Below are positions 1-64,000 of a stretch of DNA of 64,000 bases, in pieces. The stretch's first letter is position 1. Every line of letters starts with the position of its first letter. The notes beneath the pieces are model-generated. The model searched no databases. It had not been told where the DNA came from and saw nothing but the letters and a program-made list of their open reading frames with translations. Source of the DNA: Bacteroidota bacterium (GTDB lineage: Bacteria; Bacteroidota; Bacteroidia; 2-12-FULL-35-15); contig CANJYB010000005.1 of NCBI GenBank assembly GCA_947479085.1, positions 62,001 to 126,000 on the forward strand, read 5' to 3'. The translations under genes and the position numbers were made by a program.

Positions 1-2
1 TA

Positions 3-335
3 TGTAACTGGCTGAAAACTCAAAACAGGGATGTATTGCTTCTTTGCTCAGGATGGAAAAATAAGTTCAACCTGGAGGATACCTTATTTGCAGGAGCCGT
101 GTCGGATATACTACTTGCTGACCATGCACAGTTCCGTTCGGGAGACGGTGCCCTGGCTGCAAGTTATTTATACACTTCTGCCCAAAAAAATCCTTACCGG
201 TACCTGCGTAATTCTTCACATACCGAACGCCTTTCGCAGATGGGGCTAAAGCATGATATCAAGTATTGTTTAACGTTTGATCAAACGAATATTATACCAG
301 TGCTGGATGGAAAATATTTAGTACCGCTGACCTGA
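3..335 (+). CDS. 2-phosphosulfolactate phosphatase-like protein (ComB family), 3' end
   Basis: The reading frame is open from the first bases of the window, so the 5' end lies outside. About 110 C-terminal residues are visible. The segment with LLLCSGWKNKFNLEDTLFAG and a later LGLKHDIKYCL resembles the C-terminal half of ComB-family 2-phosphosulfolactate phosphatases, which dephosphorylate 2-phosphosulfolactate to sulfolactate. In Bacteroidota this family may serve sulfonate metabolism (for example sulfonolipid head groups), but that is an inference. The stop codon is 4 nt before the next ATG, so it probably shares a transcript with the downstream secreted protein. The in-frame TTG at 36 is internal, not a start. 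The family call rests on a partial sequence. Confidence 0.72.
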   Translation, partial: CNWLKTQNRDVLLLCSGWKNKFNLEDTLFAGAVSDILLADHAQFRSGDGALAASYLYTSAQKNPYRYLRNSSHTERLSQMGLKHDIKYCLTFDQTNIIPVLDGKYLVPLT

Positions 336-339
336 GAAA

Positions 340-1326
340 ATGAAAAAATTCTTCTTCATACTTTTGCTCGTAGCTGGTATCCTGTTTATTATTCCTCATA
401 ATAATACGGCTTATTCCTGGGGATTTTTTGCGCATAAAAAAATTAACCGAATGGCTGTATTCACTTTGCCCGAAGGGATGATTGGTTTTTATAAGCAGCA
501 TATCGATTACATTACCGAACATGCTGTGGACCCCGACAAAAGAAGGTATGCCAATGCCGATGAAGCGCCAAGACATTTTATCGACATGGATAGGTATGGC
601 AAATACGCATTCGATTCTGTTCCGCATAAATGGAACGATGCCGTAAAAAAATACAGCGAGGACACTTTAAATTCAAACGGAATAGTTCCCTGGTGGATTG
701 ATAAAATGATGTACCGCCTCACCCAGGCTTTCCGTGCCGAAAACATGGACCTGATTTTACATTACTCTGCCGATCTGGGCCATTACATTGGCGATTCGCA
801 TGTTCCGCTCCATACCACTTCCAATTATAACGGACTTGCAACTAACCAAAAAGGCATACATGGTTTTTGGGAATCTCGCATTCCTGAGCTTAAATCCGAA
901 GGTTACGATTATTGGGTGGGTAAGGCAAAGTATATTGATAAACCAATTGAAAAAGCCTGGAACACTGTAAAAGCAAGCAATGCAGCCCTCGATTCGGTGC
1001 TCCTGTTCGAAGCCGATTTGAATTCCCGTTTTCCGCAGGATAAAAAATACAGCTTCGAAAATCGCGGAGCCAGCCTAATGAAAGTATATTCGGTGGAATA
1101 TACCAATGCTTATAATACTATGCTGAATGGTATGGTCGAACGTAGGATGCGTGCTGCCATCATTACCGTGGGCAGTATGTGGTACACCGCCTGGGTAAAT
1201 GCCGGCAAACCCAACTTAGACAAGTTTGACAACAAAGAAATTTCCGATTCCTTAAAACAAGCCGATAAGGCACTTGAGCAGCTGAAAAGCAACCCCAACA
1301 TAGAAGTAAAAGGCCATAACGATTAA
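340..1326 (+). CDS. Secreted zinc-dependent phospholipase C / S1-P1 nuclease-like protein
   Basis: This 328-residue protein has an N-terminal signal peptide (about residues 1-26) followed directly by W27. A tryptophan at the mature N-terminus is a metal ligand in the S1/P1 nuclease and zinc phospholipase C fold. Further likely zinc ligands are H32, H79, H141, H148, D152 (in DLGHYIGDSHVPLH), H174 and E178 (HGFWES). The family cleaves phosphodiester bonds in the periplasm or outside the cell; sequence alone does not separate nuclease from lipase. The start is the ATG 4 nt after the ComB-like stop. No T9SS tail is present, so it is probably periplasmic or exported by Sec only. Confidence 0.85.
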   Translation: MKKFFFILLLVAGILFIIPHNNTAYSWGFFAHKKINRMAVFTLPEGMIGFYKQHIDYITEHAVDPDKRRYANADEAPRHFIDMDRYGKYAFDSVPHKWNDAVKKYSEDTLNSNGIVPWWIDKMMYRLTQAFRAENMDLILHYSADLGHYIGDSHVPLHTTSNYNGLATNQKGIHGFWESRIPELKSEGYDYWVGKAKYIDKPIEKAWNTVKASNAALDSVLLFEADLNSRFPQDKKYSFENRGASLMKVYSVEYTNAYNTMLNGMVERRMRAAIITVGSMWYTAWVNAGKPNLDKFDNKEISDSLKQADKALEQLKSNPNIEVKGHND

Positions 1327-1362
1327 ACTTTTTTCAGAAAAGATAGTCTCTGCTAATTTATT

Positions 1363-1480
1363 AATTGTCTTCCCGCTTTCCGCTCCAATCTTTTTCTTTT
1401 TTTGAAATAAAAAAAGAAAAAGGATTTTCGCTTCAATCTGGTTTATATGGATAGGGTGGAGGTATTTATTATCTTTTATT
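1363..1480. repeat. Dispersed 117-bp repeat, copy 1 (contains a long hairpin)
   Basis: This stretch is about 94 percent identical by eye (7 differences in 117) to 44388-44505. Its middle (about 1391-1423) is a hairpin with a CTTTTTCTTTTTT arm, a short GAAAT loop and the complementary A-rich arm. It lies in the gap between the S1/P1-like gene and the convergent MbnP-like gene. The hairpin with T-runs on both strands could act as a bidirectional terminator. No start codon or ORF is shared between copies, so it is a non-coding repeat. Confidence 0.8.
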
Positions 1481-1518
1481 CCTACTCTCGAAAGACTTTT
1501 TAAAATCCCTTTCTTTAA

Positions 1519-2262
1519 TTATTTAATGATGCTGAACATATCCTTATAATTATCAGCAATAGTAGTAGCGTTATGAAAGTCGGTAACGGAAGAAAGTTTT
1601 GATAAATCAATTGTTGTTGGTGTTTTCATTACTTCAGATGCATCCGCTTTTATGGTAAGGGTGGATGTTTTACCGGTCTCTATTTTTAAATTATCAATGG
1701 GTAATGCCACACTCCTGATGCAATTGGAAGGCTGTTTATACCCCCCAATATGAAATTCGAAAACATGTCCAGGTGAAGTGGAAACAGAAGATTTTCCCTC
1801 CAGTTTCAAAAATATGTATCCTGTATTCCATGCCCAGAACATTGCATTAACAGGGTCTAATGCCCCTGATTGTGCCCCGCTGCAGTTATGAATACTATCT
1901 ACTCCAATAATAAAATGACAGGAAATGTAATCTCCTGCCGGTATATCTGATAAAGTAATTTGCTTGGATGGCTCGTTATCTTCATTTATTAAAAAGTAAT
2001 CATCAGAAATAAATTGCCTGCCGGTTTTATCCTTTAAAAGAAACTTGCCTACGTAATATTTAAAATTGGTTACTGAAAACGTTTGGCCTGCTTCGTTTTT
2101 ATAGATAGATGAATCGAGTTGCAACAGTTTAGTACCTACATAATTTTTAAAGTTGATAATTAACTTTCCCTGGGGAGGTAAATTCTTTTTGCCAGCAATG
2201 GAAAAAGAAAGGATGCACAAAAGAGTGGCAATGAAGACAAAAAGAGTAATTGATTTTTTCAA
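1519..2262 (-). CDS. MbnP-like copper-binding family protein (orphan copy)
   Basis: This 247-residue protein has an N-terminal hydrophobic signal segment (residues 1-23). It shows the family hallmarks GVDSIHNCSGAQSGALDP, MFWAWNTGYIFLKLEG and a FEFHIGGYK segment, the same as the MbnP-like protein encoded at 43330-44094. MbnP proteins are periplasmic or surface proteins usually encoded beside a MauG-like di-heme peroxidase (MbnH) that modifies a tryptophan needed for copper binding. Here no peroxidase gene is adjacent, so it may depend on the enzyme encoded at 42287-43330; that is an inference. It is transcribed convergently to the upstream secreted protein and has no clear operon partner. Confidence 0.8.
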   Translation of the reverse strand: MKKSITLFVFIATLLCILSFSIAGKKNLPPQGKLIINFKNYVGTKLLQLDSSIYKNEAGQTFSVTNFKYYVGKFLLKDKTGRQFISDDYFLINEDNEPSKQITLSDIPAGDYISCHFIIGVDSIHNCSGAQSGALDPVNAMFWAWNTGYIFLKLEGKSSVSTSPGHVFEFHIGGYKQPSNCIRSVALPIDNLKIETGKTSTLTIKADASEVMKTPTTIDLSKLSSVTDFHNATTIADNYKDMFSIIK

Positions 2263-2340
2263 TTGTAAAAATATTTCTGCAAATGTATTCTTTTGGTTTC
2301 ATTACTCAAATATAATCTGAGATGTTGAAATTAATTTTAG

Positions 2341-2348
2341 TAGTTTTG
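2341..2348 (+). promoter_or_regulatory. -7 promoter box (TAGTTTTG) for rluF
   Basis: The octamer matches the Bacteroidetes sigma-A -7 consensus TAnnTTTG. It ends only 5 nt before the rluF ATG, which would put the transcription start at or next to the start codon and give a leaderless mRNA. A TTG at 2325-2327 lies closer (13 nt) than the usual -33 spacing. Prediction by consensus only. Confidence 0.5.
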
Positions 2349-2353
2349 AAACG

Positions 2354-3100
2354 ATGCAAACACGAATTAATAAATTTATAAGCGAAACAGGATTTTGCTC
2401 CAGGCGGGAAGCAGATAAGCTTATCGAGCAAGGGCGGGTAAAGATAAATGGCCTTCTTCCTGAAATGGGAACCAAAGTGAATGATGGCGATAAAGTGGAA
2501 ATAGATGGTAAACCATTAAAAGTAAAGGAAGCACCTATTTACATTGCTTTTTATAAACCACCCGGAATTACTTCTACCACCGACCTTAAGGACAAAGACA
2601 ATATCATTGATTTTATTAATCATCGGAAAAGAATCTTCCCTATTGGTAGATTAGACAAGCCATCGGAAGGTTTATTGTTTTTAACTAATGATGGTGATAT
2701 TGTAAATAAAATATTACGGGCGGGCAATAATCATGAAAAGGAATACATTGTAACTGTGGATAAACCCATCACTCCTGAATTTATTTTTAAAATGGGAAAT
2801 GGAATCCGCATACTGGAAACCGTTACTCAAAAATGTTTTGTGGAAAAAACAGAAGAGAATACTTTTAAAATAATTTTAACCCAAGGGCTCAACAGGCAGA
2901 TAAGAAGAATGTGTGAAGAGCTGGATTATAAAGTAACCAAACTAAAGCGGGTAAGAATAATGAACGTCACGCTAAATGGTTTATCAAGCGGAAAATGGCG
3001 ATACCTGACCGAGGAAGAAATAGAAACAATAAATAAACTTGTTTCCAATTCCGTTAAAACAGAAGAAGCCTCATACCTTCAGGATAATATCGGGGAATAA
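2354..3100 (+). CDS. rluF: 23S rRNA pseudouridine synthase, RluF-like
   Basis: This 248-residue protein begins with an S4 RNA-binding domain (about residues 2-55, with [17 protein letters not shown]) and continues with an RsuA/RluB/E/F catalytic domain. The catalytic aspartate is D101 in [18 protein letters not shown]. The following [19 protein letters not shown] and [14 protein letters not shown] segments match RluF, which converts uridine 2604 (with some activity at 2605) of 23S rRNA to pseudouridine. The start is the ATG after a TAGTTTTG box. The flavoprotein gene follows after 6 nt, so the two genes are likely co-transcribed. Confidence 0.93.
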
Positions 3101-3106
3101 ATCAGA

Positions 3107-4306
3107 ATGAAAAAATCCGTTGCAATAATTGGAGGAGGTGCATCAGCACTTATGCTGGCCGCGCAACTTGATGAAACAAAATACAGCGTTACCCTATATG
3201 AGCGGAATGCGGCCGTTGGCCGAAAACTATTAGTAGCAGGTGATGGCGGATTTAATTTAACCCACTCGGAAGATATAGAACAATTTATTGAGAGATATAC
3301 CCCTGTTTCTTTTTTAGAAAAAAGTATTCGTTCGTTTTCAAATAATGATTTAAGAAACTGGTTAAAATCAATTGGAATTGAAACTTATGTTGGAACAAGC
3401 AAAAGAGTGTTTCCCGTAAAAGGAATAAAACCAATCGAGGTATTGAATGCCATTTTAAATGTACTGAAACAAAAAAATGTTGTTATTAAAACACAACATG
3501 AATGGAAAGGCTGGGGCAAGGACAATGAATTAATAATTGAACATAATTCACAAGTACTAAATGTAAAATCAAACATCACGGTATTTGCAATGGGCGGTGC
3601 CAGCTGGAAAGTAACAGGCAGTGACGGCAATTGGTTAAACTATTTTAAAGAAAAAGAAATCAAAACCATTTCTTTTCAAGCTTCCAATTGTGCAGTTAAA
3701 ATAAATTGGGATAAAAGTTTCTTAGAAAAAGCAGAAGGGAAGTCTTTAAAAAACATCTTGGTAAAATCAGGAGGGAAAGAAAAGAAGGGAGAGTTGGTAA
3801 TAACCACATTTGGATTAGAAGGAGGAGCTGTTTATGCTCTCATCGGTCAAATCAGGAAACAATTGAATGAACAAAAGGAGGCCATCCTTCTGGTTGATTT
3901 AAAACCTTTGCTTTCGGCAGAGGAAATAAAAAACAAAATTAATAACCGGGGAAATAAATCATTAACAAAACATTTGGAAGATACTTTGAATCTGGATAAG
4001 ATTCAAATGGAATTACTTAAAACGGTTCTGTCAAAAGAACAATTTACTTCTGTGGAAGTTCTTGCAGATAAAATAAAAAATATTCCTTTAATCATTTCAG
4101 GATTGGCATCAATAGATGAAGCCATTTCCACGGTTGGAGGAATATCCTTAAACGAAGTGGATGAAAATTTTCAATTAAAAAAAATACCAGACAATTATTG
4201 TATTGGTGAAATGCTGGATTGGGATGCACCCACAGGAGGTTATTTGTTACAGGCGAGTTTTAGTATGGGATATTGTTTAGCTAAACATCTGAACGAAACA
4301 AAATAA
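3107..4306 (+). CDS. BaiN/RdsA-type FAD-dependent oxidoreductase (HI0933-like flavoprotein)
   Basis: This 399-residue protein opens with a Rossmann dinucleotide-binding motif, IIGGGASALMLA, followed by RNAAVGRKLLVAGDGGFNLTH, the hallmark of the HI0933/YhiN/BaiN flavoprotein family. The WLKSIGIETYVGTSKRVFP segment points to the PP_4765-type subgroup. A C-terminal GEMLDWDAPTGGYLLQASFS segment completes the FAD site. Some members reduce unsaturated bile acid intermediates, but most have no known substrate. It follows rluF by 6 nt. The genes read together into a gap of about 425 bp that ends in a hairpin terminator. Confidence 0.85.
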   Translation: MKKSVAIIGGGASALMLAAQLDETKYSVTLYERNAAVGRKLLVAGDGGFNLTHSEDIEQFIERYTPVSFLEKSIRSFSNNDLRNWLKSIGIETYVGTSKRVFPVKGIKPIEVLNAILNVLKQKNVVIKTQHEWKGWGKDNELIIEHNSQVLNVKSNITVFAMGGASWKVTGSDGNWLNYFKEKEIKTISFQASNCAVKINWDKSFLEKAEGKSLKNILVKSGGKEKKGELVITTFGLEGGAVYALIGQIRKQLNEQKEAILLVDLKPLLSAEEIKNKINNRGNKSLTKHLEDTLNLDKIQMELLKTVLSKEQFTSVEVLADKIKNIPLIISGLASIDEAISTVGGISLNEVDENFQLKKIPDNYCIGEMLDWDAPTGGYLLQASFSMGYCLAKHLNETK

Positions 4307-4450
4307 AATAGACATTCAGGTGCCTGTCTTTTTTAGCAATTTAAACAATGTGGAAACCTTAAAAAAGGCACTTCCTATTATTTTCGAAAAGAAAGCCTTC
4401 TTTTCCGAAAATATTGCTTTAGAAATCAAAAAGAAAGGGAACTATGACTT

Positions 4451-4530
4451 AAACTTCCCTATGTTTGTCTGAAATTTCCCAAATTTTTCCCAAATTTCCC
4501 AAATTTTGCCGAAACTTCCCGAATTTTACC
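4451..4530. repeat. Weak tandem array, 20-21 bp period (array E)
   Basis: About four degenerate units begin AAACTTCCC or AAATTTCCC at 4451, 4472, 4492 and 4512. Within each unit the motif recurs at half period (AAATTTTTCCC), giving about 10-bp sub-periodicity. It lies between convergent genes. It is weaker than the four other arrays in the window and could be simple low complexity. Confidence 0.5.
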
Positions 4531-4679
4531 TTTATTATTCCTTTCTTTTCCTCTTCATTCCCTTTCTTTTCCAAAAAGAAAGGGATAAAAACGAAAAAAG
4601 TCCCTTTGTCCAAAGAAACACTTTTCTGCCTCGCTTTTTAGGTGTTTTCACCAAAGTTGTTCGGAAGAATTTTGGGAAT

Positions 4680-4715
4680 AAAAAAAGCCCCGAACGTGCG
4701 GGACTCTTTTATTTT
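4680..4715 (-). terminator. Rho-independent terminator of the pdhC-pdhA operon
   Basis: Read on the minus strand, AGTCCCG pairs with CGGGGCT around the loop CACGTT (4686-4705) and is followed by a run of at least six T. It lies 27 bp beyond the E2 stop codon. The plus-strand side is also followed by a T-rich stretch, so it may also stop transcripts coming from the rluF side. Confidence 0.8.
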
Positions 4716-4732
4716 AATTAAGAATTGAAATA

Positions 4733-6367
4733 TTAAATAGAATACGCGCCCAACATTAAGATAGGATTTTCTAAATTGTGTTTTAAGGTTTGTAAAAATG
4801 CAGAACCTGTAGCACCATCCACCACTCTATGGTCGCAGGATAAAGTTACTTTCATCACATTTCCCGGAACAATCTGACCGTTTTTAACAACAGGAGTTTG
4901 TTTAATACCTCCTACAGCAAGAATACAAGCATCAGGTGGATTAATAATAGCAGTAAATTCTTCGATGCCAAACATTCCCAAATTAGAAATGGTAAAAGTA
5001 TTTCCTTCCCAATCGCTTGGTTGAAGTTTCTTTTCTCTTGCTTTTACAGCATAGTTTCTAACTTCGGTAGCTATTTGAGTTAAAGTTTTTCCATCAGCAA
5101 AACGAACTACCGGCACAAGTAATCCTTCGTCCACTGCTACAGCTACTCCAATATGAATATGATTGTTGTATCGAATTTTATCGCCAAGCCATGAAGAATT
5201 GATTTTAGGATGCTTTCTTAAACTGGCTGCTACTGCTTTAATAACAATATCGTTAAAAGAGATTTTTATTCCGGCTACTGTATTAATGGCTTCACGGGCT
5301 TTCATGGCTTCGTCCATGTCTATCTCCATTATTAAATAAAAATGAGGAGCAGAGAATTTGCTTTCCGCAAGGCGTTTGGCAATTGTTCTTCTCATTTGAG
5401 AAACAGGTTCCTCTGTGTAACTTTCTACACTTACAAGCGGTGCTGAAAGCCCGCCAAGAGATTTATGCTGATCGATATCTCTCTTAATAATCCTTCCATT
5501 GTCACCTGAACCTTTAAACGAATTAAGGTTAATTCCTTTTTCTTCAGCCATCTTTTTTGCCAAAGGAGAAATTTTTAATCGTTCGTTATTTGAAGGGGCA
5601 TCCTGTTTTTTAGTAGTTACGGATTGACTACTTGCAGCAACAGTTGTTTTTGTTTCCGCTTTTTGAGTATTACTTTCAGCCTTTGGACTTTCAGTTTTAG
5701 AAGTTTGATTTTGTTTGTCAGCGGCTAATATCGATGAAACATCTTCTCCTCCTTTCCCAAGAATTGCAAGAATGGCATCAACCGGTGCACCTTTCCCTTC
5801 TTCCACTCCAATATGCAATAACACACCATCCTGAAAAGATTCGAACTCCATCGTTGCTTTATCAGTTTGAATATCTGCCAGCAATTCTCCGGACTTCACT
5901 TTATCTCCAACCTTTTTATGCCATTTTGCAACTACACCATCAGTCATTGTATCGCTTAGTTTAGGCATTCGAACAATCTGAACAGTTTCAGGAATTTTTA
6001 CTTCCGCTACTGGTGCAGCTTCTTTTTTTGCATCGGCTTTTACTTCTTCTTTTATTTCAGTTTTTGCTTCTTCTTTTGCACCACTTCCTTTTTTAGCTTC
6101 TTCGGCTAATAATGAAGAAATGTCTTCACCTTCCTTTCCTAATATTGCAATTATGGAATCTACAGGTACGGCTTTTCCTTTCTCCACGCCAATATATAAC
6201 AACACTCCGTTTTGAAACGATTCAAATTCCATAGTGGCTTTGTCAGTTTCAATATCAGCAAGTAACTCTCCTGATTTAACTTTGTCTCCAACTTTTTTAT
6301 GCCATTCCGCTACCACACCATCTGTCATGGTATCGCTTAATTTGGGCATTCTTACTACTTCCGCCAT
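4733..6367 (-). CDS. pdhC: Pyruvate dehydrogenase E2, dihydrolipoamide acetyltransferase
   Basis: This 544-residue E2 subunit has two lipoyl domains (about 1-80 and 130-208) with lipoylated lysines in ETDKATMEFES (K43) and QTDKATMEFES (K170). Ala/Lys/Glu-rich linkers follow, then a peripheral subunit-binding domain (about 265-300) and a C-terminal acyltransferase domain ending in DHRVVDG, with H513 and D517 as the catalytic pair. It transfers the acetyl group from lipoate to CoA in the cytoplasmic pyruvate dehydrogenase complex. It lies downstream of the E1-alpha gene, separated by the four-helix-bundle gene. No E1-beta or E3 gene is present in the window. Confidence 0.95.
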   Translation of the reverse strand: MAEVVRMPKLSDTMTDGVVAEWHKKVGDKVKSGELLADIETDKATMEFESFQNGVLLYIGVEKGKAVPVDSIIAILGKEGEDISSLLAEEAKKGSGAKEEAKTEIKEEVKADAKKEAAPVAEVKIPETVQIVRMPKLSDTMTDGVVAKWHKKVGDKVKSGELLADIQTDKATMEFESFQDGVLLHIGVEEGKGAPVDAILAILGKGGEDVSSILAADKQNQTSKTESPKAESNTQKAETKTTVAASSQSVTTKKQDAPSNNERLKISPLAKKMAEEKGINLNSFKGSGDNGRIIKRDIDQHKSLGGLSAPLVSVESYTEEPVSQMRRTIAKRLAESKFSAPHFYLIMEIDMDEAMKAREAINTVAGIKISFNDIVIKAVAASLRKHPKINSSWLGDKIRYNNHIHIGVAVAVDEGLLVPVVRFADGKTLTQIATEVRNYAVKAREKKLQPSDWEGNTFTISNLGMFGIEEFTAIINPPDACILAVGGIKQTPVVKNGQIVPGNVMKVTLSCDHRVVDGATGSAFLQTLKHNLENPILMLGAYSI

Positions 6368-6387
6368 GCACTGAAATTATTAATTAT

Positions 6388-6410
6388 TAATTATATATTA
6401 TGAATTTATG
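6388..6410. repeat. Inverted repeat, left end of four-helix-bundle cassette
   Basis: This 23-bp AT-rich sequence matches the reverse complement of 6815-6837 at 19 of 23 positions; the shared core is ATTATGAATT. Together the two copies bracket the four-helix-bundle gene between pdhA and pdhC. AT-rich sequence makes chance similarity easier, so confidence is moderate. Confidence 0.6.
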
Positions 6411-6425
6411 TTACTCGGTAAATTA

Positions 6426-6785
6426 TTAATTTTTTTTGTTAAGGCTTTCCTGTGATGTTTTAACTATAGAAGTTAATATGCTTATTATGTCTTCTACCTC
6501 TTTTAGTGGTTTTATGTAACTGCATTTTACCAATTGACTTTTATCCAGTAATCTTAACCAATATCTTGTTTCCCTAGCCTCTTTTAAAGAGATTCCCATT
6601 TTAGAAGTAAATTCTTTTTTTGAAATTGCACCTACCGCTTCTTCCACATTCGCTCCTATACTTGTACCCGAACGTAATACTTGCTTCGAAAGAACAAATT
6701 CTTTATTTTCAATTAAAAATGTATAAACTTTTATTATTAATAAAGAAAAATCAAATGTCTTATTAACTATTAAATTATCTTTCAC
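6426..6785 (-). CDS. Four helix bundle protein (23S rRNA intervening-sequence protein family)
   Basis: This 119-residue protein has a GTG start and the family motifs LIENKEFVLSKQVLRSGTSIGANVEEA and SLKEARETRYWLRLL, which define the TIGR02436-type four-helix-bundle proteins first seen inside 23S rRNA intervening sequences. The molecular function is unknown; members form pentamers and are basic. It separates pdhA from pdhC and is bracketed by AT-rich inverted repeats (6388-6410 and 6815-6837), which suggests insertion as a small cassette into an existing operon. Read-through from the pdhA promoter would still be needed for pdhC unless the cassette carries its own promoter. Confidence 0.9.
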   Translation of the reverse strand: MKDNLIVNKTFDFSLLIIKVYTFLIENKEFVLSKQVLRSGTSIGANVEEAVGAISKKEFTSKMGISLKEARETRYWLRLLDKSQLVKCSYIKPLKEVEDIISILTSIVKTSQESLNKKN

Positions 6786-6814
6786 GGTAATAACTGTCTC
6801 TCCTAATTTATAAT

Positions 6815-6837
6815 TAATAATTCATAATTTATAATTA
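6815..6837. repeat. Inverted repeat, right end of four-helix-bundle cassette (includes pdhA stop)
   Basis: This is the reverse-complement partner of 6388-6410 (19/23). The pdhA stop codon (6835-6837 on the minus strand) lies at the edge of this repeat, so the junction falls exactly at the end of the E1-alpha coding region. Confidence 0.6.
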
Positions 6838-7878
6838 CTCAATAATGTAAGGATAATCTTCCTGGTTATAAACGTCTTTGTAAAGTTCATCAATAGTAGG
6901 AAATGGAGAATCTTCAGCAAACTTAACTGATTCAGCTACTATGTCTTCCACTCTTTTTTCTATTGCTTCTATATCAGCATCATTTGCCCAGTTGTTCTTT
7001 TTGATGGTAGTTAAAACTTTTTCAATAGGGTCCTGCGCCTGGTATTCTTTTACTTCGTCTTTTGTTCTGTAGGTTTGTGCATCACTCATGGAGTGGCCTT
7101 TGTATCGGTAAGTTTTCATTTCCAATAGAGTTGGGCCATCTCCTTTTCTTGCTCTTGACACTGCTTCTTCTATTGCTTCATGAACAGCTTCACATGTCAT
7201 TCCATCCACAGCTTTAGAAGGCATTTCGTAGCTGGAACCTATTTTATATAAATCATGAACATTAGATGTGCGCTCTACAGAAGTTCCCATAGCGTAATTA
7301 TTATTTTCAATAATAAAAATCACCGGTAATTTCCAAAGCATGGCCATGTTAAAAGCTTCATGCAATGCTCCCTGGCGAACAGCTCCATCTCCCATATAAC
7401 AAAGCGTTACATTGTCATTTCCATTGTATTTATCTGCAAATGCAATACCTGCTCCCAAAGGAATTTGTCCTCCTACAATACCGTGTCCTCCAAAAAAATT
7501 AAATTCTTTTGAAAACATGTGCATAGAACCACCTTTCCCTTTCGAACATCCAGTTGCTTTTGCAAACATTTCTGCCATGATGAATTTAGGATGCAATCCT
7601 CTGCCTATTGGGTGAGCATGACAACGATAAGCGGTTATTACCCGGTCGTCTTTTTTTAATACTGATTCCGAGCCTGCTACTAATGCTTCCTGGCCAATGT
7701 ACAAATGGCAGAAACCACGTATCTTTTGCTGAATATATAGTTGTCCGGTTTTCTCTTCAAACTTACGCATCAACAGCATCGATTCATACCATTTCATGTA
7801 AGTTTCTTTGCTGAAACCATTGGAAGGTTTCTTTTCAGTTGCTATAGATTTTTTATCTTTTGTTGCCACTTTTTCCAT
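6835..7878 (-). CDS. pdhA: Pyruvate dehydrogenase E1 component, alpha subunit
   Basis: This 347-residue thiamine diphosphate enzyme contains KFEEKTGQLYIQQKIRGFCH and GQEALVAG near the N-terminus, the TPP-binding motif starting GDGAVRQGALHEAFNMA and ending ENNNYAMGT, and the phosphorylation-loop-like YRYKGHSMSDAQTYR. It decarboxylates pyruvate and passes the acetyl group to lipoyl-E2. Its length is normal for the alpha subunit of an alpha2-beta2 E1, so a beta subunit must be encoded elsewhere. It starts the minus-strand operon with the cassette gene and pdhC downstream. A TAAATTTG box lies at 7898-7905, just upstream. Confidence 0.95.
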   Translation of the reverse strand: MEKVATKDKKSIATEKKPSNGFSKETYMKWYESMLLMRKFEEKTGQLYIQQKIRGFCHLYIGQEALVAGSESVLKKDDRVITAYRCHAHPIGRGLHPKFIMAEMFAKATGCSKGKGGSMHMFSKEFNFFGGHGIVGGQIPLGAGIAFADKYNGNDNVTLCYMGDGAVRQGALHEAFNMAMLWKLPVIFIIENNNYAMGTSVERTSNVHDLYKIGSSYEMPSKAVDGMTCEAVHEAIEEAVSRARKGDGPTLLEMKTYRYKGHSMSDAQTYRTKDEVKEYQAQDPIEKVLTTIKKNNWANDADIEAIEKRVEDIVAESVKFAEDSPFPTIDELYKDVYNQEDYPYIIE

Positions 7879-7897
7879 TTTATCTTTTTTTGCGAAG

Positions 7898-7905
7898 CAA
7901 ATTTA
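7898..7905 (-). promoter_or_regulatory. -7 promoter box (TAAATTTG) for pdhA
   Basis: On the minus strand the octamer matches TAnnTTTG and ends 19 nt before the pdhA ATG, giving a short AT-rich leader. A convincing -33 element was not seen. Confidence 0.5.
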
Positions 7906-7933
7906 CAATAAATAATATTATACAGTGTTTCTT

Positions 7934-8422
7934 TTATTTCTTCAACTCCTCAGCTACGAACATAAACGGCAACAAATCGGATATACTGTTCATTATCCTT
8001 ATTTTACCTGTTTCGCCCTGCAAAATAATTCTGATGTTAGATTTATATCGCGTCTCGTATTCACTCATTGCCTGCCTGCATGCTCCACAAGGGGAAAGGG
8101 GCTGGTCTACCTTAAATGTGTTTGTTTTACAGGTAATGGCTATTGTTTTTATTTTTACACTAGGATAATTGGCTCCTGCTGAAAAAATAGCAACCCTTTC
8201 GGCACATAAACCGGAAGGAAAGGCAGCGTTTTCCTGATTGTTTCCACAAACTGTCACCCCATTTTCAAGAAGTAAGGCAGCCCCCACAAAGAAATTGGAA
8301 TAGGGGGCATAGGCCATATTGCTTGTTTCCCTTGCCTTTTGTAACAGAGTTTTTTCCACTTCATTCAATTCGTTTTCGCTTTCTAATTCTGTATATGATA
8401 TTTTAAGTTCCAGATTTTGCAT
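7934..8422 (-). CDS. cdd: Cytidine deaminase
   Basis: This 162-residue protein carries the zinc motif of homotetrameric cytidine deaminases: CAERVAIFSAG (catalytic Glu after a Cys ligand, as in the Bacillus enzyme) and PCGACRQAMSE. It hydrolyses cytidine and deoxycytidine to the uridine forms in pyrimidine salvage. It lies upstream of pdhA on the same strand with a 55-bp gap holding the pdhA promoter, so the two are probably separately initiated. Its own promoter box TACTTTTG is at 8441-8448. Confidence 0.95.
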   Translation of the reverse strand: MQNLELKISYTELESENELNEVEKTLLQKARETSNMAYAPYSNFFVGAALLLENGVTVCGNNQENAAFPSGLCAERVAIFSAGANYPSVKIKTIAITCKTNTFKVDQPLSPCGACRQAMSEYETRYKSNIRIILQGETGKIRIMNSISDLLPFMFVAEELKK

Positions 8423-8440
8423 GTGTTAAATTATTTTTCT

Positions 8441-8473
8441 CAAAAGTAAGAATTTAGTTCGTTGGTTAATCAA
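8441..8473 (-). promoter_or_regulatory. Promoter of cdd (TTG, 22 nt, TACTTTTG)
   Basis: On the minus strand a TTG (8471-8473) and a consensus TACTTTTG (8441-8448) are separated by 22 nt, within the spacing seen for Bacteroidetes -33/-7 promoters. The box ends 18 nt before the cdd ATG. Confidence 0.55.
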
Positions 8474-8518
8474 TGTAATAAATCTCCAAACTTCGCATAA
8501 TAGTTTTCATTCATCGTG

Positions 8519-8554
8519 TTTGTCAAAATCATTAAACCTTTCCATCTATTTTTG
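8519..8554 (+). promoter_or_regulatory. Promoter of the secreted trio (TTTG, TATTTTTG)
   Basis: TTTG at 8519-8522 and TATTTTTG at 8547-8554 fit the -33/-7 pattern with a slightly long 24-nt spacer. The leader to the ATG at 8590 is about 30 nt. Confidence 0.45.
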
Positions 8555-8589
8555 TGTCATAATATTTATTTAACTTAAAATTAACAGTT

Positions 8590-10284
8590 ATGAAGATAAA
8601 AACGAAACACTTAATTGCATTCATCTTATTTTGTAGTATTTCTATTTATAAGGGCAATGCGCAACAATGGGGAAATCATACATTGTATGCAACACAAAAC
8701 GGAACCAGTGCTTCTATAATGGACACGAACGGGGTAGTTACTCATTCATGGACATTTGCCACACAAACCGCCTATTCTACTTATCTGCTCCAGGGTGGAA
8801 TAATATTACGTTCGGTTAAAAAACCCGGAGTTTCTTTTTCCGGAGGCCCGATATCTGGCGAGTTTCAAAAGGTGGATTGGAATGGTAATATTCTTTGGGA
8901 CTATTCTTATTCAAGTACCAACTACGTTTCGCATCACGATATTTGTGCTATGCCAAATGGGAATGTAATGGTAATAGCCTATGACCGCAAAACTGCTGCA
9001 CAGGTTACGGCAGCAGGATGTACTTATAATCAGGAAATGTGGCCGGAAAGTATTGTGGAAATACAACAAACAGGTGCAACCACCGGAACAATAGTATGGG
9101 AATGGCATTTATGGGACCACCTTGTTCAGAATGTAAATTCAGCAGCAGCTAACTACCAGACCTCCATTGTAAATAATCCTGGGTTATATAATATTAATTA
9201 TAATCTCGCTAAAGATTTTATGCACATGAATGGGTTAGATTTTGACCCGATTTTAAATCAGATTAGTTTCAGTTCTCATTTTATAGATGAAATGTATGTA
9301 ATTGATCATAGCACTACCACTGCTGAAGCAGCATCTCATTCAGGGGGTCATTCCGGTAAGGGTGGAGATTTTTTATATCGTTATGGAAACCCGGCAGCTT
9401 ATGGTGCAACAGGAGCCGCAGTGCTGAACATAGTTCACGATGCACATTTTATTCCTGAAGGAGTGCCTAATACCGGTTATCTGGTGGGTTTTGTAAACAA
9501 TGGTATTTCTGCCAGTCAGTCTTCTGTTGACCAGGTTTCTATCCCAAGAAATGGATATAATTATAATTTAACCTTGGGACAGGCTTATTCTCCATCCAAC
9601 TATACATTACGCCATGCCTGCAACGGACATACCAGTAACCAGGGAAATTCTCAACAATTACCAAATGGAAATATGTTGGTTTGTATGGCTTTTTTAGGTT
9701 CTATATATGAAGTGAATCCTGCGGGAACTACAATATGGACCAATACACCGGGAGGGACTCTGGTTCATGCGTATCGTTATGATGATTGTTATGTTAATAA
9801 TGCACCACCTGCATTACCTACCATTACTGCTACTGCCACAGACCTGACATCCAGTTCGGCAACTACTTATCAATGGTACTTAAATGGCACACAACTGCCG
9901 GGAGCTACAAACCAAACCTATACTCCTTTAGTTAGTGGTATTTATCTTGTGCGTGTTACCGATGCAAACGGATGTGCTTTTTATTATTCCCAGGATATAA
10001 CTTTTACAACTTCTGCAACAGGAATTGCAACTTCAGATAATTCATTGAACGAAGACTTTACTTTTTATCCGAATCCTTCCACCGGAATTATAAATTTGAA
10101 CAGTACTAATCTGGCAGGAAAAAATTATGAAGTAATGGTGCATGATATTGTGGGAAGTTTGATAGTAAAGGAAAAGAACACCACTCAAATAAACTTATCA
10201 GAACAAATGAATGGAGTTTACTTTATTACACTTACTATGGATAAAGGAGAAACTATCACCAAAAAGGTATCTTTGTTAAAATAA
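8590..10284 (+). CDS. Secreted aryl-sulfotransferase-like beta-propeller protein with T9SS tail
   Basis: This 564-residue protein has a signal peptide (1-24), a beta-propeller region resembling arylsulfotransferases (HDICAMPNGNVMVIAYDR, MHMNGLDFDPILNQISFSS, GDFLYRYGNP, HDAHFIPEG, QQLPNGNMLVC), a short Ig-like stretch (about 405-465) and a type A T9SS sorting domain (FYPNPSTGIINL ... KKVSLLK). Arylsulfotransferases move sulfate between phenolic compounds; here the transfer activity is not proven and an adhesion or scaffold role is possible. It is the first gene of three secreted-protein genes on this strand, followed after 63 bp by a two-domain protein and then CotH. Confidence 0.85.
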   Translation: MKIKTKHLIAFILFCSISIYKGNAQQWGNHTLYATQNGTSASIMDTNGVVTHSWTFATQTAYSTYLLQGGIILRSVKKPGVSFSGGPISGEFQKVDWNGNILWDYSYSSTNYVSHHDICAMPNGNVMVIAYDRKTAAQVTAAGCTYNQEMWPESIVEIQQTGATTGTIVWEWHLWDHLVQNVNSAAANYQTSIVNNPGLYNINYNLAKDFMHMNGLDFDPILNQISFSSHFIDEMYVIDHSTTTAEAASHSGGHSGKGGDFLYRYGNPAAYGATGAAVLNIVHDAHFIPEGVPNTGYLVGFVNNGISASQSSVDQVSIPRNGYNYNLTLGQAYSPSNYTLRHACNGHTSNQGNSQQLPNGNMLVCMAFLGSIYEVNPAGTTIWTNTPGGTLVHAYRYDDCYVNNAPPALPTITATATDLTSSSATTYQWYLNGTQLPGATNQTYTPLVSGIYLVRVTDANGCAFYYSQDITFTTSATGIATSDNSLNEDFTFYPNPSTGIINLNSTNLAGKNYEVMVHDIVGSLIVKEKNTTQINLSEQMNGVYFITLTMDKGETITKKVSLLK

Positions 10285-10291
10285 ATAAACA

Positions 10292-10330
10292 CCTCACCTC
10301 TGCCCCTCTCTGAAGGAGAGGGGAGAGAGG
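10292..10330. repeat. Palindromic repeat of the CCCCTCTC-GAGAGGGG type, copy 1
   Basis: CCCCTCTC and GAGAGGGG form an 8-bp stem around TGAAG, with outer CCTCACCTCT / AGAGAGG extensions. A similar palindrome lies at 35494-35538. It fills the gap between the first two secreted-protein genes and may form a stem-loop in the mRNA. Confidence 0.65.
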
Positions 10331-10347
10331 AATAAAAAATTTATACT

Positions 10348-11346
10348 ATGAAAAAACTATTATCTATTATTTTTATCTGCGCGATAGCAAATTATGCTGT
10401 GGCCAAAAAAGTAAAATTTTCTGTGGACATGACAGGTATTGTTAAGAACGTTACGGGTATTCATGTTGCCGGAGATTTTCAGGTGCTTGCCGGCTTTCCG
10501 TTAGATTGGGATTCGGGTACAACATTAATGATTCAGGACGTTGCGGATACAAATATTTATAGCGTAGTGGTGGATATTCCTGCTTTCAGAGCGTATGAGT
10601 TTCGCTACTTTAATGGCAATATGGGTTACGATGCAGAGTTTGTGCCTATTCCATCGCGGGTGCTTTTTAATTTTGATGATAACCGTTGGTTGTACCTGGA
10701 TTCACTTTCTAATGATACCACATTTGTCGGATCCATACCTTATGGAGGTACTGCCCCTGTTGGAAAAAGGTTGCTTCGCTTTCGGGTAGATATGCAATTG
10801 CAAACGTTAAGTTCGGCCTGGGCACATGTGGAAGGAGACTTTCAATCATGGGCTCCAAATGAAACTCAGCTGTATAGTTTTGATGGAATGGTGTATGAAT
10901 ACATTGCCTATGTAGATACCAATACATTGAATTATTCGTATCGCTATTTAAATGGAATAACAACCGGTGATGAAGAAATTATTAATGGTACATGTGCCGA
11001 TGTTTCAGGAAACAGAAACATCCTCGTTTCACGCGATACCATGCTGGACGTGGTATGTTATTCCTGGTGTATGGATTGTTCAACAGTTGGCATTAAGGAA
11101 AGTGTATTAAAAGATAATGTGACCATTAGTCCTAATCCTACTTCCGATTATTCTATTATTCAATTTAGCAATCAGGGTTTGCATCAGGTAACTATTACAG
11201 ACATTACAGGCAGGACTGTTCGTACTTATAAAAATAGTTCTTCTTCTTTAAGAATTGAAAAAGAGAATTTATCTCCCGGAATCTATTCTGTCAATACCAT
11301 TGATAATGAAAATAATTTCTCGGCAAGTAAATTAATAATTGAATAA
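10348..11346 (+). CDS. Secreted protein with two starch-binding-like (E-set) domains and T9SS tail
   Basis: This 332-residue protein has a signal peptide (1-19) and two related beta-sandwich units: KVKFSVDMTGIV ... VHVAGDFQ-type segment and a second LLRFRVDMQLQTL ... AHVEGDFQSW. Both contain a GDFQ turn and a YEFRYFNG or YSYRYLNG strand, as in CBM20/CBM48-like or esterase-type E-set folds. A Cys-containing stretch (CYSWCMDCS) and a type A sorting domain (ISPNPTSDYSIIQFS ... KLIIE) follow. The substrate is unknown. In other Bacteroidota such proteins tend to accompany CotH kinases, as here; this is from memory and inference. Confidence 0.75.
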   Translation: MKKLLSIIFICAIANYAVAKKVKFSVDMTGIVKNVTGIHVAGDFQVLAGFPLDWDSGTTLMIQDVADTNIYSVVVDIPAFRAYEFRYFNGNMGYDAEFVPIPSRVLFNFDDNRWLYLDSLSNDTTFVGSIPYGGTAPVGKRLLRFRVDMQLQTLSSAWAHVEGDFQSWAPNETQLYSFDGMVYEYIAYVDTNTLNYSYRYLNGITTGDEEIINGTCADVSGNRNILVSRDTMLDVVCYSWCMDCSTVGIKESVLKDNVTISPNPTSDYSIIQFSNQGLHQVTITDITGRTVRTYKNSSSSLRIEKENLSPGIYSVNTIDNENNFSASKLIIE

Positions 11347-11363
11347 ATAATACTAATACGATT

Positions 11364-11396
11364 ACCCCTGTCAGGGTTTAGAACCCTGACAGGGGT
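11364..11396. repeat. CTGTCAGGG palindrome, copy 1
   Basis: Perfect 15-bp arms ACCCCTGTCAGGGTT and its reverse complement flank a 3-bp loop. The same palindrome recurs at 44818-44850, and a related one at 44907-44939. It sits between two secreted-protein genes. It lacks a T-run, so it is a dispersed palindromic repeat rather than a standard terminator. Confidence 0.85.
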
Positions 11397-11410
11397 ATTG
11401 CTCTTACTAA

Positions 11411-13690
11411 ATGAAAAAACTAAACCTTATTCTTTTTTTATTTCTGCTTTCAGTTTGTTCTTTTTCACAAACCACATTCTATAACCTTGACACGATCCAG
11501 AAAATAGAAATCAGTTTTTCTCAACCTGATTGGGATTACCAAATGGATACTGCAAAGTATGGTGCAGGCGGTTATATAATGGCGCAATGGGTAAAGGTGA
11601 ATGGAGTTCAATTTGACAGTGTGGGGGTGAGGTATAAAGGAAATAGTTCTTACGATTCCACGTATTTAAAAAATCCGATTCATATAGCGTTGGATGAATT
11701 CAGAAACAATCAATACCAGGGGTTCACCAATATAAAACTGAGTAACGAATTCTCCGACCCATCCATTATAAGGGAAGTGATGAGTTATGATATTCTGAAA
11801 AATTATATGGATTGCCCGAGGGCTAACTTTGCACAGGTCTATATCAATGGAGCCTATATAGGAGTTTATACCAATGATGAAAGTATAGATAATACTTTTC
11901 TCTCCGATAAATTTTATTCCAACAACAATGTTTTTATTAAGTGCAACCCGACAGTTAACCCAAGTGTTACCACCAAATGTAACCTTCGTTATCAAACCGG
12001 TTTCGACAGTACTGCTTATTTTAATTATTACGATTTAAAATCAAACTACGGCTGGAATGAACTGGTTGCTCTTTGCGATACTGTTACCAATCATCCTGCA
12101 AACATTGGTTCTGCCATGGATATGGACAGATGGATGTGGATGCTTTCGTTCGACAATGTATTAGTTAACCTGGATAGTTATTACGGAGCTTTCTGTCAGA
12201 ATTATTATTTATACAAAGACAATACCTTACGCTATAATCCGATAGTGTGGGATTTGAACATGTCCTTTGGCGGATTTCCTTTTTTAGGAAGCGGTGCTGC
12301 TTCCTTGGCAAGTTTAACAGTTACCAATATGCAGCAACTGAGCCCTACCTTTCATTCCACAGATGTTTACTGGCCTGTGATAAAAGATGTGATGAGCAAC
12401 CCCATGTATAAGCGGATGTATATTGCCCATGCACGAACCATTACCAACGAGATGTTTGCATCCAGTTATTACCAGACCCTTTCCACACAGTTGCAAAGTG
12501 TTATTGATACAGCAATAGCGTCCGACTCCAATAATTTTTTCTCCTATGCTCAGTTTCAAAATGCAATGACTACCAATAATATTGTAGGCAGTTATACCGT
12601 TCCCGGGATAACCAATTTAATGAGTTCGCGTGTTACGTATTTGCAATCCACTCCTGAATTTATGGCGGTACCACCGGTGATAAGTAATGTTACACCAAGC
12701 AACACTGCCCCTTCTTTAAACACAGCGGTAACCATTACTGCTCATGTAAGCAATGCCAATACAGTTATGCTGGGTTATCGTTTTCTGAACACCAATAAAT
12801 TTGTTCGTGATACCATGTATGATGACGGATTGCACAATGATGGAATAGCCGGGGATAGTATTTATGGAGGAACAGTGATGATGAGTTCCGTAAGGATGCA
12901 ATATTATATTTATGCAGAGAATACCACTGCAGGAATATTTTCTCCTGAACGTGCCGAACATGAATTTTATGAATTGTTTGCTAATGCCATCACTCCTGCA
13001 GCAGGGCAATTGGTGATTAATGAATTTATGGCATTTAATACTTCCGGGCAATTAAATGAACTGGGTTATCCAGAAGACTGGATTGAATTATACAATACCA
13101 CTTCCTCCCCTTTGAGTTTGTTTGGTTTGTTTTTATCTGATAATTATACCAACCCCACCAAGTTTGCTTTCCCCGAAACAGCAGTGATACCGGCTAATGG
13201 CTACCTTATTATTTGGGCTGACCAAAACACAAACACTTCAACCAACATTCATGCTAATTTTAAATTATCTGTAAATGGCGAACGGTTAATGTTGAGTGAT
13301 GTTGCCGGAAACGAATTGGATAGTATTTCATTTGGCATACAGACTGCCGACATTTCCATGGGCAGATGCCCCAACGGAACAGGCACGTTTGGAGTGTTAC
13401 CTGCACCCAGTTATAATTCCAGCAATTGCAGCTTAGGAATTAATGAGGCTTCCACAGAACTCGGCCAATTTAGTATTTACCCTAATCCTGCAAATACTAT
13501 TATTAATGTGCTTATCACTTCTAAAGAAAAAGAAAACACCATAAAATTATTTAATTCCTTAGGGCAACTAATAATTACTAAAACCATTTCTTCCGCTTCT
13601 GCAAGTATTGATATTTCTGCTTTAGATGCCGGGATATATTATATAAGCGCCAACGGGAAGGATTATAAAAGAGTGGAGGTGATAAAATAA
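11411..13690 (+). CDS. Secreted CotH kinase family protein with lamin-tail domain and T9SS tail
   Basis: This 759-residue protein has a signal peptide (1-19), a CotH kinase-like domain (about 30-390; VGVRYKGNSSY, IKLSNEFSDPSIIREVMSYD, NGAYIGVYTNDESID, YNPIVWDLNMSFGG), an Ig-like stretch (about 420-520), a lamin-tail domain (VINEFMAFN ... EDWIELYNTT) and a type A sorting domain (YPNPANTIINVLI). CotH proteins are atypical kinases that phosphorylate partner proteins; the secreted proteins encoded next door are plausible partners, but that is an inference. A strong terminator follows directly. Confidence 0.88.
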   Translation: MKKLNLILFLFLLSVCSFSQTTFYNLDTIQKIEISFSQPDWDYQMDTAKYGAGGYIMAQWVKVNGVQFDSVGVRYKGNSSYDSTYLKNPIHIALDEFRNNQYQGFTNIKLSNEFSDPSIIREVMSYDILKNYMDCPRANFAQVYINGAYIGVYTNDESIDNTFLSDKFYSNNNVFIKCNPTVNPSVTTKCNLRYQTGFDSTAYFNYYDLKSNYGWNELVALCDTVTNHPANIGSAMDMDRWMWMLSFDNVLVNLDSYYGAFCQNYYLYKDNTLRYNPIVWDLNMSFGGFPFLGSGAASLASLTVTNMQQLSPTFHSTDVYWPVIKDVMSNPMYKRMYIAHARTITNEMFASSYYQTLSTQLQSVIDTAIASDSNNFFSYAQFQNAMTTNNIVGSYTVPGITNLMSSRVTYLQSTPEFMAVPPVISNVTPSNTAPSLNTAVTITAHVSNANTVMLGYRFLNTNKFVRDTMYDDGLHNDGIAGDSIYGGTVMMSSVRMQYYIYAENTTAGIFSPERAEHEFYELFANAITPAAGQLVINEFMAFNTSGQLNELGYPEDWIELYNTTSSPLSLFGLFLSDNYTNPTKFAFPETAVIPANGYLIIWADQNTNTSTNIHANFKLSVNGERLMLSDVAGNELDSISFGIQTADISMGRCPNGTGTFGVLPAPSYNSSNCSLGINEASTELGQFSIYPNPANTIINVLITSKEKENTIKLFNSLGQLIITKTISSASASIDISALDAGIYYISANGKDYKRVEVIK

Positions 13691-13722
13691 AAAAGCCCCG
13701 CATATACCTGCGGAGCTTTTTT
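13689..13722 (+). terminator. Terminator after the CotH gene
   Basis: An A-run, GCCCCGCA and TGCGGAGC arms around TATACC, and a T-run form a textbook bidirectional hairpin terminator at the CotH stop codon. Confidence 0.85.
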
Positions 13723-13730
13723 ATTCTGTT

Positions 13731-13976
13731 ATCCTGAGCATGTCCAAGGACTCATTCTCACCCTATTCTCGCATAAGTCGTATAGTCATCTCTTCCATTT
13801 TCCCTTTCTTCACAGTTCTTGCCGTTAAACTCTTACATCTTTATCCGGCTTCTATTTCAGCTCTTTGTAAATCATTCATTTTTTCTCATACGCCCTGCTT
13901 TACTCAGGCAATTTTATTTATTTATTGTTTTGACACACTTCAATGAGTGTACTCTTATTAAAAATAGTTTTCCTTT
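13731..13976. other. Intergenic region without a recognised gene
   Basis: Short open frames exist on the plus strand, but none has a recognisable motif, signal peptide or promoter. It leads into tandem array A. Confidence 0.5.
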
Positions 13977-14175
13977 CCCAAACAATAATTTGTCCGTCTC
14001 AGACAATAATTCATGCATCTCAAGCAATATTTGATTCATCTCAGACAATAATTCATCCATCTCAGGCAATAATTGATTCATCTCAGACAATAATTGGCTC
14101 ATCTCAGACAATAATTCATCCATCTCAGGCAATAATTGATTCATCTCAGACAATAATTCATCCATCTCAGACTAA
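13977..14175. repeat. Tandem array A, exact 21-bp units
   Basis: About nine and a half units start at 13977, 13998, 14019, 14040, 14061, 14082, 14103, 14124, 14145 and 14166, each exactly 21 bp apart. Units read roughly CTCAGACAATAATTCATCC or a variant with GGCAATAATTGATT. Two unit types partly alternate. On the minus strand the array spells a heptapeptide-like MDELLSE/MNQLLPE pattern, but an open frame is expected for any stop-free unit whose length is a multiple of three. It lies between the CotH gene and an orphan T9SS tail. Confidence 0.92.
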
Positions 14176-14178
14176 TTG

Positions 14179-14394
14179 ATGTCCATTTCAGTCAAAATGA
14201 CAAAAAACGCTCTAACCGGCAGATTGTTTGCAATATATGATGTCTCTGGCAGATTAGTAAAACAACAAGCATTTATGTCTGATAACCATTCTTTAATAAT
14301 TAATGCAGGAGAATTAAATGCTGGTGCTTATTATTATAAAGTAACTGTTGGAGAAACTAAGGTGAAAACGGACAAATTAATAATACTTAAGTAA
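14179..14394 (+). pseudogene. Orphan T9SS type A sorting domain (gene remnant)
   Basis: About 70 codons encode GRLFAIYDVSGRLVKQQ ... LNAGAYYYKVTVGE ... KLIILK, the second half of a type A T9SS sorting domain. There is no signal peptide, no cargo domain and an in-frame stop just upstream (14173). It follows array A by a few bases, so it looks like the surviving 3' end of a secreted-protein gene whose front was lost, possibly by the event that placed or expanded the array. A recently recoded short protein is possible but without a signal peptide it could not be exported. Confidence 0.7.
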
Positions 14395-14404
14395 CCAATC
14401 CAAA

Positions 14405-15568
14405 CTAAGGATTAAGCGCTCCTTCCAGCAAATCTATCTTTTCGATAAAACTCATGCAGTTATTAATATAAATATCTGCAGGTAAGCTTTGTTTCACAGA
14501 GGGTACATCAGTAAGTAATCGGGTATTATCAAACACCTGGCCTAATTCCATAAAACCAAGATAAGGGTCCAGCCCGGCAAGAAGAATACGAATAGCACTT
14601 GGGTCTTCAAACACATGGTGCCAGTAATCAAGGTATTGAGGGTACTTGTAAAGTTCACTATCAGCAGGTAATTTACCTTTTGCCCATAGTTTTATTTGGT
14701 TCAGCAACGATTTTTTTACAAAACGAAAAGGAGGTAAATCGGTAAAATAGGCTTCCATACTGCTGCAAACTTTACCTGGTGTGGTAGCTGCTGCCTGCCC
14801 GGAAGAGATATGATATACCTTATGATTGCGCTTAGCAAACAACAGGCTAACAATGGCATTGGATGCATAATTAACCGGTATCATATCCAGGCTTGAATTT
14901 TCTTCAGCAGGTATAAACCGCAATTGGTTGATGGTAGCTGCTGCCCATAAAATAACAGGAGAACGGGGAACCACCACACGGCTATCGCCCATAATAATGG
15001 AAGGGCGCGCAATTAATATTTTGTCATCTGTTAAATGCCTGTGAATAATCAATTCTCCATGCATTTTGGTGTACGTATATTTTACAAGGTGAGAAGCCGA
15101 CAGGTTAGGCGATTCATCTTCAAATATCAATCGGTTTTTAATATCCTTTCCGCATATAGTGGCGGTACCTATGTAAAGAAATGTTTGAAGATGGGGTAAC
15201 TGTTTTGCCCAGAGTAATATCTTTTCCAGTCCGCCCATGTTGGCCCTTTCCACCATATCATCGTATATTTTGGAGAAAGAGGTATTGGCTGCAGAATGAA
15301 TTACAACATCGGTATCTGCAATGGTTTTATTTTTTATTAAAAAGTCGGTAAGGTGTTCGTCAAAAAGATTTCCGATGACAGGAATAATTTTTTTTGCATC
15401 AAAATAATCGTGGTGAATCCGGAAGATGTTTTCCAGTTTTATCATTGCTTCGTCTTCTGAAAAAGCTCTTAAAAAACAGTAAATTTTATCTACTTCTTTT
15501 CTTTTAGAGAGGTCAACAAGCATTTCTCCACCAAGAAATCCGGTAGCTCCGGTTAAAAAAATATTCAT
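14405..15568 (-). CDS. NAD(P)-dependent thioester/fatty acyl reductase-like protein
   Basis: This 387-residue protein has an extended SDR fold with the NAD(P) motif TGATGFLGG (residues 7-15), DVVIHSAANTSF, and an active-site-like YTYTKMHGE (Tyr-x-x-x-Lys). It matches the NAD_binding_4 (male-sterility / thioester reductase) family, which reduces acyl-CoA or acyl-carrier thioesters to aldehydes or alcohols. No adenylation or carrier domain is fused. The SMR pump gene lies 22 bp upstream on the same strand, so the two may be co-transcribed. The substrate is unknown. Confidence 0.8.
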   Translation of the reverse strand: MNIFLTGATGFLGGEMLVDLSKRKEVDKIYCFLRAFSEDEAMIKLENIFRIHHDYFDAKKIIPVIGNLFDEHLTDFLIKNKTIADTDVVIHSAANTSFSKIYDDMVERANMGGLEKILLWAKQLPHLQTFLYIGTATICGKDIKNRLIFEDESPNLSASHLVKYTYTKMHGELIIHRHLTDDKILIARPSIIMGDSRVVVPRSPVILWAAATINQLRFIPAEENSSLDMIPVNYASNAIVSLLFAKRNHKVYHISSGQAAATTPGKVCSSMEAYFTDLPPFRFVKKSLLNQIKLWAKGKLPADSELYKYPQYLDYWHHVFEDPSAIRILLAGLDPYLGFMELGQVFDNTRLLTDVPSVKQSLPADIYINNCMSFIEKIDLLEGALNP

Positions 15569-15590
15569 TTATATAAGTGTAACGTATTAT

Positions 15591-15905
15591 TCAATCAAAA
15601 ATTTCTAATCCCAGTATCCCGATAATAATAAAAGCAATGGAAATTATTTTAGCAGGTGAAATACTTTCCTGAAAAAAAATCATTCCTATTATTGCAATCA
15701 ATGCAGTTCCGGCACTTGCCCATATTCCGTAAGCAATGCTTACTTCCATTTTTTCCAAAACAAATACCAATGCTGCCAGACTGATTCCGTAAAAAACAAA
15801 AACCAGGATAGAAGGAATTAACTTTGTAAATCCTTCGGCATATTTCATACTAATTGTTCCGAGAACTTCGAATACAATTCCTAAAGAAAGCATCAACCAT
15901 TTCAT
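15591..15905 (-). CDS. SMR family small multidrug transporter
   Basis: This 104-residue protein has four predicted membrane helices. The essential membrane glutamate is E13 in FEVLGTISMKYAEGF, and the conserved GIWASAGTALIAIIG contains W62 next to Y59. This is the EmrE/QacE/SugE family, which exports cationic compounds or guanidinium in exchange for protons as an antiparallel dimer. The SugE/Gdx versus EmrE type cannot be fixed by eye. It lies just upstream of the acyl reductase gene. Confidence 0.93.
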   Translation of the reverse strand: MKWLMLSLGIVFEVLGTISMKYAEGFTKLIPSILVFVFYGISLAALVFVLEKMEVSIAYGIWASAGTALIAIIGMIFFQESISPAKIISIAFIIIGILGLEIFD

Positions 15906-16066
15906 TTGTATTTACTTTTTAGAAGTATTAAACCACCGGAATAAAAAAATTAGGTCGGCAAATGTAAGGATATTTGACAAATCTACTTCTAAATTTCCAA
16001 AGTGGCCCCTTTTAGGATAAATTAACATATTTTGATTGACTCTCTCGCTACTTAGTTCCTATTTAC

Positions 16067-16074
16067 TACCTTCG
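16067..16074 (+). promoter_or_regulatory. Candidate -7 box (TACCTTCG) for the stress protein / antiporter operon
   Basis: TACCTTCG is one base from TAnnTTTG. A start of transcription near 16080 would leave about 23 nt before the ATG at 16103, which supports that ATG over the upstream TTG at 16079. Confidence 0.4.
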
Positions 16075-16102
16075 CGCTTTGAAAACAATTTTTTATCAAA
16101 AA

Positions 16103-16978
16103 ATGGATTTAAGCAAATTAAAAAAACGACCCTCTTATCCTTTCGAAACTATTGCAGTAGCGGTTTCTTTTTCATCCAGGTGTCAATCTATAATCGTTCA
16201 GGCAAAAAAATTTTCTGATGCATGCGGAGCTTCTTTATTGTTGCTGCATATTGGCGATAAAACCCAGGAAAAGGAACAGGCACTGGACGAAATATTGGAT
16301 AAATCAGGAATAAATTCCAGCCAATGCCGTTTAATATGGATGGAAGGAGAACCGGTGGAAACTATATTAAAGTTATGTAAGTTAAATATTGTGGACTTAT
16401 TGATTCTGGGAGCTTTGGAAAAAGAAAACCTTCTGAAATTTTATATAGGTTCCATTGCCAGAAACATAAGCCGAAAAGCAAAGTGCTCGGTATTATTACT
16501 TACTAACCCTACTAGCACACCTTTAAAATTTAAAAAATTTGTAGTAAACGGGGTGTCCAATCCCAAAACCATACATACCATAAACACTTCCTTTTACCTT
16601 GCAAAACTATTAAATGTAAAAGAAATTACGATTGTAAATGAATTGGATACTTCCGGCCTGGCAATGACAATGGCTGCAGACAGCACGGCTCCGGAAACAA
16701 AGGAAATAAAAAAGAACCTGATAGACGATTCGGAAGAAATGCTTAAAACATTAATGGAAAATTGTGATTTCTCAAATATTAACGTCAATAATAAAATAGT
16801 AAAAGGTAAGCAGGGGTATGCCATCAGTAAATATGCAAAGGATAAAAAAGCAGATTTGCTGGTTGTAAATTCTCCTGACACCAATCTCAATTTGTTCGAC
16901 AGGATTTTTGCTCATGATATAGAATATGTATTAGCTGATTTGCCTTGCAACGTTTTAATAGTTCATTCCAGGGTATAA
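16103..16978 (+). CDS. Universal stress protein, tandem UspA domains
   Basis: This protein of about 291 residues contains two UspA-like halves. The first begins FETIAVAVSFSSRCQSIIVQAKKFSD and ends ILGALEKENLLKFYIGSIAR ... CSVLLL; the second ends KADLLVVNSPD ... ADLPCNVLIVHS. A glycine-rich ATP loop is poorly kept, so nucleotide binding is uncertain. Usp proteins respond to stress or modulate neighbouring transporters. The antiporter gene follows after 6 nt, which suggests a regulatory link. The ATG at 16103 was chosen over the TTG at 16079 because a promoter box overlaps the region just before the TTG. Confidence 0.85.
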   Translation: MDLSKLKKRPSYPFETIAVAVSFSSRCQSIIVQAKKFSDACGASLLLLHIGDKTQEKEQALDEILDKSGINSSQCRLIWMEGEPVETILKLCKLNIVDLLILGALEKENLLKFYIGSIARNISRKAKCSVLLLTNPTSTPLKFKKFVVNGVSNPKTIHTINTSFYLAKLLNVKEITIVNELDTSGLAMTMAADSTAPETKEIKKNLIDDSEEMLKTLMENCDFSNINVNNKIVKGKQGYAISKYAKDKKADLLVVNSPDTNLNLFDRIFAHDIEYVLADLPCNVLIVHSRV

Positions 16979-16984
16979 AAATAT

Positions 16985-18217
16985 ATGGTAAAACTTGCTC
17001 ACAGCGAATTAATTGTTTTGCTTTTATCAATAAGCACCATGCTTATTGTTTCCAGGATTTTTGCTGAATTAGGCAAAAGATTAAAACTTCCCATTGTAAT
17101 GGGTGAGTTAATTGTTGGAATCATTCTGGGTCCCACCATTCTTGGATTGATTTCTCCTGATGTTTTTGGTTTTTTATTTCCCCGCACCGGTAATGTGCCC
17201 ATTGCGCTCGATGGAATTTTTAGCCTTTCCGTTATTATGTTGCTTTTTGTTGCCGGCATGGAAGTTCAGCTTTCACTGGTATTAAAGCAAGGCAAGGTGG
17301 CTATTTACACAAGTGTTTTTAGTATGGTAATTCCTTTTTTTACAGGATTTGCAGTTGCCTGGTTTTTCCCCGAAATATTTTCGATAAGTAATGAGCAGGG
17401 TCCTAAACTTTTATTCGCCCTGTTTTTTGGTACCGCTTTATCTATTTCGGCATTGCCTGTAATTGCTCGGATTTTAATGGACATGAATCTTTTCAAAACA
17501 AATATTGGGATGGTAATTATTGCCTCAGCTATGTTTAATGATTTAATTGGCTGGCTTATCTTTTCATTGGTACTTAGTTTAACAAATACCCAGGCAGAAC
17601 ATTTGAGTTTATGGTATACAGTGGCGTACATATTAGGTTTTGGGTTATTCATGCTTACCATTGGAAAAAAAATTATAGATAAAACATTGCCATGGATGCA
17701 AACAAAATTATCCTGGCCCGGTGGAGTGCTTTCCATTTCATTAGGTATTTGTTTGCTTTCTGCTGCTTTTACAGAAGCAATAAATATTCATGCTATTCTT
17801 GGGGCTTTTATAGCAGGTATTGCTTTTGGTGACAGTGTTCATTTGCGCGAACAGGCAAGAGAAATTATTCATCAGTTTGTAACCAATTTTTTTGCTCCTT
17901 TATTTTTTGTTTCCATCGGATTAAAAGTAAATTTTATTGAAAACTTTAATCCGCTAATAGTAGCAATAGTTTTGGTTCTTGCATTTGTTGGAAAAGTTTT
18001 AGGTGCCACACTTGGTGCAAGGTTGGGAGGCATGACAAGGAACCATTCGTTAGCAGTTGGTTTTGGAATGAATGCCCGTGGCGCTATGGAAATAATCTTG
18101 GGTACTCTTGCATTAAATGCAGGATTAATTTCCAAACCTATATTTGTAGCACTTGTAATTATGGCACTTATAACCAGTCTGACAAGTGGCCCGATAATGA
18201 AACGCTTCATAGACTAA
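16985..18217 (+). CDS. CPA2 family cation:proton antiporter
   Basis: This 410-residue membrane protein has about 11-12 hydrophobic helices. Family motifs include LGKRLKLPIVMGELIVGIILGPTILG near the N-terminus, ASAMFNDLIGWLIF with the ion-binding Asp pair region, and INIHAILGAFIAGIAFGD. It exchanges Na+ or K+ for protons in the inner membrane. It lacks the TrkA-N/TrkA-C regulatory domains of KefB/C, so the co-transcribed universal stress protein could provide regulation. miaE follows after 42 bp. Confidence 0.9.
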   Translation: MVKLAHSELIVLLLSISTMLIVSRIFAELGKRLKLPIVMGELIVGIILGPTILGLISPDVFGFLFPRTGNVPIALDGIFSLSVIMLLFVAGMEVQLSLVLKQGKVAIYTSVFSMVIPFFTGFAVAWFFPEIFSISNEQGPKLLFALFFGTALSISALPVIARILMDMNLFKTNIGMVIIASAMFNDLIGWLIFSLVLSLTNTQAEHLSLWYTVAYILGFGLFMLTIGKKIIDKTLPWMQTKLSWPGGVLSISLGICLLSAAFTEAINIHAILGAFIAGIAFGDSVHLREQAREIIHQFVTNFFAPLFFVSIGLKVNFIENFNPLIVAIVLVLAFVGKVLGATLGARLGGMTRNHSLAVGFGMNARGAMEIILGTLALNAGLISKPIFVALVIMALITSLTSGPIMKRFID

Positions 18218-18259
18218 CAACAATTTGTAATTGAAATCTGAAATTTGTAATCATTAAAT

Positions 18260-18841
18260 ATGTTAGGATTAAAATTAGCAACGGACCCGCGCTGGGTAAA
18301 TATTGTGGAATCTAATATTGAGGAAATTCTTACCGACCATGCCTGGTGCGAGCAGAAAGCAGCCACCAATGCAATGTCGTTGATTATTAATAATCCGAAT
18401 TATACCGAAATGGTTACGGCACTTATTGCATTGGCAAAAGAAGAGCTCGACCATTTTGAACAGGTACATAATTTAATTAAGGCAAGGGGAAAGAAACTGG
18501 GTATGGAACGCAAGGACCATTATGTAAATGAACTTTATAAGTTTATGCAGAAGGGAGGAAGCAGAATATCATCACTGGTCGACCGGCTTCTTTTTTCAGC
18601 AATGATAGAAGCCCGCAGTTGCGAACGTTTTAGAGTGCTTTCCGAAAACATAAAAGACCCCGAACTTGCTAAGTTTTATCGCGACCTGATGATTTCGGAA
18701 GCCGGACATTATACCACCTTCATTAGTTTTGCCCGCCAGTATGGTGAAGGAATAGATTTAGATAAACGATGGAAAGAGTGGATAGATTTTGAAGCTTCTA
18801 TTATTGCCAATTACGGAAAGCAGGAAACCATCCATGGGTAA
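18260..18841 (+). CDS. miaE: tRNA-(ms2io6A)-hydroxylase
   Basis: This 193-residue diiron protein shows EILTDHAWCEQKAATNA, KEELDHFEQVH and SEAGHYTTFISFA, which supply the ferritin-like di-iron ligands (Glu ... ExxH pairs). MiaE hydroxylates the isopentenyl group of ms2i6A at position 37 of tRNA. Length and motifs match the MiaE family well. It ends 5 bp from the convergent recJ stop codon. It may be transcribed with the antiporter gene upstream. Confidence 0.93.
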   Translation: MLGLKLATDPRWVNIVESNIEEILTDHAWCEQKAATNAMSLIINNPNYTEMVTALIALAKEELDHFEQVHNLIKARGKKLGMERKDHYVNELYKFMQKGGSRISSLVDRLLFSAMIEARSCERFRVLSENIKDPELAKFYRDLMISEAGHYTTFISFARQYGEGIDLDKRWKEWIDFEASIIANYGKQETIHG

Positions 18842-18846
18842 ATTAA

Positions 18847-20577
18847 TTACTCCAGTTTCATATCCTTAATATTTAATTGAAGCGAAGTAGTTCCATTATA
18901 TTCGTTTTCTTCAATAGCATATACTGCAGTAAATATTTTCCTTCGTAATACATCATCAAAATGATTGGCTTGCCCGAATGCTATAGCCGGAAAGGAAGCT
19001 CTTGCATTTTGTGCCGGTTGCAAATCCATTTTCAGATGATTGGCTCCCACAATTCTTACGTACCCTTTATCTATTATATTTTTTGTAATAAATAATGGTG
19101 ACATATTGCCGGGGCCAAAGGGTGCAAACTGTTTCAGCACGCGAAAAAATTTAGGAGTAATATTTTTTAATTCAAGTTCAGCATCTATTTCTATTTCCGG
19201 CACCAGCATATATTCTTCTATAGTGGCACTTACTACCTCTTCAAATCTTTGCTGAAAGGCTTCCACGTTTTCTAACTTCAACGTTAATCCTGCTGCATAT
19301 TTATGTCCGCCAAACTGCTCCAGCAAATCAGCGCAGGCTTCAATGGCATTGTACACATCAAAATCTTTTACCGAACGGGCAGACCCGGTAGCTTTTCCAT
19401 TCGATTCGGTGAGTATGATGGTTGGGCGATAATGTTTTTCAATCATTCGCGAAGCAACAATTCCGACAACACCTTTATGCCAGTCAGGATGATAAAGCAC
19501 GGTTGATTTTCGGGAACCCATTTCCGCATCTTCCTCTATCATACTTAAGGCGTGTGCAGTAATATCCACATCAAGTGCTCTGCGCTCGGCATTGGTTATA
19601 TTAATGTTTTGCCCTGATGTTTTTGCAGAATCCACACAATCGGAAATAAGTAAATCCACCGCATCTCTTCCTGTTTTAATTCTACCTGCTGCATTAATTC
19701 TTGGCCCTACAATAAATACCAATTCATTAACGGTGATTTCACGTTTAACATTGGCAAGTTCAAAAATGGCTTTTATTCCTTTTCTTGGTTTTTCGTTTAT
19801 TTGTTTCAACCCGAAATAAGAAAGAGTTCGGTTTTCATCTACTGCGGGTACCAGGTCAGAAGCTATAGAAATAGCAGTCAAATCAAGGTATTCGTAAAGT
19901 TCTTCAAAGGGAATATTATTTTTCTGAGAAAAAGCCTGTATCAATTTAAAACCTACACCACATCCGCAAAGTTCATCAAAAGGATAAGTGCAATCACTTC
20001 TTTTTGGATCTAATACTGCCACCGCCTCCGGTAACTCATCTCCCGGACGGTGATGGTCGCAAATTATAAAATCGATGTTTCGTTCATTGGCATACGCTAT
20101 TTTATCAATCGCTTTTATACCACAATCTAATGCTATGATTAAAGTAAAATTATTTTCCTTTGCAAAATCAATTCCTGTAAACGAAATGCCATACCCTTCG
20201 GCATATCGGTCGGGGATGTAGAAATCTATGAATGAGGAATTCTCATCTTCCTTGTTGGGATGATGTTTTTTAAAAAAAGAATAAACCAAGGCTACTGCTG
20301 TGGTTCCATCCACATCATAATCTCCGTAAACCAGTATCTTTTCTTTGTTTTTTATTGCTGTCTCAATTCTTACAATGGCTTTATCCATATCCTTCATCAA
20401 AAAAGGATCGTGCAAATCATCCAATGAAGGCCTGAAAAATTTCTTTGCTTCATCAAATGTTTTTACCTCCCGCTGAACCAGTAAATTTGCCAATACTTTA
20501 TCTATTCCCAATTCTTCAGCAAGTCTTTCAGTTATCTTATCGTCTGCCTTGGGTTTTATGCTCCACCTTTTTTCCAT
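18847..20577 (-). CDS. recJ: Single-stranded-DNA-specific exonuclease RecJ
   Basis: This 576-residue protein has the DHH phosphoesterase motifs VYGDYDVDGTTAVAL, IIALDCGIKAID and IICDHHRPGDELP, then the DHHA1 region with ASRMIEKHYRPTIILTES, TGSARSVKDFDVYNAI and FGGHKYAAGLTL, and a C-terminal OB fold. RecJ degrades single-stranded DNA 5' to 3' in recombination and mismatch repair. Length is normal. It is convergent with miaE, and an AT-rich gap with a gene remnant lies upstream. Confidence 0.96.
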   Translation of the reverse strand: MEKRWSIKPKADDKITERLAEELGIDKVLANLLVQREVKTFDEAKKFFRPSLDDLHDPFLMKDMDKAIVRIETAIKNKEKILVYGDYDVDGTTAVALVYSFFKKHHPNKEDENSSFIDFYIPDRYAEGYGISFTGIDFAKENNFTLIIALDCGIKAIDKIAYANERNIDFIICDHHRPGDELPEAVAVLDPKRSDCTYPFDELCGCGVGFKLIQAFSQKNNIPFEELYEYLDLTAISIASDLVPAVDENRTLSYFGLKQINEKPRKGIKAIFELANVKREITVNELVFIVGPRINAAGRIKTGRDAVDLLISDCVDSAKTSGQNINITNAERRALDVDITAHALSMIEEDAEMGSRKSTVLYHPDWHKGVVGIVASRMIEKHYRPTIILTESNGKATGSARSVKDFDVYNAIEACADLLEQFGGHKYAAGLTLKLENVEAFQQRFEEVVSATIEEYMLVPEIEIDAELELKNITPKFFRVLKQFAPFGPGNMSPLFITKNIIDKGYVRIVGANHLKMDLQPAQNARASFPAIAFGQANHFDDVLRRKIFTAVYAIEENEYNGTTSLQLNIKDMKLE

Positions 20578-20879
20578 CTCTATATTTTAGGGATGTAAAA
20601 GTAATTATTAATAAGTATTCATTTTTAAAATCATTTTTTTTATTGGTTTTTTTGTTGCCCCATAAAAACATAAATTACCTGATCCCAAACTTCAAACTTT
20701 ACAGAAATTCTTTTTTTACCCTTTTCTTAAATTAGAAATGTCATAAAATTTTTACTTTTTGCCAAATTCTGAATCACGAATATGGAAAAACGAATTTTAA
20801 AGCTTTGTAAATTAAAAAAAACAAGAGAAATTTTAAAAATAATTTTCAAAAACAATAAAACAAAAGTATTGGTTCTACT
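20578..20879. other. AT-rich intergenic region, no gene seen
   Basis: This stretch upstream of recJ is strongly AT-rich with A- and T-runs. It presumably holds the recJ promoter. No ORF with recognisable content was found beyond the remnant that ends at 20880. Confidence 0.5.
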
Positions 20880-21050
20880 CTAAATCCTTTGGCATTGCCC
20901 GGTTGAAGTATTTGTAAAAGTAACACTCAGAGGGGCGCACCCAGAAGTGGGCGGTGCGGTGAAATTAGCTGCCTGAGGCTTTAATTGGTATAAGGAGGAA
21001 GTAAATAGAAAGAAAATTAGTAGCGATAAACAGGTGATTTTTATTTTCAT
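20880..21050 (-). pseudogene. Truncated PKD-domain secreted protein (5' remnant)
   Basis: A 56-codon frame starts with an ATG at 21048-21050 (minus strand). It encodes a signal peptide (MKIKITCLSLLIFFLFTSS), then ANFTAPPTSGCAPLSVTF and TNTSTGQ. That is the start of a PKD domain as found in large gliding-type or T9SS type B proteins of Bacteroidota. After GQ the frame reads CQRI and stops; the rest of the PKD domain and the sorting domain are absent. It is the 5' end of a lost secreted-protein gene. Confidence 0.75.
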
Positions 21051-21337
21051 CGATTTAGTTTTAGCAACATTAATCTTACGACATAATGACGAATTCCATC
21101 ATCATATTACAAATATAGACTATTTTAATTAAGATATTGAATTATTAGTTGGAATAAACCACCCCTATATATACTACTCCAAATTCTCAAAAGGTTGCCT
21201 GAGAAATGGAATTATTTTTCTTAAAAAGCGATTTTATTCTGAATGTTGCTAATCTATTGTACGAAATGCTTTGTGTAATTTCATGCACGGGTGTTCAATT
21301 AAAACAGATATTTGTTCTTTCATAAAAAATATAAAGT
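21051..21337. other. Intergenic region between the PKD remnant and mutY
   Basis: Nothing beyond AT-rich sequence and the presumed promoters for the remnant (minus) and mutY (plus) is seen. No ORF of interest is present. Confidence 0.45.
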
Positions 21338-22399
21338 ATGAACTCATTTTCAGAGAAAATAATTTCCTGGTATAAAATAAATAAACGCGATTTGCCCTGG
21401 AGAAACACCAAAGATGCCTACCTGATTTGGTTGTCCGAAATTATATTGCAGCAAACAAGAGTAGAGCAAGGGATGAGCTATTACTATAAATTTTCTAAAA
21501 CATTCCCTACTGTTAAACATTTAGCCAAGGCAGATAATGAAGATGTGATGAAGTTATGGCAGGGTTTAGGTTATTATTCCCGTGCAAGAAATCTGCACAC
21601 TTCAGCAAAAATGATAACTGAAAAACATAAAGGAAAGTTTCCAAAGGAGTATAAAGATATTCTTCTCCTTAAAGGTATCGGGGAGTATACTGCTGCTGCC
21701 ATTGCATCGTTTGCTTTTGATAAACCACATGCGGTGGTAGATGGAAATGTGTTCAGGGTATTGGCGCGTGTATTTGGAATTGAAACACCTATCGATTCCA
21801 CTCAGGGTAAAAAAAATTTTTATGCATTGGCAAACGAATTGCTCGACAAAAAGCACCCTGCGTTACATAATCAGGCTATTATGGAGTTCGGAGCTATACA
21901 ATGTAAACCGGTTTCTCCCGATTGTAATTCATGCCCATTAAATTCAATGTGTTTTGCTTATGAAAAAGAACTGGTTTCGGCTCTTCCAGTAAAGTCAAAA
22001 ACCACCAAAGTCCGAAACAGATACTTTAATTATATTGTTCTGAAAAATAAGGGTACAACTTCAATTAAAAAAAGAAAGGAAAAAGATATCTGGACCAACC
22101 TTTACGATTTTCCATTAATAGAAACCGATAAGGAATTAACGAATGATGCGTTTTTAGAATCAAAAGAATGGAAAAAGTTTATTGGTAAAAATAAATACAT
22201 TGTAAAATCTGTTTCTGAAACTTACAAACATATCCTAAGTCATCAGAAAATCTACGCAAAATTTTGGGAGATAAATTGCTCTGCTTCTTTAGAAAAAATT
22301 ATTCCTTCTTCAGCAATAATTATTAAGCAAAAAGACATTCATAAATATGCTGTGCCAAGGTTGATAGAAAATTATCTTGCGGTAAAATTCAAAAACTGA
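21338..22399 (+). CDS. mutY: A/G-specific adenine glycosylase
   Basis: This 353-residue protein has the catalytic Glu (E34 in WLSEIILQQTRVE), the helix-hairpin-helix with LKGIGEYTAAAIASFAF, catalytic D135 in HAVVDGNVFRVLAR and a [4Fe-4S] loop C189-X6-C196-X2-C199-X5-C205. A NUDIX-like C-terminal domain (about 225-353; ETYKHILSHQKIYAKFW) recognises 8-oxoG. MutY removes adenine mispaired with 8-oxoguanine. All key residues are present. The convergent lipoprotein gene ends 3 bp downstream. Confidence 0.96.
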   Translation: MNSFSEKIISWYKINKRDLPWRNTKDAYLIWLSEIILQQTRVEQGMSYYYKFSKTFPTVKHLAKADNEDVMKLWQGLGYYSRARNLHTSAKMITEKHKGKFPKEYKDILLLKGIGEYTAAAIASFAFDKPHAVVDGNVFRVLARVFGIETPIDSTQGKKNFYALANELLDKKHPALHNQAIMEFGAIQCKPVSPDCNSCPLNSMCFAYEKELVSALPVKSKTTKVRNRYFNYIVLKNKGTTSIKKRKEKDIWTNLYDFPLIETDKELTNDAFLESKEWKKFIGKNKYIVKSVSETYKHILSHQKIYAKFWEINCSASLEKIIPSSAIIIKQKDIHKYAVPRLIENYLAVKFKN

Positions 22400-22402
22400 A
22401 GT

Positions 22403-23575
22403 TTAATACAATACTCCTTTATTATTCAGAATGATAGTTTTCACCATTCCTTTAAGGGTTTGTCCTGCCTGTAGTATCATATCGAAGCTGGGTGGAAAAG
22501 GGACAGGTCTTCGTCCGATTTTTTCCTTTGTTTCCGGTTTTAGTGCATTTACATCACCATAAGCAACTGCAGAACGATATTCAAAAAAGTTATCCGCAGC
22601 TATAGGATCCGTTTTTATTAATTGTTTGTTCCCGTTGTTCATATAGTCAAGTGTACCTGCAATGGTTGCTTTTTTGTTTTGATACGTTTCTTCCACATTA
22701 CAGGAGATAACTTTTGTTTTCGGAATTTTAATATCATTTCCAAGCGAATCCTTTTTTACATTTCCGTGAGCATCCAACACATATTGATAACCATCAGGAA
22801 CGGTTTTACTTTCGGTATATTGAATTTCTTTAACCGCTTCGGGTGATACACTGATGTTTTTCATGTTTACTATAATATTGTAATCATAACTGATTCCATT
22901 TGTTCTATGAGTATGATAACGAATCCAATCTGCATCCAGTTCGGTAAGACTTATTTTGGTCAACTCATCTTCAAAGTTAGGAGGTAAAGGGGTTCCTGTA
23001 TTGTTCTGCATTTTAAACAATACGTAAGAAGTTCCCATATTTCTTGCAAGGTTTATTTTTGCATCCACATCTTTGTAATTGGCATAAAAGTTTTTTACAG
23101 CCAGTAATTCATTGTATGCATCTCTTGCACTGGTTTTATCTTTTTTATCTAATAAAGAAAGAGCATGGGCATACTTATATTCAGCTGCATTTTTTTTAGC
23201 CTGAATAATTTCATCATCGTAATTTTTTATTTCAAAATTTGCATTCCTGTTTTGCGAAGTAATGTATAAAGGAAGAATAGGTTTAATTTGGTCCTGACGG
23301 TTTTTCATTCCTGAATACGTATTAAAAATGGTATTCCAGTTTTCCGGATTTCCTTCTTTGTTCAGATAACTTACTTTTTCTTTATCACGGTCGTTTGCTT
23401 TTTTGTAAGCTTCTTCCAGCACCAGCATTTCTTTTTCCGATTTCTTTTTACCTTTTAACTTACGAAGAGAAACCTGGATGGCACTATCGTAATTTCCACT
23501 TTGCATCAGCTTGGTGGAATTAGCGCAGGAGGCAATTAAAAAGATAATTATTAAAGAGTAAATAATATTTTTCAT
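22403..23575 (-). CDS. Putative lipoprotein of unknown function
   Basis: Starting at the ATG at 23575, the protein has about 390 residues with a lipoprotein signal (MKNIIYSLIIIFLIASC). The body is Lys-rich with TPR-like helical segments near the N-terminus (SGNYDSAIQVSLRKLKGKKKSEKEMLVLEEAYKKA) and beta-rich sequence in the second half (GYQYVLDAHGNVKKDSLGND). The role is unknown; it is probably an outer-membrane-anchored envelope protein. The upstream codons to 23599 are not needed. Array B lies about 200 bp before the start. Confidence 0.75.
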   Translation of the reverse strand: MKNIIYSLIIIFLIASCANSTKLMQSGNYDSAIQVSLRKLKGKKKSEKEMLVLEEAYKKANDRDKEKVSYLNKEGNPENWNTIFNTYSGMKNRQDQIKPILPLYITSQNRNANFEIKNYDDEIIQAKKNAAEYKYAHALSLLDKKDKTSARDAYNELLAVKNFYANYKDVDAKINLARNMGTSYVLFKMQNNTGTPLPPNFEDELTKISLTELDADWIRYHTHRTNGISYDYNIIVNMKNISVSPEAVKEIQYTESKTVPDGYQYVLDAHGNVKKDSLGNDIKIPKTKVISCNVEETYQNKKATIAGTLDYMNNGNKQLIKTDPIAADNFFEYRSAVAYGDVNALKPETKEKIGRRPVPFPPSFDMILQAGQTLKGMVKTIILNNKGVLY

Positions 23576-23772
23576 AAGATATTTTAGTTGGGCATCCAAA
23601 ACAAATGCCAGAAATCTATTTCATTAAATGAAGCATTGTTGCAAATTTAGATTAAGTTTTCATTGGTTTAAAAATATTTTGAATGCAGATTCAATTGTTA
23701 AATAAATTAAATAGAGATAAAAGCAAGATATAAGTAGATTGGATAATATAAATGCAGCGTATTTAATTAGAG
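23576..23772. other. Gap between lipoprotein start and array B
   Basis: AT-rich sequence that must hold the promoter of the lipoprotein gene. No coding content was recognised. Confidence 0.4.
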
Positions 23773-23972
23773 TTGGCTACCTACCGATTAACGTTGGTCA
23801 CCTACCGGTTAACGCTGGCCACCTGCCGATTAGCGTTGGCTACCTACCGGTTAGCGTTGGCTACCTAAAGGTTAACGCAGGCTACCTGCCGGTTAACGTT
23901 GGCTACCTGCCGGTTAACGCTGGCTACCTACCGGTTAACGTTGGCTACCTACCGGTTAACGTTGGTCACCTA
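23773..23972. repeat. Tandem array B, exact 21-bp units
   Basis: Nine full units and a partial tenth start at 23773, 23794, 23815, 23836, 23857, 23878, 23899, 23920, 23941 and 23962, always 21 bp apart. The unit is about TTGGCTACCTACCGGTTAAC plus G, with changes at a few positions (C/T, A/G). It is the most GC-rich and best conserved of the arrays. It lies between two minus-strand genes. The plus-strand frame reads VGYLPVN repeats, which is not evidence of coding since the period is a multiple of three. Confidence 0.95.
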
Positions 23973-24059
23973 GGTTCTTGGGAGCCTGTTAAGAAGTTTC
24001 GATTTTCAGCATTTTAGCGTTTTTAACCCCTTTTTTACCCTTTTTTGAGGTGTTTTTAA

Positions 24060-25403
24060 TCAAATTCTTTTACTCACGTAGTTAAATCGAAGAAAAAGAA
24101 GAATGGCCGCCAAACCTAAACCAAGAGAAAGTCCGTACCAAACCCCCTGCACTCCTAAATTGAGTTTAAAAGCAAAAACATAACTCATTGGTAATCCAAT
24201 AATCCAGTAAGCAAAAAGAGTAATAAAGGTAGGGATTTTTACATCTTTCATTCCCCGTAAAGCTCCAAGTCCTACCACCTGGGTCCCATCACTAAGTTGG
24301 AAAAAGGCAGCAATAACTACCAACGAGGCAGAAATACTAAGTACTTCGGGTTCGTTACTAAAAAGAAGCGGGAGGTAATTTCGGAAAAGAATAAAACAGA
24401 TGGCCATAATTCCCATAAATGCCAATACAATAATAAAAGCACTGAAACCGGCAGTTCTAACCCCTTCCCTGTTTTTTAACCCGAGTTGATTACCCACCCT
24501 TACAGAAGCCGCTGCCGAAAGACCAGAAGCCATCATATACGTGGTGGCAGCTATACTTAGTGCTACCTGGTGAGCCGCCTGTGCATTAGGGCTTATCCAA
24601 CCTATCATTACTACCGCAAAAGCAAATGCCCCTACTTCGAACACCCACTGAAGGCCGGAAGGAATACCAAGCCCCAGGATTTTTTTGGTCAATGCCTTGG
24701 TAACGCTTTTCTTGTTAAAGTCTTTCCAGTACACCTTAAAATGGCGGTTATAATACACATAGATGAACATTGTCAAAGCCATCACCACCCTGGAAATAAA
24801 GCTTGCCCAGCAGGAACCCATCAACCCCATTGCCGGAAATCCCCAATGCCCGAAAATCATTAAATAGTTTAACAGAATGTTTAACAGGTTAGAACCAATT
24901 GTAATCAGCATGGCTACCCGGGTAAATGAAAGGCCTTCGGTAAATTGTTTAAATCCGGAGAAAATACAAAGGGGAATCATCCCCAGCATCATCACATTTA
25001 AAAATGGAATAGCCATATCCACCACTTCCTTTTTTTGGTGGAACAAGTTAAGCACCGGGGAAGCCAATATCAGGAGTATAAAAAGTAAAATACCCATTAC
25101 AGTGTTTATAATTATACTGTGTTTCAGCAACAAGGCATTTTCCGAAAAGTCCTTTTTACTATCCGCGGCAGCCACCAAAGGAGTGATGCCATACGAAACC
25201 CCTAAGCCAAAAACAAGCACCAACATGTACAAGCTATTTGACAAAGCAACTGCCGCCTGTGGAACAGTACCAATCTGACCCACCATGGCGGTATCAACCA
25301 CTCCCACCATAATATGGCCCAACTGGCTTAAAACCACAGGGTAGGCAAGCAATAAAGTCTTGCGGTAATTAGATAAATAGTTTGGTGATAAAAGGGATTT
25401 CAT
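24060..25403 (-). CDS. MATE family efflux transporter
   Basis: This protein has about 447 residues when started at the ATG at 25403 (MKSLLSPNYLSNYRKTLLLAYPVVLSQLG), and 12 predicted helices. Family segments include VGVVDTAMVGQIG near the N-terminus, FLNVMMLGMIPLCIFSGFKQFTEGL, LGLGIPSGLQWVFEVGAFAF and GLGALRGMKDVKIPT. It is NorM-like, exporting drugs or metabolites using a Na+ or H+ gradient. Ten upstream codons to 25433 are probably not translated. Array B lies just beyond its stop codon. Confidence 0.93.
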   Translation of the reverse strand: MKSLLSPNYLSNYRKTLLLAYPVVLSQLGHIMVGVVDTAMVGQIGTVPQAAVALSNSLYMLVLVFGLGVSYGITPLVAAADSKKDFSENALLLKHSIIINTVMGILLFILLILASPVLNLFHQKKEVVDMAIPFLNVMMLGMIPLCIFSGFKQFTEGLSFTRVAMLITIGSNLLNILLNYLMIFGHWGFPAMGLMGSCWASFISRVVMALTMFIYVYYNRHFKVYWKDFNKKSVTKALTKKILGLGIPSGLQWVFEVGAFAFAVVMIGWISPNAQAAHQVALSIAATTYMMASGLSAAASVRVGNQLGLKNREGVRTAGFSAFIIVLAFMGIMAICFILFRNYLPLLFSNEPEVLSISASLVVIAAFFQLSDGTQVVGLGALRGMKDVKIPTFITLFAYWIIGLPMSYVFAFKLNLGVQGVWYGLSLGLGLAAILLFLRFNYVSKRI

Positions 25404-25592
25404 GACGGGGGGGCAAAGATAGATTTTATACAATATGAGCGTAAAGAAATTAAATATTTAAGAAAAAATTAAATAAATCCAAATCAGATGCAACCTTTGG
25501 AATAAATTATTCATCTATATAATTAGTTTAAGTAAAATAAAATATTGAATTTTACCGTCTAATTAATAAGTGATTAACCTATTTAACTAATT

Positions 25593-27965
25593 ATGAAAAA
25601 ATTATTACTATCTGTTGTTGTTATTCTTGCCTTTGTTTTTCAAACCATTGGTCAAAGCAAATTAGTATTACCAGAAGCTCAGTATCAGGATTTAAAAGCA
25701 AAGGGGAAACTAAAAGAAGGGGTTTCTTATGTGCCTGTTGCTAATGTTCATCCTGATTTTAGTGCACGTAAAATAAGTTCAAAGCAAAATAAGTCTTCAA
25801 TGGGAGGAGGAGGATTAGGTTGCAGTTGCTATATTACTCCAGATGCTTCTTATACATTGGCTATGGCTCCAAATGATGATGGAAGCACAGGATTAATTAA
25901 TATTCCTTTTAATTTTTGTTTATACGGAACTAGCTACACCAGTTTATATGTTAATAATAATGGAAATATTTCTTTTGGTTCTCCCTATTCTACTTTTTCC
26001 TCTTTTCCTTTCCCGGATCCCACTTATGTTATGGTTGCTCCTTTTTGGGGAGATGTGGATACAAGAGGTGCAGGGACTGTTAAATATAAAATCACCTCTA
26101 CCTATATGATAGTTAATTGGGAAGCAGTTGGTTATTATGCTAATTATACAGATAAGTTAAATTCTTTCCAGTTGATCATTACAGATGGTACTGATCCTAT
26201 ACTCCCTGCAGGAAATAATATTGCTTTTTGTTATCAGGATATGCAATGGACTACAGGAGATGCTTCTGGTGGGTCAGGTACAGGATTTGGAGGAACCCCT
26301 TCAACAGTCGGTATTAATCAGGGGGCTCCGGGAAATAACTATATTCAGATGGGTCGTTTTGATCAACCCGGAATTGCTTATGATGGTGGATATGGCAATA
26401 ATGATGGAGTTAGTTGGTTAGATAACCAATCCCTTTATTTCAACGTATGTAGTGCCACCAATATTGCTCCTATAGCTTCTGGATTAAACAATTGTGATAC
26501 AATAAAAATTTGCGGAAGCGGGGATACCCTTTATCTCAATGGTTTGTTTTTAGCCCCCGAAATAGGACAAAACACTACCATTTCTGTTAATCTTTTGGGC
26601 ACTCCAAATGCAACCGTTATTAGCAACACTCCTGGGAATTCTGCAACCGCGATTGTGCAGATTATTGCAACTGCAGCCAATGCAGGAATTAATACAATAC
26701 AATTTACAGCCACAGATAATGGCATTCCTGCCGGTACCACTGTTGTGAATGTAAATATTTTTGTTGATACTACAGGTGTATCTAATTTCAATCCTGTAAT
26801 TTCCGGAAATCTGGAATTTTGTGAAGGAGGAAGTTCTGTGCTCAATGTAAATCCCATTACTTACGATTCTTATGTATGGAGTACAGGAGCTTTTGGAACT
26901 ACAATTACCGTGGATACCACAGGAACGTATTATGTAACTGCAAGTTTAAATGGTTGTTATAAGTCTACCTCTGTGAATGTAATAGATAATCCATTGCCTA
27001 TTCCAATCATCACCGGGCCTACTTTTACTTGTAATGGCAATCCTACCACTATTTACCTGAATAATTCATCTGTATACCAAAGTTATGTATGGTCAAACTC
27101 AATTGTGAACGATTCGGTAAGTACGAATGGGGGAACGTTTACCGTTACAGTTACTGATACAAACGGTTGCGTGGGTCAATCAGCCTCAATTACTATTACT
27201 AACCTCACTCCGTTGGTTTCTATTACTCCAAGCAGTATCCCTTTTTGCCCTGGCCAGTCGGGTACTTTAACCGCTGTTCCTACTATTCCATCTGGTGTTA
27301 GTTATGTATGGTCAAATAATGATATTACCCAGTCCACAGTTGTTACCACAGCAGGTACCTATACGGTTACAATAAATTATAGTAATGGATGCAGTGCTGA
27401 CACTACTATATCTGTATCTTTATTTGATGGGCCGGTGGCTCTTTTCTCTTCTAGTCCCAATGGAAATACTACCGTTTTTAATCCGATAACATTTACCAGT
27501 TTATCCACTATTGCATCGGGAACAATAACCAGTTGGTCATGGAATTTTGGCGATACTACCGGGGTTTACTACTACGGGCCAATACAAACACATAGTTATT
27601 CTGTTAACGGAACTTATACTGTAACTTTATTGGTATGCAGTAATAATGGATGTTGTGATACAGTTCAGTTTCCATATACCATTCAATCTGATATCGAAAC
27701 TCCAAACGTATTTACTCCAAATTCAGGTTTAGGTCAGTTAAATAGTCACTTGTACTTTAAAAATCTGGAATATTTCCCAGGAACAAAACTACAGGTGTTT
27801 AATCGTTGGGGAAATAAAGTATATGAAAACATCGACTATGCTTCTTATCAGAAAGAAACCTACGGTTGGGATGGTGGCAAGCAAACAGACGGAGTATATT
27901 ATTATGTATTAGATGGTCCAATGTTATCAGAACCTAAATTCGGTTTTGTTCAATTATTGAGATAG
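25593..27965 (+). CDS. Large secreted nidogen/PKD protein with gliding-type (T9SS type B) C-terminus
   Basis: This 790-residue protein has a signal peptide (1-20), a nidogen-like domain (about 90-290; LYVNNNGNISFGSP, MVAPFWGDVDTRGAGTVKYK, FCYQDMQWTTGDASGG), two or three Ig/immunoglobulin-like repeats (about 400-600) with YVWS strands, a PKD domain (about 610-700; ITSWSWNFGDTTG, HSYSVNGTYTVTL) and a type B sorting domain (TPNSGLGQLNSHLYFKNLEY, LQVFNRWGNKVYEN, GWDGGKQTDGVYYYVL). It is expected on the cell surface as an adhesin-like protein. A strong terminator follows. Confidence 0.88.
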   Translation: MKKLLLSVVVILAFVFQTIGQSKLVLPEAQYQDLKAKGKLKEGVSYVPVANVHPDFSARKISSKQNKSSMGGGGLGCSCYITPDASYTLAMAPNDDGSTGLINIPFNFCLYGTSYTSLYVNNNGNISFGSPYSTFSSFPFPDPTYVMVAPFWGDVDTRGAGTVKYKITSTYMIVNWEAVGYYANYTDKLNSFQLIITDGTDPILPAGNNIAFCYQDMQWTTGDASGGSGTGFGGTPSTVGINQGAPGNNYIQMGRFDQPGIAYDGGYGNNDGVSWLDNQSLYFNVCSATNIAPIASGLNNCDTIKICGSGDTLYLNGLFLAPEIGQNTTISVNLLGTPNATVISNTPGNSATAIVQIIATAANAGINTIQFTATDNGIPAGTTVVNVNIFVDTTGVSNFNPVISGNLEFCEGGSSVLNVNPITYDSYVWSTGAFGTTITVDTTGTYYVTASLNGCYKSTSVNVIDNPLPIPIITGPTFTCNGNPTTIYLNNSSVYQSYVWSNSIVNDSVSTNGGTFTVTVTDTNGCVGQSASITITNLTPLVSITPSSIPFCPGQSGTLTAVPTIPSGVSYVWSNNDITQSTVVTTAGTYTVTINYSNGCSADTTISVSLFDGPVALFSSSPNGNTTVFNPITFTSLSTIASGTITSWSWNFGDTTGVYYYGPIQTHSYSVNGTYTVTLLVCSNNGCCDTVQFPYTIQSDIETPNVFTPNSGLGQLNSHLYFKNLEYFPGTKLQVFNRWGNKVYENIDYASYQKETYGWDGGKQTDGVYYYVLDGPMLSEPKFGFVQLLR

Positions 27966-27987
27966 ACTTATAGATTTAAAAATAAAA

Positions 27988-28024
27988 GAAAACCCTTTGC
28001 ATTTTTTTGCAAAGGGTTTTTTAT
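27988..28024 (+). terminator. Terminator after the type B secreted-protein gene
   Basis: Arms AAACCCTTTGCA and its complement (27990-28001 and 28008-28019) flank a T-rich loop and are followed by more T. It lies 22 bp after the stop codon. Confidence 0.85.
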
Positions 28025-28113
28025 TTTACAAAAACTCATGATTTAGTAAATCAGAATTATTTGTAATTAATTTATGGTATTCAACAACTAATAAACTATT
28101 GAACTAATATTAT

Positions 28114-28121
28114 TAATTTTG
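28114..28121 (+). promoter_or_regulatory. -7 promoter box (TAATTTTG) for recG
   Basis: The box matches TAnnTTTG and ends 6 nt before the recG ATG at 28128, implying a leaderless or nearly leaderless mRNA, as at rluF. Confidence 0.5.
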
Positions 28122-28127
28122 CCGCCT

Positions 28128-30239
28128 ATGTCAGCCGGCTTTTTATATACTCCCATCGAACAACTCAAAGGACTTTGGGCGCTCCGTGCGGGATTGTTAA
28201 AAACAGAACTCCGGATTTTTACCTTCAATGACTTACTTCGTTTTTATCCTTTCCGTTATGTTGACCGAACTAAGTTTTATAAGGTAAAAGAAGTTAACGA
28301 TACCCTTGCTTACGTTCAGTTAAGAGGAAAAATAGTGGGTACACAAATGCTGGGGGAAAAAAGAACACTTCGCTTTGTGGCCAAGTTTATGGACGAAACA
28401 GGTAAGCTGGATTTGGTTTGGTTTCAGGGGGCCAAATGGTTTTCTGAAAACATACACCCGGATATGAACAAGGAATATGTGGTGTTTGGGAAACCCACCG
28501 AATTTAATGGCAAATACAATATTGCTCATCCTGAAATAGAACCTGTGTCGGATGAAAACACCACCTTGGCACCTGCCCTGCAGGGAGTTTATAACAGTAC
28601 TGCCAAATTAAGTGCAAGAGGGCTCGACTCCAAAGGGATTTCTAAAACCATTAAAAGCATCATTGCGCTACCTTATTATAGAATAGATGAATGTCTTTCT
28701 CCTGAAATAATTTCACAGTTTCAATTGATGAACCGGGCAGAAGCTATCCGACAGATCCACTTTCCTCAAAATATGGAATTGCTGAAAAAGGCTGAATTCA
28801 GGCTTAAGTTTGAAGAGCTGTTTTTTATTCAATTAAAACTATTGAAACAAAAAAGCCTGAGAGAAACTACTACCCGGGGCTACGCGTTTTCTAAAGTGGG
28901 CGATTACTTCAATAATTTTTATTCCAATCATCTTCCGTTTGAGCTTACCAATGCACAAAAGCGGGTAACCAAAGAAATCCGAATTGATATGGGAAGTGGG
29001 AAACAAATGAACCGCCTGCTGCAGGGAGATGTAGGCAGCGGTAAAACCCTTGTAGCATTGCTTAGTATGCTCATAGCTATGGATAATGGTTTTCAGACTT
29101 GCCTGATGGCCCCGACTGAAATACTGGCCAATCAACATTTTCAGACCATTTCAGAATTGGTGAAAGGCCAGGATATTAATGTAGGATTATTAACCGGGTC
29201 GAAAAAAACAAAACACCGGAGAATGATTCATGAGCAATTGCAATCAGGTGAAATGCACATCCTGGTTGGAACCCATGCCCTGCTGGAAGATGTGGTGATA
29301 TTTAAAAATCTTGGGTTGGTAGTGATAGATGAGCAGCATAGGTTCGGAGTGGCACAACGGGCAAAGATGTGGGCAAAAAATACGCAGCCCCCTCATGTAT
29401 TAATAATGAGTGCAACCCCAATTCCCCGCACTTTGGCAATGACCCTTTATGGAGATTTGGATGTGAGTACCATTGATGAAATGCCACCGGGCAGAAAATC
29501 TATTCAAACCGTGCACCGGTTTGATAATCATCGCGACAGGGTATTTGGTTTTATGCGCGAACAGATTGCTTTGGGACGACAAATTTATATTGTGTATCCG
29601 CTAATAAAAGAATCGGAAAAGATGGATTACAAAGACCTGATGGATGGATACGAAAGCATTGCCAGGGCTTTCCCTATGCCGCAATACCAGGTAAGCATTG
29701 TGCATGGGCAAATGAAACCCGAGGCCAAGGATTATGAAATGCAACGGTTTGTAAAAGGCGAAACGCATATTATGGTTGCCACCACTGTGATAGAAGTAGG
29801 GGTTAATGTTCCAAATGCTTCTGTAATGATTATAGAAAGTGCCGAACGTTTCGGCCTTTCGCAATTGCACCAGTTGAGAGGCAGGGTGGGAAGAGGTGCT
29901 GAACAATCGTATTGTATATTAATGTCATCTCATAAATTATCAGCTGATGGAAGATTAAGAATGGACACTATGGTGAGAACAAATGATGGGTTTGAGATAG
30001 CTGAAGTGGATTTAAAACTTCGCGGGCCGGGAGATCTGGCAGGTACCACCCAAAGTGGTGTATTGGACTTATCCATTGCTGACCTGGCAAAAGACTCCCA
30101 GATATTATATGCCGCCCGAAACATGGCCATGGAAGTAATAGCTGATGACCCTAACCTTTCCAAACCTGAAAATTTCCCCATCATAAATCATTATAACCAA
30201 AGCAACCCCAACCAAACCAACTGGAGCAGGATTTCATAG
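28128..30239 (+). CDS. recG: ATP-dependent DNA helicase RecG
   Basis: This protein of about 703 residues has an N-terminal wedge/OB domain (YFPFRY-like LLRFYPFRYVDRTKF, LRGKIVGTQMLG) followed by helicase motifs: Walker A LLQGDVGSGKTLVALL, APTEILANQH, DEQHRFGVAQR, MSATPIPRTLAM, then TTVIEVGVNVPNAS and QLRGRVGRGAEQSYC. RecG reverses stalled replication forks and branch-migrates Holliday junctions. The ATG at 28128 is preferred over the TTG at 28119 because the TTG overlaps the promoter box. All motifs are intact. Confidence 0.96.
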   Translation: MSAGFLYTPIEQLKGLWALRAGLLKTELRIFTFNDLLRFYPFRYVDRTKFYKVKEVNDTLAYVQLRGKIVGTQMLGEKRTLRFVAKFMDETGKLDLVWFQGAKWFSENIHPDMNKEYVVFGKPTEFNGKYNIAHPEIEPVSDENTTLAPALQGVYNSTAKLSARGLDSKGISKTIKSIIALPYYRIDECLSPEIISQFQLMNRAEAIRQIHFPQNMELLKKAEFRLKFEELFFIQLKLLKQKSLRETTTRGYAFSKVGDYFNNFYSNHLPFELTNAQKRVTKEIRIDMGSGKQMNRLLQGDVGSGKTLVALLSMLIAMDNGFQTCLMAPTEILANQHFQTISELVKGQDINVGLLTGSKKTKHRRMIHEQLQSGEMHILVGTHALLEDVVIFKNLGLVVIDEQHRFGVAQRAKMWAKNTQPPHVLIMSATPIPRTLAMTLYGDLDVSTIDEMPPGRKSIQTVHRFDNHRDRVFGFMREQIALGRQIYIVYPLIKESEKMDYKDLMDGYESIARAFPMPQYQVSIVHGQMKPEAKDYEMQRFVKGETHIMVATTVIEVGVNVPNASVMIIESAERFGLSQLHQLRGRVGRGAEQSYCILMSSHKLSADGRLRMDTMVRTNDGFEIAEVDLKLRGPGDLAGTTQSGVLDLSIADLAKDSQILYAARNMAMEVIADDPNLSKPENFPIINHYNQSNPNQTNWSRIS

Positions 30240-30337
30240 TTTTAAACATTTTTTCTTTTTCAGGCAACCTTTTTACCTTATTTCGTCTTATATTTAGGAG
30301 CACTTGCCATGTAATAGTGCTTTAATTAAATAATACT

Positions 30338-30538
30338 ATGGGGAAAAAGCTTTTGAAGATTGTTCTAATAGCTGTTTTTGGTATAATCATATTCACAGGT
30401 ACCGGTTGCGGAAATCATAGCAAAACGGAGAAACAAATCTTTATTGAGACCTTGGATTCTATTGCAACCGAGTCTGGTACCTTTAGTAATTTTGTTGACT
30501 CTGCTCAAAGTGATTCCTTTGCCTCGACACCGGAATAA
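30338..30538 (+). CDS. Small putative lipoprotein
   Basis: This 66-residue product begins with a hydrophobic signal and a lipobox (IIIFTGTGC), leaving a mature part of about 43 acidic residues after the Cys. No family is recognised. It has an ATG start, a candidate TATATTTA box upstream (30289-30296) and its own space between recG and the cold-shock gene, which supports it being real. Confidence 0.6.
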   Translation: MGKKLLKIVLIAVFGIIIFTGTGCGNHSKTEKQIFIETLDSIATESGTFSNFVDSAQSDSFASTPE

Positions 30539-30607
30539 TTTTTCTGTTCCGGTTTCTCAAAAACTTTACAATTAATCGCATATTTATGCTGTAAATCAAA
30601 ATATTGT

Positions 30608-30615
30608 TATATTTG
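30608..30615 (+). promoter_or_regulatory. -7 promoter box (TATATTTG) for the cold-shock gene
   Basis: Consensus TAnnTTTG ending 30 nt before the ATG. The short leader is very AT-rich and has no long structured cold-shock 5' UTR of the enterobacterial type. Confidence 0.55.
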
Positions 30616-30645
30616 TCGCAGTATTAATTAAATAAATTCAAAAAA

Positions 30646-30837
30646 ATGAAAACCGGTACAGTAAAATTTTTCAACAATGCAAAAGGATTTGGTTTTATTA
30701 CCTCTGATGGTGATAACCAGGAATTATTCGTTCACGTTTCAGGTTTGGTTGACCAAATCCGCGATGGAGACAAAGTATCTTTCGATATTGCTGAAGGCAA
30801 AAAAGGATTGAATGCAGTAAATGTAAAAAAAGCATAA
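30646..30837 (+). CDS. Cold-shock domain protein (CspA family)
   Basis: This 63-residue protein is a single cold-shock domain with RNP1 (KGFGFIT) and RNP2 (LFVHVSGL) motifs and the start TGTVKFFNNAKGFGFI. It binds single-stranded nucleic acid and acts as an RNA chaperone. Length is typical for Bacteroidota. It has its own promoter box and terminator, so it is monocistronic. Confidence 0.96.
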   Translation: MKTGTVKFFNNAKGFGFITSDGDNQELFVHVSGLVDQIRDGDKVSFDIAEGKKGLNAVNVKKA

Positions 30838-30859
30838 TTGTAATACTTAATCTTTAAAT

Positions 30860-30890
30860 AAAAAATCCCGCCATAACAGCGGGATTTTTT
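30860..30890 (+). terminator. Terminator after the cold-shock gene
   Basis: AAAAATCCCGC and GCGGGATTTTT arms around a 7-nt loop, with A- and T-runs on both sides. It can serve both strands, including the convergent MORN-type gene. Confidence 0.88.
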
Positions 30891-30909
30891 ATTTAATAAT
30901 CGAACCTCT

Positions 30910-31638
30910 TTATTTCACCTCTTCACCCTTCACCCATTTTTCTTTTCGTGCATTTCCTTTTTCATCGTATTCGGTCCAGGTTCCGTCTTTCTGATAATCG
31001 AATGCATTAATATTAAATGCCATCGGCCCCTCCGCTTTAATGTTTCCATTTTCGTAATATTCTTTTTTGGAATACAGTTTTTTCTTCGGGTTGGTCAACT
31101 CAAATATTTCCTGTGGTTTCCCGTCCTGTGCATACGATTTGCGGAAGATAAGGTATTCCATACTTTTTGCATTTTCCTCGGTGTATTCCACCTGGCCGTT
31201 TTCATAATAATCTGTCCAGAACTGCGGGCTGCTTTCAAAAAAAGTAATTTCTGATTTTAGCTTCCCGCTTGGATAGAATACCGATAGGCTGCTTTTTTTA
31301 TATCCTGTAACACTAAACGACCTTTCTACCACACCATTCGGGAAGTAGTTTTTGTAAAGAGTTAAATGTCCGTCTTCATAAAATCCTTTGTGAAGCAATT
31401 CACCAGTATCATAATAATCTTCCACAAAACCCTGCACCGCATAGCCTTTTTTATCATTACGTACACTGTCTCCTCCGGTCTGGAAATTCAGTTTTTCATA
31501 CATCCTTATTCCGTAATCAGGGTCAATTACTTTTGCAGCACTGTATCTTTTTACCTCAGGTATCTGCCCTTTGAACTGCTGAGCAAAAGAATACACTGAA
31601 AATAGAATTATAATAAATGTTGCAATTGTTTTTTTCAT
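30910..31638 (-). CDS. Exported MORN-repeat / YwqK-type protein
   Basis: This 242-residue protein has a signal peptide (1-19) and repeated MORN-variant motifs: DTGELLHKGFYEDGHLTLYKNYFPNGVVE, YPSGKLKSEITF, YYENGQVEYTE, YYENGNIKAEGPM and WTEYDEKGNARKE. Databases often name such proteins 'YwqK family antitoxin', but no toxin gene is next to it and it is exported, so that name is probably misleading. The role is unknown. It lies 18 bp downstream of trxB on the same strand and may be co-transcribed. Confidence 0.8.
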   Translation of the reverse strand: MKKTIATFIIILFSVYSFAQQFKGQIPEVKRYSAAKVIDPDYGIRMYEKLNFQTGGDSVRNDKKGYAVQGFVEDYYDTGELLHKGFYEDGHLTLYKNYFPNGVVERSFSVTGYKKSSLSVFYPSGKLKSEITFFESSPQFWTDYYENGQVEYTEENAKSMEYLIFRKSYAQDGKPQEIFELTNPKKKLYSKKEYYENGNIKAEGPMAFNINAFDYQKDGTWTEYDEKGNARKEKWVKGEEVK

Positions 31639-31656
31639 ATCCCGCAGGGTTTAAGT

Positions 31657-32598
31657 TTAGTGTATGCCAATGCTTGCCAGGTAACGTTCCGCATCCAGTG
31701 CTGCCATGCAACCACTGCCTGCTGCTGTTACCGCCTGGCGGTAATTTTTATCCTGCGCATCGCCAGAGGCAAATACACCCGGAATATTGGTTTTGGTAGT
31801 TCCCGGAACGGTAATCAAATAACCGGTTTCATCCATGTTCAGCCAGCCTTTAAATATACCGGTGTTGGGTTGGTGACCAATGGCCACAAAAAAACCAGTC
31901 ACCACTATTTGTCTTTCCTCTCCTTTATCATTCACCAGCAATGCACCTTCCACAGTTTTATCTCCCAGTATTTCCTTGGTAGAAGTATTGTAAATGATTT
32001 CGATATTAGGTGTATTCTGCACCCGGTGCTGCATGGCTTTGGAAGCACGCATCTCGCCTCTTCTTACTATCATGTACACCTTTTTACAAAGCTTTGCAAG
32101 ATAGGTAGCCTCTTCGGCTGCTGTATCTCCGGCACCCACTATGGCCACATCCTGGCCTTTAAAAAAGAAACCATCGCATACGGCACATGCCGAAACACCA
32201 AAACCGTTCAGCTTTTGTTCCGATTCCAGTCCCAGCCATTTGGCCGAAGCGCCAGTAGCTATAATGATGCTGTCGGCAGTGATGGTTGTTTTTTCATCCA
32301 CCACCACTTTATGCACAGGGCCTGTAAAATCTACCGAAGTGGCCAGGCCCCAGCGGATATCTGTACCAAACCGTTCGGCCTGGGCTTTAAAATCTTCCAT
32401 CATTTCCGGCCCCTGTGTTCCTTTTGGGTAACCCGGATAATTTTCCACTTCAGTAGTAATTGTTAATTGTCCTCCCGGTTGCAGCCCCTGGTACATCACC
32501 GGTTTCATATCTGCACGTGCGGCATAAATAGCTGCTGTGTACCCTGCCGGTCCGCTCCCTATAATTAAACACTTTACGTGTTCTGTCTTTTCTTCCAT
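31657..32598 (-). CDS. trxB: Thioredoxin-disulfide reductase
   Basis: This 313-residue flavoprotein has the FAD motif IIGSGPAGYTAAIYAARA, the redox-active CAVCDG, the NADPH motif GAGDTAAEEATYLA and the C-terminal GVFASGDAQDKNYRQAVTAAGSGCMAALDAERYL. It reduces thioredoxin with NADPH. All active residues are present. A TACTTTTG promoter box lies upstream at 32625-32632. The long open frame on the opposite strand is a shadow. Confidence 0.97.
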   Translation of the reverse strand: MEEKTEHVKCLIIGSGPAGYTAAIYAARADMKPVMYQGLQPGGQLTITTEVENYPGYPKGTQGPEMMEDFKAQAERFGTDIRWGLATSVDFTGPVHKVVVDEKTTITADSIIIATGASAKWLGLESEQKLNGFGVSACAVCDGFFFKGQDVAIVGAGDTAAEEATYLAKLCKKVYMIVRRGEMRASKAMQHRVQNTPNIEIIYNTSTKEILGDKTVEGALLVNDKGEERQIVVTGFFVAIGHQPNTGIFKGWLNMDETGYLITVPGTTKTNIPGVFASGDAQDKNYRQAVTAAGSGCMAALDAERYLASIGIH

Positions 32599-32624
32599 AA
32601 TTCCTCTCTCTTTTTTTTGAGAAA

Positions 32625-32632
32625 CAAAAGTA
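32625..32632 (-). promoter_or_regulatory. -7 promoter box (TACTTTTG) for trxB
   Basis: Consensus TAnnTTTG on the minus strand, 26 nt before the trxB ATG. No clear -33 element was found at the usual distance. Confidence 0.5.
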
Positions 32633-32752
32633 CTATTTGATAGGATAAGTTAATTAGATTTTATTCACAATTTGGTAGATTAGGGGAGGGGGGTAATTAA
32701 TCTTTATATAAACTTCAGACCATTTGAAAAGAAAGATTTCGGTTGATGGAAA

Positions 32753-33718
32753 TTATTGAATTACAACCTTCCTATTAAGTATTCCTTTTTCAGTTTTTAC
32801 CTGCACAAAATATATCCCCTTTGATTGATATGATAGATTAATGCTTGATTGCAGATTATCTTTTGTAGTTTGATAAATAGTTTCCCCCAATACATTAAAC
32901 AACTTTATATTTTCTATTTTACTTGTACTTTTTATAATGAACTCTCCATTACTTGGGTTTGGGTATACACTTATGCTTATATCTTCCGTTACTTCATTTA
33001 CCCCCATGTTACATTGTGTAACACTTACATCATCTAAATAATAATAAGCACCATTAAAACTACCCCAAGGAAGGTTTTGGGAATTTGTATTTGCTGCATT
33101 ATGAAAATTACCTATGGTCATAAATGTTTCTCCACCTGAGGCTGTATAAATACCAGATATCAGCATCCAATTTGTTGTATCATTTAGTATGGCAATAGTT
33201 GGGTTTTCTATTTGTGGAGTAATATAATCTAACGCATGATAACCGGAATAGGCGGTATCGAGTAAACTATCTGTTGAAAAATAAGCGCCAATATTGCTTA
33301 TTGCAAATTGCATTTTATCAGCTAATGACACATAAAATTCTACACAATATTGTTTATTAGTATCAAGTGCTACATCAAGGGGTACTTCAATATATTCTCT
33401 ATAGTCTAATGTATCAATTCCACCGTAAAAACCCGCATACCCATTACCTGTTCTTGCATTTTGATATCCACCGACATTTGAAGGGACACTAACTACAGAA
33501 TTGTTGCAGGTATTAAATAGATCAGTGCTCGAACCATCAATTCCAGCATAATAACGAGGTTGAAACCATGGAAATGTTAAATAGATTTGGGCGGGATTGG
33601 TTGGGCAATTAGTATAGTTTTCAAAACTACCATTCGGAACTAGGTTTTGAGCATTTGTTATAAATGTACATATCAACAAAATAATTGAGAGTATTTTTTT
33701 CATTCCGATTAAAATCAA
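32753..33718 (-). CDS. Secreted protein with T9SS type A tail, paralogue of the gene at the window end
   Basis: This protein of about 321 residues has a signal peptide, then LVPNGSFENYTNCPTNPAQI, a carbohydrate-binding-like beta sandwich (IEVPLDVALDTNKQYCVEFYVSLADK, GAYYYLDDVSVTQC) and a type A sorting domain (YPNPSNGEFIIKS ... GIYFVQVKTE). It probably binds a surface or extracellular ligand; none is known. The first Met may be residue 6 (MKKILSIILLICT), 15 nt in. The partial gene at 63517-63999 encodes a close relative. Confidence 0.8.
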   Translation of the reverse strand: MILIGMKKILSIILLICTFITNAQNLVPNGSFENYTNCPTNPAQIYLTFPWFQPRYYAGIDGSSTDLFNTCNNSVVSVPSNVGGYQNARTGNGYAGFYGGIDTLDYREYIEVPLDVALDTNKQYCVEFYVSLADKMQFAISNIGAYFSTDSLLDTAYSGYHALDYITPQIENPTIAILNDTTNWMLISGIYTASGGETFMTIGNFHNAANTNSQNLPWGSFNGAYYYLDDVSVTQCNMGVNEVTEDISISVYPNPSNGEFIIKSTSKIENIKLFNVLGETIYQTTKDNLQSSINLSYQSKGIYFVQVKTEKGILNRKVVIQ

Positions 33719-34012
33719 AAAGTAAGTTCCTTGTACAAATGTACAAAGAACTTCCTAATACTTATTATTTTACAATTACCCCCAAAGCGCAGGCGTGTTT
33801 CACCTGTGAAATTTCTTAAGTAGGTCCCACCTTTTCATATAGCATTTCATTTCAACAGATTTCCCCTTCCGTTTAGCTGGTAAAGAAGGATAAGACTTTT
33901 TGTCATACCCGGGTATGAAAACAGACGGAAGGAGAATTTCGTTATAAAGTATTGTAAATCAATATAAATAGAATTGTTTCAGAAAGCCAAACAGCATAAA
34001 AGTACATGAAAG
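33719..34012. other. Intergenic region with a nested palindrome
   Basis: No gene is seen. A perfect 16-bp palindrome TCATACCCGGGTATGA (33903-33918) is nested between CCTTCCGT (33865-33872) and ACGGAAGG (33925-33932). This may be a protein-binding site, a stem-loop or a remnant of a repeat. Confidence 0.55.
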
Positions 34013-34255
34013 GGGGGCAGATTGAACCTAATCCGGGTCCCTCCAACATGGGAAGGGGTCAGATTGAATCTAATCCGGGTCCCTCCAACATGGGAGGGGG
34101 GCAGATTGAATCTAATCCGGGTCCCTCCAACATGGGAGGGGGGCAGATTGAACGTAATCCGGGTCCCTCCAACATGGGAGGGGGGCAGATTGAACGTAAT
34201 CCGGGTCTCTCCAACATTGGAAGGGGGCAGATTGAATCTAATCCGGGGCCCTCCC
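34013..34255. repeat. Tandem array C, 42-bp units
   Basis: Nearly six units of exactly 42 bp (2 x 21) begin at 34013, 34055, 34097, 34139, 34181 and 34223. The unit contains CAGATTGAATCTAATCCGGG, then TCCCTCCAACATGGGAGG. Units differ at a few positions. The array lies between two minus-strand genes. Confidence 0.95.
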
Positions 34256-34375
34256 GTTTCGGTAAACCCTGTTTTGTTGTCAATTTGGCATCCTTCCGGT
34301 TTTGTAAACCCTGAATTGAAATCAAGTTTGCCTCCTTTCGGTTTTCGGAACCAGGAATTATTTTCAAAATGTAGT
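34250..34375. repeat. Continuation of array C in a different 42-bp sequence
   Basis: Three diverged units start at 34250 (CCTCCCGTTTCGGTAAACCC), 34292 (CCTTCCGGTTTTGTAAACCC) and 34334 (CCTTTCGGTTTTCGGAACC), exactly 42 bp apart. The first coincides with the position of CCCTCC in the sixth unit of array C, so the lattice continues although the unit sequence changes. Confidence 0.75.
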
Positions 34376-34569
34376 TTACTAATGTGGGGAACCCGTTCTT
34401 TTTTTACCTTTTTTATTCATAAAGAATAAATAACCCGGAGGTGAAAAACGAAAAGAAAGAAGGTCTTCTTTTAGTTCGGGATATTTTCCCGGGAAAAAGA
34501 ACCGATAAATAATGGTTAAGAAAAAAGGCTAACCCCCTCAACAGGAAATTTTTAATGCTTCCGTTCAGA
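34376..34569. other. Gap after array C
   Basis: AT-rich sequence with T-runs and no supported gene. It may terminate transcripts of the DUF4249 gene. Confidence 0.4.
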
Positions 34570-35469
34570 TTAAGGCGCAGGCATTATGGTATCATAGGTA
34601 GCCCCATAACCGGCCCAAACTCCTAAACCACCATCGCCCTGTATATTCGACAAAATATGAACCGGGGCAGCAAAGGGGTTTCCGTTGCTCTGAACAGCCT
34701 GGTCGTAAGTAGAAAAAAACTGGGATGCGGCATTATCGATGGTACAAAATTTAATATAAATGGTATCGGTAATTTTAAAATAGCCTTGTTCTTTTTTAGG
34801 CTCATTCTTATAATAGGTAGCTTCCGTAGGGTCGTATCCTCTGTTATACGCAAAGTCGAAACTTTTGCCATCAATAAATTTATCGTCAAACGAACCACCG
34901 TTAGGCGAAACGTATCTTCTGTTGAGGATAGTAGGTTGCCCGTTTAAAATAATGGTTTGTTTAGGCCTCTTAGCAAACCATTTATAGGCATTGCCCATGC
35001 CCAAAGGGTCAGAAAAATGCGCCCATGCAAAGCCCAGCTCAGTTTCCGGTGCCTGTGCTTTCCACCAAACGGAATCTAAAGGTACCAATGCAGGAATGGT
35101 GGTGGTGGCCGTAAAAGTTCTTCCGTCTGCTATTACAGTAAGGTTATAGGTTTCGCCCACTTGTCCCTGCAAAAAACTACCTCTGTAAACAAAAGGTATG
35201 GCAGAAGAAGAGTTGATAAAAAAGTGAAGCGTATCAGTCACACCACCGGCACTTACCCATGCCTTGGCATCAGTCACCAGTATTTTCTGAAAGTCAACCG
35301 TATCAGATAGTGCGCTGTTGCGGGTAATGATTACTTCGGCCAGCTGGCCGTTTTCTATATTGCCTTCAATAACTATTTTGGCAGGGCCTTTGGCCACTGA
35401 TAAGTTAATGTCTTCCGCACAGCTGGTAAGCAGTGCGAGGAAGGGAAGGAGGATGAGTATTTTTTTCAT
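34570..35469 (-). CDS. DUF4249 family lipoprotein, partner of a TonB-dependent receptor
   Basis: This 299-residue protein has a lipoprotein signal (LLPFLALLTSC, C17) and the DUF4249 opening KIVIEGNIENGQLAEVIITRNS. DUF4249 proteins occur mainly in Bacteroidota, usually directly beside TonB-dependent receptors, and are thought to act as outer-membrane-exposed partners in uptake of unknown substrates. It lies 71 bp downstream of the receptor gene on the same strand, with a palindromic repeat between them. It is intact, although the receptor has a premature stop. Confidence 0.85.
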   Translation of the reverse strand: MKKILILLPFLALLTSCAEDINLSVAKGPAKIVIEGNIENGQLAEVIITRNSALSDTVDFQKILVTDAKAWVSAGGVTDTLHFFINSSSAIPFVYRGSFLQGQVGETYNLTVIADGRTFTATTTIPALVPLDSVWWKAQAPETELGFAWAHFSDPLGMGNAYKWFAKRPKQTIILNGQPTILNRRYVSPNGGSFDDKFIDGKSFDFAYNRGYDPTEATYYKNEPKKEQGYFKITDTIYIKFCTIDNAASQFFSTYDQAVQSNGNPFAAPVHILSNIQGDGGLGVWAGYGATYDTIMPAP

Positions 35470-35493
35470 AATATTTGTTTTATAGTATTTGTT

Positions 35494-35538
35494 TCACCTG
35501 CTCCCCCTCTACATTGGAGAGGGGATAAAGAGGTGAGG
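35494..35538. repeat. Palindromic repeat of the CCCCTCT-AGAGGGG type, copy 2
   Basis: CCCCCTCT and AGAGGGG form a stem around ACATTGG, with outer CACCT / AGGTG arms. It resembles 10292-10330. It sits between the receptor gene and its DUF4249 partner, where it could lower expression of the downstream gene. Confidence 0.6.
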
Positions 35539-35540
35539 TT

Positions 35541-38015
35541 CTAAAATTTAAAATTCCATGTAATAGATGGTACCACAGGGAACAGATACACTCCCTTGGC
35601 TTTTATTTTTAAAGTACCATCGTATGCACTTCCTTCGTTTGCAAAATAAATAATGTAATAGTTATGCCTGTTGTAAAGATTATAAACACTCAGGTTCCAG
35701 CTCGATTCATAGTCCTTGGCCCATTTTCTCGGGAAAGCAATATTAGCTACATCCCTTCCTTTGCGCTCGTATCGTTTGGTTACGCGTGCCTTTTTGCGTT
35801 CCCAGTGTTTTTCTTTGTTTGGTGTATAGGTAGCCGAAACATCTAATCTATGGTAGGCAGGCATACGGAAATCGTTTTTGTCTCCGTATTCGGTTACCAA
35901 ACCTCCGTCAATAAAATAATAGGAAACAGGGATGGTGATGGCATTGCCGGTTCCGTAAACCCATACTGCTGAGAACGTCCAGCGTTTGCTTAAGTCATAG
36001 TTCAGCACAATGGAGGCATCATGTCTTCTGTCGTATTTGGCATAATAGGTTTTACCCAGATTTAAATCCGGGAAAGTACGTTTGGTATAAGATAGCGTGT
36101 AACCCACCCAGCCACTGAATTTCCCTAAACGTTTTTTAATAAAAAATTCGGCTCCGTAAGCTTCTCCTTTACCAAACACAAACTGGTTGTCCGAATTGTC
36201 GTTAACACCAGCTCCCGGCAAGGAACCATCTTTGTATTCAATCTGGTTTTCAAGTTGCTTGTAATATACTTCCACCGAAGTTTCAAACATATTGTCTTTG
36301 AAATTACGGAAATACCCAAGGGAATATTGCGAACCTTTTTGTGGCCGCACCAGTTCCGAACATGGCACCCATGTATCTGTAGGTAAGGTTAACGAAGAAA
36401 GAGAAGCAAGGTGGATGTACTGAAGATTGTAAGTATAAGAAGCCTTAATGGATGATTTTGAATTCAACTGAAAACGAACATTGAACCGGGGCTCCAGGCC
36501 ACCATAATCAGCTACAGTTTCGTTGGAGTTATAATGTCTGATACCTGTAGTTTGTCCTGTTCTCGGGTCTTTCTGGTAACGGTCGAAAGGACCAATCTGC
36601 ATAAAGTAAGAATAACGCAAACCGGCATGTATTTTTATTTTTTCTGTTAAATCGAAATCATCCGAAAGGTAAGCAGCCATTTCGTGGGCTTTGTCTTTTT
36701 TAACAGCACCAAAATCAAATTCTGTTTCTCCTGCTTTTGCAGAAACGGAAGTAGGAGTAAAGGTGTGAAAAATATAATTGGCCCCGAATTTAATCTGGTG
36801 GCGAATGGTAGGATAGTATCCGAAATCCACTTTGGCATTCCAGTCTCTTATTCCGGAGAACAATTTAAACTCAAATCCTCCTTGTTCTGCACCGAAAGTA
36901 AATTTATAATCGCTGAAAATACCCGACACATTCATAAATAATTTAGGACTGAACAAGTGGTTCCACCTTACCACTCCGGAAGAGTTACCCCAGTTAATGC
37001 CCAGTTTAAATCCGGCATCAGGGTCTTTAAACGACATCACATCGCGTCCGAAATAACCACTTATAAAAATCCGGTCTTTATCCGAAAGCCGGTAATTTAC
37101 TTTGGCATTTACATCGTAAAAGAACACTCCTGAGTTTTTTTGGGTAGTTCCGGGCTTGGCAGCAAGCTGAGAAAGTGCATCCAGATAAGTTCTTCGTGCA
37201 GAAATAATAAATGAGGCTTTGTCTTTTTTTATAGGTCCTTCTAAGGTAAGTCGCGAAGAAATAAGTCCTAACCCACCGGCAGCATGAAAAGATTTGTTAT
37301 TCCCTTCTTTCATACTGATATCAAGCACGGAAGCAAGTCTTCCGCCATATTGTGCCGGCATTCCTCCTTTAATAAGGTTAACACTGCTTATGGCATCACC
37401 ATTAAAAACCGAGAAGAAACCAAGTAAGTGCGAAGCATTGTAAACCACCGCTTCATCCAGTAATATCAAATTCTGGTCAGGACCACCACCACGAACATAA
37501 AACCCTGCATTACCATCTCCTGCAGATTTAACTCCGGGTAATAGTTGAATGGTCTTTAAAATGTCCACTTCCCCCATAAAAGCAGGGATTTTTTTAATCT
37601 CTGCCATGTCCAGTTTTACAGTACCTACATTAGAACTGGATACATTTTTATCAGAACGCTCAGAAGTTACCTCCACCTCTTTTACATTTATGGAAGTGGG
37701 TTTTAAATCTACATTTAATCGAACATCGCGGTCAAGCACAATTTCTTTTTCAAAGTTTTCGTATCCCACATAGGATGTAATAATATGGTAAGTTCCTTTT
37801 TCAACAGTAACGGAATAAAAACCATACACATTGGTATTTCCTCCTTTCTGAAGTTCTTTAATATAGATGGTAGCACCTATGCTGTATTCGCCCGAACTGG
37901 CATCTTATACATAACCACTAAGAGTGAATTTTTGTTTTTCCTGCGCAAATATTACTGAAAAGGAAGAGATGAGAAAAAGAATGAGAAACGCGGTTTTGGA
38001 TATTGCTGATTTCAT
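35541..38015 (-). pseudogene. TonB-dependent receptor with in-frame premature stop
   Basis: The full frame would encode about 824 residues: signal peptide (MKSAISKTAFLILFLISSFS), CarboxypepD_reg-like domain (about 28-110), plug domain (PAFMGEVDILKTIQLLPGVK, GNAGFYVRGGGPDQNLILLDEAV) and a beta-barrel ending in aromatic ...PSITWNFKF. Codon 37 (37905-37907 on the minus strand) is TAA in SGYV-stop-DASSGE, where related proteins have a charged residue such as Lys. The rest of the frame is intact. The next Met is well inside the regulatory domain and has no signal peptide, so translation there would not yield an exported receptor. It is a recent nonsense mutation, a sequencing error or stop-codon readthrough. 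Confidence 0.85.
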
Positions 38016-38235
38016 AAATGAAGTATTACTTTACTTGGGCTTAAATTAAAGGGTTAAAAAATGCGAATGCAAAACTATGGAAACAAATTTAGATACAACG
38101 ATTTGCAGTGTTATTTTTTCTTAATTGTTTTATAAATAAATCTTCTGGTTTGAAAGGCAAAACATAGCATATAAAATACCTCTACAAATCTTTAACGCTT
38201 GAAAGAAAAGTTTACAAACAACAGAAAAAGAACAA

Positions 38236-38580
38236 TTAGGCAGCTTTTTTGTTTACGGGAATGTTTTTTAATTCAGAGGAAACTATTTTATTCTTTGAAA
38301 ACTTTACTTGTCTTATATTCCTGACAAGGTTTCGGGCTGGTAAGGTAATTTTTCCGAACATGATGGTAACAGTTCCAAACAGAATACTAAAGACACCGGA
38401 AAGCGTTATAGATAATCCTGCTGTATAAACAGAAGTATTATTGGACTCTGGTTCAAGGTAGGTTTGAATAAAAAGGGTACCAAGCAAAACTACCACCGTG
38501 CCTGCTAATACACAAACGGCTCCGGATAGAAATGAAATTAACTGCGTTTGCTTTTTCTTTTTACTTAATGCTTTTTTCAT
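38236..38580 (-). CDS. Small membrane protein with two helices
   Basis: With the ATG at 38580 this is about 114 residues: a Lys-rich N-terminus (MKKALSKKKKQTQ), two hydrophobic helices (SFLSGAVCVLAGTVVVLLGT and GLSITLSGVFSILFGTVTIMFG) and a basic tail. No family is recognised. The four codons upstream to 38592 are not needed. It stands alone between the receptor and mdh. Confidence 0.6.
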   Translation of the reverse strand: MKKALSKKKKQTQLISFLSGAVCVLAGTVVVLLGTLFIQTYLEPESNNTSVYTAGLSITLSGVFSILFGTVTIMFGKITLPARNLVRNIRQVKFSKNKIVSSELKNIPVNKKAA

Positions 38581-38775
38581 AAAAAGTAACAATTGTGTTT
38601 TGAATAAACTTTTATTTTGGATTATTCTCTGTAGTTATATAGATGCAAACTTGATTAAAATGGTTGCATAGAAGTTACATAAAAAGTGTAATATTAGACG
38701 AAAGGCATTAATCTTCCGTTTAATTAATTTTGAAATAAAGTTTTAACATTTAAAAAAACTATTCCACAATTCAGG

Positions 38776-38804
38776 TTTGTATAACCAATTCTTTTATAAT
38801 TTAG
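38776..38804 (+). promoter_or_regulatory. Promoter of mdh (TTTG, 17 nt, TAATTTAG)
   Basis: TTTG at 38776-38779 and TAATTTAG at 38797-38804 (one mismatch to TAnnTTTG) with a 17-nt spacer fit a Bacteroidetes housekeeping promoter. The leader is about 30 nt. Confidence 0.55.
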
Positions 38805-38840
38805 CGCCAGAAAAATTAAAAATCAATTAAAAAATACAAA

Positions 38841-39776
38841 ATGAAAGTAACAGTAGTAGGAGCAGGTAATGTAGGTGCAACATGTGCCGATGTAATAGCA
38901 TTTCGCAGTATAGCGGCAGAAGTGGTTTTGCTTGATATCAGAGAAAATTTTGCAGAAGGAAAAGCATTGGATATGATGCAGACTGCTACCCTTACAGGGT
39001 TTAATACGGCAGTAAGTGGAAGTACCAATGATTATGGAAAAACTGCTAACAGTGATGTGGTGGTAATTACAAGTGGTGTTCCGCGCAAACCGGGAATGAC
39101 AAGAGAAGAGTTGATAGGAATAAATGCAGGTATAGTAAAAGGAGTTACTGAAAATGTACTTAAACATTCTCCAAATGCAATCATTGTGGTGGTTAGTAAC
39201 CCTATGGATACTATGACTTACTTAGCATTAAAAGAAAGTAAAATTTCCAAAAACAGAATTATTGGAATGGGTGGAATACTGGACAGTGCCCGTTTTAAAT
39301 GTTATATGTCAATGGCGCTAAATGCCTCTGCTAATGATATTGAAGGTATGGTGATAGGTGGACATGGTGATACTACCATGATACCATTGACCCGTATGGC
39401 TTCTTACAAAGGTGTTCCGGTAGCACAGTTCCTTTCTGCTGATGCATTGAAAAAAGTAGCAGCAGACACTATGGTGGGTGGTGCAACGTTAACAGGAATG
39501 CTTGGCACTTCGGCCTGGTACGCTCCGGGAGCTGCAGTTGCTGCTTTGGTTGACAGTATATTGAATGACCAGAAAAAATTATTCCCTTGCTGTGTATATC
39601 TGGATGGTGAATACGGGCAGAAAGACATTTGTCTTGGAGTTCCTGTAATTATTGGAAAGAATGGTTGGGAGAAAATAGTAGACATCAACCTGAATGATGA
39701 AGAAAAAGCAGCATTTGCCAAATCGGCTGATGCAGTTAGAAATATGAATAATGTTTTAAGTACCATTACAGCATAA
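38841..39776 (+). CDS. mdh: Malate dehydrogenase
   Basis: This 311-residue enzyme has the NAD motif GAGNVGATCA, ITSGVPRKPGMTREELIGINAG with the substrate-binding arginines, VVVSNPMDTMTYLA, and the active-site loop GGHGDTTMIP with the catalytic His. It belongs to the LDH-like MDH group and interconverts malate and oxaloacetate in the TCA cycle. The terminator at 39802-39830 follows closely. Confidence 0.96.
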   Translation: MKVTVVGAGNVGATCADVIAFRSIAAEVVLLDIRENFAEGKALDMMQTATLTGFNTAVSGSTNDYGKTANSDVVVITSGVPRKPGMTREELIGINAGIVKGVTENVLKHSPNAIIVVVSNPMDTMTYLALKESKISKNRIIGMGGILDSARFKCYMSMALNASANDIEGMVIGGHGDTTMIPLTRMASYKGVPVAQFLSADALKKVAADTMVGGATLTGMLGTSAWYAPGAAVAALVDSILNDQKKLFPCCVYLDGEYGQKDICLGVPVIIGKNGWEKIVDINLNDEEKAAFAKSADAVRNMNNVLSTITA

Positions 39777-39801
39777 GATAAAATCAAACTGATAGATGAA
39801 C

Positions 39802-39830
39802 AAAAAAGCGACCCTCCCGGTCGCTTTTTT
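39802..39830 (+). terminator. Terminator after mdh
   Basis: AAAAAAGCGACC and GGTCGCTTTTTT arms around CTCCC make a 12-bp stem with flanking A/T-runs. Confidence 0.9.
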
Positions 39831-39844
39831 AAAACCTGAAAACA

Positions 39845-40381
39845 ATGACAGAGACTCTCCCATTTACAGTTCTATCTTCGCACGGCCGGGGATTTCACTT
39901 ATTAATGAAAATGAAAGTGAATGGCAAGGTTGCTAAAATGATCATTGACACAGGTGCTTCGCATACTGTATTTGATAAATCGAAAATCACGAAATTTGTA
40001 AAGGATAATAAGTTCACAAAAATGGCCAAAACCACAACAGGTTTGGGCGGAAATAATATTGACAGCCATCACACCACTATTAATAAAATCTCTTTAGGTA
40101 AAATTAGTTTGGTGAATTACCCCGGAGTGATGCTGGATTTGTCTCATGTAAATATTTCTTATGCTGCTATGGGGTTGCCGGAAGTGGATGGCGTTTTGGG
40201 AGCCGATATTTTTGTTATGTTTAACGCAGTAATTGATTACGAAAAAAAGACATTAACCTTAAACGATAAAGCACTTAAGGGACTTGAAAAAGCAAGGAAA
40301 CTTATTGTCAAAAAAAGTGCTGGTAGAATAAAAAAGGCAGCAGCTAAAAAAAAGAAAGTAACTGCTAAAGCTAAAAAATAA
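39845..40381 (+). CDS. Retropepsin-like aspartic protease (clan AA)
   Basis: This 178-residue protein has a single-domain aspartyl protease fold with the active-site motif IIDTGASHTVFDKS (D35), a flap-like TGLGGNN segment and VDGVLGADIFVMFNAVIDYEKKTLTL, typical of bacterial retropepsin-like proteases that act as dimers. The last 30 residues are Lys/Ala-rich (KKAAAKKKKVTAKAKK), unlike the family core, and may bind nucleic acid or be disordered. No signal peptide is seen. It lies 14 bp beyond the mdh terminator and overlaps the convergent DCC gene by 11 bp. Confidence 0.82.
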   Translation: MTETLPFTVLSSHGRGFHLLMKMKVNGKVAKMIIDTGASHTVFDKSKITKFVKDNKFTKMAKTTTGLGGNNIDSHHTTINKISLGKISLVNYPGVMLDLSHVNISYAAMGLPEVDGVLGADIFVMFNAVIDYEKKTLTLNDKALKGLEKARKLIVKKSAGRIKKAAAKKKKVTAKAKK

Positions 40382-40787
40382 ATTTCCGCTTCATTTCTTC
40401 GGTGGGTATCATACAGGTATCTTTCTTTCCAAACCACTTGTACCTGTTTTTTGCAATTAAATCATAAACGGCATTTCGTATAAACGGAGGCACAATAATA
40501 AAACCGTACAGTAAAGGAAATAACCGGTTGAGGTGTTTTGTTACACGCAGTGCTGCTGTCGACTTTGAATAGGCTGTGTTGTTTTCAATCAACACAAAAC
40601 TTTTCATTTCATTTTCATCAAGCTGATAGTTACGTAATAATTGTTTTCCCTTTTCCGATTGAAGCGGAGTAAATAAAAAATGATTTTTCGAATCATGCTT
40701 AATTACAAAGTTCACCGAGGCATTACAAAAATTGCATACTCCGTCAAACAGAACAATGGCTTTATCACTTTTGTTTTCGTCCATCAA
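40371..40787 (-). CDS. DCC family thiol-disulfide oxidoreductase-like protein (DUF393/YuxK)
   Basis: This 138-residue protein opens with IVLFDGVCNFCNASVNFVIKH; the CNFC pair is at residues 18-21. It continues with FTPLQSEKGKQLL and TAALRVTKHLNRLFPLLYGF. The DCC family is named for the DxxCxxC motif and is predicted to be a thiol-disulfide oxidoreductase; its substrates are unknown. Its start overlaps the stop of the propeller gene by 4 nt (ATGA), so it is translationally coupled as the last gene of the MbnP/MbnH operon. A link to cysteine or copper handling is an inference. Confidence 0.85.
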   Translation of the reverse strand: MMDENKSDKAIVLFDGVCNFCNASVNFVIKHDSKNHFLFTPLQSEKGKQLLRNYQLDENEMKSFVLIENNTAYSKSTAALRVTKHLNRLFPLLYGFIIVPPFIRNAVYDLIAKNRYKWFGKKDTCMIPTEEMKRKFIF

Positions 40788-42250
40788 TGTCGGGTTGCAA
40801 TGGAATAAGGGTCAACAGATACTTCAATTTCTTTTTCTTCCCCTTCATCAGTTGTCAGCAATGTTAACGTATTCATATCAATAAAAGTAACGTACCCGTT
40901 TCTTCCACCGCAGTTATTCGAATGATGTGGGGCTGGTCCATCTGAAGTTACGTTCCTGTTGGCAACCATCACCAGGTTTTTATCATCATCCAATGCTAAA
41001 CCATGCGGCTGGTGACCACTATATACAGGCGAACCTGCAGCAAATGCATTGGTTGAAATATCAATGATGGCTATGCTTCCGCGCTGGCCGGCAAAGGAAG
41101 TAGAGTCTTCTTCGCAGGTAACAAACAATAAATTATGCGAGGCAGAAACAGCCATTTCGGAAGGAACAGCCCCTACCGGCAAGGCAGCAATAAAAGCATC
41201 AGTGGCTGCATCCATTATTCTTACTTCGTCAGTCCCCTGGCAGGTAACAAAATATTTATCGCCTGCGGGAGAAAATAATATTTCGTGCGAATCAAGGTGA
41301 GTGGAAGGAACAGTAGTATAGAGATTGATAATTTGAATATTGGTAAAATCAGAAGCTTGTATTTTATAAATCTGGTCGCTGCCTGCACTGTTCTGGCTTA
41401 CATATAAATACTGCCCATCGGGACTCATGCAGCTGCCATGGGGATAACTGAACCCAATATTGTGTCCTACTGAAAAGGTATTCAGGTTAACCACAGCTAT
41501 ATCGCCACTGCTGCTCCAGTCCACCACAAAAGCAGTATCGCCTGTGCTGCTGATGGTAATGGTATTCCAGTTTTTTGAACCTAATATGGCCTGACCAACA
41601 TAACTATCATCGCTGGTCCTGTATTTTTGCAGCGAGTTTCCTCCCGTTGAAATTACATACCAGAATCTGCCATCGGGAGAAACTTTTACATTATGAGGAG
41701 CTTCGTTGGCTTGCGAATTCCCAACAGTAACCACCCGCATTTGCAATAGTGTTTCTGCATCAAAAACAGTAACCACATCACATCCCTGGTTCGTTACATA
41801 AAATTTTTTCCGGTTTGGATTATCCGCAAATGCTACAGTGCCAAATTCATTGGGAGCTCCTTTATCTACCCAATCCATAATCAGTTTTACTTCATCACGG
41901 GTTAAAGGTGTTTTGCCATTGGGCATAGTGGGAGATAAGGTAGTGCCAAGATCAGCAAAAGTATTGATATGATAACAAACTGAACTGAAATCATGGCGAT
42001 ACGGTATTACCGAAGCTCCTTCTTCACTGCCTTCAAACATTTTGTCCCAGGTGGAAAAACAAAGTCCTGCTGCCCGGGTTATTTCATTATGGCAACCGGA
42101 TACTGCACATTTGGTAACAAATATTTTTCCAACATCAGATGGGTAATTTCCAAAAACAGGAGAAACGCTGACGTATTTGCAGGTAGAAAAAAAACAAGCA
42201 GTTACCAATGCAAGGAGTGATAAAAAGAGGTAGGTTTTTATTTTGCGCAT
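40784..42250 (-). CDS. Lipoprotein with cytochrome-c-like segment and YncE-type beta-propeller
   Basis: This 488-residue protein has a lipoprotein signal (LLALVTAC, C19), a short c-type-heme-like segment with KCAVSGCHN (C48-X4-C53-H54, a wider spacing than usual) and MPNGKTPLTRDEVKLIMDWVDKGAP, typical of small cytochrome c domains. From about 145 on, a seven-bladed propeller follows with repeats such as NVKVSPDGRFWYVIS, SCMSPDGQYLYVSQN and ILFSPAGDKYFVTCQG. It probably passes or senses electrons or copper together with the peroxidase and MbnP. It is the third gene of the operon, 36 bp after the peroxidase. Confidence 0.82.
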   Translation of the reverse strand: MRKIKTYLFLSLLALVTACFFSTCKYVSVSPVFGNYPSDVGKIFVTKCAVSGCHNEITRAAGLCFSTWDKMFEGSEEGASVIPYRHDFSSVCYHINTFADLGTTLSPTMPNGKTPLTRDEVKLIMDWVDKGAPNEFGTVAFADNPNRKKFYVTNQGCDVVTVFDAETLLQMRVVTVGNSQANEAPHNVKVSPDGRFWYVISTGGNSLQKYRTSDDSYVGQAILGSKNWNTITISSTGDTAFVVDWSSSGDIAVVNLNTFSVGHNIGFSYPHGSCMSPDGQYLYVSQNSAGSDQIYKIQASDFTNIQIINLYTTVPSTHLDSHEILFSPAGDKYFVTCQGTDEVRIMDAATDAFIAALPVGAVPSEMAVSASHNLLFVTCEEDSTSFAGQRGSIAIIDISTNAFAAGSPVYSGHQPHGLALDDDKNLVMVANRNVTSDGPAPHHSNNCGGRNGYVTFIDMNTLTLLTTDEGEEKEIEVSVDPYSIATRH

Positions 42251-42286
42251 AATAAGATTTTATAAAGTGAGTAATAAATTATTGTT

Positions 42287-43330
42287 TCAGTTTGGATTTT
42301 TAAATCGTTCATCATTGATAAATGTTTCATCTGTTAATGTATTTAAAAACGAAATGATATCCTGTTTTTCGGTAACTGATAATGGAGTAATATTATTCAG
42401 TAATGGGCTAAGGGTAGCCGAATGCACTATTCCATGGCTATAGTGGTCAAGCACTTGTTCTAGGGTTGCAAATCTTCCATCGTGCATATACGGATAGCTC
42501 AGTGCTACATTTCTTAACGAGGGAACTTTAAATTTTCCTGAATCAGCTGCCATTCCTGTTATTTCGCTTCTTCCCGGGTCGTTGAAAATACTATCCAAAC
42601 CAAAGTTGATATACTGAAGATTGGTAAATAACGGTGCAGGATGACAGCTTGCACATTTTTGATTGAACAGGTTCAGCCCATTCGTTTCATTAGTTGTCAA
42701 ATCAATTTCCCCGTTTGTGTAAGCATCGTATTTGGAATGAGAAGAAACCAACATGCCTGTAAACTGGGCCATGGCTTTTAAAAGTAGCTGACTGTTTATG
42801 GTGGAGGTGCCAAAAGCAGCATTGAACAAGGGAGGATATTGCGCATCGTTTTGCAATTTACTAACCGCATTAGCTATTGTTTCATTCATCTCCAAATGAT
42901 TGCTGATAGGCGAAAGTGGCATTACTTCAATATTGTTTACACCTCCTGTCCACATAAAATTAGTTTGCCATATTAAGTTGGAAATGGCCGGTGCGTTGCG
43001 TTTACCCAATTGCCCGTCCACTCCTGTACTAAGCGAATGTCCCTGATTGGAAAAGCCGGAAGCCTGCTGATGGCAACTGCCGCAGGAAATGGAATTGTCT
43101 TTCGATAGTTTGGTTTCGTAAAATAATTTTCTGCCCAGTATAAATCCTGCTTCGGTTAGTTTGTTGGTCGAATAATCATAATGAGGAGCAGGCCATCCTG
43201 AAGGCACATCCAAATGCGAAAAAGCTAAAGGTTGCTTGGTTGCCGCATCTTCTTTTTTACAGGCATTCAAAAAAATGAATGCTACAGTAACTGCTGCAGA
43301 AATAAAAAGAATGTGCTTATTCCTTTTCAT
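42287..43330 (-). CDS. Di-heme cytochrome c peroxidase (MbnH/MauG-like), lipoprotein
   Basis: This 347-residue protein has a lipoprotein signal (IFLNACKKE, C24) and two c-type heme sites, C83-G-S-C86-H87 and C226-A-S-C229-H230. Segments such as GRKLFYETKLSKDNSISCGSC, KRNAPAISNLIWQTNFMWTGG and KVPSLRNVALSYPYMHDGRF define the bacterial di-heme peroxidase family. Because its start overlaps the stop of an MbnP-like gene by one base, it is probably MbnH-like, modifying MbnP Trp, rather than a plain H2O2-reducing peroxidase. Direct tests would be needed to show this. Confidence 0.9.
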   Translation of the reverse strand: MKRNKHILFISAAVTVAFIFLNACKKEDAATKQPLAFSHLDVPSGWPAPHYDYSTNKLTEAGFILGRKLFYETKLSKDNSISCGSCHQQASGFSNQGHSLSTGVDGQLGKRNAPAISNLIWQTNFMWTGGVNNIEVMPLSPISNHLEMNETIANAVSKLQNDAQYPPLFNAAFGTSTINSQLLLKAMAQFTGMLVSSHSKYDAYTNGEIDLTTNETNGLNLFNQKCASCHPAPLFTNLQYINFGLDSIFNDPGRSEITGMAADSGKFKVPSLRNVALSYPYMHDGRFATLEQVLDHYSHGIVHSATLSPLLNNITPLSVTEKQDIISFLNTLTDETFINDERFKNPN

Positions 43331-44094
43331 TATTGGTTACGAATATTTTGGAGCGTAATCATATCTGCATAATTATCTGCAAAATTAAGTGTTACCTGGT
43401 TAGGAACATCAGTAAATGGAACGGCTGCAATACTTATAGTATGCGGTGTTTTAAACCATTCCAGTACGTCCGTTTTTAAATTAACTGTAGGAGTGGCTGT
43501 AGCAGCCACTTTTGCATCATTATAAAAAGGAATGGTAACCGTTTTCATGGCTTTATACTGGCCCTGGTAACCAATAATAGCATAAGTAAACATGTGATTT
43601 AATCCTGCTGCAGTATCCTGTGGAGAGTGCCCCACTAACTCTGCAAAGATATATCCGGTATCCCACATCCAGAACATGCCCAATGCCGGGTCCAGGTCTC
43701 CGGTTTGTGCGCCCGAACAATTTCTTGCACTATCCACACCGATAATAAATGATACCGAGGTGTAATCTCCGTAAGGCACATTGGCCACCGTAAACGCGGT
43801 TCTGTTTGGATTTCCCGCATCTATTAAATGATAACTTTCTTTTTCCGAAAAAACAGTTCCATCCTTGCTTGTCAGTTTTATATTGCTGATGTAGTATTTA
43901 AAAACCTGTACGGAAAACGTATCGCTGTTGGCATTTACATAATTCACAGCATTGTCCATTACCAATGCATTGAAGCCTGCCATGTGGTTAAAATTAATAA
44001 CCACCGAACCGGTCGGGTTCAAATTTACAGGTTCGTCTTTTTTGCAGGAATAAAATACACTTACGAATGCAAAAAGAATAATTGCTTTTTTCAT
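43330..44094 (-). CDS. MbnP-like copper-binding lipoprotein
   Basis: This 254-residue protein has a lipoprotein signal (SVFYSCKKDE, C17). It carries the family motifs GSVVINFNHMAG, FKYYISNIKLTS, GVDSARNCSGAQTGDLDP, MFWMWDTGYIFAEL and a FTYAIIGYQ strand. It heads the operon MbnP, MbnH-like peroxidase, propeller, DCC protein; the stop and the peroxidase start overlap (TAATG). The invariant Trp residues of FWMWDTGY are candidates for the oxidised copper ligand. It is a paralogue of the protein encoded at 1519-2262. Confidence 0.88.
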   Translation of the reverse strand: MKKAIILFAFVSVFYSCKKDEPVNLNPTGSVVINFNHMAGFNALVMDNAVNYVNANSDTFSVQVFKYYISNIKLTSKDGTVFSEKESYHLIDAGNPNRTAFTVANVPYGDYTSVSFIIGVDSARNCSGAQTGDLDPALGMFWMWDTGYIFAELVGHSPQDTAAGLNHMFTYAIIGYQGQYKAMKTVTIPFYNDAKVAATATPTVNLKTDVLEWFKTPHTISIAAVPFTDVPNQVTLNFADNYADMITLQNIRNQ

Positions 44095-44191
44095 TTTAAT
44101 ACTCAGACTATTTGATTACAAAGATAGTAAGGGATTTAATTGGTTGTAAATAATTGTTGTTTTTATATTGGATTGTAAAATAGTTTTTGCT

Positions 44192-44257
44192 TTTGTTGGT
44201 GTTTTTCACCAACAAACTTACGCCTTTTTGCCTTTGTTGGTATTTTTCACCAACAAA
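44192..44257. repeat. Twin TTTGTTGGTG hairpins
   Basis: Two copies of TTTGTTGGT(G/A) - TTTTT - CACCAACAAA start at 44192 and 44233 (41 bp apart). Each can form a 9-10-bp stem. They lie about 100 bp before the MbnP operon start. Confidence 0.75.
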
Positions 44258-44280
44258 CGCAGGCCGTCCACTTATCCGGC

Positions 44281-44319
44281 ATTGCGAGCCCTGCTCCTTC
44301 GCAGGGTGAAGCAATCTGT
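44281..44319. repeat. REP-like nested palindrome
   Basis: ATTGC ... GCAAT outer arms enclose CCCTGC ... GCAGGG. The sequence ATTGCGAG ... GAAGCAATCTG resembles a REP-type repeat widespread in bacterial intergenic regions. Confidence 0.65.
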
Positions 44320-44387
44320 TAACTAAACGATGGCTTTCTGGTCGTATGCTTTTTTTTATTTGAAAAGATACTCCCTGCTCATTCATA

Positions 44388-44505
44388 AATTGTCTTCCCG
44401 CTTTCCGCTCCAATCTTTTTCTTTTTTTGAAATAAAAAAAGAAAAAGGATTTCAGCTTCAATCGGGTTTAGATGGATAGGGTGTAGGTAGTTATTACCTT
44501 TTATA
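44388..44505. repeat. Dispersed 117-bp repeat, copy 2
   Basis: Partner of 1363-1480 with about seven base differences; the internal hairpin is identical. The conserved 3' part (TGGATAGGGTG) has no hairpin partner, so the element is longer than a terminator. Confidence 0.8.
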
Positions 44506-44633
44506 CCAAACAAAAAAACGAATATTTTTTACCAGGCACACTCCGAACCCGCTCCTTTGCGGGTTTGGAGGTTTTAGAACAATCAGGAAACACCCTGTAA
44601 GGGTTTAAAACCGAAGGTATACAAAACTATTAA

Positions 44634-44791
44634 TATGTCGTCCCTACGTGACTTTGAGAATGGAGCTGAGAATTGTTTCTACCGATATTTTGTCCCTAAG
44701 GGACATTTAAAACATGTGTATGCTCCGTTAGGAGCAAAATATCGGTAGAAAAAAAAGTGAAAACAATTTTAAGTCCCGTAGGGACGGCATA
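44634..44791. repeat. MITE-like nested inverted-repeat element, 158 bp
   Basis: Outer 21-bp terminal inverted repeats (44634-44654 and 44771-44791) match at 19 of 21 positions, with core CGTCCCTACG. Inner arms CTACCGATATTTTG (44679-44692) and its exact complement (44735-44748) flank two small hairpins (TCCCTAAGGGA and GCTCCGTTAGGAGC). No ORF is present. It fits a non-autonomous transposable element or a structured repeat. Confidence 0.75.
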
Positions 44792-44817
44792 CAGAAAAGG
44801 ATGACACTATATTCGTA

Positions 44818-44850
44818 ACCCCTGTCAGGGTTCAAAACCCTGACAGGGGT
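44818..44850. repeat. CTGTCAGGG palindrome, copy 2
   Basis: Same 15-bp arms as 11364-11396, differing only in the 3-bp loop (CAA instead of TAG). Confidence 0.85.
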
Positions 44851-44906
44851 AATAGCATTTTTAAACCATTTTCAAATCCTCACAACACCAAAGGAGTTAA
44901 TAAAAA

Positions 44907-44939
44907 AATCCTGTCAGGTTTCTAAAACCTGACAGGATT
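44907..44939. repeat. CTGTCAGG palindrome, diverged copy 3
   Basis: Perfect arms AATCCTGTCAGGTTT and complement around CTA. The shared CCTGTCAGG core links it to copies 1 and 2, while compensating changes keep the stem. Confidence 0.8.
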
Positions 44940-44974
44940 AACTTACCGATTATTATTTAAGGTATCTTTTATAA

Positions 44975-45640
44975 TTAATTAAGTACTATTGAAAAAGCAA
45001 TACTCACCGGGCTTGGTTTACCGGTAGGACTCATGTACCAGCAAATAATCCACATCTTTTTACCAATTTTATCAGAAGAATAAAGAACCGAAAAAACACT
45101 TTTTCCTTCGGGCACCCTGTTGGTATAGGCATCTGCCGGAGGTGCTGTAGCATCGGCTCCTGTAAAGGCCACCATCGACCCATACATTTTAGCTCCCTTA
45201 GGTCGCGATTTTTTGCCCGGATGACGCGGGTCGAATGCAAAAATAGTTACTGCAAGGTTGGCTGTAGATATCAAACCTATAGAAGGTGCAAAATCGGGAG
45301 GCAATATCTTGGAAGGATTTTTGTCCACTGCTTTAATGTCAAGATTGAGCATAGCCGCACCGCTAAGTGCCAGTGCATTGTTATCGCGTATTTGCGTACG
45401 AACGGTTTCCGCCTTTGGCGAATAATCCTCAAACGCCATGTTTACATCCGAAATAGAAGCTGTGCCATGTGTATCTGGCGTAATGTAGGTGTCAAATTTT
45501 TCCAACCAATCGAGCCAGGAATTCTGAAGGTCGTTTTTCTGGTCAGTCGAAATCATTAAATCGGAGGCGTTAGCTACTATGTAAGCTACAAATGACTTAA
45601 AAAAGAAATGGAAGCGCATTAGTTTTTCTGATAAATTCAT
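44975..45640 (-). CDS. Hypothetical protein
   Basis: This 221-residue protein is not recognised. It has no clear signal peptide; the first 25 residues (MNLSEKLMRFHFFFKSFVAYIVAN) are amphipathic. The middle contains NALALSGAAMLNLDIKAVDKNPSK and ILPPDFAPSIGLIS, and the C-terminal half has beta-rich and Gly/Pro-rich segments (GPTGKPSP-like end MSPTGKPSPVSIAF). Codon use looks normal. Array D lies about 130 bp upstream of its start and the repeat island follows its stop, so it is isolated from other genes. Confidence 0.65.
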   Translation of the reverse strand: MNLSEKLMRFHFFFKSFVAYIVANASDLMISTDQKNDLQNSWLDWLEKFDTYITPDTHGTASISDVNMAFEDYSPKAETVRTQIRDNNALALSGAAMLNLDIKAVDKNPSKILPPDFAPSIGLISTANLAVTIFAFDPRHPGKKSRPKGAKMYGSMVAFTGADATAPPADAYTNRVPEGKSVFSVLYSSDKIGKKMWIICWYMSPTGKPSPVSIAFSIVLN

Positions 45641-45771
45641 GTTGTTTAAGTTTTAGGTTGTTTTTAATTTCCGGCTCTCCGGCTTGTTATTTATTATTGT
45701 TTACACTTTTATTATATATAGTAACTTACTGATAATCTCTCTTGTTTTTCAAAAATCACCTTCGGTAACCA
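45641..45771. other. Gap before array D
   Basis: AT-rich sequence, presumably with the promoter of the hypothetical gene. No coding feature. Confidence 0.4.
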
Positions 45772-46063
45772 ATATGCAATGTTGCGAACCGAATATTGCA
45801 TCTTGCGAACCCAAGATGGAATATTGCGTTCCGACAATCCATCTGGAGTTATCAATATCTCATCTTGCGTTCCGGATATTGAATATTGCGTTCTCTATAT
45901 TCAATCTTCAGCACCGATTATTGAATATTGCGTTTTCAACATTCCATCTTCAGCACTCAACATTTAATATCGAAACACCATATTGCATCTTCAGTTTCCA
46001 ATATCTCATCTTGAGAACGCAATATTGCATTTTGCGAACACAATATTACATCTTGAGTACCGA
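45772..46063. repeat. Tandem array D, degenerate 21-bp units (14 units)
   Basis: Fourteen units start at 45772, 45793, 45814, 45834, 45855, 45876, 45897, 45918, 45939, 45960, 45980, 46001, 46022 and 46043. Eleven of the thirteen spacings are 21 bp and two are 20 bp. Units read roughly ATATTGCATCTTGCGTTCC with much variation; the best kept part is A-T-(C/A)-T-T followed by GCG or CAG. The two 1-bp deletions would shift any reading frame, which argues against a coding role. Confidence 0.88.
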
Positions 46064-46251
46064 AGACAATATATGGGGCTTGACTACCCCAAAATGCTGT
46101 TTACTCACTTTTAAAAGAACTTCACCAACTTCCGGTTTCGAACTCCAAAATTTATTCTCTTGTTCTAAACCTTGAACAAAAATAATTCAAACTTTAATTC
46201 AGGATTTTAACTAAATGACAAACCGACACTGAAAAATGATGAACGGACAAA
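46064..46251. other. Gap after array D
   Basis: No gene seen. Contains T-rich stretches beyond the LytTR gene's stop codon. Confidence 0.4.
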
Positions 46252-46713
46252 TCAGAGGGAATCGAGGGTGGTAATAATATTTTTGAAATATTCCCTGCCA
46301 TGTTTTATTTGCTTTCCATTGCTCATAGTCAGGCTCCCATCGCGAATCGGGTCTATTTCCTTTATCTCTTTTGCATTAACAATGTAGGCTTTTGCCGCTT
46401 GGCAAAACATGGCAGGTAGCTGTTTTAGTAAGGTTTTCAGGCTACAGGTAAAATCTTTCCTGGAGCCATTTTTCATGTAAAAGTGAGCAGAATTATCTAC
46501 CGAATGAACGTATAGCATGTCATCAAAAAGTACTTTAACAGGCCCCTGCGGATGTTTCATTATCAAAAAATCTTTGTCGGCCATTATCCTGCTATTGGTA
46601 TTCATTTCCGGTTTTATTAGTATTTCTATCACCTCCTGTGCAGTAACCCCGGCAGGCAATACAGCACTTATCTGCGTTCTATTATTTATTGTTGTTTCTA
46701 TTGTTTCTGTCAT
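46252..46713 (-). CDS. LytTR-type DNA-binding regulator
   Basis: With the ATG at 46713 this is about 153 residues; an alternative start at 46761 adds 16. The C-terminal 100 residues match a LytTR DNA-binding domain: FDDMLYVHSVDNSAHFYMKNGSRKDFTCSLKTLLKQLP and FCQAAKAYIVNAKEIKEIDPIRDGSLTMSNGKQI. No receiver domain is present, so it is a stand-alone LytTR protein. Its targets are unknown. It lies next to, and on the other strand from, the restriction-modification controller gene. Confidence 0.85.
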   Translation of the reverse strand: MTETIETTINNRTQISAVLPAGVTAQEVIEILIKPEMNTNSRIMADKDFLIMKHPQGPVKVLFDDMLYVHSVDNSAHFYMKNGSRKDFTCSLKTLLKQLPAMFCQAAKAYIVNAKEIKEIDPIRDGSLTMSNGKQIKHGREYFKNIITTLDSL

Positions 46714-46885
46714 AGCAATTAGCTTTAATGCTTTGTACAGGTACGTTACTTTTGCCCTCATGTTTTTATGATTTTTATAGGTTTTTAGTAAGGTACACTA
46801 TTGGAATTTGGGAGGGAAGGGGGTGGGAGAAGATGTTATTGATTATAGAATTGGATATTAAAATTAATGACAGAATTATTAACTA

Positions 46886-46912
46886 TACTTATAGTCCGTT
46901 GTATGATAAGCT
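46886..46912 (+). promoter_or_regulatory. Controller-protein binding box (C-box) of the R-M system
   Basis: TACTTATAGTC (46886-46896) followed by CGTT and GTATGATAAGC resembles the operator of C.Esp1396I-type controllers (GACTTATAGTC with a second half-site about 14 nt on). The core ACT-nnn-AGT is kept. The box lies directly upstream of the controller start codon, so autoregulation is expected. Confidence 0.65.
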
Positions 46913-46918
46913 ACAAAA

Positions 46919-47152
46919 TTGAATCTTTGCAACGTGGATATAAGAATCAAAATAGGAAAAAGACTCAGGGAATTAAGAACAAAAAAAGGTCTTAGTCAAG
47001 AGAAGTTTTCATTTATTTGTGAACTTGACCGCACTTATATTGCAAGCATTGAGCAAGGAAAAAGAAATGTTTCAGTTGCAAATATTGAAAAAATTGCAAA
47101 TGCTCTAGATATGACTGTTTATGAATTTTTTAAATCAGAATTATTCAAATAG
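46919..47152 (+). CDS. Controller (C) protein of a type II R-M system, XRE-family HTH
   Basis: This 77-residue protein is almost a pure helix-turn-helix: IGKRLRELRTKKGLSQEKFSF, then the recognition helix region LDRTYIASIEQGKRNVSVANIEKIA, then MTVYEFFKSE. Such small proteins control restriction endonuclease timing. Upstream in frame is a stop at 46907, so the start must be TTG at 46919 or GTG at 46934. The endonuclease gene follows after 2 nt. A C-box lies just upstream and a similar box lies at the methyltransferase promoter. Confidence 0.9.
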   Translation: MNLCNVDIRIKIGKRLRELRTKKGLSQEKFSFICELDRTYIASIEQGKRNVSVANIEKIANALDMTVYEFFKSELFK

Positions 47153-47154
47153 CT

Positions 47155-47910
47155 ATGGAAATAAAAGCGTTCGAAGAATTTATTAAAGAAGAAATTTCAG
47201 CAGTAATCATTAAAATATTTGATGATATTCCTACACTCCCTATAGATGTAAGACAGGGAGAAAGAGTTGGTGATGCAATTAGTAAATTTTTAGAATCAAA
47301 ATTTGTAGAATATACTCAAGAACATTTCTACTTCAAAGAATCGCAAGCATCTCCTACAGGGAAGACAAAAAATCCATGGGACGCTCAAACCTATTTTGAG
47401 GTGGAAGGACACAGGGAAATGATATGGATTGATTTCAAAGCTGTAAATATTGACAACGATAATTCAAATCCAGATAGCGGAACACCTAACAAAGTGTTCG
47501 AACTAATGTTTAAGCACAATTCTTTTTACCTTCTTTATATTGTTGTTTATTATCAAGGCTTAGGTGCAGGTCTTGGACTCAAATTCGTTGAAAAGGATAG
47601 AAAGAAAGTCAAGCCCATTTTTTTGAAAGATGTTGAGCAAAATATGCATATCACGCCACCAAATCAAATTCAATTCAATGTATTTGAAGCAGAACAGTAT
47701 AGATCAAGAGATGAGTTTATTGACTTTTTCAAAAACAAACTAATTGAATCAAACCAAAGAAGAATTGATGATGCACAACAAAAGTTGAACTTAATAAAAC
47801 AAGGAAAGTATAGTGTTCCGAAAACCATTTACAAAGAACAAGAATTTGATTTTAGTATCCTGAACAAAATTAATTCCGAACAAGAAGAACAAATTAAAAA
47901 GATAAAATAG
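47155..47910 (+). CDS. Putative type II restriction endonuclease, PD-(D/E)XK type
   Basis: This 251-residue protein is not matched to a named enzyme. It carries a plausible PD-(D/E)XK active site: P74-W-D76 followed 16 residues later by D93-F-K95 in WIDFKAV, with E82/E84 in FEVEGHRE between. It follows the controller gene after 2 nt and overlaps the convergent methyltransferase by 17 bp, the usual layout for C-R and M genes. The C-terminus is Lys/Gln-rich (KYSVPKTIYKEQEF ... EEQIKKIK). Sequence specificity cannot be read from the protein. Confidence 0.8.
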   Translation: MEIKAFEEFIKEEISAVIIKIFDDIPTLPIDVRQGERVGDAISKFLESKFVEYTQEHFYFKESQASPTGKTKNPWDAQTYFEVEGHREMIWIDFKAVNIDNDNSNPDSGTPNKVFELMFKHNSFYLLYIVVYYQGLGAGLGLKFVEKDRKKVKPIFLKDVEQNMHITPPNQIQFNVFEAEQYRSRDEFIDFFKNKLIESNQRRIDDAQQKLNLIKQGKYSVPKTIYKEQEFDFSILNKINSEQEEQIKKIK

Positions 47911-49633
47911 AAAATTCAATATTTTTAATTTCGGAATTCGTTAGCTGGTAGTAACTATATATAATAGAATTAATTTCGTCCATCGTTTGTTTTTTGACAG
48001 ATGAATTTTCATAAATCACCTTGCACAAATCTGAAATTTTATTTTGCAATTCCTTATCACGTGGAATATAAACGGTTCCTAAATCCCCTATTTTGATTTG
48101 TGGTTGTTTACCTTGTGAATATCTAACAATATTCATCTGTTGCGCAAAATATGTAATCAAATCAGAATTTAATAAGCCGCAAAGAAAATACAAGTAATCT
48201 AGAGTCTCCTTTGAATTATTTCTGAGTGAAAAAACATACAAACTATTATTAGCAGAACTTTTTTCTAAATCAACAGTAGCAACAATTTCCTTTGATGATT
48301 GTCGAATAAAAATTTTCGGGTTATCATAAATTATAGTTTCCCCCAAGCCAAGTCTTTTTTTGTTTTTCACGCCCTCTTTTTCTAATTGGACTTTTAATTC
48401 TTCATTGATTGAATCTTGTAGAGGTTTATTATAAAAAAAATACTTCTTAAATTCTAAATTGCTATATTTTTCAGAAAGAGCTTTTGATCCTTGATAATAA
48501 GGATATATAAGGTTTTTATCCTTTCCATTAAAATCCGAAAATGTAAACTTGTCCTCCATATCAAGAAGCATGACACAAGTTCTCAAATTTTTCTTTGGGA
48601 ATAACTCCAACAAGGTTTTATCTTCCTTTGAAGTTATTTTATCAATAATCTGTTTTGAAACACTGCAACCATTAAATCTAAATTTGTACTCATCATTTTT
48701 GTTTAACCAGCTTGATTGCTTAATTAAATAGCTGTTTTGCGTTTTATGGTCTTCGATTCTTACTTCATTATCTTTTATTCCTGTAGACTTTGCAACTTTC
48801 AAAATAACTTGACCACTTGCGACATCAAAATCTTTAATATTTACTTGGAGCTCTTCTATTCTTGTTTTTTCCAATAAATATTTTCTAGTGTATTCATAAG
48901 CTGTTTCAAAAAAAGAAACGTCTATAATGAAACTTAGCTTACCTTCGTCTTTAAGAAAATCTAATGAATGTTCAATAAACAGCATTACAAGATTTAGCTT
49001 CCCGTTTTTTACTGAATTCGGAAATTGATTATAATTTTTTAAATAATTTATTCTTTGTTCCTCATTTTCCTTTTTGTCTCTACGACCATATAGCGTTACA
49101 TATGGTGGATTACCAATCACGTAATCAAAAGTATTATACAATGCTGTAAAAGGAGTTTCTTTAGGTTCATCAAATAAGGATGAACCCAAAGCTACTTTAT
49201 CGGTAAAATCCCAAGTTATTGCATTAAAAGATCCTTGATAATCTTCATCAAATAAATATTGGTATAATGTATTGACATTGGAAATAGTTTTTTTAGTCAT
49301 TTCCTCCTGCACATCAACAAAGAAGATATTGTTAGAAATAAACTTTGAAATTAATACAGAATCTGGGAATAGCTTATAAACATCCGAAATCAGTTTTAAA
49401 ATAAAAATCCCTTGTCCACAGGAAGGTTCAAGAATTCTCTTATTCAGAATATCCCTATTCACTTCAACAACACTTAATACATTCTCAACTGTTGACAACG
49501 AATTGGTAAGAAAAACTCCTTTCTTTTTTCTATCAGTTTTGTTTAAACCTAACTCATAGCCCCATTGACCAAACACAATCTTCTCAAGGAAAGATGCTAG
49601 CTGTTTCGTGCTTTTAAGTTCGTTAACTTGCAT
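47894..49633 (-). CDS. Type II N6-adenine DNA methyltransferase (TaqI/Eco57I-like)
   Basis: This 579-residue protein has motif X-like GVFLTN (residues 39-44), motif I ILEPSCGQGIFILK (67-80), motif IV NPPYVT (175-180) and a C-terminal target-recognition domain with YYQGSKALSEKY, IFIRQSSKEIVATVD and LYFLCGLLNSDLITYFAQQMN, as in TaqI-type gamma-class enzymes. It methylates adenine in the recognition site to protect the host. The gene is convergent with and overlaps the endonuclease by 17 bp. Its promoter region (49662-49736) carries a controller-box-like site. Confidence 0.92.
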   Translation of the reverse strand: MQVNELKSTKQLASFLEKIVFGQWGYELGLNKTDRKKKGVFLTNSLSTVENVLSVVEVNRDILNKRILEPSCGQGIFILKLISDVYKLFPDSVLISKFISNNIFFVDVQEEMTKKTISNVNTLYQYLFDEDYQGSFNAITWDFTDKVALGSSLFDEPKETPFTALYNTFDYVIGNPPYVTLYGRRDKKENEEQRINYLKNYNQFPNSVKNGKLNLVMLFIEHSLDFLKDEGKLSFIIDVSFFETAYEYTRKYLLEKTRIEELQVNIKDFDVASGQVILKVAKSTGIKDNEVRIEDHKTQNSYLIKQSSWLNKNDEYKFRFNGCSVSKQIIDKITSKEDKTLLELFPKKNLRTCVMLLDMEDKFTFSDFNGKDKNLIYPYYQGSKALSEKYSNLEFKKYFFYNKPLQDSINEELKVQLEKEGVKNKKRLGLGETIIYDNPKIFIRQSSKEIVATVDLEKSSANNSLYVFSLRNNSKETLDYLYFLCGLLNSDLITYFAQQMNIVRYSQGKQPQIKIGDLGTVYIPRDKELQNKISDLCKVIYENSSVKKQTMDEINSIIYSYYQLTNSEIKNIEFSILSF

Positions 49634-49661
49634 TTATCAATAGTTTTTTTTAATAAGAACA

Positions 49662-49669
49662 CAAATATA
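49662..49669 (-). promoter_or_regulatory. -7 promoter box (TATATTTG) for the methyltransferase
   Basis: Consensus TAnnTTTG on the minus strand, 28 nt before the methyltransferase ATG. The C-box-like sequence at 49688-49698 would cover the -33 region, as expected for repression. Confidence 0.5.
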
Positions 49670-49687
49670 AGGCAATTAAATAAGTGA

Positions 49688-49736
49688 TACTTATAATCAA
49701 CAATATATTTTCAACAAAAAAGATTGTTGATTATAA
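49688..49736. promoter_or_regulatory. C-box-like site in a 14-bp inverted repeat upstream of the methyltransferase
   Basis: TACTTATAATC (49688-49698) differs by one base from the C-box at 46886-46896. It overlaps a perfect inverted repeat TTATAATCAACAAT (49691-49704) and ATTGTTGATTATAA (49723-49736). It lies upstream of the M promoter, so controller binding could repress methyltransferase synthesis. Confidence 0.55.
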
Positions 49737-49783
49737 TAACTTCTGACTATCTTTATTTAATGAGTGTTACTGCCACAAAAAAA

Positions 49784-49819
49784 TACATTAAATAAGCCCC
49801 TAAAGACTTATTTAATGTA
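49784..49819 (-). terminator. Hairpin terminator of the small secreted-protein gene
   Basis: Perfect 13-bp arms TACATTAAATAAG and its complement flank a 10-nt loop; on the minus strand a T-run follows. It lies 20 bp past the stop of the gene at 49839-50096. Confidence 0.75.
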
Positions 49820-49838
49820 TAAAAAATGTTTCAACCCT

Positions 49839-50096
49839 CTATTTCCTTTTTAATCTTTCGCTGGAAACATAGAGTTGTTTTTGTCCTCTTCGCGATTTAC
49901 GGGATTGTTCATGTTTGCTTCTCTGCGAAAATTCGGTCCCGTTGTGTTTCATCTTCAGGTGGTGATAAAAACTTTTAAAACGTTCTTCCAGCGAAAGCCC
50001 ACCTTTGTAAGTAACACTGTTTTTGTCTATTTGCTGCCCGGTTAACGATTGGCTGATTACCACGAGCACCATAATCAGCATAACTAACTTTTTCAT
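49839..50096 (-). CDS. Small exported basic protein
   Basis: This 85-residue product has a clear signal peptide (MKKLVMLIMVLVVISQSLTG) and a mature part of about 65 residues rich in Arg, Lys, Ser and Gln (KHEQSRKSRRGQKQ). No family is recognised. A terminator follows it, which supports transcription. It stands alone next to the R-M system. Confidence 0.6.
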   Translation of the reverse strand: MKKLVMLIMVLVVISQSLTGQQIDKNSVTYKGGLSLEERFKSFYHHLKMKHNGTEFSQRSKHEQSRKSRRGQKQLYVSSERLKRK

Positions 50097-50338
50097 GTTT
50101 TTTTGTTTTAATTGGTTATTGAATTTTATATACTATGAATTATTATTCTCTAATTCCGTTTATTTTCAATATACATGAAGTGCTTACTTACCTTATTATA
50201 CGGCAACAATAAGAAGGGGTTACTTTTTTATCAATTATTTTATAGGGGTGTGCCAGAAGAGATTAAACAAATTTTATTAAACAAGTAAAATAAAGTAGTT
50301 CCTTCGAAAACCTTCCTCAATAAAAACAGGGGAAATTT
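50097..50338. other. Intergenic region without a gene
   Basis: AT-rich gap upstream of the small exported-protein gene and downstream of the peptidase gene. Nothing distinctive was seen. Confidence 0.4.
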
Positions 50339-52276
50339 CTACTGTTTTACTACCTTCTGTGAAAAATTAATTTCACTACCTTTTATTTTAATAAAATATT
50401 CTCCCTTCGCTAAATGTTCGGTAGGCATTGTTTTTACTGAACTTCCCGCAGGAACAATTTCCTGTTTGCTGAAAATTCTTTTGCCGATAACATCAAATAT
50501 TTCGAAGGTTAGTTCGTCTGTTTTTTTCAACTGAATGGAAACGGTAACATCATATTTTACCGGATTAGGATAAATTGAAATCTGGTTAACCAATGCTTCC
50601 AGGTTAGGAATTCCGGTAACAGTATTATTGGCAGATAGAATATGTAAATCCGGGTCGAACTTTACACTGTCGATATTAAAATTTACAGTTGGATAAAATA
50701 CCTGCCCGGAATAGGTATGATTAAAAACAATAATAGTATCATGCCCCGCGCCCTTAAATTCAACTGGTATAGGCATATCAAAAAAGGAAACAGATGGGTC
50801 GCTGGTGGTTTGATTTACAGTTAAGGTTACCGCATTCCCTGTTTGATTCCATAAAAGCTGATACGATGGCCATCCCTGGTTGTAATACCATTCATTAAAA
50901 AAGGTAGACAGGTTTTGTCCGCTGGTATTTTCCAGGTGAGCTTTTAAATCAGGTGTTTTAGCATAGCCTCCTGCAAGATTCGGGTCGGTTAAATAATTTT
51001 TTATGGCAAGAAAAAATAATGAATCTCCAAGTTTCCATCTGAGCATGTGCAATAAATAAGAACCTTTCCAATAGGTCAAACGTCCGTTAAATATTCTTGC
51101 TACATTCATGGTGTCGTCACATAATACGGAACCATCCGGAACAGAAGTTATGTTTAATATTCTTTGCTGTAATTGCCATACAAAAGTGGAATGGAAATAT
51201 CGTTCTTCAGTAAGTGTTTCGAAGTAGGAAGCAAAACCTTCATTCAGCCAGATGTCTTCCCAACTACCACAGGTGATATGGTCACCAAACCATTGGTGGG
51301 CACATTCGTGTGCCATCAAACCATGATCAAATCCAACTAGAAAAGTCATCGTTTGATGTTCCATTCCTCCTCCCCAGCCAAACTGAAGGTGACCATATTT
51401 TTCATTTGAAAAAGGATAAAGAATAGTAAGGCTGTCATAAAACTGAATAGTTGTGATAATGTCAGGAGTCATGGATTGCGCAATTGCAAGGTCTTCCGGA
51501 TAAACATAATTAAGTACCAATATAGAGTCACCACCAACAAGTGGCACATAGTTGGAATACACGGAATAATTGGTAACCCCAATTGCCACTAAATAAGCGG
51601 CAATTGGATAATGAGTTTTCCAATGATAAATTTTGTTCAATCCAGATTGAATCTCAGAAACTAACAGCCCGTTGCTACCCACCCTGTTTATTTGAGGAGT
51701 GGTAACAATAATATCCAGAGAATCAATTTTGTCAACAAGCTCCTGTTTACATGGCCACCAGTCTTTGGCTCCTAATGGTTCAGATAAGGTCCAGATAACA
51801 GGAGTGTGCAAGGTGGTATCATGAGTGGTCTGAACGAACGAACCAAAACCACTGTTGGGCGGAACTCCCTGGTAATAAACAGAAACAGAATCAAGGGTAT
51901 TAACCGGTAAAACAGAAGGAAAACCAATTTGTAAAATATCTCCGGGTAATTGTAAGAAAGCCAAAGAAACATTATGATATTTTATTGAATCAACCGTCAA
52001 AGAATCGGTAAGGTCGAATTGCAATTGATTAAAACTAGTAACGGTTGGTTTAAAGTAAGTGGTGATTTTTCCTTTAATATAAAGCACAGCCGGATTTACC
52101 TCCCATTCGCAACGATGGTATTTAATATCATAATTGTTTATTGCATTCGACATCATCGATTTGCTCATCAACCCTTCGTGCGCTCGTTGCTCCATAGCCG
52201 GAATATTATTGATACTCTGAGCTTGCGATGCAATTACAGCAGTGATAATAAAAATAAGAAGTAGCAGTTTTTTCAT
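50339..52276 (-). CDS. Secreted M1-family aminopeptidase with T9SS tail
   Basis: With the ATG at 52276 (MKKLLLLIFIITAVIASQAQ) this is about 645 residues: signal peptide, M1 N-terminal beta domain, GGMEHQTMTFLVG (exopeptidase-type motif with variation), and the zinc site HECAHQWFGDH ... WLNEGFASYFE (HExxH-X18-E; the second half of the helix is HEcaH). A type A sorting domain (YPNPVKYDVTVSIQLKK ... KKGEYFIKIKG-type end) completes it. It probably trims peptides outside the cell. A paralogue gene lies 19 bp upstream on the same strand, so they form an operon. Confidence 0.9.
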   Translation of the reverse strand: MKKLLLLIFIITAVIASQAQSINNIPAMEQRAHEGLMSKSMMSNAINNYDIKYHRCEWEVNPAVLYIKGKITTYFKPTVTSFNQLQFDLTDSLTVDSIKYHNVSLAFLQLPGDILQIGFPSVLPVNTLDSVSVYYQGVPPNSGFGSFVQTTHDTTLHTPVIWTLSEPLGAKDWWPCKQELVDKIDSLDIIVTTPQINRVGSNGLLVSEIQSGLNKIYHWKTHYPIAAYLVAIGVTNYSVYSNYVPLVGGDSILVLNYVYPEDLAIAQSMTPDIITTIQFYDSLTILYPFSNEKYGHLQFGWGGGMEHQTMTFLVGFDHGLMAHECAHQWFGDHITCGSWEDIWLNEGFASYFETLTEERYFHSTFVWQLQQRILNITSVPDGSVLCDDTMNVARIFNGRLTYWKGSYLLHMLRWKLGDSLFFLAIKNYLTDPNLAGGYAKTPDLKAHLENTSGQNLSTFFNEWYYNQGWPSYQLLWNQTGNAVTLTVNQTTSDPSVSFFDMPIPVEFKGAGHDTIIVFNHTYSGQVFYPTVNFNIDSVKFDPDLHILSANNTVTGIPNLEALVNQISIYPNPVKYDVTVSIQLKKTDELTFEIFDVIGKRIFSKQEIVPAGSSVKTMPTEHLAKGEYFIKIKGSEINFSQKVVKQ

Positions 52277-52295
52277 GTTAAATTGAGTATATAAA

Positions 52296-54770
52296 TTAAT
52301 GGGAAACAATAAATTTGTTTTTTGCAATCACACCCGTATTGTTTTTTAAAATTACAAAATACAAACCATTACTAAATTCAGATGTATTAATTGTAATTGT
52401 ATTTTGAGGTGGAGTAACTTTTTCCTTGAAAATAATCTTACCTGTTATATCCGTAATTGTTAGTGTAGAATTTGACTTTGCATCGGGCGCTGAGGATACC
52501 ATATTTACCGTTAACAAATCATTTGCCGGATTTGGAAATAAATGGAGTGCTGATAATTCGGAAGCATGGGAATTATTGGCAATGCCTAAGGAATAATCAT
52601 TCATTGCAAATGCATATTCACCTAACTGTAGAGAATCTATGGTAATAATTCCATGTTTATCATTATTCAGGTTTTGGATATTTTTAGTATAATAAGGATA
52701 TACACCCCATTCAGCAGCTGTATTTTTTCTATACATCAATACAAGACTGTCTTCCAGTTGATTTCCGATTAATAAATTATCAAGCCAGTAATTACCGGAA
52801 AAAGCTGAAGTTCTCCCTTCGTAATTAAGAGTTGCCTTGCTTTTAAATGACGAAGGAAGTATTCCATCCACTTTCCAATAGTGATTTGGACTTAAACGAA
52901 AAGGAATGCAACAGGACTTATAATCATCCGGAGTTGCAAAATTGTGTTCTACTCTTACAAACGCTGAATCACCTGAGGTAATTGATGTAACGTTCAACAC
53001 CATTTTGGTATTACCTATTGTTTTATTACCTATTGTTTTTATAGTCTGGTAATCAGAAACAATCGCATCGCTGATTTTACATCCTTTATTAACAGTTACA
53101 AAAACAGGATTAAAAGGAACGGTAAAATTCGCCACTGGGTTAGGCCCCGAAATCATGACAGTCTGCGTGTTTTCTGTCCAGTTTGCGGCTTTAAAAGTAA
53201 TTTCCAACGGAACATTGGTAAAATAATTAGGTGCTCCGGTTAGTTTTTGTTTTAGGTAAACTGCCACATTGTAATTAATCCCTGCAGGAGTAATAACTGT
53301 TGAATCAATAGAAAAATGGGGCCATCCCGGGTTAAGCACCCAGTCATCAAAAAAGTCAGTAAGATTCATTCCGCTGGCAGCAGAAAGGGCATCACGAAAA
53401 TCCGTACTGGAAACATCGGTATATTGGTGGTTGGCTAAGTATGTTTTTATAGAAGAATAAAATATACTATCTCCCATATAACTTCTTAAAGTATGGGCAA
53501 TATCAGCACCTTTATTATATACATGGTCACCATAAGTATAAGTTTGCGGAATGTTAGAGAGTGTTTGGTATCCGCCCTCTTTTACATGGAGAAACTGAAC
53601 ATTGGTAGCATGGTTATTCTTAACAGCAGTGATGTAACTGTTATAACCGCTTATTGCTTCATAAATCAGGAATTCGCAGTAATGTGCCCATCCTTCATTT
53701 AACCACATATCCTCAGCAGTGCGGCAGGTAGCAAGGTCACCAAACCAATGGTGAGCTAATTCATGGGCATAAATATTCTGATAAGTTAAAGTTCCGTTTG
53801 CGCAAACTTTAGGATATGAAATATTGGTGGCGTGTTCCATAGCTCCGGAAGAGAAAGGGACCATGCAATATCCCACACGATTCCAGCGATAAGGACCAAA
53901 ATGATTTTCGAAAGTGGATAACACAAGGGGTAAATTAATAAATGAAGCTTTTGCATTGTTTGTATCAGTTGCAAGAGCGGTAAGAACAATTGGTATGGTT
54001 CCGTTTAACCCATTGTAAGATTGATTTACCTGGGTATAGGCTGCCACTGTAACCGAGGCAAGGTAACTTGGAATTTCCTGATCCATCATCCATTTGCGGG
54101 TTCTGTTTCCTCCTGTGTCAGTGGTGTCTCCGGCAAGGTATCCGTTGCAATAGGCCACTTTACCATTATTAGTAATAATATTAAATTCATATTTTGAACG
54201 TTCCACAAAATTATCAAAGCAAGGGAACCACACGCGACCATAGTTATGAGGTAATGCCGCAAATCCTACTCCTAAATTATAGGCATAGGTGGGAGAAAAA
54301 TAAAATCCACCCCAGCCCGATGCATCACCCTGAGGGTGTCCGTGATAATAAACGGTGATATTGGTCGTGTCCCCTACATTATAAGTTGCAGGTAAATCAA
54401 CTTCAATCAATGTGTCATTATAAAGATAGGTCAAAACAGTGTTTGAACTTTTTATAGAATCTATAGTGAGCATTAATAAGTCTAAATTTAATTTATTTAC
54501 TCCGTTCACTTTAGGAGTAAATTTTACCTGAGTATTTCCGCTTATTGTGCTATCCACAAAACTGGTTATGTCTAAGTTGATGGTATATTTTAAAATGTCT
54601 ACTGTGTCGCTTCGCAAATTAGAAGCCTGCATTGGGTTATTGGGTAATGTGGTTTTTTGTTGAAACGAATGCTCCCTGTAGTCAGAAAACAGATCATTTC
54701 TTTCAAAATTTATTTGGGCTATCGATTCTATGGATAATAGCAGTAAGAAGAAAAGTACTTTTATTTTCAT
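52296..54770 (-). CDS. Secreted M1-family aminopeptidase with T9SS tail (paralogue)
   Basis: With the ATG at 54770 (MKIKVLFFLLLLSIESIAQ) this is about 824 residues. It carries the zinc site HELAHHWFGDLATCRTAEDMWLNEGWAHYCE, GAMEHATNISYP in place of the GAMEN motif, an extra beta domain after about residue 560 (SGNYWLDNLLIGNQLEDSLVLMYR) and a type A sorting domain (FPNPANDLLTVNMVS). It is longer than its neighbour at 50339-52276. The 43 codons upstream to 54899 read as non-exported sequence and are rejected. Both are expected to degrade peptides extracellularly. Confidence 0.9.
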   Translation of the reverse strand: MKIKVLFFLLLLSIESIAQINFERNDLFSDYREHSFQQKTTLPNNPMQASNLRSDTVDILKYTINLDITSFVDSTISGNTQVKFTPKVNGVNKLNLDLLMLTIDSIKSSNTVLTYLYNDTLIEVDLPATYNVGDTTNITVYYHGHPQGDASGWGGFYFSPTYAYNLGVGFAALPHNYGRVWFPCFDNFVERSKYEFNIITNNGKVAYCNGYLAGDTTDTGGNRTRKWMMDQEIPSYLASVTVAAYTQVNQSYNGLNGTIPIVLTALATDTNNAKASFINLPLVLSTFENHFGPYRWNRVGYCMVPFSSGAMEHATNISYPKVCANGTLTYQNIYAHELAHHWFGDLATCRTAEDMWLNEGWAHYCEFLIYEAISGYNSYITAVKNNHATNVQFLHVKEGGYQTLSNIPQTYTYGDHVYNKGADIAHTLRSYMGDSIFYSSIKTYLANHQYTDVSSTDFRDALSAASGMNLTDFFDDWVLNPGWPHFSIDSTVITPAGINYNVAVYLKQKLTGAPNYFTNVPLEITFKAANWTENTQTVMISGPNPVANFTVPFNPVFVTVNKGCKISDAIVSDYQTIKTIGNKTIGNTKMVLNVTSITSGDSAFVRVEHNFATPDDYKSCCIPFRLSPNHYWKVDGILPSSFKSKATLNYEGRTSAFSGNYWLDNLLIGNQLEDSLVLMYRKNTAAEWGVYPYYTKNIQNLNNDKHGIITIDSLQLGEYAFAMNDYSLGIANNSHASELSALHLFPNPANDLLTVNMVSSAPDAKSNSTLTITDITGKIIFKEKVTPPQNTITINTSEFSNGLYFVILKNNTGVIAKNKFIVSH

Positions 54771-54898
54771 ATTAAAAATATTTTTATTTGGTGAATAAAG
54801 GTAATAACATTTTCTAATATAAACGTTGATATATGCGGTAAAGGAATCAAAAATTAAAGTTGGAATTGTTTTGCTCCAGGTTCGGATGAAAAATAACA

Positions 54899-54906
54899 TA
54901 TCTTTA
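54899..54906 (+). promoter_or_regulatory. Candidate -7 box (TATCTTTA) for queG
   Basis: One mismatch to TAnnTTTG, 19 nt before the queG ATG. The divergent peptidase promoter must lie in the same gap. Confidence 0.35.
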
Positions 54907-54925
54907 CAATCCTTAATACATCAAG

Positions 54926-55852
54926 ATGCAAGCCCATCAATATACCCAATTAATTAAATCTGAAGCAAAGCGTTTGGGGTTTCAATATTGTGGAATTTCC
55001 AAAGCTGATTTCCTTGAACAGGAAGCTCCCCGGTTGGAGAGCTGGTTAAACAAAAACATGCAGGGCGAAATGAGTTATATGCAAAATCACTTTGATAAAC
55101 GGCTAGATCCTCGTTTACTTGTGCCCGGAGCCAAATCGGTTATTTCCCTTCTACTCAATTATTATCCTTCCCAACAACAAATGGATGATACTGCTCCCAA
55201 AATCAGTAAATATGCATATGGTAAAGATTATCATTTTGTGATAAAGGAAAAGCTGAATGAACTATTGCAGCATATAAATGAAAACATCGGAGAGGTAGAT
55301 GGTCGCGCATTTGTGGATTCAGCCCCGGTATTGGACAAAGCCTGGGCAAAGAAAAGTGGTTTGGGGTGGATAGGGAAAAACAGTAACCTGATTAATAAGA
55401 ATAGCGGCTCGTTTTATTTTATTGCCGAATTGATTATTGATTTGACACTTGAATACGATGGAGCAATAAAAGATTATTGCGGAACGTGCACCCGCTGTAT
55501 CGATGCCTGTCCCACGGATGCTATAGTTGCACCTTATGTGGTAGATGGGAGTAAATGTATTTCATACTTCACTATCGAATTAAAGGAAAATATTCCTTCT
55601 GAAATGAAAGGAAAGCTGGATAACTGGGTATTTGGTTGTGATGTTTGTCAGGATGTTTGTCCCTGGAACAGTTTTTCAAAACCACACGCAGAACCTTACT
55701 TTCAACCAAATGGAGAACTCCTTGAAATGACAAAGAAAGATTTGTTAGAAATAACGGAAGAAACCTTTAAACGTGTGTTTAAAGATTCTGCAGTAAAGCG
55801 AACTAAATTTAATGGGCTAAAAAGAAACCTTGATTTTATTAAGACTTCGTAA
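54926..55852 (+). CDS. queG: Epoxyqueuosine reductase
   Basis: This 308-residue protein has the cobalamin-binding region ([28 protein letters not shown]) and two [4Fe-4S] motifs, [16 protein letters not shown] and [11 protein letters not shown]. QueG converts epoxyqueuosine to queuosine in tRNA with a cobalamin cofactor. Length is normal for the shorter form lacking a C-terminal HEAT domain. It overlaps the small convergent gene by 14 bp. Confidence 0.95.
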
Positions 55853-56033
55853 TATTCTTAAAAACCTCTTTTATTACGTCTTTATATTGATTCCCGAAAG
55901 TGGCCAGACACCATACCATCAACAACATTTTTTCATCGGGTTTAAGCCATTTAACGGCTTTTGTAAGCTCTTTGCGAAAAAGTGTTTTGTCGAAACTCAC
56001 TTTTTCAAGTATTTTTTTACTTAATTCAAACAT
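55839..56033 (-). CDS. Small conserved protein of unknown function
   Basis: This 64-residue protein ([19 protein letters not shown], then [20 protein letters not shown]) matches a small family I have seen in many Bacteroidota genomes without a known function; this recognition is from memory. It is Lys-rich and likely helical. It overlaps the 3' end of queG on the other strand by 14 bp. The length and pattern support a real gene rather than a shadow. Confidence 0.7.
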
Positions 56034-56148
56034 AGTTTAATAGTTTTATTAAGGGTTATTTTTCAATTTGAAATACGAAAGTAGATTATTCTGAATTAAA
56101 ATTCAAGAAAAAAATTAATTATTTTTCAAAAATAGTTTATCAATAACT

Positions 56149-57765
56149 TTAATAGTCATTGTATAAATTGCATAAATCAGTTTTTATACCAATAAAGATA
56201 TATGCAGTTTGTTTAGTTGCATAGTTGGTCTTTACTATTCTATCTGCAAATCCCAATTCTATTTTTAAATTCATTTGAGTATCTAATATATAGGCTGCGC
56301 GAATAGAAGCAGTAATTAACTTAGTCTGAAATCCCTGGGTGGTAAAGTTTCCATAGTCATTCGGGCGATTAGTGTAAGAGACAAAAACATCTCTGCCATA
56401 ATCTGTAGATGAACTATCTGCACCATAGACGGTATAAACACATTTTGCTTCAATAAATAATCTTTTTATACGATAATTAAGAAAGGTGGCTATTTCCCAA
56501 AAATTGGCCCCCATGGGATGTGCCAATGGTTGGTTATAGTGTCCGTAGTTTTGCTGAACACTTCCATGTGCGTATGTATATGGGCGCACATAATTATATT
56601 CCAATTGAAAATTGAGTTTCTTTATTCCGAATAAATCAAAGCTTTTGAAACCAACTTGGAAAGCCTGTTTATTTGCCCACCAGCCCGACTTAGTTGTATC
56701 ACTTGAATAGGTATGTTTAATATCACGCAGCACTTCTTTCAAAACAAATTCATCTAACAAAACCTGACCGTAAAGCTGTTGTTTTTTGAACATCTTAATT
56801 TTAAAACTGGCTCCTACAAAAGCATTGTCACTGGAACCAAGTGAGTATTCGGTAGGTCGGAAAAACATAACCGGATTAAGATAGTTAACATCATACCCTC
56901 TGTATCGAGTGCTGTCGGAACCCTGCCAAACGATGGATTCAAATAACCCGATATTAATTCTTTTGGTTGCATTCCATCCCAGGTAATGAAATGTGGCGTA
57001 TTTATTTAACCAATCCGATTTCATTCCTGAAGGATTGGTGACATCTTTCATGATGGTATATAAATTAACATAAGTCAGATGCCAGATGTTGGTGGTTATT
57101 TTAAGATAAGGGTAAGGAGCTGAAACATCGGACAGAAAAAGAGAACGATATCCGTCTCCCCAGAAATGTTTATCCTGACCTAATTGAATATTAAAAACTT
57201 TATTGGGAGAAAAAGATAAATAGCCGGTGTAATACTGATAAGCATACATGGTATTTACCGAATCAGTGTTTGAACGGTATGCATAACCCAAACCGGGTAC
57301 TACATGTGTTTGTCTTATAACAGAGTCGGTATTTGAGGCAAAAACTCCTTTACCTGCAAGAGCCTTAAGGTTAAAAGAGAACTTTTTCCCAAGGTTGGCA
57401 ATCAGGCTGGCACCAATGGCAAGGTCGCTGGTCATTCGTGATGGGGAGGTTGCCTGATAACCTGTTTGTGCAGTTAATAAAGGATAAATTTCAATAACAC
57501 TTTTGCCTTCATTTTTTTTATCGTGTTCTTCGGCTTTGGTTCCGGCAAGTAATCTTGGAAATTTTGCAGTTGAATCCTTTATATCATTAATATCACAAAA
57601 GCGATAAGGTTTTACAAAGGTCTGAAAATTCTGTTCTTTATTATTATAGTAATTATCAAATCCCCAAAGAAAATCACGGCCAAGTGTATAATTTAATTGT
57701 TGTGAAAATAAACCATGAAACCCACCAATGAAAAGAAACAATAATAGAATACTTCTTTTAAGCAT
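56149..57765 (-). CDS. Outer-membrane Wzi/RemB-like beta-barrel protein
   Basis: This 538-residue protein has a signal peptide (1-21) and many amphipathic beta strands, with LGQDKHFWGDGYRSLFLSD, LDEFVLKEV, YNYVRPYTYAHG, NYGHYNQPLAHPMGANF and IELGFADRIVKTNYATKQTAYIFIGIKTDL near the end. The GDGYRSL and QPLAHPxGANF signatures match the Wzi-like (capsule assembly) and RemB (gliding) families in Bacteroidota. It likely helps attach or export surface polysaccharide. Its start overlaps the stop of the WecA-like gene by 8 bp, so the genes are coupled. Confidence 0.8.
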   Translation of the reverse strand: MLKRSILLLFLFIGGFHGLFSQQLNYTLGRDFLWGFDNYYNNKEQNFQTFVKPYRFCDINDIKDSTAKFPRLLAGTKAEEHDKKNEGKSVIEIYPLLTAQTGYQATSPSRMTSDLAIGASLIANLGKKFSFNLKALAGKGVFASNTDSVIRQTHVVPGLGYAYRSNTDSVNTMYAYQYYTGYLSFSPNKVFNIQLGQDKHFWGDGYRSLFLSDVSAPYPYLKITTNIWHLTYVNLYTIMKDVTNPSGMKSDWLNKYATFHYLGWNATKRINIGLFESIVWQGSDSTRYRGYDVNYLNPVMFFRPTEYSLGSSDNAFVGASFKIKMFKKQQLYGQVLLDEFVLKEVLRDIKHTYSSDTTKSGWWANKQAFQVGFKSFDLFGIKKLNFQLEYNYVRPYTYAHGSVQQNYGHYNQPLAHPMGANFWEIATFLNYRIKRLFIEAKCVYTVYGADSSSTDYGRDVFVSYTNRPNDYGNFTTQGFQTKLITASIRAAYILDTQMNLKIELGFADRIVKTNYATKQTAYIFIGIKTDLCNLYNDY

Positions 57766-58852
57766 TTTTTCGCTGACGGCTTTTCTGTTTATTAATGATA
57801 TAAGGAAGCAAGGCCAGGAATAGGGTAGTGCCTCCTACAATCATAAATGTATAATTAGGATTGATATAGGTTAAGGAAAGACTTAAACCTATGATAAAAA
57901 TATTTACAATGTATAATACAATTGCCGTTTTTCGATGACCGAATCCAATATCCATTAACCGATGATGAAGATGGTTCCTGTCGGCAGAAAAAGGAGATAG
58001 CCCTCTTACGGAGCGGTAAATAAAAATTCTTAATGTATCAATCAAAGGATAAACCAAGACTGACATTGCAAAAATAGGCTTTGAAATTTTTAAGATAAAC
58101 TGGTTTTGAATTAAGCTGACATCATAACTAACCATTTTAATAGCAAGAACACAGATTATTAAACCAATGGTTAAAGAGCCCGAATCGCCAAGAAATATTT
58201 TTGCAGGAGAAAAATTGAAGATTAAAAATGCCAGAAGCGAACCTGCCAACGAAAATGCAAGACAAGCCATCACACTGTCTCCGGCAAATGCAAACCAGAC
58301 ACCGAAGGCCGAAGAAGTAATAAACCCGATTCCACTTGCCAAACCATCTACTCCATCTATAAGGTTAAACGCATTGACCACCACAATATATGTAAATAAT
58401 GAAAGAAAGATACTTGCCCAGTATGGCAAAATATCTATTCCGAAAATTCCATGCATGCTTACAATACGAATATCGGCCATTAATACCAATATCATACTTA
58501 CCATCATGTGCGCGATTAATTTTTTTACCGGAGCAGTACCAATAATATCATCTTTGATACCTACAAAAAACATAACTAATAAGGTACATACAATGTACTT
58601 ATAATCTTCAATGGCTTTAAGGGAAGCCACAGGGTCATGAAGTAATCTCGCAGGAAACCACAATGAAAAGGAAAACAAAGTTCCGGCAAAAATGATTATT
58701 CCTCCAATGGTAGGAATTAACCGGTCATGTATTTTTCTTGATTCGGTAGGAGCGTCAAATAATCGCTTTAGCACTGCTACTTTTATTAATGAAGGCGTAG
58801 CAAGCAGCACAAGAAAAAAAGACGTAATAAAAACTAATATTAAAAATTCCAT
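57758..58852 (-). CDS. WecA/MraY-like undecaprenyl-phosphate sugar-1-phosphate transferase
   Basis: This 364-residue membrane protein has about 10-11 helices. Key motifs are FVGIKDDIIGTAPVKKL (Asp pair), NAFNLIDGVDGLASGIG, IFLGDSGSLTIGL and FSADRNHLHHRLMDIG, the DxxN/HLHH pattern of WecA/TagO-type enzymes. It starts a lipid-linked polysaccharide by moving a HexNAc-1-phosphate to undecaprenyl phosphate. It lies between two Wzi/RemB-like genes on the same strand, which points to surface polysaccharide or O-antigen assembly. Confidence 0.92.
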   Translation of the reverse strand: MEFLILVFITSFFLVLLATPSLIKVAVLKRLFDAPTESRKIHDRLIPTIGGIIIFAGTLFSFSLWFPARLLHDPVASLKAIEDYKYIVCTLLVMFFVGIKDDIIGTAPVKKLIAHMMVSMILVLMADIRIVSMHGIFGIDILPYWASIFLSLFTYIVVVNAFNLIDGVDGLASGIGFITSSAFGVWFAFAGDSVMACLAFSLAGSLLAFLIFNFSPAKIFLGDSGSLTIGLIICVLAIKMVSYDVSLIQNQFILKISKPIFAMSVLVYPLIDTLRIFIYRSVRGLSPFSADRNHLHHRLMDIGFGHRKTAIVLYIVNIFIIGLSLSLTYINPNYTFMIVGGTTLFLALLPYIINKQKSRQRKNA

Positions 58853-58864
58853 AATCTCTGTTTC

Positions 58865-60553
58865 TTAAAAATCATAATATAAATTTGCCAATGATGTTCG
58901 TATCCCAAAATATACAAGCTGTGTATTATTTGTTACGTTTCCGATTTTTTCGGTTCTGTTTGTAATTCCAAGTACAATATTAAAGTTTGTGTTTGGATTT
59001 ACCAAATAACCAATGTGAATATCTTCAATTAATAAATTTGTTTTTACTCCCTGCGCGACAGTATTACTAATCATACTTTGGGTAACAGGAAAAGTGTCAT
59101 CCGATTTAAAAATATTTCCGCCATAATTAAAAGTGGAGCTGTCAGAACCTTTTGCTGCATAAATTCCTTTTATTTCAATAAAAAAATCTTTAAGGCGGTA
59201 ATTAATAAAACCGATTGCTTCATTAAAATTTGCTCCTAACGGGTGTGCCAAGGATTGATTAAAATGAGAATAACTTTGTTCGGGATTGGATGACGCATAA
59301 GAATATGGACTAACACTATTATACTCCAACTGTAAATGAAGATTCTTAATGGTAAACAAATCAAAATATTTTAAACCTACCTGGTAACCATTTTTGTTTT
59401 TCCCCACCTTTTTAGAATTGGAATACATATCATCAAACATATACTGACCATAAAGAGAAATAGACTTTGTAAGTTTTAATTTCAATGTTAATCCCATCAA
59501 TATATTATTGGTATTATGCATTCCGTAATTCAATGCGTTTACACCTATAACAGGGTCAAAGGTATTAAAGTTGGTATGCTGTCGGTTATTAGAATCAGCA
59601 GCTTCCCATATCATTCCCTGAAAAAAACCAACCTGCAAACGCTTAAACAAGTTAACACTCAGCATCTGAAAACTTCCGATTTTTTTCTGGAATAAGCGTT
59701 CTGTATGCGCTGGTGTTTTTACTCCTCCATCGGTAAGGTTCATAAAGGAAGTATAGAGATTGGTATATTGAATGTTTTTATAAGTAGTGGTTATTCTTGC
59801 AAAAGGATAATTAAAAGCATTGTCAGATAATAATAAAGAACGATAACCATCCCCCACAAAATGTTTTCCGTTACCCACCTGTAGGTTCAACATCTTAAAA
59901 GGAGTGTATGAAATATATCCTGAGGCCATGGCATAATCATACCCGTTTCTTCTAAAAGGTTTGGAACGACCCTGTCCGGGAATTACTGCATAATTATAAT
60001 TTGCAGTTTGCGGAAATACAGTGTTAGTGGATGCAATATAGCTATCCATGTATTTTGGAAAGGTAGACTGGTTTTCATAAAAAGAAGATTCGATGACCAG
60101 TTTTTTACCAATTCCAGCCCGCAACAAAAAACCTCTTGTATTGGTAAAAAGCCGTTCGCCTGTTTTGTCAGCAAAATCTCTTCCTAATTCAACACTAAGA
60201 ATGGGGTCAAGGTTCAGATGAAATTTTTCAGCGGTATCCTTCACTATTATCAGGCTTTCTTTTTTTAATTTCCGATACAGAAAACCTCTTGTTTTATTTT
60301 TTACTGAAAATGATGGAGCAACTATATAAGGTTTGAAAGGGGAGGAGTAAACCGGAATAGGTTCCACGAGCATACATGCATGGCATTTTGCTAGTATACT
60401 ATCTTCTTTTGCTTTAGCCGCTTCAATTTTCGCTTTGTTTATTTCTCTGAAAGGCAAACCCCTTTCTCTGTTCAATGGCAGGTTCTGCTGAGCAACAATC
60501 AGGGTTGGGAAGAGTAGAAATAAGAGTAAGAGTTTTTTCAACACAGAGTTCAC
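58865..60553 (-). CDS. Outer-membrane Wzi/RemB-like beta-barrel protein (paralogue)
   Basis: This 562-residue protein has a signal peptide (1-21) and a barrel like its neighbour at 56149-57765, with MLNLQVGNGKHFVGDGYRSLLLSDN, QLEYNSVSPYSYASSNPEQSY and NQSLAHPLGANFNEAIGF. An N-terminal segment (CHACMLVEPIPVYSSPFKP) is specific to this copy. It opens the operon with the WecA-like gene. Upstream is the GxxExxY cassette, whose repeats begin right at its start codon region. Confidence 0.8.
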   Translation of the reverse strand: MNSVLKKLLLLFLLFPTLIVAQQNLPLNRERGLPFREINKAKIEAAKAKEDSILAKCHACMLVEPIPVYSSPFKPYIVAPSFSVKNKTRGFLYRKLKKESLIIVKDTAEKFHLNLDPILSVELGRDFADKTGERLFTNTRGFLLRAGIGKKLVIESSFYENQSTFPKYMDSYIASTNTVFPQTANYNYAVIPGQGRSKPFRRNGYDYAMASGYISYTPFKMLNLQVGNGKHFVGDGYRSLLLSDNAFNYPFARITTTYKNIQYTNLYTSFMNLTDGGVKTPAHTERLFQKKIGSFQMLSVNLFKRLQVGFFQGMIWEAADSNNRQHTNFNTFDPVIGVNALNYGMHNTNNILMGLTLKLKLTKSISLYGQYMFDDMYSNSKKVGKNKNGYQVGLKYFDLFTIKNLHLQLEYNSVSPYSYASSNPEQSYSHFNQSLAHPLGANFNEAIGFINYRLKDFFIEIKGIYAAKGSDSSTFNYGGNIFKSDDTFPVTQSMISNTVAQGVKTNLLIEDIHIGYLVNPNTNFNIVLGITNRTEKIGNVTNNTQLVYFGIRTSLANLYYDF

Positions 60554-60580
60554 GGGGTTTTCAGAGTTTCACAGAGAATT
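60539..60580. repeat. Inverted repeat, left end of GxxExxY cassette
   Basis: This 42-bp sequence pairs with the reverse complement of 60955-60996 at 29 of 42 positions, including two exact blocks: CAACACAGAG and GAGTTTCACAGAGAA. The CACAGAG-type repeat ends 12 bp into the barrel-gene start region. Confidence 0.75.
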
Positions 60581-60973
60581 AAGATTACCATTTATTTTTC
60601 TTTTTATCCCTTGTTTCAAAAGTGGAACATTAAAATTGATTAACAAACCTAATTTTTTGTCTGCCAGTTTCAAATAAGTAACCAATTGGGCTTCGTGTAT
60701 GGGAAGCAAAACTTCAACCGCTTTTAATTCTAATATTACTTTATCTTCTATTAATAAATCAATAATAAATTCTTTGTTCAATACACTTCCCTGAAATGTA
60801 ACGGGTAACAATACCTGACTTTCAACATTAATTCCGATTCTTTCCAAGACATCAATTACACAAATTTCGTAAACAGATTCTAATAAACCAGGTCCTAATT
60901 CACTATGAACTTCAATACAAGCAGAAATAATTTTCTCTGTGAGCAAATTGTAATCTTTCTCTGTGAAACTCAT
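60569..60973 (-). CDS. GxxExxY family protein
   Basis: This 134-residue protein has the name-giving GPGLLESVYE motif, then NKEFIIDLLIEDKVILELKAV (a D-x-ELK pattern resembling a PD-(D/E)XK nuclease core) and EAQLVTYLKLADKKLGLLINFNVPLLKQGIKRK. The function is not established; nuclease-like activity has been suggested from the fold. The gene lies between imperfect 42-bp inverted repeats, and its first codons (MSFTEK) are part of the right repeat. It splits the polysaccharide gene block, so it looks like an inserted cassette. Confidence 0.9.
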   Translation of the reverse strand: MSFTEKDYNLLTEKIISACIEVHSELGPGLLESVYEICVIDVLERIGINVESQVLLPVTFQGSVLNKEFIIDLLIEDKVILELKAVEVLLPIHEAQLVTYLKLADKKLGLLINFNVPLLKQGIKRKINGNLNSL

Positions 60974-60996
60974 TTCTTTCTGTGCTCTCTGTGTTG
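60955..60996. repeat. Inverted repeat, right end of GxxExxY cassette (encodes the start codon)
   Basis: Partner of 60539-60580. On the minus strand it contains ATGAGTTTCACAGAGAAA, the GxxExxY start. It is also the first copy in the 105-bp tandem array. Confidence 0.75.
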
Positions 60997-61209
60997 AAAA
61001 TTTTTCGCTATTCTATCCAAACTCATTTTTCCCTATTTCTCTGTCTCGAAATATTTTCAGTTTCTCTGTGAAACTCATTTCTCTTTGTGCTCTCTGTGTT
61101 GGAAATTTTCCGCTATTCTATCCAAACTCATTTTTCCCTATTTCTCTGTCTCGAAATATTTTCAGTTTCTCTGTGAAACTCATTTCTCTCTGTGCTCTCT
61201 GTGTTGAAA
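60956..61209. repeat. Tandem array of 105-bp units next to the GxxExxY gene
   Basis: Units begin with TTTCTCTGTGAAACTC at 60956, 61061 and 61166, exactly 105 bp (5 x 21) apart; the third is cut to about 44 bp. Each contains CTCTGTG-type blocks and TTTCTCTGTCTCGAAATATT. The first unit holds the GxxExxY start codon, so the array repeats the gene's 5' end. Confidence 0.9.
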
Positions 61210-61217
61210 AATCCCTT

Positions 61218-62147
61218 CTATTTAAGCGTATCTTTCACTCCATTATAAACCCTCTCAATTCCTTCTTCCAGGTTTATCTTATGTTTCCATCCAAACGAAT
61301 GAAGTTTACTAACATCCATTAATTTCCTCGGAGTGCCATCAGGTTTGGTAGTATCAAATTTTAATTCGCCTTCATAACCCACTATCTTTTTAACAAGCAA
61401 GGCAAGATCTTTAATAGTAATGTCTTCGCCCACTCCTATGTTTACCAATCCTGGTTCATTGTAGTTTTGCATCAGGTAAAAACAGGCATCTGCCAAATCA
61501 TCTGCATGCAAAAATTCACGCATGGGAGCACCGGTTCCCCATATTTCTACTGAAGGAGAATTTGTTTTTTTAGCGGTATGAAATTTACTTATTAAAGCTG
61601 GCAATACATGCGAATTTTTTAAATCATAATTATCGTTCTGCCCATATAAGTTAGTTGGCATAACCGATATAAAATTGCAGCCATACTGACTTCTATAAGC
61701 ATCACACATTTTTATACCTGCTATTTTTGCAATGGCATAAGGTTCGTTGGTTTCTTCCAGCAGGCCGGTAAGCAGATAATCTTCTTTCAATGGCTGAGGT
61801 GCCAGTTTAGGGTAGATGCAGGACGAACCAAGAAACATTAATTTCTTTACTCCGTTCACATAAGCCTGGTGTATAACGTTCGATTGAATCATGATGTTTT
61901 CATAAATAAAATCGGCACGGTAGGTATTATTGGCAACAATACCGCCTACTTTGGCTGCTGCCAGAAATACGTATTCGGGTTTTTCATTTGCAAAAAAATC
62001 AGCAACTGCTTGCTGATTTCTTAAATCTACTTCTTTGCTGGTATGAGTTAACTGGTTGGTGAACCCTTCCTTTATCAGCTTTCGCTGAATGGCAGAACCC
62101 ACCATTCCGCGATGGCCTGCAATGTATATTTTACTTGATTCGTTCAT
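61218..62147 (-). CDS. fcl: GDP-L-fucose synthase
   Basis: This 309-residue SDR enzyme has the NADPH motif [25 protein letters not shown], the active-site [14 protein letters not shown] (Tyr-x-x-x-Lys) and [21 protein letters not shown]. It epimerises and reduces GDP-4-keto-6-deoxymannose to GDP-L-fucose, using the product of the upstream gmd. It lies 147 bp downstream of gmd on the same strand. Confidence 0.96.
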
Positions 62148-62162
62148 TGTTTAAATAATTTC

Positions 62163-62229
62163 GAATGATGAACATCGAATTTCGAATTTCGAAGTGTGTT
62201 GGTTAACCCATATTCAATGTTCATTATTC
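62163..62229. repeat. Inverted repeat between gmd and fcl
   Basis: GAATGATGAACATCGAATT (62163-62181) and TATTCAATGTTCATTATTC (62211-62229) are imperfect inverted partners (15 of 19), with TTCGAA-rich sequence between. It sits inside an operon-like gap. A decayed or empty small cassette is possible. Confidence 0.5.
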
Positions 62230-62294
62230 TTTTTTTCTAATCGTTTCGGCTGATTCGAAATTCAGTATTCGGTATTCCTTTTCAAAAAACTTAC

Positions 62295-63383
62295 CTACTC
62301 ATGAAAATTCATAACATCGTGCCCACCTTCCAGCAGGTATTTATCTTTCTCAAATAATTTAACATCGCTTGCTACCATTTCGCTTACCAGTTGTTCCAGG
62401 GTATGCTTTGGTTCCCAGCCAAAATGTTTTTTTGCTTTCGATGCATCACCTATTAACAGTTCCACTTCGGTAGGGCGGAAATAATTAGGGTCAACTTCCA
62501 CCACCGTTTTGCCGGTAGCCACGTTTATTCCTTTTTCGTTTTCATCCTTTCCTTCCCATTTCATAGTTATGCCCACTTCTGCAAAAGCCAGTTCCACAAA
62601 TTTACGCACGGTTATTTTTTTGCCGGTGGCCAATACATAATCATCGGCTTCTTTTTGCTGCATCATCATCCACATACCTTCCACATAATCTTTAGCATGT
62701 CCCCAGTCGCGTTCAGCATTGAGGTTTCCTAGAAATAATTTTTCCTGAAGTCCAAGATGTATTTTGGCAGCAGCACGGGTAATTTTACGGGTTACAAAAG
62801 TTTCTCCCCTGATGGGGCTTTCGTGGTTAAACAAAATTCCGTTGCAGGCATATATTCCATAAGCTTCGCGGTAGTTTTTGGTAATCCAGAAACCATATAC
62901 CTTAGCCACACCATAAGGCGAGCGGGGGTAAAACGGTGTTGTTTCTTTTTGAGGAATTTCCTGCACATAGCCATACATCTCAGAAGTAGAAGCCTGGTAA
63001 AAACGGGTTTTGCCTTCCATTTTCAATATACGGATGGCCTCCAGTATTCTTAATGTACCTATGGCGTCTGCATTGGCAGTGTATTCAGGTGTTTCGAACG
63101 ATACCTTAACATGGCTCTGGGCCGCAAGGTTATATATTTCATCAGGCTGTGTTTCCTGTATAATACGTATCAGGCTGGTAGAATCTGTTAAATCTCCGTA
63201 ATGAAGAAAAAAGTTCACCTTTTTTTCGTGCTGGTCTTTGTACAAATGGTCGATACGGCCGGTGTTGAACATAGAACTTCTGCGCTTAATGCCGTGTACT
63301 ATGTATCCTTTGCCCAACAGCAATTCTGCAAGATAGGCACCATCCTGGCCTGTTACCCCTGTTATTAATGCTACTTTACTCAT
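62295..63383 (-). CDS. gmd: GDP-mannose 4,6-dehydratase
   Basis: This 362-residue enzyme has [37 protein letters not shown], the active-site [24 protein letters not shown] and [14 protein letters not shown]-like [17 protein letters not shown]. It converts GDP-D-mannose to GDP-4-keto-6-deoxy-D-mannose, the precursor for GDP-L-fucose made by fcl. It supplies fucose-like sugars for the surface polysaccharide made by the neighbouring genes. Confidence 0.96.
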
Positions 63384-63516
63384 TTTTTCAGTTTTTATAA
63401 ATGGAGCGCAATATTACGAAATATTAACGAATTAAGGGAGAATTTAGTAAATGAGAAGATTGCAACACTACCAATACCTTATGGAATGGGATTTATTCAG
63501 CTTTTTTTAGAGAAAA

Positions 63517-63999
63517 TTACTGAATAATTATCTTTCTATTCACCGTGTTCTTTTGTTCATCTACTACACTCACAAAATAAATTCCTTTTGCAAAAGCCGA
63601 AACATCTATTTCAGAATGTTGGCTGGAGATTTCGGATTGGAAAATAATTTCTCCTAACAGATTTATTATTTTTAAATGTTGAATTTGTAGGGTAGAGGAG
63701 GTGATGGTAAATTTTCCGGAGGTAGGGTTGGGGGAGATAGAAATAGTTATTTCATCTTGGTGTTCATTTATTCCCGCATTAGTACAATCAATAACGCTTA
63801 TATCATCTATATAATAATAAGCGCGATTAATACCACCGTTATTAAGCATTTGAGTATTAGTATTAGCAGGCTTATGAAAATTTCCAATCGTCATAAATTT
63901 TTCTCCTCCGGCAGCTATAAAGCTTCCTGATACCAACATCCAGTTCGCTGTATCACCTAACATATTCCCAAGGGCGTTTTCTATTTGGGGAGAAACAAA
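63517..63999 (-). CDS. Secreted protein with T9SS type A tail, 3' part only
   Basis: About 160 residues are visible; the frame is open to the window edge (FVSPQIENALGN before the Met at 63963), so the 5' end lies outside. It has GEKFMTIGNFHKPANTNTQ, YYYIDDISVIDC and a type A sorting domain (SPNPTSGKFTITSS ... KGIYFVSVVDE). The segment aligns closely with the protein encoded at 32753-33718 (ITPQIENPTIAILNDTTNWML), so the two are paralogues. Confidence 0.85.
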   Translation of the reverse strand, partial: FVSPQIENALGNMLGDTANWMLVSGSFIAAGGEKFMTIGNFHKPANTNTQMLNNGGINRAYYYIDDISVIDCTNAGINEHQDEITISISPNPTSGKFTITSSTLQIQHLKIINLLGEIIFQSEISSQHSEIDVSAFAKGIYFVSVVDEQKNTVNRKIIIQ

Positions 64000-64000
64000 A

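Follow-up and report, generated by a model that had tools for sequence, protein, structure and literature searches.

A GxxExxY gene, predicted to encode a PD-(D/E)XK nuclease, lies between inverted arrays of a 7-bp word in a REPtron-like arrangement

The closest described systems join a small enzyme gene to the repeats around it. In REPtrons, the enzyme is a tyrosine transposase of the HUH Y1 class (RAYT) and the repeats are GTAG-tagged palindromes (PMC3733652, PMC2817692); TIRtrons, or TIRYTs, are described in the text of PMC3733652 as RAYT genes with long terminal inverted repeats and the motif GGGGWSAS. Here, we describe a unit found in a 64,000-nucleotide stretch (the window) of a Bacteroidota genome (G000; 4.28 Mb, 50 contigs, five GxxExxY genes). 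Our best reading is that this little-described unit, which behaves like a mobile or selfish one, represents a repeat-plus-enzyme arrangement of the REPtron kind, built on a different class of enzyme. In the open full-text literature, the name GxxExxY occurred in passing mentions only, and we found nothing relevant on a link between GxxExxY genes and repeats or on the repeat sequence; subscription papers and preprints lay outside this search, and a prior description is possible.

The GxxExxY (PDDEXK_3) gene of the window (60569–60973, minus strand, 134 aa), identified by profiles and predicted fold, occupies a junction in a capsule (sugar-coat) operon, not an rRNA gene. Its neighbors, defined by open reading frames and profiles, are an upstream NAD-dependent epimerase gene resembling fucose synthase (61218–62147) and a downstream gene for Wzi-like capsule assembly (58865–60553), both likewise on the minus strand, and the first-pass annotation was right that the gene divides a polysaccharide block. 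An inverted-repeat search located a 3′ arm of CACAGAG words (gene orientation) at 60533–60578 and a gene-proximal 5′ arm at 60956–61001, both on the minus strand; the arms read TTTTCAACACAGAG..CAC....GAGTTTCACAGAGAA on one side of the gene and the complement on the other. A tandem-repeat search added an array on the same strand (60956–61210; period 105, 2.4 copies, 96% identity) that contains three arms (60956–61001, 61061–61106, and 61166–61211). The inverted repeats with two exact blocks that had been noted around the gene were recovered as a 51-nt pair of 76% identity (60528–60578 and 61167–61217) with blocks of 15 nt (100%) and 19 nt (89%), and the left arm also pairs with both inner copies of the right arm in the array. 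Its alignment with the gene-proximal right arm scored 35, whereas the highest score among 1000 shuffles was 23. The start codon (ATG at 60973) lies within the right arm, as first noted; the stop codon (TGA, 60571–60569), which had been missed, lies within the left arm, and this arm overlaps the beginning of the wzi-like gene, whose initiation codon is probably the TTG at 60541–60539, inside the arm. A second, gene-less palindrome made of TTCGAA words occupies the next operon junction (62163–62277, no strand assigned).

The first-pass annotation had counted three 105-bp units and had raised a possible link, through 105 = 5 × 21, to other arrays in the window. The 105-bp array of the 5′ arm is real, but it has 2.4 copies, the third being the ∼45-nt arm alone, and each unit consists of two diverged halves of ∼52 nt (identity 0.48 at lag 52–53). 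Autocorrelation at lag 21 gave an identity of 0.34, approximately background, so the tie to the 21-bp arrays is ruled out. The 5′ arm seems to have been duplicated in tandem after insertion, probably by slippage, and arms elsewhere in the genome likewise. The 21/42-bp tandem arrays themselves (45767–46057) contain words like ATTGAATATTGCG and approach in style the arms of S23 genes (PF05635, see below); no S23 gene was found beside them.

The gene product matched PF13366 (E 9e-40; 136.1 bits against a cut-off of 22 bits), alone among Pfam families and with no match to the HUH Y1 transposase, and TIGR04256 (E 8e-41; 139.1 bits against a cut-off of 35 bits). The top match of its predicted structure (pLDDT 95) was the Cas4 protein SSO0001 (Foldseek E 2.5e-4, Z 9.0), followed in the Foldseek ranking by lambda exonuclease. 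Holliday-junction resolvases (Hjc) scored lower than Cas4 in the structural comparison (Z 6.7), and sharing a fold with Hjc or with any of the others shows no function; no solved homologue was found by sequence. D72, E82, K84, and Q96 are invariant across 78 sequences and Y100 is conserved in at least 90% of them, which sets out the residues D72, E82-x-K84, and Q96-xxx-Y100. The QxxxY motif marks the RecB/Cas4-like clade of PD-(D/E)XK nucleases, and by motifs and fold the GxxExxY protein is predicted to belong to it. The only cysteines of the window protein are C19 and C38, two rather than the four of the Cas4 Fe-S cluster.

Repeats of the CACAGAG type flank other GxxExxY genes as well, far more widely than the first-pass annotation had guessed. 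Of 93 GxxExxY genes sampled in the genus and the class, 80% had inverted flanks scoring at least 36; as controls, reversed flanks gave 0%, dummy sites 0/40, and mismatched genomes 3%. In a set of 77 cross-phylum loci, all from one GxxExxY subfamily, which spans Bacteroidota, Cyanobacteria, Planctomycetota, Verrucomicrobiota, Acidobacteriota, Chloroflexota, Proteobacteria, Spirochaetota, and others, the proportions were 53% at scores of at least 36 and 68% at scores of at least 30 (controls, 0/52 and 1%). Each ∼40-bp arm consists of about three to four direct copies of one 7-bp word, usually laid out as ACC-word-2-word-6-word-2-word, and in most arms the word fits C[AG]C[N][AG]A[GT] (C-R-C-N-R-A-K), with CGAAT and nATGAT as variants. 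The word is uniform inside an element and different among elements, its four free positions agreeing at 85% within an arm, 86% between arms, and 54% between elements. Between arms, words are 94% identical and spacers 55% (chance, 31%), a contrast that is partly biased by the word definition itself. Because the spacers match poorly, arm pairing is not the feature that is kept, which suggests that selection may act on a bound word rather than on hairpin pairing.

Gene and arms are coinherited. Word class tracks the protein tree (23 changes compared with a shuffled mean of 54; 0/200 shuffles), the seven CGAAT units all fall together on a single supported branch of that tree, and across genomes arm similarity increases with protein identity. 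Word class does not track the genome of origin (18 changes on the protein tree versus 66). A few near-identical proteins have unlike word classes (e.g., L155 with CACAAAG and L167 with CGCAAAG), so the specificity of protein for word is not strict. The position of the start codon is less constant: the ATG lies inside the arm in the window copy and in a decayed copy at the same junction of a congener (G010); in most copies the arm stops a few to ∼40 bases before the ATG.

Arms also occur away from any GxxExxY gene. The inner 15-mer had 20 matches in the source genome at up to one mismatch and its reversed control had none. Elsewhere in the genome, the copies take the form of complete palindromes in which a few bases replace the gene, of lone arms, or of tandem clusters, and some lie at contig ends. 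In this one genome, the arm-end sequence TTTCAACACAGAG is present in 32 copies, compared with 0–13 in 35 congeners. Over 148 Bacteroidota genomes, the pattern of CAC-word arms gave 448 matches versus 35 when reversed. Counted per genome, and including the arms at GxxExxY genes themselves, this amounts to 5.5 matches in genomes with GxxExxY and 0.6 in genomes without (control, 0.2), or about nine times more; in the source genome, 12 of the 14 matches are away from GxxExxY genes, and gene-less palindromes are more numerous than gene-bearing ones. Arm number thus depends on the gene at the level of the genome: in a rank regression, only the GxxExxY count explained it (t 6.75), and neither S23 (0.85) nor Y1_Tnp (0.62) did so independently. 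In genome G139, 25 arm matches cluster on a few contigs in the absence of both a GxxExxY gene and a match to Y1_Tnp, and the source genome carries CACTAAG palindromes without a cognate gene; the repeats can therefore persist or spread without GxxExxY. We rejected RAYTs as owners of the repeats, since word pairs were found at 0/20 sampled RAYT loci and the regression also spoke against them; the RAYTs of the same genomes carry G+C-rich hairpins of the GTAG type and none of the words, and they supply both a contrast to the GxxExxY unit and a model for it. Two RAYT (Y1_Tnp) genes of the source genome (L333 and L334; G000:C18:21276–21620 and G000:C39:3215–3559) have inverted repeats of their own and form a separate system. 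Contigs C4, C5, and C11 of this genome (L008, L031) have tandem arrays of these arms at their ends, with a period of ∼71 bp in C4 and C11, which indicates that the arm repeats probably broke the assembly.

The units sit tightly in operon junctions, at a median of 8 nt from the upstream stop codon and 17 nt from the downstream ATG, and 109 loci are sense with respect to their neighbors versus 7 antisense. This co-orientation with both neighbors suggests dependence on transcription of the host operon, and expression would probably occur by read-through. The terminal repeat had been proposed to serve as the promoter; a search of the gene's strand from the upstream gene to the ATG found no Bacteroidota -7 motif (TANNTTTG), and together with the sense bias this speaks against the proposal. 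No Rfam family matched the window arms, and a known RNA family was rejected as their identity.

The empty-site comparison that had been suggested as a check was carried out between species, at the fcl–wzi junction of 14 congeners having both neighbors. Clean junctions in which the two genes abut were found in G005 and G015 (TAG|TTGAAAAAACTT and TAAG|TTGAAAAACC). The G010 junction holds, between arms of the same kind, a GxxExxY gene that is broken and whose remaining product shares 78% identity with the window protein; G016 has a gene-less CACAGAG palindrome; and G001, G006, G008, G011, G012, and G014 (L106–L118) have differing families of short repeats. Because other species hold unrelated repeats there, the junction looks like an insertion hot spot. 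In a tree of the two neighbors, the source genome groups with G005, G004, and G015, and G010 with G009. Either of two histories would account for this, an old unit lost several times or related units that entered twice; the TTG start shared at the arm end by G000, G010, G005, and G015 favors, as we infer, an old unit with losses. A decayed relative at the same junction of another species, with closer relatives lacking the unit, likewise suggests that the unit entered between wzi and the fucose-synthase-like gene long ago and has since been lost several times, and the window copy looks old rather than recent. No target-site duplication was seen against the empty sites in G005 and G015, and outgroup junctions were diverged. 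The five GxxExxY genes of the source genome include no fresh copies; all are diverged and have different words.

The units have nevertheless been displaced. Several pairs of proteins with 76–87% identity have unrelated flanks, among them L045 and L052, at 87% identity and from different families, and the homologous block shared by L044 and L047 stops at the outer edges of the arms. These observations indicate that gene and arms change place together, by some route. On the other hand, seven relatives from several Bacteroidales families (L224, L226, L227, L229, L230, L231, and L236, one of them checked by Pfam) have GxxExxY at the junction of two methylmalonyl-CoA mutase genes, apparently an old shared insertion, so that units can stay stable for long, unlike an active transposon. 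What the first-pass annotation called a mobile cassette thus stands as regards gene and arms behaving as a mobile entity and the existence of empty junctions, and falls as regards recent insertion, given the decayed G010 copy. Phage origin was rejected, since neither viral contigs nor phage records yielded a relative; plasmids accounted for only 8 records.

In the explanation we favor, to which we give about an even chance, the GxxExxY nuclease would recognize the 7-bp word array of its own inverted arms and cut there, and cutting would help to spread or maintain the unit together with the gene-less elements derived from it. The arrangement would parallel that of RAYTs and REP repeats, with an enzyme of another class. 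That recognition, cutting, and mobilization are all the work of the nuclease is what we infer from the coinheritance, displacement, and genome-level dependence described above. We put forward only tentatively, as a possibility short of probable, the broader proposal that these are a new class of bacterial transposable unit distributed over many phyla. On this view, a nuclease of the Cas4/RecB type would read the 7-bp word, specific to its clade, in the inverted arms around its gene and would spread the gene-less palindromes, and enzyme specificity and repeat word would diversify together. Another enzyme could instead move the word palindromes, the nuclease gene being cargo captured between two arms. 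The excess of gene-less over gene-bearing palindromes and the many arms of G139 fit such capture, and unrelated S23 genes likewise lie between inverted word repeats, with other types of word (53% at scores of at least 36, n = 30; 24 sense versus 0 antisense), as at the gmd–fcl junction of the sister genome G005 (contig C59, L104), where the words resemble those of the TTCGAA palindrome that the window has at this junction. We consider capture unlikely, however, because the arm words follow the protein tree and not the genome, because arm number goes with GxxExxY genes whereas RAYT and S23 genes show no independent correlation with it, and because word pairs were missing at the sampled RAYTs of these genomes, whose repeats are of the GTAG type.

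The strong sense bias inside operons, the arms near both start and stop codons, and the long-lived position between the methylmalonyl-CoA mutase genes would also suit a host or domesticated gene, whose arms, as hairpins or operators, would insulate a repair or defense nuclease and control it through expression or RNA processing, comparable to rRNA intervening sequences. This seems to us rather unlikely: the poor match of spacers relative to words, even with the bias noted, the dispersal of gene-less copies, the presence of units at unrelated sites, and the lack of an Rfam match at the window locus all run against it. The 105-bp array does look like a local tandem duplication, and slippage at the 5′ end of the gene combined with a chance inverted resemblance might have produced the locus by accident; since most relatives have these arms on both sides of the gene and the 15-mer recurs in the genome where its reversed control does not, the data already contradict this reading, and we hold it to be very improbable.

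GxxExxY proteins are annotated in large numbers without a function, and the link between words and arms gives the family a testable role. The units also offer a source for common dispersed repeats of environmental genomes, which seemingly break assemblies, and suggest a natural series of nuclease–word pairs in which to study how DNA recognition diversifies.

Among known systems, miniature inverted-repeat elements (MITEs) and their autonomous parents show the same relation of a short gene-less element sharing its ends with a gene-bearing relative, but the GxxExxY unit has no DDE transposase and no recognized target-site duplication. S23, the protein of 23S rRNA intervening sequences, is similarly encoded by a small gene found sense in operon junctions between inverted word repeats, yet it is an unrelated four-helix bundle with different words, and the window unit neither lies in an rRNA gene nor encodes S23. 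The Cas4/RecB/lambda-exonuclease clade shares the predicted fold and the D, ExK, and QxxxY residues, whereas the GxxExxY protein is shorter, lacks the four-cysteine Fe-S cluster of Cas4, and has another genomic setting. TIRtrons, as described in the text of PMC3733652, are alike in the long, diverse inverted repeats around a gene and their ability to form repeat families, and differ in pairing a tyrosine transposase with GGGGWSAS rather than a GxxExxY nuclease with CRCNRAK words. The likeness to the RAYT–REP system is closest, in a small single-gene enzyme, inverted palindromic flanks, and many gene-less copies, single, paired, or clustered (PMC3733652, PMC2817692), and the organization of the window unit, a gene inside inverted repeats of which the genome also contains gene-less copies, is REPtron-like. 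The unit itself contains neither an HUH Y1 gene nor GTAG palindromes, and the RAYTs of the genome lie elsewhere and carry other repeats; in their place are a PD-(D/E)XK nuclease and untagged arms that read TTTCAACACAGAG..., arrays of a 7-bp word that varies with the protein clade.
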